Origin: Nitrospira sp.
GTDB lineage: Bacteria > Pseudomonadota > Gammaproteobacteria > Acidiferrobacterales > SPGG2
Length of the DNA: 38,346 bases
Direction of reading: 5' to 3'
NCBI GenBank assembly: GCA_019456345.1
Contig: VRUB01000008.1
Span: 1 to 38,346, forward strand
Part shown: one piece after another, positions 1 through 38,346 of the stretch
How positions within the stretch are numbered: position 1 is the first letter of the stretch
Layout of the letters: each line of letters starts with the position of its first letter
Translations under genes and position numbers: made by a program
Notes under the pieces: generated by a model
Told to the model about the DNA's origin: nothing
The model's input: the letters and a program-made list of their open reading frames with translations, nothing else
The model's database searches: none

Positions 1-1
1 C

Positions 2-490
2 CCGTGGGTGGGGCTGAGCCGTACGCGTGCGTGGCGCGAGTGGCATCTGCTGGCGACACTGCAGCAGCGCGACCTGCCGGTGCCGCAGCCAGTGGCCGCG
101 CGCGTGATCCGGGAGGGGTTATTCTATACCGCGGATATCATCACCTGCCGCCTTCCGGATTGCCGCCCGTTGGCGGATATGTTGAGCGAAGCACCGCTGC
201 CAGCGTTAGTGTGGCAGGCCATCGGTGCATGTGTACGCCGATTCCACGACGAGCAGGTCTACCATGCCGACCTGAACGCCGCCAATATCCTGCTTGATCA
301 GCCCGACCATGTTTATCTTGTGGACTTTGACCGGGCGCGATTCCGTAATCCGGGACGTTGGCGCGCGGCAAATCTGTCACGCCTGCGGCGCTCGCTCAAC
401 AAGTTCGCCGGCATGTGCACACGGTTTTACTTCAGCGATGAGGACTGGGAGGCGCTGCTAGCGGGCTACTCCCGAAAACGACCCCAGTGA
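2..490 (+). CDS. kdkA: 3-deoxy-D-manno-octulosonic acid kinase (5' truncated by window edge)
   Basis: Phosphorylates the Kdo residue of lipid A-Kdo at the inner membrane during LPS core synthesis. The reading frame is open from the first bases, and the residues before the GTG at 8 (Pro-Trp) already continue the family's conserved segment before 'GLxRTRAxREWxLL', so the true start lies upstream of the window. The kinase-like catalytic loop YHADLNAANILL and the following metal-binding VDFDRAR are present, and the family's usual C-terminus (LRRSLNKF) is complete. It ends four bases from the convergent UDP-xylose synthase gene. Its position beside waaA fits an LPS inner-core neighbourhood. Identification rests on motifs recognised by eye; I am confident of the family. 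Confidence 0.88.
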   Translation, partial: PWVGLSRTRAWREWHLLATLQQRDLPVPQPVAARVIREGLFYTADIITCRLPDCRPLADMLSEAPLPALVWQAIGACVRRFHDEQVYHADLNAANILLDQPDHVYLVDFDRARFRNPGRWRAANLSRLRRSLNKFAGMCTRFYFSDEDWEALLAGYSRKRPQ

Positions 491-494
491 CCTC

Positions 495-1439
495 TCAGGT
501 TTCTGACAGCAGCTGCTCGAAATAGGGGATGGTCTTGCTCAGACCGTCTTCCAGCGCAACCCTGGGCTTCCATTTAAGCGTGTCCATAGCGTGCGTGATA
601 TCCGGGCGCCGGCGGCCGGGATCGTCTTTCGGCAGCGGTAGATGCACGATCTTTGACTTGGAGTCGGTCATGTCGATGATGCGCTCGGCAAGCTCCAGGA
701 TCGAGCACTCTTGCGGATTGCCGAGGTTGATAGGGCCGGTAACCTCATCGGGGCTTGCCATCATCCGGATCAGGCCATCGATCAGGTCGTCGACGTAGCA
801 GAACGATCGCGTTTGTTCCCCCTCGCCGTAGACGGTGATCTGCTCGTTCTTCAGTGCCTGCACGATAAAGTTGCTCACCACTCTGCCATCTTGCAGGTGC
901 ATCCGCGGGCCATAGGTATTGAATATCCGCACCACCTTGATTTTCAGGCGGTGCTGGCGATAGTAATCGAAAAACAGGGTCTCGGCACAGCGCTTGCCTT
1001 CGTCGTAACACGACCGTGGCCCGATCGGATTGACATTTCCGAAATACTCCTCGTTTTGCGGATGCACTTCCGGGTCACCATACACCTCCGAGGTCGAGGC
1101 CTGCAGAATGGTGGCTTTGACCCGTTTGGCCAGCCCCAGCATGTTAATGGCACCGTGCACGCTGGTCTTCGTGGTCTGCACAGGATCGAACTGGTAGTGT
1201 ATCGGTGCCGCCGGACAAGCGAGGTTATAGATCTGGTCGACCTCTAGATAGATCGGGAATGTCACATCGTGACGGATCAGCTCAAACGCAGGGTTGCTGT
1301 GCAGGTGGGCGATATTGCGTTTGTCGCCCGTGAAGAAATTATCGAGGCACAGAACCTCGTGGCCTATTTCCAACAGTCTTTCACACAGGAATGAACCCAG
1401 AAATCCGCCACCACCCGTTACGAGTATTACTTTATGCAT
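495..1439 (-). CDS. UDP-glucuronic acid decarboxylase (UDP-xylose synthase), SDR family
   Basis: Oxidises and decarboxylates UDP-glucuronate to UDP-xylose using bound NAD+, feeding surface polysaccharide synthesis in the cytoplasm. The 314-residue protein starts with the Rossmann loop TGGGGFLG (residues 8-15). It has the substrate-site [15 protein letters not shown] stretch near 114-128 and the catalytic pair Tyr145/Lys149 in SCYDEGKR, followed by [10 protein letters not shown]. The [17 protein letters not shown] stretch distinguishes UXS from other extended SDR epimerases. The ATG at 1439 has only a weak AAGAG upstream. It lies 126 bases downstream of waaA on the same strand and may be cotranscribed with it. 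Length and motifs match the bacterial enzyme. Confidence 0.92.
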
Positions 1440-1565
1440 AGCTGATGCTCTTTACCGCTCCCGCTCTGGTGTTGTTCAAGGGCGCACGCACCATTTTTTC
1501 ATGTGCCGCCACGGAGCCGGCCCGCGCTTGTAGATTGGATCCATCGTATTGTACCTGGCTCTTGC

Positions 1566-2816
1566 TTAGATGCGAGCAAGGCGGCAGTGCGCGGCGATCT
1601 CGTCCACGTAGCGCTCGGCAATATCCTGGTATCGGTCTATGACCGACCGCGCCCGCCGGCCGAGCTCATCTCGCTGGCGCGGTGATTCCAGCAAACCGGT
1701 GAGCGCCTTGCCTAATGCATCATCATCGGTGACCTGGATTGCGGCCTCGCTCTCGACAAAGATTCGCGCCTCGTCGGCGAAGTTTTCCATGTGTGGGCCG
1801 AACACGATGGGCCGCCCCAGGCGGGCCGGCTCCAGGATATTGTGACCGCCACGAGCTATGAGCGAGCCCCCTATAAACACCACCTGCGCGTTGGCCATGA
1901 AGCCGTTCAACTCCCCGAGCGTATCTACGATGTACAGGTCTGTGTGCTCGTCAATGGCGTCGTTTCGACTACGCACGGCGATGCGCAGATCAAATGGCTC
2001 GAGCTGTTTGAGGATGCCCTTGAGCCGGAGCGGGTGACGAGGGGCGATGACCAGCAAGCGCCCGTGGCGTTCGTGCGAGCGCCAGAGCTTGACGAATCGC
2101 CGCTCCTCGTCGTCATGGGTGGAGGCGGCCAGTACGTAGGGGCGGGAAATAAGCGGCGCCGGGACCGCCTGCGCAGACCCAGGATCAGCGGCGAACTTGA
2201 TATTCCCGATGACCTTCACGCGCTCCGGTGGCGCGCCGAGTGCGACAAAGCCGTCTCTGTCCTTGGCGGAGCGAGCCAAGATCACATCCACGCAGCCCAG
2301 TGCGCGTTTGTAAATACGCCGCAGCCATGCCCGTGCGCTCAATGTTCGCGGCGACAAGCGCGCATTGACGACTATCAGCGGTATGTTTCTCGATGCGCAG
2401 GCCGCGTAAAGAGTCGGCCACAGCTCCGTTTCCATGATCAGGGCGCAGCTCGGGGCAAGCGCGGTGAGGAAACGATTCACGGCGCCGGGAAAGTCGATGG
2501 GCGCATAAAGCTGCGTGACACCTGGTGGTAGCCGCAGCCGGGCGACCTTACCACCCGTGGGGGTCCCGGTGGTGACGACGATCGATTGATTGGAGCAGCG
2601 CGTTTTTAGACTGCGCACCAGCGGTTCTGCGGCGAGCACCTCCCCCACGGAGGCGGCATGAATCCAGATGGGCGCAGGGGTGCGCTCGAAGTGACCGAAC
2701 CCATAGCGGCCCCTCAGGTAGCGCCGATCACGCGCACGCACGGCCTGCACAAGCGTGTAAACAAAGATCATCGGGGACAGGCAGTAAAGCGCGAAGATAT
2801 AGGTCAGTGAATACAA
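1566..2816 (-). CDS. waaA: 3-deoxy-D-manno-octulosonic acid (Kdo) transferase
   Basis: Transfers Kdo from CMP-Kdo to lipid IVA at the cytoplasmic face of the inner membrane. Visible family features: an N-terminal membrane anchor (LYSLTYIFALYCLSPMIF), the acceptor-side IHAASVGEVLAAEPLVR, METELWP with downstream NARLS, STHDDEE, and the nucleotide-binding GGSLIARGGHNILEPA. The start is uncertain. The frame runs back to an ATG at 2915 (449 aa), but those first 33 residues are hydrophilic and unlike the family. A TTG at 2816, preceded by AAAAGGG about 12 bases away, gives 416 aa and makes the membrane anchor N-terminal, as in E. coli WaaA (425 aa). I chose the TTG. It sits between tolC and UDP-xylose synthase on the same strand. 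Confidence 0.9.
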   Translation of the reverse strand: MYSLTYIFALYCLSPMIFVYTLVQAVRARDRRYLRGRYGFGHFERTPAPIWIHAASVGEVLAAEPLVRSLKTRCSNQSIVVTTGTPTGGKVARLRLPPGVTQLYAPIDFPGAVNRFLTALAPSCALIMETELWPTLYAACASRNIPLIVVNARLSPRTLSARAWLRRIYKRALGCVDVILARSAKDRDGFVALGAPPERVKVIGNIKFAADPGSAQAVPAPLISRPYVLAASTHDDEERRFVKLWRSHERHGRLLVIAPRHPLRLKGILKQLEPFDLRIAVRSRNDAIDEHTDLYIVDTLGELNGFMANAQVVFIGGSLIARGGHNILEPARLGRPIVFGPHMENFADEARIFVESEAAIQVTDDDALGKALTGLLESPRQRDELGRRARSVIDRYQDIAERYVDEIAAHCRLARI

Positions 2817-3137
2817 TGTCGACGTAGGCCCTTTTGAAACCGTGAGATAGCGGCACCACTGCAAGGCGCACAGACTATCCGTACTGCGTTTATCACGCTG
2901 GCGCCATGTCATCAAGTTTTGTTGGTGGTATCACGCCGAGCCGTGCCTGTTTCGGCGCCCAGAGGGGCTTTGTAGAGCATTTTTGTGCCGGCCCATCACC
3001 GGCGCAAGATTGGCTACTGCTGCGGGCTGAGGTGGATGGTGCGCGCTCGATCCGCGCCCCATCCGTAGAGCGCAGAAACGCAATGCATAATCACGCGCCC
3101 CGCCCGCCTCGGTGCGATAGTGCAAAGCCTGGCGTTA
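2817..3137. other. non-coding gap between tolC and waaA
   Basis: About 320 bases lie between the tolC stop and the preferred waaA start. The first hundred bases are open in the waaA frame and would be an N-terminal extension if the ATG at 2915 were used. No other convincing gene, tRNA, repeat or hairpin terminator is visible; the short open frames here have no ribosome site and atypical composition. It may hold a promoter for waaA, but I could not identify one. Confidence 0.4.
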
Positions 3138-4484
3138 TCATTTTAGCCAGCCATTGAACGCGATCAGGTCTTTTTCGGACAAGGTGCCGGCGGCTTGCTT
3201 TAACCGCAACAGCTGCAGGATGTAATCGTAGCGTGCCCGCAATGCGCCGGTGGCAGCGATAAACAGGTCGCGCTGAGCGTCGAGCACTTCCAGGTTGGTG
3301 TTAATTCCGGCCTCGAACCCTTCTCTCTTAGCCTCCACCACACTCTCGGATGCGATCACCGATTGGCGCGTCGCCCGAATCCTGCTGGCGCCGCCCACCA
3401 CACCGCGGAAGGCCGCACGCGTTGCGCGCTCGACAGCGCGCCGCTGCGTCTCCAGCTCCTGCTGTGTCGCACTGTAGCGATAGCCGGCCTCCCTGGTGAG
3501 CGAGCTGATCAGGCCGCCCTGATAGATCGGGACCGTGAGCTGTAACCCGATCTCGGTGCGATCAATTTGAACCCCGGGCCCGGTCACGCTGGCAGTGTCA
3601 TCGGTGCGCGTGGCGCTGCCTACGAGGTCAAGTGTCGGCAGGTGGCCTGCGCGCTGGCGTTTGACTTCCTCCAGCGCGATCTGCGCGATCTCGCGCGCAG
3701 CGGCAAGCGCGAGGTTCTGTTTAAGCGCCGTCTCCACCCACTTCTCGATATCCGGTGGATCGGGTTCGATCAACGGCGCATCACGTATAAGCGTCGCCAC
3801 ACTGGTGATGCGTCGAGCGGTGATCTCGCGCAAACCTTGACGTGCGTCCCGCAGGTCGTTGTTGCGCTCGATCTCCACGGCGACGTCGAGCTCGAAGCGC
3901 GCCCTGGCCTGGTTAACATCGGTTATGGTCGACAGGCCTACTTCGAGTCGACCTTCGACGACTTCCAGCTGACGTGCGTTTGCCGCCTTTTGTGCCCCGG
4001 CCAGCTCGAGATTGTCCTGGGTCGCCAGCACTGCAATATAGGCCTCGGCCACGCGCACAATCAGATCCTGTTTGGCGGCGGCAAGCTGTGCTTCGGCGCG
4101 GCGCACCTCGGCCTGCGCCTGGCGCAGGCCGGCAAACAGCGGGGCGTTATATAAGGGCTGCGTCAGGCTCAGCGAGAGGTCGGTGCGGGTGAAATCGGCA
4201 GTGCCGGCCGGGCGCGAAATAATATCGCCTTTGGTCTCGATGCGGATGTCGTTTCGGCCGGCGTCGACCTGGGCGTTGAGGCTTGGCCGTAGAGCCGCGC
4301 GCGCTTGCGGTAACTTTTGTAAGTCGGCGCGGTAGTTCGCTCGCGCGGCGCGGAACTGTGCATCGTTCTCCAACCCTAGCCGATAGACGTCTATCACGTT
4401 TTCGGCGAATGCCGCTGGCTGCACAGACACGCAAATAACCAGGGCTAGGAGCGTGATGGTTATTGAGTGAGTCGTAAACGACAT
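3138..4484 (-). CDS. tolC: TolC family outer-membrane efflux/secretion channel
   Basis: Forms the trimeric outer-membrane and periplasmic tunnel used by tripartite efflux pumps and type I secretion. The 448-residue precursor has a clear Sec signal peptide (hydrophobic ITITLLALVICVSV, cleavage near AFA-EN around residue 27). Two outer-membrane-efflux repeats follow, rich in heptad-like alpha-helix: YRLGLENDAQFRAARANYRA near 34-53 and the corresponding second copy after the middle of the protein. 'LSLTQPLYN' and 'LTVPIYQGG' are the strand-turn signatures of the two halves. The length is close to E. coli TolC (493) without the C-terminal extension. The gene lies downstream of the PIMT-like gene in the same orientation, a common gammaproteobacterial arrangement. 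Confidence 0.93.
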   Translation of the reverse strand: MSFTTHSITITLLALVICVSVQPAAFAENVIDVYRLGLENDAQFRAARANYRADLQKLPQARAALRPSLNAQVDAGRNDIRIETKGDIISRPAGTADFTRTDLSLSLTQPLYNAPLFAGLRQAQAEVRRAEAQLAAAKQDLIVRVAEAYIAVLATQDNLELAGAQKAANARQLEVVEGRLEVGLSTITDVNQARARFELDVAVEIERNNDLRDARQGLREITARRITSVATLIRDAPLIEPDPPDIEKWVETALKQNLALAAAREIAQIALEEVKRQRAGHLPTLDLVGSATRTDDTASVTGPGVQIDRTEIGLQLTVPIYQGGLISSLTREAGYRYSATQQELETQRRAVERATRAAFRGVVGGASRIRATRQSVIASESVVEAKREGFEAGINTNLEVLDAQRDLFIAATGALRARYDYILQLLRLKQAAGTLSEKDLIAFNGWLK

Positions 4485-4645
4485 GAATCAAGTGTTTTGT
4501 TTGGCGTAGCTTGCACGACCGGTTCGTCGGGGCCAATAAGCGCACATAATGATTTATCGTGCGGCCATGAACATGACATTGCGTCTGATTCGTGGTGGTA
4601 TGACGCGGCCGGCGATGCCCTATTCATGCCAGAGGCGACGTCGCA

Positions 4646-5308
4646 TTAAAAGACGAATCGTTCCGGCTGTTTTGCATTGATTAACGGCGGCAGCGCAGTC
4701 TCGAACAGCGACGTCACAGTCCAGCTATCGTCGTCCACACGCTGCACCAGCTCGACCTCCATCACCGGCGCCGTGCCAACGATGGCGATCAGGCGACCGG
4801 CGGCGGCGAGGCTGTGCTTGAAGCTATCGGGCAGCAACGGCACAGATCCCGTTATCAAGATCGCGTCGTAGGGTTGGTGCCGCTCCCAGCCGAGAGCGCC
4901 GTCACCGATTTCCACCGTCGTATTGTCTACCCCATGGGCGGCAAGGTTCTGCTGGGCGCGCTGGGCGAGCTCCGGGATGATTTCCACCGAGTGTACATGC
5001 CGGCCTAATGCCGCCAATAACGAGGTCATGTAGCCGCTACCGGTGCCGATTTCGAGAATCTTGTCCTCAGGGCGGATGGCTAGCTCCTGCAGCAGGCGCG
5101 CCTCGAGCTTGGGTGACATCGTGACCTGCCCATGGCTAAGCGGTATATTCATATCGACGTAGGCCAGGTTACGATACTGCGGGGGTACGTATTCTTCGCG
5201 CACCGACCGCGCGATCAAGCTCAGCACCCTCTGGTCAAGCACGTCCCACGGTCGAACTTGTTGCTCAACCATTTTATGACGCGCATCCGCAAAATCGATG
5301 TCGTCCAT
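4646..5308 (-). CDS. PIMT-type protein-L-isoaspartate O-methyltransferase family protein
   Basis: A SAM-dependent methyltransferase of the Pcm family, which repairs isoaspartyl residues. The SAM-binding loop LEIGTGSGYMTSLLA and the following acidic VEIIPEL are clear. The segment SHGQVTMSPKLEARLLQEL stands where canonical Pcm has a Gln-Thr-Ile-Ser-Gln-Pro stretch, so this is the divergent branch often found next to tolC, and the repair activity should not be assumed. The frame extends to 5455, but the proline- and alanine-rich extension is not family-like. ATGs at 5320 and 5308 are the plausible starts; neither has a good Shine-Dalgarno. I chose 5308 (MDDIDFADARHKMVEQQVRPWDV, 220 aa). It is divergent from the thiC riboswitch and upstream of tolC. 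Confidence 0.82.
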   Translation of the reverse strand: MDDIDFADARHKMVEQQVRPWDVLDQRVLSLIARSVREEYVPPQYRNLAYVDMNIPLSHGQVTMSPKLEARLLQELAIRPEDKILEIGTGSGYMTSLLAALGRHVHSVEIIPELAQRAQQNLAAHGVDNTTVEIGDGALGWERHQPYDAILITGSVPLLPDSFKHSLAAAGRLIAIVGTAPVMEVELVQRVDDDSWTVTSLFETALPPLINAKQPERFVF

Positions 5309-5445
5309 ATAAGCACACATGCGTAGGGGTAATGCCGGGAGCGATAAGGGTAAGCGCTTTGGGTATGACGCGCAAGCGTGCCTGCGGCAGGGTGTCATCG
5401 CCTCGGCAGGCACCAAGACAAGCGGGGATCTGGCCGCAGCGGCGG

Positions 5446-5474
5446 TTGCATTCACGGCGCGAATGCATTAGCTT
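5446..5474 (+). promoter_or_regulatory. candidate thiC promoter
   Basis: TTGCAT at 5446-5451 and TAGCTT at 5469-5474 are separated by exactly 17 bases. A start site about seven bases further on would begin the transcript just before the TPP aptamer. The -10 match is only partial, so this is a guess supported mainly by spacing and position. Confidence 0.35.
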
Positions 5475-5484
5475 GGTTCCAGTT

Positions 5485-9034
<3,550 letters not shown>

Positions 9035-9246
9035 GGCTTTGGCCTCAGTTGGTCGCTTAAAAGACGTAAGATTATACTCGGCCGGTGGAAGCGTACGCAC
9101 GCCTGCGCAGTTTAGCAACAACGCAATACAGGCCGCGGTGCATCAGACGTGTTTATTGCTCGGAAGCTGTGGCACAAGCTGGGTCGCAGCACATCGCTGC
9201 GAGTTATCTCTGGGCCGGGCCCAGGCTGTGATGAGGGTTGCGGCAT

Positions 9247-9909
9247 TCATGGAATGATATCTCTAAACGACGCAATAGCCGGAAACTCTTCCACTGGTTT
9301 TTGCGGGCGGCGCGAGTCGGGCTTGCGTACGGTAAGAAGTTGACCGATCCCATAGCTGTGCGCCGAACGCAGCACCGGCAGGCTGTCATCTATCAGCAGG
9401 GTGCGGGTGCGCTCGAAGGGTTCGATCGCCTGCAGCTTGGGCCAGAATCGTACATCTTCCTTGGGCGTGCCCATATCATGCGCGCTCAGCACCGTGTCGA
9501 AATGGCCATCCAGTTGCGTGTGGCGCATCTTGAGCTCGAGCACCTTGCCGTGGGCGTTAGTGACCAGAACGATCCGTTTATCCAGCCTGCGAACGGCATC
9601 GAGGAAGTCGATGACGTAGGGGTGCACGACGATAAGGTGATCGACTTCCTGCTTGAGCACGGGGATGTCCAAGCCCAGTTCGCGGCTCCAGAAATCCACA
9701 CAATACCATTCAAGCGTACCTTCGACCTCGCGGTAACGACGCATCAAGGCCGCTTTCGCCGCCTCATAGGACAGGCCGTGCTTTTCGGAAAAGCGACGAG
9801 GCACGTGCTCGAGCCAGAAGTGATTGTCGTAATGCAGGTCCAAAAGCGTACCATCCATGTCCAGCAGCACGGTGTCTAGCTGATGCCATCGGATCATCGC
9901 TGGCGGCAT
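9247..9909 (-). CDS. yrfG: HAD-family GMP/IMP nucleotidase (YrfG-like)
   Basis: A haloacid-dehalogenase phosphatase that in E. coli dephosphorylates GMP and IMP. Motif I is DMDGTLLD (nucleophile and acid aspartates), motif II lies at LVTNAHGK, the motif III lysine is in GTPKEDVRFW, and motif IV is LIDDSLPVL. The helical cap contains WLEHVPRRFSEKHGL, typical of YrfG. The frame is open to 9972, but the ATG at 9909 has AGGA six bases upstream and gives 220 residues, the usual family length. An inner ATG at 9897 is an alternative. nudE lies close by, divergently transcribed on the other side of a STAS-like gene, as in many gammaproteobacteria. Confidence 0.88.
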   Translation of the reverse strand: MPPAMIRWHQLDTVLLDMDGTLLDLHYDNHFWLEHVPRRFSEKHGLSYEAAKAALMRRYREVEGTLEWYCVDFWSRELGLDIPVLKQEVDHLIVVHPYVIDFLDAVRRLDKRIVLVTNAHGKVLELKMRHTQLDGHFDTVLSAHDMGTPKEDVRFWPKLQAIEPFERTRTLLIDDSLPVLRSAHSYGIGQLLTVRKPDSRRPQKPVEEFPAIASFRDIIP

Positions 9910-10058
9910 TTGTGGTCCTGCAATGGAGGCGTTAGACACAATATTAGTCGTGCGCGCTGCACCCGTGCCCACAGCGTTTGGAGCCGTTGATCCGGTTGCT
10001 GGTATTGCCGGGTCCGCGCCGCAGGCGCCAACACATCAGGTTCACCGGATCGCCTCCT

Positions 10059-10406
10059 TCACTTGCCATGGATCCACGCGCTGGCCGCCTGCGCGTCTTC
10101 AAAGAAAGCGGCCTCAGCGTCGGTGAAGGCGGTACCCAGCCAGCTTGCCCACGAAGTCCACTGATTCGTAGTGATGACCGCTATGCGCGTGAAGTCATGC
10201 GCGTGCGCGCGCGTGAACTTAATATCCTCCCACGCAACATCGACGCTAAACTTCGCCATGTTGCTCAGATCGAGCAGCAGCTTGATCTTGGGCGAGTTTT
10301 CAAGCTCATGCGTGACGGCCTGCTCAAACTCGCGGTAGTCGGCAAGCGTAAACTCGGCATAGACACTCACTTTAACTAGATCTTTCTCTTCTTCGACGAC
10401 GATCAT
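10059..10406 (-). CDS. STAS/SpoIIAA-like domain protein
   Basis: A 115-residue soluble protein. The pattern of a beta strand, 'AEFTLADYREFEQAVTHEL', then 'KIKLLLDLSNM' followed by helix and 'RIAVITTNQW', with late 'FFEDAQAASAWI', matches the SpoIIAA-like (STAS/SEC14-type) family of small proteobacterial proteins. Their function is unclear; a ligand-binding or scaffold role has been suggested. I chose the ATG at 10406, which has GGA seven bases upstream; a TTG at 10418 would add four residues. It is divergent from nudE and upstream of yrfG on the same strand, with an 85- to 150-base gap to yrfG. Confidence 0.72.
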   Translation of the reverse strand: MIVVEEEKDLVKVSVYAEFTLADYREFEQAVTHELENSPKIKLLLDLSNMAKFSVDVAWEDIKFTRAHAHDFTRIAVITTNQWTSWASWLGTAFTDAEAAFFEDAQAASAWIHGK

Positions 10407-10547
10407 AGTTAGGTCCAATGGGTGAACGGGATTGTGCTGAGCATTGTAACATGCGGCATCGGGTCGTCGAATACCGCGCCGGTGCGGCGCTTGCCATCAG
10501 TGCAGATCCAGGTAACCTGTGGGCCAAACGTGTAGCTTAGAGCTCTT

Positions 10548-11093
10548 GTGGGTAAGAAACCCGACATCATCCGCGTCGAGACTATCGCGCAGACGCGCAT
10601 ATTCTGTGTAGAGCAGCTCGATTTGCGTTTTGCAAACGGGCGTGAGGTGAGATACGAACGCCTACGCGCCTCGGCCGGTGAGGCCGTCTTGATCGTGCCA
10701 ATGCGGGACGACGATACAGTGTTGTTGATACGCGAGTACGCGGCCGGGGTCGAGCGCTACGAGTTATGCCTGCCGAAGGGGCGGGTGGACGAGGGCGAAT
10801 CCCCGTACGACACCGCCAACCGCGAGCTTATGGAGGAGGTCGGCTACGGTGCGAGACACCTGCAACACATAAAGTCGTTGACGCTCGCGCCGGGCTATGC
10901 GAACCACACCACCCACATCGTGCTGGCGACAGAGCTCTACCCCGCCCGGCGTGATGGCGACGAACCCGAACCGATCGAGGTCGTACCGTGGTCACTCGGC
11001 AATCTTTCGGCACTGGTAACGCAGACCGACTGCACCGAGGCGCGCAGCATCGCTGCGCTATTTCTTGTGCGCGACCTGCTAGCTGGAAAGTAA
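10548..11093 (+). CDS. nudE: Nudix hydrolase, ADP compounds hydrolase NudE
   Basis: Hydrolyses ADP-ribose, NADH and adenosine(5')diphospho-nucleotides into AMP plus the other half. The Nudix box spans residues 78-100 (G-x5-E-x7-REL-MEE-VG) and is complete, so the enzyme should be active. The 181-residue length, the N-terminal 'RVETIAQTRIF' and the 'SLTLAPGYANHTTHIVLA' segment fit NudE better than the related NudF. The start is GTG at 10548. cysQ begins eight bases after the stop, suggesting cotranscription; both enzymes clear nucleotide side products. Confidence 0.92.
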   Translation: MGKKPDIIRVETIAQTRIFCVEQLDLRFANGREVRYERLRASAGEAVLIVPMRDDDTVLLIREYAAGVERYELCLPKGRVDEGESPYDTANRELMEEVGYGARHLQHIKSLTLAPGYANHTTHIVLATELYPARRDGDEPEPIEVVPWSLGNLSALVTQTDCTEARSIAALFLVRDLLAGK

Positions 11094-11100
11094 CGCATAC

Positions 11101-11902
<802 letters not shown>

Positions 11903-11913
<11 letters not shown>

Positions 11914-13366
11914 GCATTCGCTGGACGGTGCACTATATCTCGCAATCGACCAAGGTGGGCAGGGCAGCCGCGTGCTCGTATTCGACGAGCAGGCAGAGGC
12001 GGTAGCCGAGGGGTTTTGCGAGTTTGGCGCAAACATGCCGCGGGCAGATTGGGTCGAGCAGGATCCAGAGGGTCTGGTGTCATCGGTATCGGTGGCGCTG
12101 GATCGAGTGACAAGCAGCTTGGGCGAAAAATACAACCGTATTGTCGCCGCAGGGCTGGCAACTCAACGTTCAAGCATCGCGTGCTGGGACAAGCATAACG
12201 GCAGCGCGCTGTCACCGGTCATCAGCTGGCAAGACAGACGGGCACACAACTGGCTCGAGCAGTTTGCCCATCACACGGCGCGCATTCACCAGATCACGGG
12301 CCTGTTTCCCAACGCGCATTATGGGGCGAGCAAGTTTCGCTGGTGCCTGGACAATCTTCCCGAGGTCAGGCGTGCGTGTGACAGCAAGCGCCTCGCCTGG
12401 GGACCGGTAGCAAGCTTCCTGCTTTATCGGCTGCTTGCCGAACGCCCGCTGATGGCCGATCCCGCTAACGCCTCGCGCACGCTGCTCTGGAACGTGAAAA
12501 CCGGGAACTGGGATCCGGAGCTACTCGAGCTGTTCGGCCTACCCTTGCAACCGTTGCCGCAATGCGTGCCCAGTCGCCGCGAGTTCGGCACGCTATGCGT
12601 CGGTAATAAGAAAATCCCGGTTACCGTCGTCACCGGGGATCAATCCGCTGCCGTCTTTGCGTTTGGGCATCCACGATCCGATACCGCCTATGTGAATATT
12701 GGCACGGGGGCGTTTGTACAATTCTTGTCGGATGAGTACCCTGGTTGTACACCGCGTTTTTTGACCAGCGCAGTGCTGCACGACGGCGAGGACATATTCT
12801 ACACCCTGGAAGGCACGGTGAACGGTGCCGCCAGTGCCTTGCGCTGGCTGGAACGTGAGTACGCGCTGTCAAGGCTCGAGGCGAAGTTGGCGCAATGGCT
12901 CACCCACACCGCCTCGCCGCCATTGTTTCTGAACGGCGTCTCCGGCCTCGGGTCACCGTACTGGGTCGCCGATTTTCCCTGTCGCTTTATCGGTGCGGGC
13001 GATGCATCGGCAAAGGCGGTCGCAGTGATCGAGAGTATCGTGTTTTTGCTGCAGACGAACCTGGACGGCATGCGCCCATTCACGGCAGCCACGGTGAGGA
13101 TCCAGATTAGCGGCGGCCTTGCCCGCCTCGACGGACTTTGTCAGCGATTGGCCGATATCAGCGCATTGCCGGTGTATCGCCCGGCCCAGTGTGAGGCGAG
13201 CGCCCGCGGTACGGCGTTCCTGCTGGCTGGCCGACCTGCCGCATGGCCGCAGACCAACAGCGGTCAATGCTTCAGCCCGGCCAACAACCCGGGCTTGAGC
13301 GAGCGCTACCGCGCCTGGCGCGAGGCCATGCGTGGCGTGCTCGCCCGCGAGGCGTTACCGCGATGA
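11903..13366 (+). CDS. FGGY-family carbohydrate kinase, glycerol-kinase-like
   Basis: An ATP-dependent sugar or polyol kinase. The N-terminal phosphate loop is present as LAIDQGGQGSRVLVFD, the substrate-domain segment as ISWQDRRAHNW, and the catalytic-base motif as VTGDQSAAVFAFG. GTGAFVQF and ISGGLARLDGLCQRLAD form the C-terminal nucleotide domain. Overall order and length (487 aa) match glycerol kinase. However, where GlpK has TNQRET, this protein reads ATQRSS: the Arg is kept but the glycerol-contacting Glu is Ser. Also, the phosphate-loop GTTSSR-type sequence is GGQGSR. The substrate may therefore not be glycerol. It overlaps cysQ by 11 bases and converges on a glycerophosphodiester phosphodiesterase 12 bases away. 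Confidence 0.82.
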
Positions 13367-13378
13367 CGTGCAACAAGC

Positions 13379-14125
13379 TCACTCGGCCCCTTCGAGTAAC
13401 TCGAGCTGCTCGAACATCTCCCCGATGGCAAACGACTCGATGAGATTGACCCCTCTTGCCGCCAGGCGGAATGCAAGTCGGGCGTCGGCGATCTCGTAGA
13501 CCATGAGCTTGGCTCCGGGGACACGCAGCTTGCCCCAACGCGGCAACACTCCGACCTCGCAAATCACATAGCCCGGCCGCACCTGGCGCAGGATCGCGTC
13601 CTTGCGTTGGCTCCACTTCTGGATGATCGCGCCAAGATTCTCCACTTCCTGGTTGCGGGCGGTGAGAAGCACGTCGAAGGAAAACGAAATAATGACAACC
13701 TGCTGAGCCACCGATTCGAGCTCGCGCATCACGCGATTGAGTACGACCGTCGGGCCGAAGTGCTCGGTGCTCGAGCGCTTTAGTTCGATGAATGCAGTAA
13801 CACCCGGATGGCTCTCCAACAACTCGCGAAACTCGGCCAGGCTCGGGATACGTACTTGCGAGAATCGATAACCGAAGCGCTCATACTCGCTCGGGTGCAG
13901 CCGTCGCAACTCCGCGAACGACATATGGTGCACTACACCCTTGACGCCGCATACCCGTTGTATGGTGCGATCGTGCAGGAGCACGGGCACCTCGTCGGCA
14001 CTGAGCTGAATGTCGACTTCCACGAAACGCGCGCCGGCGCGGATCGCGGCCATGATTCCGAGTAACGTATTTTCCGGGAAATGGTCAGGATAGCCCCGAT
14101 GTGCAACGAGCTGCAGCTTATTCAT
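13379..14125 (-). CDS. glycerophosphodiester phosphodiesterase family protein
   Basis: Hydrolyses glycerophosphodiesters to glycerol 3-phosphate and an alcohol, in the cytoplasm since no signal peptide is seen. The catalytic HRGYPDHFPENT, the metal ligands EVDIQLSADEVPVLLHD and the later FIELKR are all present on a short TIM barrel of 248 residues. The frame is open to 14197, but the family begins at MNKLQLVAHRG, so I chose the ATG at 14125; no strong Shine-Dalgarno precedes it. Its product could feed glycerol metabolism, in line with the neighbouring glycerol-kinase-like gene, although the two are convergent, not cotranscribed. Confidence 0.88.
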   Translation of the reverse strand: MNKLQLVAHRGYPDHFPENTLLGIMAAIRAGARFVEVDIQLSADEVPVLLHDRTIQRVCGVKGVVHHMSFAELRRLHPSEYERFGYRFSQVRIPSLAEFRELLESHPGVTAFIELKRSSTEHFGPTVVLNRVMRELESVAQQVVIISFSFDVLLTARNQEVENLGAIIQKWSQRKDAILRQVRPGYVICEVGVLPRWGKLRVPGAKLMVYEIADARLAFRLAARGVNLIESFAIGEMFEQLELLEGAE

Positions 14126-14296
14126 CTGTTTTTGGCAGCAACGAACCCCAAGCGGGAGATTACGGTTCGTGCATCCCGTTGCCTCTCGCTGAGACACCTA
14201 TATAACAATATTATAAACGTAGCAGAACCTGGGATTTGACGTAAGCGGCAACGACGCGTATATTTCCCGCTACCACCGTGGTCAAGGGAAGGTACC

Positions 14297-14911
14297 ATGG
14301 TACAGTGTTTTTTCCGAGAAAGGACGTCAGGCGCAGCAGCTGCGTACTTCGCCGCGGCGCTGCTATTAGCTTTGCTGCTGTTAGCTGCCCCCCACAGCCG
14401 CGCACAGGCGAGCGCCGCCTTCACCGCGCATCCACCCGTATTCTTCGAGCTCAGGCGCGACCGTGCGCTGGTCTATCTGGTCAACGATCTGAGCGACGGG
14501 ACCGCGCGCGTCTACATTGACAGCGCGCCGATCGGCTTTCTTCCCCGTCGCTCCTACACGGCGGCCATGGTCGAGCCGGGTTTTCGGCTGGTGTGGGGCA
14601 CGGCTGAGCCCAAATGGTACGAGTTCAAGGCCGGCTGGGCCTACCTGCTGCGCCGGGTCAGGCTCAACCCGCTTGCGCACGCATGGGTCGCGGATAATCC
14701 TGGCATCATCGGGGCGCTGGTGGCGGACAAGCGCTTGAGTTACGTAACCACGGACCGTGAGACGCTTATGCGCCAGCAGATACGGGCGCAGAAGGCGTTC
14801 CGAGACGCGCTCAAACGCGCCGGCAGCGAGCTCGCACTGCCCTATCGAAAACGCTTTCACACCGAAGATCTGGCAGGCCGCTCGCCGGCGATGCTGCAGG
14901 CTGAGCGCTAA
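14297..14911 (+). CDS. exported DUF2846-like protein of unknown function
   Basis: A 204-residue protein with an N-terminal membrane or signal segment (alanine- and leucine-rich, residues 13-32; possible cleavage at SRAQA-SA near 38). The mature part, 'RALVYLVNDLSDGTARVYIDSAPIGFLPRRSYTAAMVEPG', resembles the beta-rich DUF2846 fold in which a short phrase about an object's name, position and cleft is followed by 'PG.H.lwg'. That resemblance is by eye. The C-terminal 60 residues are helical and charged. The start ATG at 14297 has GGAAGG five bases upstream. It is convergent with metH. Function is unknown. Confidence 0.6.
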   Translation: MVQCFFRERTSGAAAAYFAAALLLALLLLAAPHSRAQASAAFTAHPPVFFELRRDRALVYLVNDLSDGTARVYIDSAPIGFLPRRSYTAAMVEPGFRLVWGTAEPKWYEFKAGWAYLLRRVRLNPLAHAWVADNPGIIGALVADKRLSYVTTDRETLMRQQIRAQKAFRDALKRAGSELALPYRKRFHTEDLAGRSPAMLQAER

Positions 14912-14977
14912 CGAACCTGTTGAAAAATCCAGCGGCCGCCGCCGTGAATTCCCATATTTTAGCTTTTTAAAATTCTT

Positions 14978-17900
14978 CTAAGCGGCGGCTTCGGTCGCAT
15001 TGCGGTCGTACCCAAGCACCGGCGCCAGCCAGCGCTCTACTTCCTGTACGCTCATGCCCTTGCGCGCAGCGTAATCCTGCACCTGGTCGCGCTCGATCTT
15101 GCTCACCCCGAAGTAGCGACTCTGCGGGTGGGCGAAGTAAAACCCGCTGACCGATGCCGCCGGCATCATGGCAAAATTCTCTGTCAAACGAATCTCGCTG
15201 TTGTCCTCGACGCGAAGCAAGTCGAACAGGATGCGCTTTTCGGTATGATCGGGGCAGGCCGGGTAGCCGGGGGCCGGGCGAATGCCCGTGTACTGCTCAC
15301 GCATAAGCGCCAGGTTATCCAGGCCCTCGTCCGGCGCGTAGCCCCAGAACTCCTTACGCACGCGCTCGTGCATGCGCTCGGCGAAGGCCTCGGCCAGACG
15401 GTCGGCGAGTGCCTTGGCCATGATGGCGCCGTAATCGTCGTGATCGCCCTCGAGGCGGTGGACGACCTCATCGAGGCCGAAGCCCGCGCTAACGGCGAAG
15501 GCGCCGACGAAGTCCTTGACGCCAGAGTCGCGCGGCGCGAGGAAATCGGCCAACGCCAGGTTGGGCCGCCCGCGCGGTCGCACCATCTGCTGGCGCAAGG
15601 TGTGGAAGGTGGTCAGGACCGCACTGCGAGACGCGTCAGCGTAGACCACAATGTCATCATCGTCGGTGCTGTTGGCGGGCCAGAGGCCGATTACCGCGCG
15701 CGGCTTGAGCCAGCCCTCCTCGATAATCTGTTTGAGCATCTCGCTGGCATCGGCGAACAGTGCTCGCGCCGCTTCGCCCACCGTCTTGTCTTCGAGGATG
15801 CGTGGATACACCCCGGCGAGGTCCCAACTCTTGAAGAACGGCGTCCAGTCGATGTATCGCGACAGTTCTTCGAGATCGTAGTCGTCGAACACCTTGATCC
15901 CGAGGAACGCGGGAGCGGGAGGCCTGTAGGCCTGCCAGTCGAGCTGGCACTTGTTGGCGCGCGCCTCAGCCAGCGTGGCCCGGCGAATGTCGCGGCGTTG
16001 TGCCGCACGCTGTTGTCGCGTGGCATCGTAGTCGGCGCGCACTTGTGCCGCGAACTCCCCGTTGCCATCGCCCAGCAGGCTGCTGACCACGCTGACCGCG
16101 CGCGAGGCATCGGGGACATAGACGGTGGGGCCGCTATAGTTGGGCGCGATCTTCACCGCCGTGTGCATGCGGCTGGTGGTGGCGCCCCCGATGAGCAGCG
16201 GCAACTTGAACCCTTCGCGCTCCATCTCGCTCGCCACGTGGCACATCTCCTCGAGACTGGGCGTAATGAGCCCTGAGACCCCGACAATGTCGGCGCCCTC
16301 GGCTTTCGCCGTCTCCAGGATACGCGCGCTCGGTACCATTACGCCAAGATCGATTACCTCGTAGTTGTTGCAACTAAGCACGACGCCGACGATATTTTTA
16401 CCGATGTCATGCACATCGCCCTTGGCCGTGGCCAATACGACCTTGGCGGCGCTACGCCGCTCTTGCCCATCGCCCTTTTCGTCCTCAATGTAGGGCTCGA
16501 GATAGGCGACCGCTTTTTTCATTACGCGTGCGCTCTTGACCACCTGCGGCAGAAACATCTTGCCGGCACCGAATAGATCGCCGACCACATTCATGCCGTC
16601 CATGAGCGGTCCCTCGATCACCTCGAGCGCGCGCTTCGCCGACACCCGCGCGTCCTCGGTATCGGCGATGATGTAATTGTCGATGCCGTGCACCAGCGCG
16701 TGCACCAGGCGGCCACGCACATCGCCCTCGCGCCAACGCAAGTCTTCTTTCTTTTGTTGCACCTGTCCCCGTACCGTCTGCGCGATCTCGAGCAGCCGCT
16801 CGGTGGCATCGGGCCGGCGGTTGAACAGCACATCCTCGATACACTCCCGCACCGCGGGCTCGATGTCCTGGTACAGCGGCAGCTTGCCGGCATTGACAAT
16901 CGCCATGTCGAGCCCGGCCTTGATTGCGTGGTACAGAAATACCGCGTGCATGGCCTCACGCAAAGCGTTGTTGCCGCGAAAGGAAAACGAGAAATTGGAC
17001 ACGCCGCCGGAAATCTTCACATGCGGCAGTCTTTGTTTAATCAACCGCGTCGCCTCGATAAATGCCTTGCCATATTCGTTATGTGCCTCGATCCCGGTCG
17101 CGACCGCGAAGATATTCGGGTCGAACACGATGTCCTCCGGCGGGAAGCCGACCTGCTCGGTGAGGATCCGATAGGCACGCTCGCAAATCTCGACCTTGCG
17201 TTCGACGGTGTCGGCCTGTCCCTGCTCGTCGAACGCCATCACTACGGTGGCGGCGCCGTAACGCTTGATCAGGCATGCCTGCTTGATAAAGGTTTGCTCC
17301 CCCTCCTTCAGGCTGATGGAGTTGACGAACCCTTTGCCCTGCACGCACTTCAATCCGGCCTCGATCACCGACCACTTCGAGGAATCGATCATCACCGGCA
17401 CGCGGCTGATATCAGGCTCGGCCGCGATCAGGTTCAAGAAGCGCGGCATGGCAGCCTCGGAGTCGAGCATGCCTTCATCCATGTTCACGTCGATCAACTG
17501 GGCACCGTTCTCGACCTGCTCACGGGCTATGCTCACGCCGCTCTCGTAGTCCTCGGCAGCGATGAGCTTGGCGAACTTCGCCGATCCGGTGACGTTGGTG
17601 CGCTCCCCGACATTGACAAACAGGCTGTCCGGCCCGATGGTCAGGGGCTCAAGCCCGGAGAGCCGGCAACGCGCCGGCAGCCTTGGCAGCTTGCGCGCCG
17701 GATGCGCAGCGACTGCCTCGCTGATAGCGCGGATGTGTTCCGGGGTGGTGCCGCAGCAACCACCCGCCAGATTGAGCAGTCCGGCCTGCGCGAACTCACC
17801 GAGCACTGCCGCCATGTGCTCGGGTGTATCGTCGTACCCGCCGAACTCATTTGGTAGACCGGCATTAGGATGGCAGCTCACATGGGTGTCGGCGATCTGC

Positions 17901-18691
17901 GCCAGCTCGTCGATGTAGGGACGCAGCTCCACCGCGCCCAGGGCACAGTTCAGCCCGACTGCCAGCGGTCGCGCGTGGCGCAGCGAATGCCAGAATGCCT
18001 CCGGCGTCTGCCCCGAGAGCGTGCGTCCGCTCAAGTCCGTAATCGTGCCCGAGATCATGATAGGCAGGCGCACGCCATGGCGCTCGAAGTACTCCTCGAT
18101 CGCGAACAGCGCGGCCTTGGCATTCAAGGTGTCGAATACCGTTTCCACCAGCACGATATCCACACCGCCCTCCACCAGGCCGTGCAGCGCTTCGGTGTAG
18201 GCCTCGCGCAACTCGTCGAAGGTCACGCTGCGGTAACCAGGGTCGTTCACCTCGGGCGAGATCGAGGCGGTACGATTGGTCGGACCGAGCACGCCGGCTA
18301 CCCAGCGCGGACGGGCCGGGTTGCGGGCGGTGGCTGTCTGCGCTGCCTCGCGCGCGAGCCGGGCGCCAGCGTGGTTAAGCTCGTAGATCACCGACTCGAG
18401 CCCGTAATCGGCCTGCGCGATGGCGGTCGAGTTGAAGGTATTGGTCTCAACTATGTCTGCGCCGGCCTCGAAGTAGGCGTCGTGGATGCCGCGAATGGCA
18501 TCGGGCTGGGTGATGGAGAGCAGGTCGTTGTTCCCGCGCAGCTCACGGGCATGATCGCAGAAACGCTCGCCGCGGAAGCCGTGCTCATCGAGCTTGAGTG
18601 CCTGGATCATGGTGCCCATAGCCCCGTCCAACACCAGGATCCTGTGGCCGAAGGCCGCGTTCAGGGCTTGTATGCGTTGCTGTCTTTGCAT
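14978..18691 (-). CDS. metH: cobalamin-dependent methionine synthase
   Basis: Transfers a methyl group from 5-methyltetrahydrofolate via cobalamin to homocysteine. The 1237-residue protein has all four modules. The homocysteine domain carries zinc ligands Cys249 (NCALG) and Cys312/Cys313 ([10 protein letters not shown]). The pterin domain has [23 protein letters not shown] and MIDSSKW. The cobalamin domain has the lower-axial-ligand motif VHDIGKN with His761. The C-terminal SAM-dependent reactivation domain has [16 protein letters not shown]. coli MetH is 1227 aa, so length is normal. The start lies three bases after the metF stop, making it the last gene of an operon with metF and the ArsR-methyltransferase regulator. 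No cobalamin riboswitch was seen. Confidence 0.98.
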
Positions 18692-18694
18692 GGC

Positions 18695-19675
18695 TTAACC
18701 GTCGCTGACGGCGCTTGCCGCGATGGGTGCTGCCGGCCGGATGCCGAGGATGTGGCAGATGGCATAGGTCAAGGCAGCGCGGTTGAGGGTATAGAAGTGG
18801 AGATTGCGCACCCCCCGCTGCACGAGCTCGGTGCACTGCTCCGCCGCCACCGTAGCCGCGACCAGTTGGCGCGCCTCGGGGTCATCATCCAGACCTTCGA
18901 ACAAGCCGCCGACCCAATCCGGTACACTGGCCCCGCAGATCGCGGCGAACTCCTTCACGCGCGTGAAGTTGGTCACCGGCAGAATGCCGGGGATGATCGG
19001 TGCGCTGATGCCGGCAGCACGCACCTTGTCGACAAACCGAAAGTACATGTCGGCGTCGAAGAAGAACTGGGTGATGGCACGACTAGCACCGGCATCGAGC
19101 TTGCGCTTGAGATTGTCGAGGTCGGCCTGCGCCGAACGCGCCTCGGGATGCACCTCCGGGTAGGCGGCCACAGTGATATCGAAATCAGCCAGCCGCCGGA
19201 GCCCGGCTACCAGCTCTGCGGCATTGGCATAGCCATCAGGGTGGGGCTGGAAGCGTTGCTCGCGCTCGGGTGGGTCGCCGCGCAGCGCTACGATGTGACG
19301 CACTCCTGTGGCCCAGTAGTGCCGCACCACCTGATCGACCTCGGCGCGCGAGGCGCCGACACAGGTCAAGTGCGCGGCCGGTGTCAGATCGCTCTCCTGT
19401 AGGATACGCTTTACCGTGGCGTGGGTGCGCTCGCGCGTGCTGCCGCCGGCGCCATAGGTCACGGACACGAATTGTGGTTGCAACGGCGCCAGTTTTTCGA
19501 TCGCATGCCAGAGATTTTGCTCCATCTGCTGTGTTTTCGGCGGAAAAAACTCGAACGTCACCGATACCCGTGTCTCATCCGGTGCCAACGGCGCGCGAGC
19601 TTTGAGCTTAAGCCGCCTGGCGACCTTCTCGGCAATACGATGCAGTGCGCTGGTTTCTTGTTGAGCCGATGTCAT
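18695..19675 (-). CDS. metF: methylenetetrahydrofolate reductase MetF
   Basis: FAD-dependent reduction of 5,10-methylenetetrahydrofolate to the 5-methyl form used by MetH, which is the next gene. The 326-residue TIM barrel shows VSVTFEFFPPKT, FVSVTYGAGGSTRERTHATVK, ALRGDPP, the flavin-contact PEVHPEA, and ITQFFFDAD. The ATG at 19675 shares one base with the stop codon of the upstream regulator (TGATG) and has GGAGG seven bases before it, so translation is probably coupled. The frame itself is open to 19732, but that start would fall inside the regulator gene. Confidence 0.96.
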   Translation of the reverse strand: MTSAQQETSALHRIAEKVARRLKLKARAPLAPDETRVSVTFEFFPPKTQQMEQNLWHAIEKLAPLQPQFVSVTYGAGGSTRERTHATVKRILQESDLTPAAHLTCVGASRAEVDQVVRHYWATGVRHIVALRGDPPEREQRFQPHPDGYANAAELVAGLRRLADFDITVAAYPEVHPEARSAQADLDNLKRKLDAGASRAITQFFFDADMYFRFVDKVRAAGISAPIIPGILPVTNFTRVKEFAAICGASVPDWVGGLFEGLDDDPEARQLVAATVAAEQCTELVQRGVRNLHFYTLNRAALTYAICHILGIRPAAPIAASAVSDG

Positions 19676-20655
19676 CAAGCGACCTCCCGCTCGTAAGTCG
19701 CGGCCGAGTCCTTGCGCCGCGTGCTGCACCACAGCGATACGACCAGCTGCTCGCTATCGGTTTTCCCGGCGGCGGCGAGATGGCGCACGGACAGCTCACC
19801 GAGACCGGCGGCCTCGCACCACGAAGCGACCTCGTCGTCAGTGAAACCCAAGCGCCGGTGCGCATACCGGGACCGCAAGAACTCCAGCTGATGCGGCGAG
19901 AAGTCGACAATCAGCAAGCGCCCACCGGGGCGCAGCGTGCGTGCGGCCTCGGCCACAGCCGCGGCCGGGTCATCGAGAAAGTGCAGTACGTGATGGATAA
20001 TGGCAGCGTCCACGGCGCCGCTGGGCAACTCCAGATTGTAGATATCGCCCTGGCGCACCTGGCAATGGCGCAGATTCGACTGCTCGAGATTGGCGCGCGC
20101 TACCGCCAGCATCTCGCGGCTGCAATCGATTCCCAGACCGCGCCGGATGCGGTCGCTGAATACCCGCAACACGTGACCGGTACCGGTGCCGAGGTCCAGC
20201 AGGTCATCGATGGGATCGTCGCCCAGCGCTTCCACCATTGCCCGTTCGACCTCCGACTCGGCCACGTACAAGCTGCGGATGTGGTCCCAGTGCGCGGCGT
20301 TCTCGTCGAAATAGGCTGCGGCACGCGCCGCATGGGCGCGTTTGATCGCCGCGAGCCTTTGCGTGTCGCGCTCAAGCTCGGCATCGTGCTCGGGGATCAG
20401 GTTCGCCAACGCCCGCGCAACCGCTACGGCGGGCCCGTGATCGGCGAAACGGTAGAACACCCATGAGCCCTCCTGGAAGCGATCGATCAACTGTGCCTCG
20501 CACAGGAGCTTCAAATGTCGACTCACCCGCGGTTGGCTCTGGCCGAGAATCTGTGTGAGCTCGGAGACGGTGAGCTCGGCACGCGCGAGCAGCGCCAAAA
20601 GCCGTAATCTCGTTGGTTCCCCGGCGGCCCGAAGGCTGTTGAGCAGGGTCTGCAT
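19675..20655 (-). CDS. ArsR-family regulator fused to a SAM-dependent methyltransferase domain (SahR-like)
   Basis: A 326-residue two-domain protein. Residues 1-75 are a winged helix of the ArsR type (EPTRLRLLALL, then VSELTQILGQSQPRVSRHLKLL and wing EGSWVFYRF). Residues about 110-325 are a class I methyltransferase fold with LDLGTGTGHVLRVF (153 onward), GIDCSREML, and RPGGRLLIVDF. The metal-sensing cysteines of true ArsR proteins are not evident. Proteins of this architecture next to metF, metH or ahcY belong to the SahR group, in which S-adenosylhomocysteine is thought to be sensed; I infer the same here from the operon. The ATG at 20655 has AGGGGG nine bases upstream. It is first gene of regulator-metF-metH and probably autoregulates through the inverted repeat at 20738-20757. 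Confidence 0.88.
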   Translation of the reverse strand: MQTLLNSLRAAGEPTRLRLLALLARAELTVSELTQILGQSQPRVSRHLKLLCEAQLIDRFQEGSWVFYRFADHGPAVAVARALANLIPEHDAELERDTQRLAAIKRAHAARAAAYFDENAAHWDHIRSLYVAESEVERAMVEALGDDPIDDLLDLGTGTGHVLRVFSDRIRRGLGIDCSREMLAVARANLEQSNLRHCQVRQGDIYNLELPSGAVDAAIIHHVLHFLDDPAAAVAEAARTLRPGGRLLIVDFSPHQLEFLRSRYAHRRLGFTDDEVASWCEAAGLGELSVRHLAAAGKTDSEQLVVSLWCSTRRKDSAATYEREVA

Positions 20656-20737
20656 GGATTTACACCCCCTTTGTTCCCGGCGCCCGCTGACATCCCAGGG
20701 ACGGGCGACCAGATCGATCTTTAGTAATCACTTCTAA

Positions 20738-20757
20738 ATATAAACATATCTTTATAT
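20738..20757 (-). promoter_or_regulatory. candidate operator of the ArsR-methyltransferase regulator
   Basis: A perfect inverted repeat: ATATAAA (20738-20744), spacer CATATC, TTTATAT (20751-20757). In an otherwise GC-rich window it is strikingly AT-rich. One arm contains the -10 box of the regulator-metF-metH promoter and the rest fills the spacer, the expected place for a repressor to exclude polymerase. Assignment to this regulator is inference from position. Confidence 0.7.
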
Positions 20758-20766
20758 ATTTGTCAA
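20738..20766 (-). promoter_or_regulatory. sigma-70 promoter of the regulator-metF-metH operon
   Basis: Read on the minus strand: a perfect TTGACA (20766-20761), a 17-base spacer, and TTATAT (20743-20738); TATATT one base further is an alternative -10. Transcription would start near 20731, about 75 bases before the regulator ATG. It is the best-matching promoter I saw in the window. Confidence 0.75.
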
Positions 20767-21032
20767 TGCCTCATTTACCAACGAGCCGGTCCATGGCCAG
20801 CGTGACTCGAACGCGCGCCGCTGTCCTGGAGAAATACGAGGGTTTACCGCGTGTCTGCGGTCCGTTGCGGCGCCCGCGCAGCTTGTTGGGCCGCACATCG
20901 ATTATGTTCGACGCGCTCAGCATAATCCGATAACCGGCTTATGGGGCGGCTACGGAGAGGGGTCGCAGGCGCGTCACAATGGGCCGTGGCCGCAATCGCT
21001 ATGAAATCAGCATATCGGCGACCGGTCAGCCG
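20767..21032. other. intergenic region upstream of the methionine operon
   Basis: Together with the promoter this leaves about 375 bases between the regulator and the next gene. A 46-codon open frame on the plus strand starts at 20793 but has no ribosome site and an arginine-rich, frame-shadow look. No riboswitch, tRNA or repeat was recognised. Confidence 0.4.
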
Positions 21033-21629
21033 TCAATAGCTGAAGCCTTTGAGAGGGCTGCTTCTAATGGTGAGCGTGGGCTGATCGTCGACGTAGACAA
21101 AGCCAACATCTCGATTGTTATCGCTGTGGCCGGGGAACTCGAAACCGACCATGTCGCTGTGACGCGTGACGGCTTCAATGAGCATCTCACCCACGTCGAT
21201 CACGATCTGTTGTCCGACGATGAAATTCTCGATGCCCTGGGCATCAATCTGCAGCGACCACCCGAGATCGGTCATGCCGCTGAGCCTCATGAAAGGTTTC
21301 GTTGGTTTGGAGTGCACCACGGTCAGCACCAACGTGGCCCGATCTACGATCTTTTTTATATTACTGATGTTGTACCAGATTGTGAAACCGGCGTTCTCTG
21401 CCGCGCGACCTTCCCCCGATTGCCGATGTGCGCCTGCGATCAGCAACGTCTTCGGCACCAACGAATGCGACAGCTCGGTCGTGCTGCGTTGAATCGCAAA
21501 GACCGGGGTCAGCACCAGCTCGCTGGTTTGCGCTTTCTTGCGCGCCCAGGCGTCTGCCAGTAACAGCGTGAATACAAGCGCAGCCGCGACGACCGCTATA
21601 CTTGCATGTCCGTGTGTCTCCCGTTTCAC
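21033..21629 (-). CDS. exported protein of unknown function
   Basis: A 198-residue protein with a plausible Sec signal peptide (HASIAVVAAALVFTLLLADAWA, cleavage near residue 29). The mature part is beta-rich ('SELVLTPVFAIQRS', 'AGFTIWYNISNIKKIVDRATLVLTVVHSKP', 'DVGFVYVDDQPTLTIRSS') and has no cysteine. I do not recognise a family. The start is GTG at 21629, with no clear Shine-Dalgarno. The opposite strand carries an open frame of similar length, but only this strand gives a signal peptide and balanced composition. Nothing nearby indicates a role. Confidence 0.55.
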   Translation of the reverse strand: MKRETHGHASIAVVAAALVFTLLLADAWARKKAQTSELVLTPVFAIQRSTTELSHSLVPKTLLIAGAHRQSGEGRAAENAGFTIWYNISNIKKIVDRATLVLTVVHSKPTKPFMRLSGMTDLGWSLQIDAQGIENFIVGQQIVIDVGEMLIEAVTRHSDMVGFEFPGHSDNNRDVGFVYVDDQPTLTIRSSPLKGFSY

Positions 21630-21963
21630 TCGATGTCGCTCAATCGCCTTGGGGTTGGGTCATTATTATCAGGATGCTTAAAATAGTTTTTCAGCAGTCT
21701 ATTATTTATCGTCGCCAGGAAAAAACCCGGCTCCGCACGCCGTAGAAAAACCTTTCTTACTCGGCGGCGACATAATTGCGTGGCGCCAAGCGAAAAGCCA
21801 GATCGATTGCTTGGTGACTTTTTCGGCGCGGCGGCTGCTACCGTAGGCCGCTTGCACCGCCAGGTCGCTGGCCAATATTGTTGATTGCGTGCAGCATGGG
21901 TTTTGCAGCTTCATCGACTATTGGGCTCGATTGCCAATAGCTACGGCAACTAAGGGTAATTGG
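21630..21963. other. intergenic region with a repeated 16-mer
   Basis: About 330 bases before the ankyrin gene. AAAATAGTTTTTCAGC at 21680-21695 recurs exactly at 29763-29778 inside a palindrome. Imperfectly paired GTCGCC (21711) and GGCGAC (21765) flank a region with runs of A. A 70-codon minus-strand frame (21702-21914) lacks a ribosome site and I do not call it. The area may be the relic of a mobile element end. Confidence 0.4.
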
Positions 21964-22806
21964 ATGAAGAGCATACTAGGGCTCATTATGGCGACTTTAT
22001 GCGCCGGGTTGTACATCGCGACTGCCGCACAGGCGGGACCGCTGCACGATGCAGTGAAGAGGGGTGACCAGGCGCAGGTCAAGCGACTGCTTGGCGATGC
22101 GGCGAATATTGATGCGCGTGCCCGCGACGGTGCGACGCCATTGATTATCGCCGTGCTGACCCGCCGCGATGCGGTGGCGCGGCTGCTCATCGCGCGCGGC
22201 GCCGGCGTCAATGCCAAGCGCAAGGACGGCGTCACACCGCTGCACGCCGCCGCCCGCACCGGCGCAAGCGCTATTGCCGAGCTCTTGATCACCAAAGGCG
22301 CGGCTCTCGATGCGCAGAACTGGGGTGGCTGGACGCCGCTGCACACTGCAGCGCAAGAGGGTCATACCAATGTGGCGACGGTGCTGATCGCACGCGGCGC
22401 CGAGCTGAACGCGGCTGACAAAGACGGGCTGACGCCGTTGCATATGGCCGTGTTCGATGGTCATATCGAGTTGGTGAAGCTGCTCGTGGCGGACGGCGCC
22501 GACGTTAATGCACGCGGCATGGGGGGATTTACGCCGCTACACATGGCGGCCGGCATGGGACGCCCTGCCATCGCCGAGCTGCTCGTTGACAAGGGTGCCG
22601 ATGTAAATGCGCGCGACCGACGTGGCTTGACGCCGCTGCACGGGGCGGCCGCTTATGACCACAGGGGTGCAGTGCAGTTGCTGCTCGCCCGTGGCGCCAG
22701 CGTCGATGTAAGCACCCAGGACGGTCGCACACCGTTAAGCATGGCGACGAAGGAGGGGAATCAGAAAATCGCCGAGCTACTCCGGCGCCATGGGGCGGGC
22801 AAGTAA
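21964..22806 (+). CDS. exported ankyrin-repeat protein
   Basis: A 280-residue protein made of a signal peptide (MKSILGLIMATLCAGLYIATAAQA, cleavage before GPLHDAV) and eight consecutive 33-residue ankyrin repeats. Most repeats keep the xTPLHxAA...G....V..LL..GA.vNA pattern; the first and last are capping variants. No other domain is present, so it should act as a protein-binding scaffold in the periplasm or outside the cell. The ATG at 21964 has AAGGG seven bases upstream; the frame is open from 21889, but that would bury the signal peptide. Partner unknown. Confidence 0.88.
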   Translation: MKSILGLIMATLCAGLYIATAAQAGPLHDAVKRGDQAQVKRLLGDAANIDARARDGATPLIIAVLTRRDAVARLLIARGAGVNAKRKDGVTPLHAAARTGASAIAELLITKGAALDAQNWGGWTPLHTAAQEGHTNVATVLIARGAELNAADKDGLTPLHMAVFDGHIELVKLLVADGADVNARGMGGFTPLHMAAGMGRPAIAELLVDKGADVNARDRRGLTPLHGAAAYDHRGAVQLLLARGASVDVSTQDGRTPLSMATKEGNQKIAELLRRHGAGK

Positions 22807-22870
22807 GCCCAGGCCGGCGCCGTGGATCTTGAATTGCCAATACCTAATGCGCGCCGGCGGCTGGCGTGCC

Positions 22871-23347
22871 TTATTTCGCGGCAGGCCGGGCGGCATTCAG
22901 CGGCAGGCGCGAACGCTCACCATCTTCGTAGCAATACCAGGTGCCATCTATGAGCTGCCAGCTGGTCTCGTCCTGGGCCGCTTTTTTGCCATAGCCATCT
23001 GGCGAGACCGCTTTGAATTGGGCCTGAATACGGACACGCTGACCCTGTTTGTTGGCGTGCATAATGTACACTTCCTTCAAGGTCCAACTGGCGTTATCCC
23101 GCTCCATCCCCAGCACGTATTGCTCCTGCGATATGGCACGGCGGTAGGCGGGTGTTCTGAACTGATAGGCCTGCGCCCACTGGTTGAAGTGTACATACTG
23201 GTAGTACTGCGACGTCCGTACCTCCAGCGCCTGGTCGTGCAGCTCGGAACCGCGTTTGAGCACCATACGACCACCATGACCATCGTAGGCGTACAGCGCC
23301 AGCACGGTGGATATCAGCAAGAGCACGGTGGCACGTGACCGACGCAT
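22871..23347 (-). CDS. exported protein of unknown function
   Basis: A 158-residue protein with an N-terminal hydrophobic segment (ATVLLLISTVLALYAY, about residues 6-21) that may be a signal peptide or anchor. The body, 'YYQYVHFNQWAQAYQFRTPAYRRAISQEQYV' followed by alternating strands and 'TSWQLIDGTWYCYEDG', resembles the helix-then-sheet layout of NTF2-like domains, but I cannot name a family. The ATG at 23347 is preceded by AAGGAGGTCGA, one of the best ribosome sites in the window, so I am confident it is translated. It is convergent with the ankyrin gene. Confidence 0.7.
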   Translation of the reverse strand: MRRSRATVLLLISTVLALYAYDGHGGRMVLKRGSELHDQALEVRTSQYYQYVHFNQWAQAYQFRTPAYRRAISQEQYVLGMERDNASWTLKEVYIMHANKQGQRVRIQAQFKAVSPDGYGKKAAQDETSWQLIDGTWYCYEDGERSRLPLNAARPAAK

Positions 23348-23510
23348 TCGACCTCCTTGGTAACGACAGATTTGGCGTGGCGAGCCGCCGCGATTATACC
23401 TATGCGGATCCGGTTGGCCATTGAGGCGGGGATAACTTCGCGGCCCAACCGCCGAGAACGTGTGCCGGTCTCGCGCCTTTAACGCTATAGTTCCGCTAGG
23501 AGAACGCTTT

Positions 23511-23846
23511 ATGGCCCAAGGTTTGGATAATAGCTACGAAGCAAGTCTGCGCGCCACGCTGGTCGAGGTGCTCAAGGCGCTGATCATCGAAGGGTTCGAG
23601 CTGCCCATCCACTGGGTTGCGGTCTCGAACAACGGCAGCATTGTGGCGGGCGATTGCGCTTCCGAGCACAACCCCGAGGAATGGGTCATGACCACGCGCG
23701 TCGAGCATTACGCCGGGCCCGGCAGGCTGCAGTTGCCGGTGAATATCGTGTGTATAGATGTGCGCGCAGCGGCGGTACGAGTGGCGGTGAGCGAAGGCGG
23801 TGAGATCGAGTATCACTACTCGGCCGCGCCGTGGATCAGCTTATGA
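23511..23846 (+). CDS. small soluble protein of unknown function
   Basis: A 111-residue protein, no signal peptide or membrane segment. It has 'SYEASLRATLVEVLKALIIEGFELPIHWVAVSNNGSIVAG' (helix then strand) and 'LQLPVNIVCIDVRAAAVRVAVSEGGEIEYHYS'. The ATG at 23511 has AGGAG eight bases upstream; an upstream in-frame start at 23460 lacks one. The opposite-strand frame over the same region has no such signal. I recognise no family; divergent from the exported protein ending at 22871. Confidence 0.62.
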   Translation: MAQGLDNSYEASLRATLVEVLKALIIEGFELPIHWVAVSNNGSIVAGDCASEHNPEEWVMTTRVEHYAGPGRLQLPVNIVCIDVRAAAVRVAVSEGGEIEYHYSAAPWISL

Positions 23847-23924
23847 CGGGGATGGGCTTTGGCGGTGCCGGCCGCAGCTCTGACCATGAGCAGGGCCATG
23901 GCCTGGAATCGCCGGCGGCACGGC

Positions 23925-24242
23925 TTAGCGCGACAGCCGCGGATTGAAGTACAGGGTCTTCAAGCGTTTCCCATCGGCGAACACGCCGCAGGCCACCAGG
24001 CCGGTGCGTGGATCCATGCCGCTGCAGCGCACGCTGACGTCATAGCCCTGGTAGGCCCCGCTCAGGGTCGCCTGATCGGCCAGCGGACTGCTGGCGATCT
24101 GTCGGTCGTTGATCTCCAGAACCACTTGGCCGGCGGACATCCCCGGTCTGAAATCGCCCTTGATCTTCCAGCCAAGCGGCTCGCCCGCGGCCCAGCCGAG
24201 GGCCGGGATCAGCATGGCTGCCAGCAAAATAAGCCTTTTCAT
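23925..24242 (-). CDS. small exported protein of unknown function
   Basis: A 105-residue precursor with a textbook Sec signal peptide (MKRLILLAAMLIPALGWA-AGEP). The mature part has two cysteines (VRCSGMD and LVACGVFADG) that could form a periplasmic disulfide. The ATG at 24242 has GGGAG eight bases upstream. It is the last of a run of exported proteins between 21.0 and 24.2 kb. No family recognised. Confidence 0.68.
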   Translation of the reverse strand: MKRLILLAAMLIPALGWAAGEPLGWKIKGDFRPGMSAGQVVLEINDRQIASSPLADQATLSGAYQGYDVSVRCSGMDPRTGLVACGVFADGKRLKTLYFNPRLSR

Positions 24243-24371
24243 CGCATATGCTCCCGTTAAGACAACTTCTATACATGGCAGCCATCCTTAGCCTGTTTGG
24301 ACTCCGTTCGCGCCCGCATCCTGCGGCCAGCGCCCCCTACGAATCGATGATTCTCTGACAATGCAGGAGCC

Positions 24372-24872
24372 GTGCCAACCCGGTACGGCCTTGCCCGCTA
24401 CCGCGCATCTTACCTTATTTGGTGGTTGGCCAGGGCAGACTCCGGTGAACCTAGGCCCCGTAAGCGAACGCCCAAGCAGGCCCGGAAGGAACTCTTCCGG
24501 CTGGCCGGCAACGAAACCGTCACCAATGCGTTGCCCGCAGGAGGATTCGGCAGACAGCTGCTAGAAACTACCAACTCTGCGTTTACTCAGGTGTGGATCT
24601 TGCACACGCTGGATCGGTTGCGCGCACCGCTGCCCGAGATCTACAACCGGGATGGCGAGCAGTTTGTCTCTACCGAGGCCCAGTTCCCGGTTGATAAAGA
24701 TCGGCGACAGGAAATTATCCAACGCCTGGATGCGGCCGCGCCATGGCGCCGCGGCGACGGGCAGGCACTCCTCTGGGCCTGGCTGGCAGAAAGCCAAGCC
24801 TGGCCCAGCCGGCAGTTGGTTACAAGTAGTGGCGAAATCGTCACGGTATGTACAATCAACATTCGCACCTGA
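24372..24872 (+). CDS. hypothetical protein, probably a truncated gene
   Basis: A 166-codon frame starting at GTG 24372; AGGAG is only two bases upstream, too close for a good start. The central part ('GGFGRQLLETTNSAFTQVWILHTLDRLRAPLPEIYNRDG' onward) reads like a real folded protein, with helices and a conserved-looking Asn-rich turn. The N-terminus looks improvised, and the C-terminus ends abruptly after a beta strand, so I suspect the remainder of a longer gene. It sits at the left edge of a segment with broken genes. I cannot name a family. Confidence 0.38.
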   Translation: MPTRYGLARYRASYLIWWLARADSGEPRPRKRTPKQARKELFRLAGNETVTNALPAGGFGRQLLETTNSAFTQVWILHTLDRLRAPLPEIYNRDGEQFVSTEAQFPVDKDRRQEIIQRLDAAAPWRRGDGQALLWAWLAESQAWPSRQLVTSSGEIVTVCTINIRT

Positions 24873-24927
24873 AACAGCGAGCGTTCGGTAACGGATACGG
24901 GCGATCTGCCGTCGTTGAACAAACCGA

Positions 24928-25083
24928 TCAGCCTCGGCGGGTAATGCTCACACCGCACCGGCGACACTTGACCTTTTCGACGTTGGTTCCGGCGCCGAAT
25001 CCGAACGGTTTCTCAATCAGGCGAAAATCGTGGAACCCCAACCAGCAAAGGAGGCGGCCAACTAAGGGCGGAAGCTTTGGCAT
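24928..25083 (-). CDS. small zinc-ribbon protein, DUF1660-like
   Basis: A 51-residue protein, MPKLPPLVGRLLCWLGFHDF... ending VKCRRCGVSITRRG. The Cys-x3-His-like N-terminal pair (LCWLGFH) and the CxxC near the C-terminus form a plausible single zinc site, as in short phage-associated DUF1660 proteins. The ATG at 25083 has AAGGA eight bases upstream, which is why I start here; the frame itself extends to 25167. Function is unknown. It lies between two probable gene remnants. Confidence 0.55.
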   Translation of the reverse strand: MPKLPPLVGRLLCWLGFHDFRLIEKPFGFGAGTNVEKVKCRRCGVSITRRG

Positions 25084-25207
25084 ATTGCAGTTCCTTGAAA
25101 AAAACGCGTATATTTTAAGACCATTTAACTGGTGTGAAGCGTATATGCAACAAACATCGGTGGACATGGAACAACATTTCCATCCGCTTTAGGTCTACAG
25201 CGCCATA

Positions 25208-25647
25208 TCATCCCGCAGCAGTACGCGGATTGACTAAAAGGATGCGCCGCTTATCGTGCCTCTGCCAAAGTACCCCGAACGTATCGGCGCCCCCCGTGAC
25301 GATTGTCAGCCCGATTTCCGATGCTTTGATGCGCACTATCGCGATTACACTGTCCTCGAGTGTGCTTTGGCGGTCCAATTCCATGAGTACGATACCTGTT
25401 TGATCCGTGATTTCCGCGCTCGATAACCCGAACATTGCGCGGGCATCATACGCGGGAATGCCATTGCTTGCAGGCTAATCATGCGCAGCAAATGCTACGG
25501 CGTGCGGGGCATCGGCGATATCTCGGTGTACCGCAATTCCTCCTGCCCATGAAGTACGTCGACGCCGGAGGTTTTATTACCGAGTATGAATGTCAATCGC
25601 TGGACCGAGGGATCTTCGCCAGTTTCCGACGTTGGCTTATGATTCAT
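25208..25647 (-). pseudogene. cheW: degraded CheW chemotaxis coupling protein
   Basis: CheW links chemoreceptors to the CheA kinase. The N-terminal half (ATG 25647, GAGG seven bases upstream) reads VQRLTFILGNKTSGVDVL...QEELRYTEISPMPRTP before a stop at 25495, matching the CheW LTF.L....YGi.vl.vQEvLRYTEI.PvP..P start. The C-terminal half lies in another frame from about 25455 down: NGIPAYDARAMFGLSSAEIT then DQTGIVLMELD, and ends RRILLVNPRTA, matching the v.D.R..FGL...E.tD.TrIvi.E and final LILv.L segments. In between, RMISLQ (for the family's G-IINLRG) sits in a third register. At least two frameshifts and a stop therefore separate the halves. Chemotaxis genes are otherwise absent here. Confidence 0.8.
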
Positions 25648-25721
25648 ATCAGATCCTCTGTTCTCCTTACGCTGTCGAGATAGCGGTGTACGTTGTACAC
25701 GGTCCAGCCGCACCCAGAGCG

Positions 25722-26285
25722 TCAGCGGGCGTTATCATGAATCACCTCTCGCAGCAGGTGCACCAGCGCCTCTTCCTGGTAGCCGATGTGCTTGACGATC
25801 TCTTGCGCTCGTGGGGAAAGGCGCCGATAGCCCCAGCATGATCGCCGCTTAGTCTCGGCCCAACCCTCACGTCGGTAATAAAGCGGCAGGTTGACATCGA
25901 AATAGGAGATGCTGTCCGCGTCCTTGAGCAAATCGGAGCGGGGATCGCCACCCACCTCATGGACCACCACTAGCCGGCAGGCTTCCTTAACTATGGCGCC
26001 TTCCACCCCGCGATCCTCCAGGATGCCGCGTAACAACCGTGCACTACGCTGAGCATGATCCGCCTTGAAGGCGTCGTAGTCACGATAGTCTTCCCGACGT
26101 ATATGCTCCGGCGTGGCACGGTCAATATCATGCGCCAGCGCCGCGATTTGGAGTGCCTCGTCCGCATCCGGCTGCAGGCGCAACAGCCACTCCAGGGTGT
26201 TGTCGGCATGACGTGGGTCCTCGGGTACGCGCGAGCCGGCGATGACCGCCCGGATTTTGCGTTTCGCGCGCTCGACGCTAAGCAT
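25722..26285 (-). CDS. HD-domain protein (DUF4202-like), coupled to the inositol-phosphate enzyme
   Basis: A 187-residue soluble protein with HD-superfamily metal ligands: His26 (HADNTLEWLL), His52-Asp53 (LAHDID), and a distal Asp in KDADSISYFD (about 122-124), with a further HEVGG. HD proteins are metal-dependent phosphohydrolases; substrate is not predictable. The start ATG at 26285 overlaps the stop codon of the upstream fused cytidylyltransferase by eight bases, so translation is almost certainly coupled and the two probably act in one pathway. The frame runs to 26318, but ATG 26285 puts the overlap in the usual form. It is the third gene of the inositol locus. Confidence 0.78.
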   Translation of the reverse strand: MLSVERAKRKIRAVIAGSRVPEDPRHADNTLEWLLRLQPDADEALQIAALAHDIDRATPEHIRREDYRDYDAFKADHAQRSARLLRGILEDRGVEGAIVKEACRLVVVHEVGGDPRSDLLKDADSISYFDVNLPLYYRREGWAETKRRSCWGYRRLSPRAQEIVKHIGYQEEALVHLLREVIHDNAR

Positions 26286-27600
26286 CACGGGCAAGCAGGA
26301 CTCGGCGCAGGGTCTCAAGATTCATGACCACGGCAATCAAAACCAGCACCGGCAGTATTAGATTGGTCACTGCGCCCAGAAAGATGAGAAAAACGCGCAT
26401 ATCCCGCCCCATCCGCAACCCGGCCGCGCCCCCGGCTTTGATGCGCTCGCGCATCAGGTTGTCGTACTTGTCCGCCGTGTAACTCAACATGAACGAGCCG
26501 ATTATGGCCATGAAACCGGTGAACAGGACCCAGCCGCTCGCTTCTATCGCGAGCAGGTGCCAGGTCAGCCCGAACAGCAGAAACGCATCGGCGTAGCGGT
26601 CAAGTACTGCATCGAACCAGCCGCCGAACTCGCTGCTTTGGAACTTGAGCCGGGCCACTTCGCCGTCGCACCCATCGATGACGGACGCGAACTGCGCCAG
26701 GACACCGCCCAACAGCAGGGCAAGATACCCACCCAGTGCGAATAGTCCGGCGGCCAGCAGCGAGCACAGAAACGAGAACAGCGAGATCTGATTGGGCGTA
26801 ACATCGAGTTTCGCCAAATGGTGGGAAAACCGCACGGAGATGGGGCGATTCAAGTAACGCGATACTGGCCCATCGTTGGGCTTGTCGCGGAGCCGATCTA
26901 GCAGCGCTTTCTCCGCCCTCTTGAAGGCCGCGGGATCGTCCACATCGACCCAGAAACCGCGAGTCATGACGGCTTTGGCGCGCCCCTCCGCGGCCAGGCA
27001 ACGTACCGCGCCGGACAATGTGGCATCACCGTTTTTTTCTCTGCTTTGCTCCAGGGCCGCAAATATGGCGGGGGAGCACAGGAAAATACCGGTATCGAGG
27101 CCATTGAAGTCGGCGAGCCCCTTGCCGATGCCACTGATCTTACCGTCTTTTACCTTGACGCGGGTGACATCCTCCGTATCGATGAGTGGATTGCGGGTGT
27201 TGCCGTCCACTCCCAGCGCGATCTCCCCATCGGCCAGGGACAGCGTTGTCAACATACGCGCAAGGGGCGGCTCGAAGAGGTGATCCGCCATGAGCAGCAA
27301 AAACGCTTCATGTAGGACTTTTCGCGCCTTGAGTACGGACAGGCCGTTTTCTTTCTCCCAATCGTCATTCACCAGGAATGTGACCCGAACCGCAAGGCGC
27401 TCGGCCAGCCGCTCCAAGAAATCGCGGACCCGGTCACCCTGATAGCCCGTAACGACATAAAATTCATCCGCCCCGGCTTCCCGTGCGGCGCGAATGACGC
27501 GTTCAATCAGGGGAATACCCAGGATGGGGATGAGGGGCTTGCTCTCACCCCATGGCTGCAGTCGGCTACCCTTGCCAGCGGCGATAATCAGGCATTTCAT
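26278..27600 (-). CDS. fused sugar/inositol-phosphate cytidylyltransferase and CDP-alcohol phosphotransferase (IPCT-DIPPS-like)
   Basis: A 440-residue bifunctional protein. Residues 1-225 are a nucleotidyltransferase ([38 protein letters not shown]). Residues about 245-440 form a membrane CDP-alcohol phosphatidyltransferase with the complete catalytic signature D-GC-DG-EV-AR-x8-G-GWF-D-AVL-D and four to five hydrophobic helices. This fusion is the known form of CTP:inositol-1-phosphate cytidylyltransferase/CDP-inositol:inositol-1-phosphate transferase that makes di-myo-inositol-phosphate phosphate in some thermophiles. The upstream inositol-1-phosphate synthase supports an inositol substrate. 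The ATG at 27600 lies 35 bases inside the end of the synthase gene and is preceded by AAGGAG and GAGG. An inositol-lipid role is the alternative. Confidence 0.86.
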
Positions 27601-28720
27601 TCCTCGGTACTCCTTGGTCGCTGATGAACTGCTTCACCATCTGGAAGGCTTCATCGTCGGTGAACGGCACCGGGGGGTGTTTGCAGAAATAGGCCGACGG
27701 TCCTGCTAACAAACCGCCGTGCCCCCGATTTAATGCCAATTTGGCGCACCGAATCGAATCGATCGCTACCCCCGCCGAGTTGGGTGAATCTTCCACCGAG
27801 AGGCGCAGCTCGAGGTCTATGGGCACATCCCCGAACAACTTGCGTTCCATGCGGATGAAACAAACCTTGTTGTCGTTCTGCCAAGGCACATAATCGCTTG
27901 GGCCGACATGGATATTGTCGTCCTCTATACGGTACGCAGTTACGGCCTGCACCGCCTCAGTCTTGGATTCCTTCTTGGAAGCTAGACGATCGCGGTTGAG
28001 CATATTGAGAAAATCCGTGTTGCCTCCAGTATTGAGCTGGTAGGTGCGCTCTAATTTCTCTCCGCGCTTGGCGAACAGGTCGGTTAGCACCCGGTGGGTA
28101 ATGGTTGCCCCCAACTGGGACTTGATGTCGTCACCGATAAGGGGAAGACCGGCCTCTTCAAAATGCCTGGCCCACCGACCATCAGGATCGCTGGCGATAA
28201 ACACCGGAATGTTGTTCACGAACGCCAGCCCGGCCTTTAATGCGCAACCCACATAAAACCGGGTCGCTTCCTCGGAGCCGACAGGTAGATAATTGATGAG
28301 GATTTCTGCACCGGATTCCTCTAGTACTCTAATCGATGTGTTCTTCGGTGGATTCCGTCTCGTCCGCCAGGCTAAAGGTGCGCCTTTGGTCGTAATGTGT
28401 CATGTGGTCGGAAAACTCGTCGAGAATTTGGCCCATTCGTACGGTGACGTCGGACTTGGGGATATCGGAGCAGAAAATGGTCATGCAGTTGGGGGCGGCA
28501 AAAATCGCCTCATGCACATCAACGCCGACTTTGCGTTTATCGGTATCAAAGGCCGCGACAACCTCGATGTCGCCGGGCTTATAGCTCCCGATCTCCAATG
28601 GATCAGACCGACGGCATCTTCTGGATTCTTTCCCGCGTAGTAATGGATACCCTGTATCAGGGAGCTGGCGCAGTTTCCGACTCCAGCGATAGCGATCTTG
28701 ATCTTATCCACGTCTTTCAT
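27566..28720 (-). pseudogene. ino1: myo-inositol-1-phosphate synthase, two compensating frameshifts
   Basis: Converts glucose 6-phosphate to inositol 1-phosphate with NAD+. The reading frame begins at ATG 28720 (AAGGAGG close upstream): [22 protein letters not shown], the NAD loop. Near 28598 the family sequence jumps to another frame ([20 protein letters not shown] to STEEHI). Near 28330 it returns to the first frame ([38 protein letters not shown], then [14 protein letters not shown] to the stop at 27566). Joined, it is about 384 residues, normal for the bacterial-type synthase. All three pieces are well conserved, so the damage is recent or is a sequencing error. The cytidylyltransferase fusion overlaps its 3' end. 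Confidence 0.85.
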
Positions 28721-28959
28721 TGCCTCCTTTATGTTCTCTCGATGAACGCGTTCTTTTGCGCGAAAGCGCCCTCGCTCCGTACGAACTCACGCACGTAGAG
28801 TCTGGCAATCATCTCCCGATTGGCTGCGATATCCCGCTGGCAGACACACCAGTGGTAGTCCGACCCAATCGAATCTGCGATCCACTGCCCAGATTCCTCG
28901 CAAATGCCGCCCAGGGATTTATACCATCCTGCGTATCTCTTTTGTGACCCCCAAGGCGG

Positions 28960-29160
28960 TTACCTTTCTTGGATGAGCTGTTCACCGCAATCCACACAGT
29001 AGGGACTCCGATTGCGCCGGCGTATCGCATGTTGTTGCTCACTACATGCTTTCGCGGGAATATCTTTGTTTACCAGCTCGCCACACATTGAACAAAAGCG
29101 CACCGGCGCGTTTGCACGCCCGTGGTTGTAATTGGGACAACGGGCTGCCCGCACCATCAT
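28960..29160 (-). CDS. small double zinc-ribbon protein
   Basis: A 66-residue protein with two likely zinc sites: CPNYNHGRANAPVRFCSMCG and, after a CSEQQHA stretch, YCVDCGEQLIQER. CxxC knuckles and a strongly basic linker (IRRRNRS) suggest nucleic-acid or protein contact. Short proteins with this 'CPNYxHGRxNxPVRxCxxCGE' opening occur widely in gammaproteobacteria without known function. ATG ATG at 29160/29157 are equivalent starts; the Shine-Dalgarno is weak. A 240-base gap separates it from the inositol operon, which may hold that operon's promoter, though I could not mark one. Confidence 0.68.
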   Translation of the reverse strand: MMVRAARCPNYNHGRANAPVRFCSMCGELVNKDIPAKACSEQQHAIRRRNRSPYCVDCGEQLIQER

Positions 29161-29339
29161 CTTGGTTCTGTCATCATTAGCTGTTTCATGGCCCTGAGTA
29201 GCGGCGCCACCCGGGGTGTGGCTTTTCGTGCGCACCGCGACCACTTGGCGACCGAAACACCATTGTCACCTAATCTTGGATGCGCGGACTGCACCACTAG
29301 CGCGCCACACGGAGTTGGAAACCGAACGGCTCCCTCCGC

Positions 29340-29634
29340 TGCGGTTGGAGGGTGGTGTGACAGAGATCAATCTCAAACAGAAGGCGGAGCCGAGACCGTG
29401 GGAAGTGTCCTCCGCTTCGCGCAGAAACGCAAGAGCACAAAGCGGCTGCGTGGGATTGCAATCATCGATCGCGAGACGTACACGGGACTGAATCGGGACA
29501 CCAAGATCGAGTTGATCCGCACACGGACCCCGCTCGGGCTGATGAATATGTGCAAGCTTTTGGATGAAAAGCCCGGTTCACTCACAGCACCCCGCTATGC
29601 ACGCAAGCATGGCTCGGTTCCAGGAAGATGCTGA
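29340..29634 (+). pseudogene. remnant of a mutator-type (IS256-like) transposase N-terminus
   Basis: Two frames together resemble the start of a transposase: RRNARAQSGCVGLQ in one frame to about 29460, then IIDRETYTGLNRDTKIELIRTRTPLGLM...APRYARKHGSVPGR in another, stopping at 29634. The 'DTKxELIxxxxPLGLM' and 'APRYARK' phrases are what I recognise. A frameshift and loss of everything beyond the first 100 codons make it dead. Family assignment is from memory and uncertain. Confidence 0.5.
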
Positions 29635-29748
29635 ACAGGTCCTTCCATGCCGTTTTCAGCTCGAAAAGTAAAAATGCGATTTTTGCTTTGCTCTATCTTT
29701 GAAACACTTTCCGCGTTCGAAAAATGTGCGGTGCCTACGTGCACCGTT

Positions 29749-29788
29749 CTACATGGCCGCTGAAAATAGTTTTTCAGCGGCCATGTAG
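29749..29788. repeat. perfect 18-bp inverted repeat with 4-base loop
   Basis: CTACATGGCCGCTGAAAA (29749-29766), loop TAGT, TTTTCAGCGGCCATGTAG (29771-29788). It could act as a bidirectional terminator, since the stem has A/T at its loop end only, or be a miniature mobile element. The inner 16 bases recur exactly at 21680-21695. It lies between the transposase remnant and tRNA-Phe. Confidence 0.8.
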
Positions 29789-29841
29789 ATCTGCGCCACG
29801 GCAGCACGCCGGGCGCGGTAATCAATCAAAGAAAGCAGACT

Positions 29842-29864
29842 CCACCGATCATGGCAATCGGTGG
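29842..29864 (-). terminator. possible terminator downstream of tRNA-Phe
   Basis: CCACCGAT and ATCGGTGG form an eight-base stem with a seven-base loop 41 bases beyond the tRNA 3' end. On the minus strand it is followed by a T-rich but interrupted tract (AGTCTGCTTTCTTT), so termination is plausible but not canonical. Confidence 0.4.
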
Positions 29865-29904
29865 GCGGAGTTAAGAGGTGAGCACGCCTGAGTTGTTGCT
29901 TATC

Positions 29905-29980
29905 TGGTGGCCAGGGACAGAATCGAACTGCCGACACGGGGATTTTCAGTCCCCTGCTCTACCGACTGAGCTACCTGGCC
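29905..29980 (-). tRNA. tRNA-Phe (anticodon GAA)
   Basis: The minus strand folds as a complete cloverleaf of 76 bases with encoded CCA: acceptor GGCCAGG/CCTGGCC, D arm around GCTCAGTCGGTAGAGC, anticodon arm GGGGACTGAAAATCCCC with GAA, and T arm with GTTCGATTC. It reads phenylalanine codons. It is the last gene of the minus-strand asmA-mutY-yggX block, and its 3' end faces the disturbed segment at 24.3-29.9 kb. Confidence 0.97.
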
Positions 29981-30130
29981 GGTTATCTATTAAGACGTAT
30001 TTGTTGCGTTCTTCGCGCAACACCCCAGTTGGCGCGAACGCTTGCCGGAACACGCTTTTTCAGGATCGCCCGGAGCGGTGCATTATAGAAAAGGCGCCAG
30101 TCCCTGAGAAGCCACGCCCAACCAGACACG

Positions 30131-30424
30131 TCAGGGCTTTTTGGGCGGGGCCACCTTGGTGGGGGCAACGAAGCCGCCCGGCAGCTTGGGCCCCGAGCCG
30201 AAGAAGTAGTTGTCCATCTCCTTTTCGATAAAGGCGCGCGCCTTCGGGTCGAGCGGATTGAGCCGGTGCTCATTGATCAACATGGTCTGGTGGTCGAGCC
30301 ACATCTGCCACGCCTCCTTGGATACGCTCTCCCAGATCTTCTTGCCGAGCTCACCGGGGTAGGGCTGGAAGTCCAGCCCCTCAGCTTCGCGGTCCAGCTT
30401 CACGCAGTGGACTTTACGGCTCAT
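30131..30424 (-). CDS. yggX: Fe(2+)-trafficking/oxidative damage protection protein YggX
   Basis: A 97-residue cytosolic protein that protects iron-sulfur clusters from oxidative damage. The start [32 protein letters not shown] with Cys7 and the central [16 protein letters not shown] are diagnostic; E. coli YggX has 91 residues, and the extra few are a lysine- and proline-rich tail. Its ATG overlaps the mutY stop as ATGA, the conserved gammaproteobacterial mutY-yggX arrangement, fitting because MutY carries an Fe-S cluster. Confidence 0.97.
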
Positions 30425-31473
30425 GATGTCTCCTTTAACTGTTCCAGCAGGCGCTTGATCGGGGCCGCGAACCCGCGCGCGTCAGGACGATCGAGGTTAT
30501 ACCAGCTTGCTCCCGCCGGCTCCATGAGCCTGTCGCTCGCACCCACGACACGACCCGTGATCGGCGTAATGTCGAGATGAAAGTGGCTGAACGTATGGCG
30601 CCGCGGTGGCCACGGGCAGTCGAGCTCGACCCGCAATCCGAGCGCATCGCGGCACCAGGCCGGCGCCTCGTCGACCGCGCACTCGGGAAACCCCCACAGG
30701 CCGCCCCACACGCCCGCCGGTGGTCGGCGTTGCAGCAGCACGCGGCCGCGCCCGTCGCGAATCATAAGCATCGCCACCACGCGCACCGGCCGGTGCCGGC
30801 GGGGCGCGGCCCCCGGGTAGGCCAGCGGGTCGCCGCACGCCTGGGCGGCGCAGGTGTCGCTTAGCGGACAGTGGGCGCAATCGGGATTGGCGCGCCGGCA
30901 CACGGTCGCCCCCAGGTCCATAATGGCCTGCGTGTACTCGCGCACGCGCGAGCGCGGTGTGTGTTCTTCGGCGAGCGCCCACAGCTGCCGTTCGACCTCG
31001 CGCCTCCCGGGCCAGCCGTTGATGGCGTGGTAACGCGCCAGCACGCGCTTGACGTTGCCATCGAGGACCACCGCGCGCTGGGCGAAGGCGAAGGCGACAA
31101 TCGCCGCTGCCGTCGATGGCCCGATGCCCGGCAGCGCGCGCACCACTTCGAAGTTCCGCGGGAACCTGCCACCGTGTCGATCCATGATCAGGTTTGCTGC
31201 CTTGTGCAGGTTGCGTGCTCGTGCGTAGTAACCCAGCCCGGTCCACAGATGCAGCACCTGATCGATATCGGCACGCGCCAGATCGCGGATGTGCGGGAAA
31301 CGCGTCGTGAACCGTTCGAAATACGGCACAACCGTCGCCACCTGCGTCTGTTGCAGCATGATCTCGGAGACCCAGATATGATAAGGGTCGTTTGCCTGCT
31401 TCCACGGCAGCTCCTTGCGACCGTGTCTGCGGTACCACGCGAGCAGTCGTTGAGCGAGGCCGGGCGCGCTCAT
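30421..31473 (-). CDS. mutY: A/G-specific adenine glycosylase MutY
   Basis: Removes adenine mispaired with 8-oxoguanine. The 350-residue protein has the catalytic Glu in [12 protein letters not shown], the helix-hairpin-helix [20 protein letters not shown] followed by the catalytic Asp region [12 protein letters not shown], and the [4Fe-4S] ligands [17 protein letters not shown] (CX6CX2CX5C). A Nudix-like C-terminal 8-oxoG-recognition domain begins near PVRVVAML and includes GLWGFPE. The start overlaps the stop of the exported START-like gene by four bases (ATGA), and the end overlaps yggX likewise, so translation is coupled through all three. Confidence 0.97.
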
Positions 31474-32036
31474 GGCGCGGCGAGGGCCTCGAGGTTGGTT
31501 GCGATGTTGATCAAGGTCTGGCGCAACTCGCGTTTCAGGATCCAGGGTCCGATCAGCGGCAGCAAAGAAAAACTGGGTACGAACTCCGCATGATAACGCA
31601 CGCGCGTGCGTCCCTGCTCAGGCTCAATCTGCCAGCGCTCGCGCCCGGAGCGAAAATCACTCTCCCCCGATATCATCACGCTGACGATATCCCCATTGCG
31701 GCGAACCCAGACATCCTTAAGCTGGCGGATGGTCTGGCACATAAACAGCACACAGGAGCGAAAGCTCAGGCGGATGCGTTGCCGGCCGTCGGCAAACGTC
31801 TTGACCAGGGTCGGCTCGCTCATGTTCTCCGCCAGGCGCGGCCAGTTCTTGTAATCGCTGAGAATTGCCCGCGCCGCCGCCGGTGTAGTCGCTAGCAGCA
31901 CATCAAAATTGACCACATAGGTGTCGTCGCTGCGCGTGACCTCGAGCATGCGGATCGTGACCCCGCCCGCGCACGCCGACGCACAGACCGTGGCCACAAT
32001 AAAAAGAAACAGGAGGCACGCGGCCGCGTTTCGCAT
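31470..32036 (-). CDS. exported SRPBCC/START-like (polyketide cyclase/dehydrase) protein
   Basis: A 188-residue precursor with a signal peptide (NAAACLLFLFIVATVCASACAG). The mature part has the SRPBCC pattern: 'YVVNFDVLLATTPAAARAILSDYKNWPRLAENM', paired strands 'RQRIRLSFRSCVLFMC' and 'RVRYHAEFVPSFSLLPLIGPWILKRELRQTLINIATNLEAL'. Such proteins bind lipids or hydrophobic ligands in a helix-grip cavity; here the ligand would be in the periplasm. It lies nine bases after asmA and overlaps mutY by four, so it shares their transcript. Function in this organism is unknown. Confidence 0.8.
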   Translation of the reverse strand: MRNAAACLLFLFIVATVCASACAGGVTIRMLEVTRSDDTYVVNFDVLLATTPAAARAILSDYKNWPRLAENMSEPTLVKTFADGRQRIRLSFRSCVLFMCQTIRQLKDVWVRRNGDIVSVMISGESDFRSGRERWQIEPEQGRTRVRYHAEFVPSFSLLPLIGPWILKRELRQTLINIATNLEALAAP

Positions 32037-32045
32037 GATGGGCGG

Positions 32046-34487
32046 CTAGAATTTGAATTTTTCCTTGAGTCTCTTCTTGAGCTTGTCTTCCAGCTTCTGC
32101 TTTTTCTGTTCTACTTTCTTGTCTACTTTCTTCTTGACCTCGGCCTTGATGAACGCATTCCAGTCCGGCTTGAATTGCGGCTCGGCAAGGCTGCCGCGGA
32201 TGTCGATCGGGATCGTCGTGCCCTTGCGCGCAGCGTCCTCCGCCACTTTCACCAGCAAACGGTAGTCAATCGTCTGTCTGGGTAGATCGGCCGTGCCCTT
32301 CCCGCTCGCCCACAGCCCACCCTTTTTCTTGTTCGCCAGCAAGAACGGCCCTTGCAGGCGCAGATCCTCGTTGCGGGCGACGCCGTTCTTGATCCTGACG
32401 CTGGCGCTGAAGCTGTCGAACCGGGTGCTGTCGGCGGGCTTGGGTTTGATCGTCGGGGGCCGGCCCTTGGCCTTCTCGGCAAGCGTGACGATGTCATTGA
32501 CCATCTTTTGCAGGTCCACGCCCTTGATCTCCCCTTTTTTCAGCGACAGCGCGAGTGTGCCGCTGAGTGTGCGGGTGATCGAATCGGCATCAAGCCCGCG
32601 CGCGCGAAGCTCCACGCTCAGGTTACCGGTACCGGAGAGCTGCTCGGTAATCTTGGCATCGCTCAGAAACGGCCCGAGCTTGACCGCGCTCAGCTTCTCC
32701 TTGACGGTGAACTTAGGCGTCTTGGCGCGGGCATCGATCACCGTCTTGCCGGCGTAGGCGCCGGCGTAGAGCCTGGCCTGATTGGGGCCTAAGGTAATGA
32801 GGCCATTTTTGGCCTTGAGCTTGATGGCCACATTGGCGGAGCGGATGCCGAATGCCTTGAGCTTGTTGATGCGCAGCTCGCCCTGCACGTCGAGTGCGCG
32901 CAAGGTATCCAGCGGGATCGCCACCGGTGCGGCACCGGATGGCCCCTGCGGCGCAGGTGCCTTGCCGCCCGGCGGGGGCGGGGGCAGATAGCGGTCCAGA
33001 TCGATCTGATTTAGCGAAAGATTGAAGCCGTAGGCCGGCTTGGCGAAGTTGCGAATCTTGAACGAGCCGCCAAGCGCGGTCTGATCGACCTTGGTGTTGA
33101 GCTTGGTCAACGCGAGGTGTTGCCCCGAGGCGCTGAAGTCTGTCTTCAATGAAACCTTGGCCAACGCGCGCTTGTCGGCGCTCGTGTAAACGATGCCAAG
33201 CTTGTTCATGAGCTTGCGCAGGTTAAAAGGCGCGATTTCGATGCGGCCGCTCGCCCGCGGTGCCTTTCGGATCTGTTGCGCTCGCAGGTTTGCGCTCAAG
33301 TTGAGCTCGTCGGCCGAAAGCGCGAGGCTGGCGATCTCAAGCCGGTCGCGAGCGAGATCCGCGCTGAAGCGAATTTTGAGCGATACTGTGGAAAAGGCGT
33401 TCTTTTGCGCCGGCTCGAGCTCAATGCCCAATAGATCAACCAGCGCCGCTGGCTTAAAGCTCGCTACTTCCAACTCACCGGCGACCTTGGGTTTTTCAAG
33501 TATATCGCTGCCCTTCAGGTTGCCTACCAGCGCGAGATCGTTGACCCTCACATTGAGCGCGGAGAGCGCCAGCGTCTGTTGGCCGAGGTCCACGCTGAAC
33601 GCTGAATTCAAGCCGACCGTGTCGATTCCGGCTGGCAGCGCAACGGCGAGCTTGTTCGTCAGCGGTTTGGGATCAAACGGCGCCACATCGATACTGCCCT
33701 CGACGACAGGCGCGTCCCTGATTTGGCGGCCTTTGAGATTTCCTTTCAATGCCAGCTCGTCCACATTGAGTTGCAGTCTCGGCATGTCGAGCGTCTGCTG
33801 CTCGAGGTCGAGCGTAGCGCGTGTATCGAGACCGACACGTACCGTCTGCGGTGGGTCGCCGACGTCAAGGTCAAAACCTATCTGCATGTCGACAGGTTCA
33901 CCGGGAACGATCTTTCCTGACTTGAGCTCGAGCGCCATTAACTCGTAGCGCTGGCCCGCCCTCTGATCGAGCCATAGGATTTTGCCGTTGCTGACACGGA
34001 TGCCGCCGACTGTCAGCGCCGCGATGGCTGGCGCTGCGGGTGTAGCCGCGTCAGGCGTGGGGGGCTTTTGCGCTTTCACCTCGCTGTCGGCGAGATCGGC
34101 CCAGTTGGTCACGCCTGCTTTGTTCTTCATCAAGTTGAGCTCAAGCCCATCGAGCAGAATCGTGTCCACGACGAGTTCTTTGCGCAGCAACGGCAATACT
34201 TCGACACGCACGCCGGCAGCCGCTACACGGGCGAAAGGCTGCTCCCCGAAACCGGGCGCGTTGGCGAGCTCGACCGCGCCCGTCTCCAGCCCCAACCAGG
34301 GGAATAACGAGAGCTTGAGGTCGCCCTCGATTCTCAAGTCGCGCCCGGTGTTCTCCTTGACCGCCGCGATGATCTCGTCTTTGTAGTCGTTCGGATCGAT
34401 CAGCAGCGCCACGGTGATGGCGAGCGCCACGATCCCCACAATCGCCACGCCCAGCACGATGGCCAGGATTTTCAGGGCTTTCCTCAG
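32046..34487 (-). CDS. AsmA family inner-membrane-anchored periplasmic protein
   Basis: A large bridge-like protein of the AsmA family, implicated in outer-membrane assembly or lipid transport. An N-terminal transmembrane helix (LRKALKILAIVLGVAIVGIVALAITVALL) is followed by the AsmA signature LIDPNDYKDEIIAAVKENTGRDLRIEGDLKLS. Repeated beta-strand blocks ('DELALKGNLKGRQI', 'NDLALVGNLKGSDI', 'DELNLSANLRAQQI') and a lysine-rich tail follow. A GTG at 34457 is the first common start codon (803 aa), but it cuts into the membrane helix. A CTG at 34487 has GGAGG eight bases upstream, giving RKALKIL, the usual family opening, and 813 residues. I chose the CTG. tRNA-Gly ends 22 bases upstream. Confidence 0.87.
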   Translation of the reverse strand: MRKALKILAIVLGVAIVGIVALAITVALLIDPNDYKDEIIAAVKENTGRDLRIEGDLKLSLFPWLGLETGAVELANAPGFGEQPFARVAAAGVRVEVLPLLRKELVVDTILLDGLELNLMKNKAGVTNWADLADSEVKAQKPPTPDAATPAAPAIAALTVGGIRVSNGKILWLDQRAGQRYELMALELKSGKIVPGEPVDMQIGFDLDVGDPPQTVRVGLDTRATLDLEQQTLDMPRLQLNVDELALKGNLKGRQIRDAPVVEGSIDVAPFDPKPLTNKLAVALPAGIDTVGLNSAFSVDLGQQTLALSALNVRVNDLALVGNLKGSDILEKPKVAGELEVASFKPAALVDLLGIELEPAQKNAFSTVSLKIRFSADLARDRLEIASLALSADELNLSANLRAQQIRKAPRASGRIEIAPFNLRKLMNKLGIVYTSADKRALAKVSLKTDFSASGQHLALTKLNTKVDQTALGGSFKIRNFAKPAYGFNLSLNQIDLDRYLPPPPPGGKAPAPQGPSGAAPVAIPLDTLRALDVQGELRINKLKAFGIRSANVAIKLKAKNGLITLGPNQARLYAGAYAGKTVIDARAKTPKFTVKEKLSAVKLGPFLSDAKITEQLSGTGNLSVELRARGLDADSITRTLSGTLALSLKKGEIKGVDLQKMVNDIVTLAEKAKGRPPTIKPKPADSTRFDSFSASVRIKNGVARNEDLRLQGPFLLANKKKGGLWASGKGTADLPRQTIDYRLLVKVAEDAARKGTTIPIDIRGSLAEPQFKPDWNAFIKAEVKKKVDKKVEQKKQKLEDKLKKRLKEKFKF

Positions 34488-34509
34488 CGCTCTATCCTCC
34501 GGTAAGGGT

Positions 34510-34583
34510 TGGAGCGGGTGATGGGAATCGAACCCACGTCATCAGCTTGGGAAGCTGAGGTTCTACCATTGAACCACACCCGC
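34510..34583 (-). tRNA. tRNA-Gly (anticodon CCC)
   Basis: The minus strand gives a 74-base cloverleaf with encoded CCA: acceptor GCGGGTG/CACCCGC, D arm GGTTCAATGGTAGAACC, anticodon stem TCAGC/GCTGA with loop TTCCCAA (anticodon CCC), and GTTCGATTC in the T arm. It reads GGG codons. It heads the minus-strand block leading into asmA. Confidence 0.96.
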
Positions 34584-34658
34584 GTGCGTTGGGCCGCGCT
34601 TCGCAATACAATAGCCAAGACCATTGTAACCCAGTTAGTTTTCACTGACAGGCCCGAT

Positions 34659-34868
34659 ATGACAAGAATCTTCGTCAACGGGGAAGAACGGCCGCTGCCC
34701 GGCCCGGTGACGGTGGTAGGACTGCTGCAGGAGCTGGGCCTCGCGGACGCGCGCGTGGCGGTGGCGGTCAACCGCAAGATTATCCCCCGCAGCCGCCACT
34801 GCGAACATCAGCTGCGCGACGAGGATCAGGTGGAGATCGTTCGGGCCATAGGGGGTGGATGTGGATAA
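34659..34868 (+). CDS. thiS: sulfur carrier protein ThiS with a C-terminal Cys-Gly extension
   Basis: Carries sulfur as a C-terminal thiocarboxylate for thiazole synthesis. The 69-residue ubiquitin-like protein begins [16 protein letters not shown] and keeps [22 protein letters not shown] and [11 protein letters not shown]. Active ThiS must end in Gly-Gly; here the frame reads IGGGCG before the stop, so two residues follow the glycines. The stop overlaps the thiG ATG (TAATG), so the ending is not a misread frame in the downstream direction. The upstream frame runs through the tRNA on the other strand and is not used. The tail could need trimming, as for the Pseudomonas QbsE protein. Confidence 0.92.
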
Positions 34869-35695
34869 TGAGCACGCACGCTGAGCAAATTCCTGAACCG
34901 GCGCGCCCGGGGGGCGCGGATGACCCGCTGGTAATCGCCGGTGTCGCCTATGGCTCGCGCCTGCTCGTCGGTACCGGAAAGTACAAGGACCTGGACGAGA
35001 CCGCTCGCGCCGTCGCCGCGAGCGGGGCGCAGATCGTCACGGTGGCCGTACGGCGCACCAACATCGGCCAGCACCCGGGCGAGCCCAGCCTGCTCGATGT
35101 GATACCGCCGGATAAGTACACGCTGCTGCCGAATACCGCGGGGTGCTACAACGCCGAGGATGCGGTATTCACCTGTGGGCTGGCGCGCGAGCTGCTGGGC
35201 GGCCACGAGCTGGTCAAGCTCGAGGTGCTGGGGGATGCACAGACGCTGTTTCCGGATATCCCCGAGACCCTGAAGGCCGCCGAGATCCTGATCAAGGACG
35301 GCTTCAAGGTGATGGTCTACACTAACGACGACCCCATTATGGCCAAGCGCTTCGAGGACATGGGTTGCGTTGCGGTGATGCCGCTGGCCGCTCCGATCGG
35401 CTCCGGGCTCGGGATCCGTAACCCTTACAATATTCGCTTCATCGTCGAAGCCGCGCAGGTACCGATCCTGGTCGATGCCGGTGTGGGCACCGCCAGCGAC
35501 GCGGCGGTCGCGATGGAGCTCGGATGCGATGGTGTGCTGATGAACACCGCCATCGCAGCCGCCAAGAACCCGGTGCTGATGGCCTCAGCCATGAAAAAAG
35601 CAATCGCGGCCGGGCGCGAGGCCTACCTCGCCGGGCGCATGCCGCGCAAGCGTTACGGGTCGGCCTCATCACCCATCGACGGGGCGTTTTTCTGA
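34868..35695 (+). CDS. thiG: thiazole synthase ThiG
   Basis: Builds the thiamin thiazole from deoxyxylulose 5-phosphate, dehydroglycine and ThiS-thiocarboxylate. The 275-residue TIM barrel has [19 protein letters not shown], the Schiff-base Lys117 in [22 protein letters not shown], and phosphate-binding loops [14 protein letters not shown] and [28 protein letters not shown]. The ATG at 34868 shares a base with the thiS stop, so the two are coupled; this is also normal for the thiS-thiG-trmB neighbourhood of gammaproteobacteria. It comes after a short, somewhat variable N-terminal stretch. Confidence 0.97.
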
Positions 35696-35705
35696 GCTCC
35701 AGCTG

Positions 35706-35783
35706 CAAGCAGCAAGTTACAAGTAGCCAGGAATCACGAGCGCTTGCTTCTCACTTGCTGCTTGCCACTTGAGACTTGCCACT
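35706..35783. repeat. intergenic cluster of short CTTGC/GCAAG repeats
   Basis: CAAGCAGCAAGT (35706-35717) and its exact complement ACTTGCTGCTTG (35753-35764) form an inverted repeat with a 35-base gap, and CTTGCCACT occurs twice (35761-35769 and 35775-35783). Such low-complexity CAAGT/CTTGC mixtures are seen between genes in some proteobacterial genomes. It separates thiG from trmB and could end or attenuate the thiSG transcript. Confidence 0.6.
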
Positions 35784-35803
35784 GGTATTTCCGTTTGTCT
35801 CGC

Positions 35804-36517
35804 ATGACTCAGTCTGATGTCACGGCGCCCGAACGCCCCAGGCCTGTGCGCCAGGTCCGCAGTTATGTCAGACGCGAGGGTCGCATGACGCGTGCGCAGC
35901 GACGCGCGCTGCACGAGCTTTGGCCCAGGTACGGAATTGATGCGCAGGGCGGGCTGTTGCAGTTCGAGCAGCTGTTCGGACGTCGCACCCCGGTGTATCT
36001 GGAGATCGGGTTTGGCAACGGTGAGGCCTTGTGCGAGCTGGCCAGCGCACACCCGCAAAGTGATTACCTGGGCATAGAGGTATACCGCCCGGGCGTGGGC
36101 AGCTTGTTGCTGAAACTGGAGCAACGTGCGCTCACTAATGTACGCGTCATTTGCGCGGACGCTGCTGCTGCCCTGAGCCATCGCATCCCATGCGACTCGC
36201 TCGACGCGATCTACCTGTTCTTCCCCGATCCCTGGCCGAAGAAACGCCACCACAAGCGTCGCCTGGTCCAGCTCGACTTCCTCGAGCAGGTGACGGCCCG
36301 CCTAAAACCGGGGGGTTACTTTCACGTCGCAACGGACTGGGAAGATTATGCCGCCCATGTACTGGCGGTGGCCGCACGCGTGCCCGCCCTGAGCAATATC
36401 GCCGGCAGGCGGCGCTACGCGAGCCGTCCCGATTACCGCTGCCGCACCCGCTTTGAGCGCCGCGGGCAAGAACTCGGGCACAGTATCCGGGACCTCGTGT
36501 TTGAGCGCCGCCACTAG
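35804..36517 (+). CDS. trmB: tRNA (guanine-N7-)-methyltransferase TrmB
   Basis: Methylates guanine 46 in the tRNA variable loop using SAM. The 237-residue protein has the N-terminal RPVRQVRSYVRREGRMTRAQRRAL, the SAM loop LEIGFGNGEALCELA, the adenine-contact EVYRPG, the signature FPDPWPKKRHHKRR and the C-terminal TRFERRGQELGHSIRDLVF. The ATG at 35804 fits the family start; the frame is open to 35744 through the repeat cluster and that part is not family-like. It follows thiG in a common gammaproteobacterial order. Confidence 0.96.
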   Translation: MTQSDVTAPERPRPVRQVRSYVRREGRMTRAQRRALHELWPRYGIDAQGGLLQFEQLFGRRTPVYLEIGFGNGEALCELASAHPQSDYLGIEVYRPGVGSLLLKLEQRALTNVRVICADAAAALSHRIPCDSLDAIYLFFPDPWPKKRHHKRRLVQLDFLEQVTARLKPGGYFHVATDWEDYAAHVLAVAARVPALSNIAGRRRYASRPDYRCRTRFERRGQELGHSIRDLVFERRH

Positions 36518-36623
36518 CGGCAACCGACAGGCGCGCCCAAACCATCGAGGATGGCGCCTGACGGCACACAGCCACGTGGTCGCCACCCAAGCGCTGCGCG
36601 GGTATCGCCTGGTTCGGCGGGGG

Positions 36624-36632
36624 TGCTACAAT
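36624..36632 (+). promoter_or_regulatory. candidate extended -10 promoter of the protein kinase gene
   Basis: TGCTACAAT is an extended -10 element (TGn plus TACAAT). No -35 match lies at the right distance, as is usual for this class. A start near 36639 would give a leader of about 100 bases containing the two hairpins described next. Weakly supported. Confidence 0.35.
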
Positions 36633-36659
36633 TCAGCAATCAGATCTTTTGGTTTATAA

Positions 36660-36705
36660 GGTCCCATCGGGACCCGCCGTGTCAAAGGGCAGAAACGGCG
36701 GGTCC
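36660..36705 (+). promoter_or_regulatory. kinase leader with two mutually exclusive hairpins
   Basis: Hairpin A: GGTCCC (36660-36665), loop ATC, GGGACC (36669-36674). Hairpin B: GGACCCGCCGT (36670-36680), 14-base loop, ACGGCGGGTCC (36695-36705), all eleven pairs perfect. The two share bases 36670-36674, so only one can form at a time. No T-run follows B, so if this switch is real it is not a simple terminator. It ends 35 bases before the kinase ATG. Confidence 0.55.
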
Positions 36706-36740
36706 GTGAACCATTGCGGAGGATCGTAGAGGACGACGCA

Positions 36741-38246
36741 ATGTCAGTGACCTATCATCACGCCCTGGCGCCCGGTACCCGAATCGAGTCCTACGAGGTC
36801 AACCACGTGCTGGGCGTGGGCGGGTTTGGCGTAACCTATCGCGCCTTTGATCATACGCTGCAGCGCCAGGTGGCGATAAAGGAGTATCTGCCGACGGGGC
36901 TCGCGGTGCGCACGCCCGATGGGACCACGGTCGGCCCGAAGTCCGACAACGACGTCGAGAATTACGAGTATGGGCTGAAGCGTTTTCTCGACGAAGCACG
37001 CACGCTGGCGAGATTCCGTGAACCGAATATCGTTCGCGTTATCCGCTACCTCGAGGCGCACGGCACCGCCTACTTCATTATGGACTACGAAGACGGTCAG
37101 CCGCTGAGCAAGCGCCTGAAGAAGGCGGTGACCTTGAGCGAAGATGAGATCCTGGCCATCATCGTTCCCATTGTGCGTAGCCTGCGCGCCGTGCACGCGC
37201 AACAGTTCCTGCATCGCGACATCAAGCCCGCTAACATCTACCTGCGCAAGGACGGCTCACCGGTGCTGCTGGATTTTGGCTCCGCGCGACAAGCGCTTGG
37301 CGAGCAGAGTCGCGCCATGACCGGTATGGTCACCCCGGGGTACGCGCCCTTCGAGCAATACTTCACCAAAGGCAAGCAAGGCCCCGCCACCGACCTCTAC
37401 GGGATCGGCGCAACCATGTACCACTGTGTTACCGGCGTAGCCCCGATCGCAGCGACCGAGCGCATCGCGGAGATTCAGGACGGTGAGTCTGATCCCATAG
37501 GAAACCTGGGCACTCATGTCGAGAAAAACTACAGCCCGTCGTTCTTGCGTGCCATGATGTGGCTGCTTGAACCGAATGCCAAGCACCGCCCCCAGACCGT
37601 TAATGAGGCATTGGCGGCGCTCGAGCACGGTGGCAGCGACCGCGCCGCGAGCACAATGACACCGCCGAGCGAGCAAACCCAGAGCACGGCGGCAGCGACA
37701 GACTTCCAGGAAACGGCCAGTATCGATGAGCTGTCCGATACCGGCGCGTCGTGGAAGGCAGATGTGCTGCAGACAGTGGAGATCAACCTGGAACGCCACA
37801 TTGGCCCTTTGTCCAAGGCGCTTGTGCGTAAGGCCGCGCAGAAAACCGCCAATGTCGAGGAATTGACCGAGCTTTTGGCGCGATTCATTCCCGCGGAGCG
37901 CGATAAGACCGTGTTCCTGGCCAAGACCCAGGTCATACGAGATACGCAAATGCCCAAAGATTTGCGACCGCCGGAAGCGCCGCAGCGGCGCGGCCCGCAA
38001 CGCCGTGCGCCCGTAGAGCAGGACCGGCCGCCGCAGCCGTCGGTCACATTGGAGGAACGCCTGTTAAAGGCGGCGGAAGAGAGCCTTGCCGTCTACGTCG
38101 GGCCGTTGGCCAAGGTCCTGGTCAAGCGCGCGGCGCGCCAGACCTCGGATCTGGATGAGTTCTGTCAGATCCTGGCCAAGGAACTGCCGGATGAACAGCG
38201 GCGAACCGCCTTTTGCACTGCGTTGCGTCGAAAAGCGTTATCCTAA
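36741..38246 (+). CDS. serine/threonine protein kinase with two C-terminal repeat domains
   Basis: A 501-residue cytosolic Hanks-type kinase with no membrane segment. The P-loop GVGGFG (about 25-30), ATP-contact Lys47 in VAIKEYLP, catalytic HRDIKPANIYL (His158-Asp160), DFGSARQ (Asp178) and the activation-segment GYAPFEQY are intact, so it should be active. After a linker rich in Thr/Ser come two related modules, about residues 337-397 and 436-499. Each has a helix ending in IGPLSKALVRKAA or VGPLAKVLVKRAA, then a helix-turn ending in LLARFIP or ILAKELP. A GAGG eight bases upstream selects the ATG at 36741 over a start at 36714. The C-terminal repeats recur in proteobacterial kinases; their ligand is unknown. 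Downstream is only window-end sequence. Confidence 0.92.
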   Translation: MSVTYHHALAPGTRIESYEVNHVLGVGGFGVTYRAFDHTLQRQVAIKEYLPTGLAVRTPDGTTVGPKSDNDVENYEYGLKRFLDEARTLARFREPNIVRVIRYLEAHGTAYFIMDYEDGQPLSKRLKKAVTLSEDEILAIIVPIVRSLRAVHAQQFLHRDIKPANIYLRKDGSPVLLDFGSARQALGEQSRAMTGMVTPGYAPFEQYFTKGKQGPATDLYGIGATMYHCVTGVAPIAATERIAEIQDGESDPIGNLGTHVEKNYSPSFLRAMMWLLEPNAKHRPQTVNEALAALEHGGSDRAASTMTPPSEQTQSTAAATDFQETASIDELSDTGASWKADVLQTVEINLERHIGPLSKALVRKAAQKTANVEELTELLARFIPAERDKTVFLAKTQVIRDTQMPKDLRPPEAPQRRGPQRRAPVEQDRPPQPSVTLEERLLKAAEESLAVYVGPLAKVLVKRAARQTSDLDEFCQILAKELPDEQRRTAFCTALRRKALS

Positions 38247-38346
38247 TGCATCGAAATTGGCAGAATTCTGCGCCATAAGGGGCTAGAATAAGGCGATCGT
38301 CGACCCTGCATCGTTAGCACGCGCCTCGCAGGTCTGCAGTCAGGTG

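Follow-up and report, generated by a model that had tools for sequence, protein, structure and literature searches.

A 38,346-nucleotide stretch of Nitrospira sp. DNA, here called the window (assembly GCA_019456345.1, contig VRUB01000008.1, positions 1 to 38,346 of the forward strand), very probably carries a SahR-type repressor operator that lies over the sigma-70-type promoter of a sahR-metF-metH operon, with an S-adenosylhomocysteine (SAH)-type ligand relieving repression. We infer binding, repression, and the role of SAH as the ligand. The locus is a well-preserved new example of the known SahR system, not a new system. The source genome (2.99 Mb in 413 contigs; completeness, 84.6%) has the GTDB lineage Bacteria; Pseudomonadota; Gammaproteobacteria; Acidiferrobacterales; SPGG2.

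The features of the locus are collected in Table 1. On the minus strand, inspection of the sequence from position 20766 gives TTGACA-AATATATAAAGATATGT-TTATAT-TTAGAAG, and the distance from this site (20738 to 20766) to the start of the ArsR-methyltransferase gene is 82 bases. TTGACA, TTATAT, ATATAAA, GATATG, and TTTATAT were all found on the minus strand where the original prediction had placed them. That prediction had also described a near-consensus promoter, TTGACA-17-TTATAT. The site indeed ranked first in a promoter scan of positions 14000 to 22000, but its best score requires TATATT at a spacing of 18. Because this combination gives 11 of 12 consensus matches and TTATAT agrees with TATAAT at only three of six positions, TATATT (20742 to 20737) is more likely to be the -10 hexamer.

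TABLE 1 Features of the sahR-metF-metH locus (window positions)
Feature	Position	Strand	Basis
metH, cobalamin-dependent methionine synthase, 1237 aa, full-length	14978..18691	minus	2136 bits to PRK09490
metF, methylenetetrahydrofolate reductase	18695..19675	minus	PF02219 and NCBIfam methylenetetrahydrofolate reductase
sahR-type regulator gene, 326 aa, ATG at 20655	19675..20655	minus	ArsR HTH and Methyltransf_11 domains, orthologues
Probable ribosome-binding site of regulator gene, AGGGGGTG	20663..20670	minus	Sequence inspection
-10 hexamer TATATT, spacing 18	20737..20742	minus	Promoter scan, 11/12 consensus matches
Alternative -10 TTATAT, spacer 17	20738..20743	minus	Choice of the original prediction
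Repeat right arm TTTATAT	20738..20744	minus	Sequence
Repeat middle GATATG	20745..20750	minus	Sequence
Repeat left arm ATATAAA	20751..20757	minus	Sequence
Predicted 20-bp operator ATATAAAGATATGTTTATAT	20738..20757	minus	Phylogenetic footprint over orthologues
-35 hexamer TTGACA	20761..20766	minus	Sequence; part of top promoter-like site in 14000-22000

The regulator, metF, and metH form a compact three-gene operon. Domain matches bore out the ArsR-methyltransferase fusion read earlier from the sequence: the N terminus of the regulator is an ArsR helix-turn-helix (HTH) domain (PF01022, residues 14 to 58, E value of 2.8e-13), and its C-terminal part is a class I methyltransferase (PF08241, Methyltransf_11, residues 153 to 249, E value of 3e-24), the SAM-binding motif of which, LDLGTGTG, is strongly conserved among orthologues. 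SahR proteins carry a C-terminal SAM-dependent methyltransferase-like domain. The overlap between the regulator gene and metF was likewise confirmed and amounts to one base (TGATG) with the metF start at the ATG at 19675, which is preceded by GGGAGG; the metF open reading frame extends back to a GTG at 19732, and the overlap is long only if this upstream GTG is the start. As had been predicted, metH follows metF, beginning four bases past the final base of the metF stop codon, and is a full-length cobalamin-dependent methionine synthase gene. Upstream of the operon, the opposite strand encodes an ankyrin-repeat protein (window positions 21889 to 22806, plus strand). The window also contains a TPP riboswitch (63.8 bits; positions 5480 to 5586, plus strand) just 5' of thiC (5607 to 7520).

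The 7-6-7 repeat alone is weak evidence, since the window contains three perfect 7-6-7 inverted repeats of any sequence compared with 3.9 expected from dinucleotide shuffles. When the local intergenic region was shuffled 500 times, such a repeat arose in 15 cases. When the specific letters of the repeat were searched for with up to three mismatches, three matches (two of which are the same site) were obtained against 0.17 expected. The strong evidence comes from comparison with relatives. Orthologues of the regulator were taken from 80 loci of named genomes as well as from whole genomes belonging to the window's family, order, and class, and one common element, ATATAAAGATATCTTTATAT, was identified upstream of the orthologous genes. 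The 20-mer was found with up to five mismatches in 95 of 98 upstream regions (one locus being counted twice) and in 2 of 980 shuffled regions. Judged by this conservation before nearly all orthologues, the particular sequence of the site is not due to chance. Most of the gammaproteobacterial homologues found have the element that is also seen in alphaproteobacteria.

Among 42 distinct sites, positions 9 to 12 (ATAT, in the middle of the spacer) carry 1.3 to 1.8 bits each, on par with the arms, while positions 8 and 13 are variable and 18 sites have the G seen in the window's GATATG. The centers of the window site and the orthologous sites read GATATC or GATATG. Because the central ATAT is conserved like the arms, the predicted operator is best described as a palindrome of 20 bp that is conserved at its center too, not as a pair of arms around a neutral spacer, and the window copy, ATATAAAGATATGTTTATAT, deviates from the palindrome ATATAAAGATATCTTTATAT by one mismatch. 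The perfect 7-6-7 repeat described originally is thus present, but the unit includes its middle as well. Of 38 orthologous regions, 30 have the operator overlapping their top-scoring promoter-like site, compared with 6.5 expected from random placement, a difference that is inflated by the A+T-rich nature of the operator.

The regulator adjoins metF in nearly all orthologous loci, with metH next in most of them. A relative from the window's family (G003) has two sahR paralogues and a metF gene apart from both; this detached metF has ATATAAAGATCTTTTTATAT upstream, and the two regulator copies, one 5' of metH and the other 5' of the gene for betaine-homocysteine S-methyltransferase, each have their own site. 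The second sahR paralogue and the betaine-homocysteine methyltransferase gene are located near an apparent corrinoid-dependent C1 demethylation cluster (G003:C168:12000-28000), in which genes for a corrinoid protein, a UroD-like methyltransferase, and an activating protein were recognized by eye. Twelve genomes reached through the orthologue loci were searched for the element with up to two mismatches, and one to four sites per genome were found. A site is located directly 5' of ahcY in Stella, Arenibaculum, Niveispirillum, Skermanella, Ferrovibrio, a Sneathiellales genome, and a Rhodospirillaceae genome (the identity of ahcY was confirmed with a model for two genomes and read from the protein sequence for the others). 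The presence of the element at the detached metF and at the alphaproteobacterial ahcY genes supports a putative operator role at methionine-cycle genes.

Copies of the motif had also been predicted before ahcY, metK, and metE in the source genome itself, and these were not found. In this 84.6% complete genome, the sahR-metF-metH site alone matches the 16-bp core with no more than one mismatch, and searches for ATATAAA-N6-TTTATAT and ATAAAGATATCTTTAT gave other matches with two or three mismatches but no convincing second site. The other matches that we inspected were within genes or near unrelated genes and were rejected, including one (G000:C186:21784) that falls in a coaBC-like gene. Also rejected was A+T-rich ATATATATAAAGATATACAT between miaA and hfq (G000:C15:1014-1033), which has 7 mismatches to the palindrome in 20 positions; this sequence before hfq resembles half of a SahR operator and is not palindromic. 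The metK and ahcY genes lie head to tail in one operon (C359:25461-27962), upstream of which no site was found in this genome or in the other three genomes of the family. For metE, the source genome gave no full-length match, only shorter ones below the cutoff, which leaves metH as the one complete methionine synthase gene found there. Taken literally, the motif was found at no other methionine-cycle gene of this genome, an outcome named in the original prediction as refuting it. For the operator role, the evidence from relatives outweighs the missing copies, but the regulon is small and apparently reduced.

The leader of the metK-ahcY operon is long, and short recurring elements, such as ATATACCCAC / GTGGGAAATATAT and TTTACATAATAT, are common to several of the four family genomes; a different regulator may bind there. 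An Rfam scan of the metK-ahcY loci gave nothing relevant, and none of the Rfam models matched the region upstream of the sahR-metF-metH operon. A search for SAH riboswitches gave no match either, but since it was equally negative in the control genomes, it does not prove their absence.

SahR is an SAH-responsive member of the ArsR family with a 20-bp palindromic site and a core target set of sahR, ahcY, metH, metF, and metK, occasionally joined by bhmT (Leyn et al. 2014, PMC4239095); PMC4239095 cites Novichkov et al. 2014 for it. The cited literature gives SAH as its established ligand, and its autoregulation is supported in Ensifer aridi (PMC8877191). The window system is similar in its ArsR-family regulator, 20-bp palindrome, predicted autoregulatory site, and putative targets metF and metH. 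Among orthologues that share this operator, the core SahR target ahcY is found as well, and the targets found across the orthologues (sahR, metF, metH, ahcY, and bhmT) are all in the published set. Unlike in the usual SahR regulons, only one operator was found in the window's genome, and the metK-ahcY operon is without a site in the four family genomes. However, since the content of SahR regulons varies between genomes (PMC4239095), the assignment to SahR stands despite the missing ahcY and metK.

ATC-N10-GAT is common to SamR and the gammaproteobacterial SahR, the alphaproteobacterial motif being described only as slightly different (PMC4239095). The window site lacks ATC-N10-GAT and in this respect differs from the published gammaproteobacterial SahR consensus as described in the text of that paper. 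SamR of the Xanthomonadales recognizes a 24-bp palindrome with ATC-N10-GAT, and its larger regulon includes metK, metB, metE, metX2, and hom (PMC4239095). The window system shares with SamR an ArsR-family SahR homologue linked to metH, whereas the window operator is 20 bp long with a GATATG center. It is also similar to the MetJ and SAH riboswitch systems of other gamma- and betaproteobacteria, in which metF, metH, and ahcY are controlled by SAM or SAH, but no metJ was found in the four genomes of the window's family. Searching the literature for the operator sequence gave nothing relevant. Overall, the predicted autoregulated methionine regulator with its operator inside the promoter is upheld as a SahR type by the footprint and by the targets in relatives, but the anatomy of the operator, the -10 hexamer, and the genome-wide copies turned out differently.

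In the proposed mechanism, a dimer of the ArsR-methyltransferase protein would bind ATATAAAGATATGTTTATAT at 20738 to 20757 and cover the -10 box together with the spacer of the promoter, so that RNA polymerase would be blocked at the regulator's own promoter (steric autorepression). At elevated levels, SAH or a close relative of it in the methyl cycle would bind the methyltransferase-like domain; the ligand-bound protein would leave the DNA, MetF and MetH would be made, and homocysteine would be remethylated.

It is unlikely, although less so than the other alternatives, that the same repressor and operator respond to SAM as a corepressor or to homocysteine, as proposed for SamR of the Xanthomonadales. 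Such a ligand would be consistent with the window's family, where ahcY and metK are outside motif control and only remethylation genes are inside it, and the authors of the SamR study likewise reasoned from target content, arguing for SAM because metK, but no other SAM-cycle genes, was included (PMC4239095). However, in alphaproteobacteria the same operator appears to control ahcY, the gene for the SAH-clearing enzyme, which fits SAH, and the operator is not of the 24-bp SamR type.

About four perfect 7-6-7 repeats are expected per window, and the site could in principle be an A+T-rich promoter palindrome that arose by chance and binds nothing, but this is highly improbable, as the same 20-mer occurs before alpha- and gammaproteobacterial orthologues and before metF or ahcY located elsewhere. 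It is just as implausible that the regulator senses metals in the manner of ArsR/SmtB and has metF and metH as neighbors only by coincidence. Although the N-terminal domain scores above the cutoff of the "metalloregulator ArsR/SmtB" model, which is a broad subfamily model, the sequence where ArsR has its metal-binding cysteines in alpha-3 reads ELTVSEL and has no cysteine; furthermore, the methyltransferase fusion and the linkage to metF, metH, ahcY, and bhmT are conserved.

The regulator is patchily distributed: of 57 genomes of the order, only 3, which all belong to the window's family, have a close homologue, and of 369 genomes sampled from the class, 15 do. In the regulator tree, the window's family groups, with weak support, with another gammaproteobacterial family; both are placed among alphaproteobacterial sequences and away from the main gammaproteobacterial clade. 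Transfer of the regulator between classes, for example from alphaproteobacteria, is possible, but the tree support is too weak to decide on it. MetH does not help in this respect, since the window's MetH is at about the same distance from the MetH proteins of the order as from those of alphaproteobacteria that have this type of MetH.

Short inverted repeats such as this one are best judged by comparison of orthologues, in which the supposedly neutral spacer proved to be as conserved as the arms. A more tentative suggestion, which we consider possible but doubtful, is that the regulon of a SahR acquired or retained by this one small gammaproteobacterial family has contracted to homocysteine remethylation (metF, metH, and bhmT), with ahcY and metK released, and that the ligand of the regulator may have shifted accordingly. 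The SahR-type operator described here extends a predicted methyl-metabolism circuit to an uncultured gammaproteobacterial lineage and provides a clean operator for testing.

Follow-up and report, generated by a model that had tools for sequence, protein, structure and literature searches.

A recurrent cassette of inositol-1-phosphate synthase, IPCT/CDP-alcohol phosphotransferase fusion and DUF4202-type HD protein with a putative role in di-myo-inositol phosphate synthesis

The window, i.e., the whole stretch of 38,346 nucleotides analysed here, carries three minus-strand genes encoding an inositol-1-phosphate synthase (IPS), a fusion of an IPCT-like cytidylyltransferase with a CDP-alcohol phosphotransferase, and an HD-domain protein (Table 1). 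Their coordinates confirmed the gene set described in the first-pass annotation, including the complete active site of the fusion, the overlap of the HD start codon with the fusion stop codon and the frameshift in IPS. IPS homology extends over 27620-28780, but the reading frame shifts near 28597 and is restored near 28340, a pattern that two single-base indels would explain. Since the frame-shifted stretch (approximately 28597-28340) is still 80% identical to intact IPS, the damage is either recent or an assembly error. The open 3' portion of IPS (27566-28252) overlaps the start of the fusion gene by 35 nt. The host MAG, which is 84.6% complete, yielded no further IPS, and with IPS broken in this assembly the pathway of the host may be inactive or may depend on supply from elsewhere. 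Other long genes of the window, for example MetH and ThiC, are intact, and purifying constraint was observed for the fusion and HD genes across relatives (dN/dS 0.14-0.26).

Table 1. Features of the inositol phosphate locus, with positions counted from the first nucleotide of the window.
Feature	Position	Strand	Remarks
IPS, mycothiol INO1 type	27566-28720	-	Broken as assembled; AAAGGAGG ribosome-binding site before ATG 28720
IPCT/CDP-alcohol phosphotransferase fusion	26278-27600	-	Intact, ATG to TAG, 440 aa
Cytidylyltransferase (IPCT-like) domain of fusion	26896-27600	-	Residues 1-235; best PDB match of the domain alone is A. fulgidus IPCT (2XME)
CDP-alcohol phosphotransferase domain of fusion	26281-26881	-	Residues 240-440; nearest 4O6M (AF2299), then 4MND (AfDIPPS)
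DxxDGxxAR-x8-GxxxDxxxD active-site motif	26599-26676	-	Complete; fusion residues 309-334
RxxR motif R399-D-M-R402 of fusion	26395-26406	-	Aligned with acceptor-phosphate motif of PIP synthases (PMC4634129)
HD start codon/fusion stop codon overlap	26278-26285	-	8 nt; HD ATG 26285-26283, fusion TAG 26280-26278
HD-domain protein (DUF4202)	25722-26285	-	187 aa; candidate ligands H26, H52, D53, H77, H109, D124; proposed DIPP(-like) phosphatase

Several other features were seen in the window. The stretch between IPS and tRNA-Phe (29905-29980), at 28721-29900, is low-coding debris with zinc-ribbon-like coding remnants and may be the edge of an insertion. Consecutive NUDIX, inositol-monophosphatase-family (178 bits) and FGGY kinase genes occupy 10548-13366 of the plus strand; they are probably NudE/CysQ-like and without relation to the cassette, and the Inositol_P-family protein among them is the second such protein on the same contig. 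Also on the plus strand, an ankyrin-repeat-like protein (21889-22806) and a eukaryote-like Ser/Thr protein kinase (36714-38246) are encoded.

The first domain of the fusion matches nucleotidyltransferases and the second CDP-alcohol phosphotransferases, and the best PDB match of the full-length protein is the A. fulgidus IPCT-DIPPS (4MND), to which it aligns end to end. Both share the two-domain architecture, the active-site motif and the RDxR acceptor motif. The match to the DIPPS equivalog model NCBIfam NF041135 is likewise full-length and end to end, with a score of 284 bits that lies below the curated cut-off of 580, and the transferase domain scored 198 bits with AF2299 (4O6M), 113 bits with AfDIPPS and 47 bits with the PIPS fusion chain. 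The comparison with phosphatidylinositol synthases called for by the first-pass annotation thus placed the domain nearest to AF2299 and the A. fulgidus DIPP synthase and away from PI and PIP synthases. As the DIPPS cut-off is not reached and the transferase domain is more similar to AF2299 than to AfDIPPS, the product, given as di-myo-inositol-phosphate phosphate (DIPP) in the earlier reading, is one that we infer. AF2299 is of the soluble-substrate type and shares the conserved RDxR and C-terminal RR, but it is described as using a CDP-glycerol donor (PMC4634129), whereas the N-terminal domain of the fusion is IPCT-like. Among 80 sequences, the IPCT domain residues G9, K21, N85, D106 and D219 are invariant or nearly so. 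Moreover, R399-D-x-R402 is kept in 76 of the 78 fusion sequences covering the site, and R432/R433 are also kept; the two exceptions (L131 and L132) carry N at position 402 and still have HD. By contrast, the transferases encoded beside stand-alone IPCT genes (n = 4; L195, L198, L199 and L200) have RRDFI in its place and no C-terminal RR. The phosphate group of inositol phosphate is bound in PIP synthases by two arginines, one belonging to an RxxR motif (PMC4634129). PIP and archaetidylinositol-phosphate synthases resemble the fusion in the CDP-alcohol fold, in this I1P-acceptor arginine motif and in a product that also needs a phosphatase, but they use CDP-lipid donors, lack an IPCT domain and are distant in sequence, as the PIPS score shows. 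Two tandem fusion genes precede HD at one related locus (L111:8410-11322), and the catalytic residues of the first are altered (DCCDGAVAR).

The HD protein scored above the gathering cut-offs of Pfam DUF4202 (PF13875; 64.2 vs. 35.1) and HD (28.9 vs. 22). H26, H52, D53, H77, H109 and D124 are invariant in 73 HD sequences, as are R139, R148 and W151, and the former six, following an H/HD/H/H/D pattern, are candidate metal ligands. A sequence search against the PDB gave only a marginal match, to the Thermotogales HD hydrolase 2PQ7. The AlphaFold model was confident (pLDDT 93.4), and its best 50 Foldseek matches included YpgQ, 2PQ7, HDDC2 and YGK1 with weak E-values and a top TM-score of 0.63, which supports a predicted HD hydrolase fold and indicates no substrate. 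YpgQ, HDDC2 and YGK1 share the HD fold and the metal-ligand pattern, but these known relatives act mostly on nucleotides and are only 10-19% identical, whereas the subfamily found in the cassette tracks the fusion. In the papers searched, we found no report on an HD protein together with DIP, and none on DUF4202.

Scanning a single genome for each species yielded 310 relatives of the fusion, and the best 79 loci were kept. HD immediately follows the fusion in 72 of these 79; of the other seven, four end at a contig edge, one (L077:11435-12826) carries HD at the C-terminal end of a PfkB kinase encoded immediately downstream, and two (L123 and L134) have no adjacent HD. Where measurable, the HD start lies at a distance implying overlap with the fusion stop in 58 of 59 cases, and at L064 fusion and HD form one ORF of 638 aa, although one indel could also be enough to join them, since the two genes overlap in different frames. 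Only three families recur as neighbours in the best 79 loci: fusion, HD and IPS. IPS adjoins the fusion in 65 of the 79 loci, and in at least 12 of the other 14 HD still follows the fusion; for 13 genomes in which IPS is not adjacent, a close IPS was found elsewhere in five and only a distant one in another five. The fact that HD is kept where IPS is not adjacent indicates that the fusion is linked more tightly to HD than to IPS. In agreement, the correlation of pairwise distances with those of the fusion was r = 0.80 for HD and 0.33 for IPS, although IPS itself varies less. The arrangement recurs in dozens of genomes, far beyond chance. A search of the cassette against plasmids gave no match.

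Individual loci depart from this layout. L146:14137-15849 (genome G057) holds an IPS-HD pair without the fusion, while the same genome also has a fusion-HD cassette split over contigs; HD might act on I1P as well, or the fusion might have been lost at this locus. At L147 a PIP-synthase-like gene lies between fusion and HD. A PfkB-family kinase, which could be an inositol kinase, stands beside the cassette at L077, L085, L087, L108, L131 and L132; replacement of IPS by this kinase is not a clean explanation because the L132 genome has IPS elsewhere.

Co-occurrence was in line with the linkage. Among 369 genomes of Gammaproteobacteria the full fusion was present in 11, and full-length HD in 10 of these 11 and in none of the 358 others (Fisher p ~1e-18). 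In G366 HD lies on a separate contig from the fusion, and in G067, the fusion genome without HD, an Inositol_P-family gene is located between IPS and fusion (L144:6646-7458). Weaker DUF4202/HD matches (30-55 bits) in six other gammaproteobacterial genomes are generic relatives. In the 78 genomes of Zetaproteobacteria, fusion and HD were found in the same two (G500 and G466), and HD in none of the other 76. The co-occurrence set by the first-pass annotation as a test of its proposal was thus borne out: HD accompanies the fusion and almost nothing else. Given these counts together with the linkage, a chance neighbourhood of the three genes was ruled out. A stand-alone IPCT is present in six gammaproteobacteria and nine zetaproteobacteria, none of which has HD; G324 (L049) was left out as ambiguous because its contig ends inside the gene. 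In most inspected loci the stand-alone IPCT adjoins IPS. At L195, L198, L199 and L200 it is accompanied by a separate CDP-alcohol transferase of 411-444 aa, in several cases in divergent orientation, and these sets likely serve another pathway of Zetaproteobacteria, leading to an inositol lipid or glycan. L142:9672-11767 combines stand-alone IPCT and IPS with Glyphos_transf (CDP-glycerol glycerophosphotransferase-like) genes, which suggests an inositol-phosphate-decorated glycan.

Based on these sequence comparisons, we propose that IPS would make L-myo-inositol-1-phosphate (I1P), that the first domain of the fusion would convert I1P and CTP to CDP-inositol, that its membrane domain would transfer the phospho-inositol group to an acceptor that is itself phosphorylated, most likely another I1P molecule, to give DIPP and, in the last step, that the translationally coupled HD protein would remove the terminal phosphate to yield di-myo-inositol phosphate (DIP). 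The N-terminal domain and IPS imply CDP-inositol as the predicted donor, and with the IPCT-like domain and its usual IPS neighbour I1P would be at hand both as donor precursor and as acceptor. We put the probability that the three genes are a solute-synthesis cassette making DIP at roughly 0.6, and we infer its substrates, product and phosphatase activity. The contrast in acceptor arginines, kept in the fusions and missing from the four transferases beside stand-alone IPCT, means that HD accompanies those transferases which are expected to use a phosphorylated acceptor and whose product would carry a phosphomonoester. HD is best read as a candidate phosphatase that would take over from the transferase, with DIPP or a closely similar compound as its substrate. 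To our knowledge and in the papers searched, the DIPP-to-DIP phosphatase has no firm assignment. In G067 an inositol-monophosphatase-family gene fills the HD slot, and an extra inositol monophosphatase was reported near an IPCT/DIPPS island of hadal Thaumarchaeota (PMC7265257). Such deep-sea thaumarchaeal islands are similar in that a fused IPCT-DIPPS of non-thermophiles has a phosphatase-family gene nearby, but this is an inositol monophosphatase and not an HD protein (PMC7265257). The earlier proposal of HD as the DIPP phosphatase thus found partial support, in the linkage of HD to the fusion and its co-occurrence with it, and the function itself is a predicted one. The HD partner would be an addition to a known pathway and is a strong candidate for the DIPP-to-DIP step. 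The odds are about even, in our view, that HD proteins of the DUF4202 type serve as dedicated DIPP phosphatases and complete a cassette of two to three genes, spread horizontally among about a dozen phyla, by which non-thermophilic marine bacteria form DIP or a sister inositol phosphodiester, with inositol monophosphatase relatives taking the slot elsewhere.

Glycero-phospho-inositol is another archaeal solute, and it would be formed if the fusion joined CDP-inositol to glycerol-3-phosphate and HD dephosphorylated the resulting glycero-phospho-inositol phosphate. The closeness of the transferase domain to AF2299 rather than AfDIPPS, together with the CDP-glycerol described for the former (PMC4634129), speaks for this acceptor, but the IPCT-like N-terminal domain, the usually adjacent IPS and the end-to-end match to the DIPPS model make it unlikely; either acceptor, I1P or glycerol-3-phosphate, needs a phosphatase step. 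An older DIP scheme includes I1P hydrolysis (PMC1224877), and HD might accordingly release free inositol from I1P, as acceptor or useful product. While the IPS-HD pair without fusion at L146 and the inositol-monophosphatase family of the gene that stands in for HD in G067 would fit, I1P is also made in genomes that combine IPS with stand-alone IPCT and have no HD, HD remains with the fusion where IPS is not adjacent, and the fusions keep the phosphate-binding acceptor motif, so that we consider I1P hydrolysis quite unlikely. HD as a CDP-inositol hydrolase or a general I1P phosphatase was likewise disfavoured because of the stand-alone IPCT genomes lacking it.

The first-pass annotation had also weighed an inositol phospholipid head-group route, in which the membrane domain would move phospho-inositol to a lipid. 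CDP-inositol-dependent routes to inositol lipids have been proposed in bacteria (PMC9246714), and the PIP-synthase-like gene at L147 could be taken in the same sense. However, PIP synthases are distant from the fusion (47 bits), the extra C-terminal transmembrane helices typical of lipid-accepting relatives (PMC4634129) are absent from it, a non-phosphorylated lipid acceptor would make a phosphatase needless, and the likelier lipid or glycan systems, with stand-alone IPCT and a separate transferase without acceptor arginines, lack HD; a lipid product is therefore very unlikely. The six-residue set of H, HD, H, H and D is common to diiron HD oxygenases. Its conservation in HD would agree with a MIOX/PhnZ-like oxygenase, or HD might be a regulatory domain, neither being a phosphatase; yet the best 50 Foldseek matches, all of them weak, contain HD phosphohydrolases and nucleotidases and no MIOX or PhnZ, and in G067 the place of HD is taken by a gene of a phosphatase family, which renders this reading highly improbable.

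The MAGs in which the cassette occurs carry labels of about a dozen bacterial phyla and span many marine lineages, although some phylum labels may be binning errors, as the records are mostly MAGs. The first-pass annotation called the fused enzyme thermophile-type; a thermophile-specific setting was ruled out by these labels, 'non-thermophilic' being judged from organism names and sources. The cassette differs from archaeal and thermophile IPCT-DIPPS in this range of non-thermophile lineages and in its linkage to HD, as well as in its lower model score (284 vs. 580 bits) and a transferase domain nearer to AF2299. DIPPS genes have been reported in deep-sea archaea (PMC8397731; PMC7265257; PMC10773090), and DIP genes are mentioned for SAR116 (PMC12262181). 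The cassette provides one strongly linked, small and soluble candidate for the DIPP-to-DIP step, for which the stand-alone IPCT genomes serve as negative control, and, if this assignment is true, it would give DUF4202 a role. Moreover, judging by the spread of the cassette, a solute that has been taken for a hot-water marker may be a broader marine trait in bacteria, as was already suspected for deep-sea archaea.
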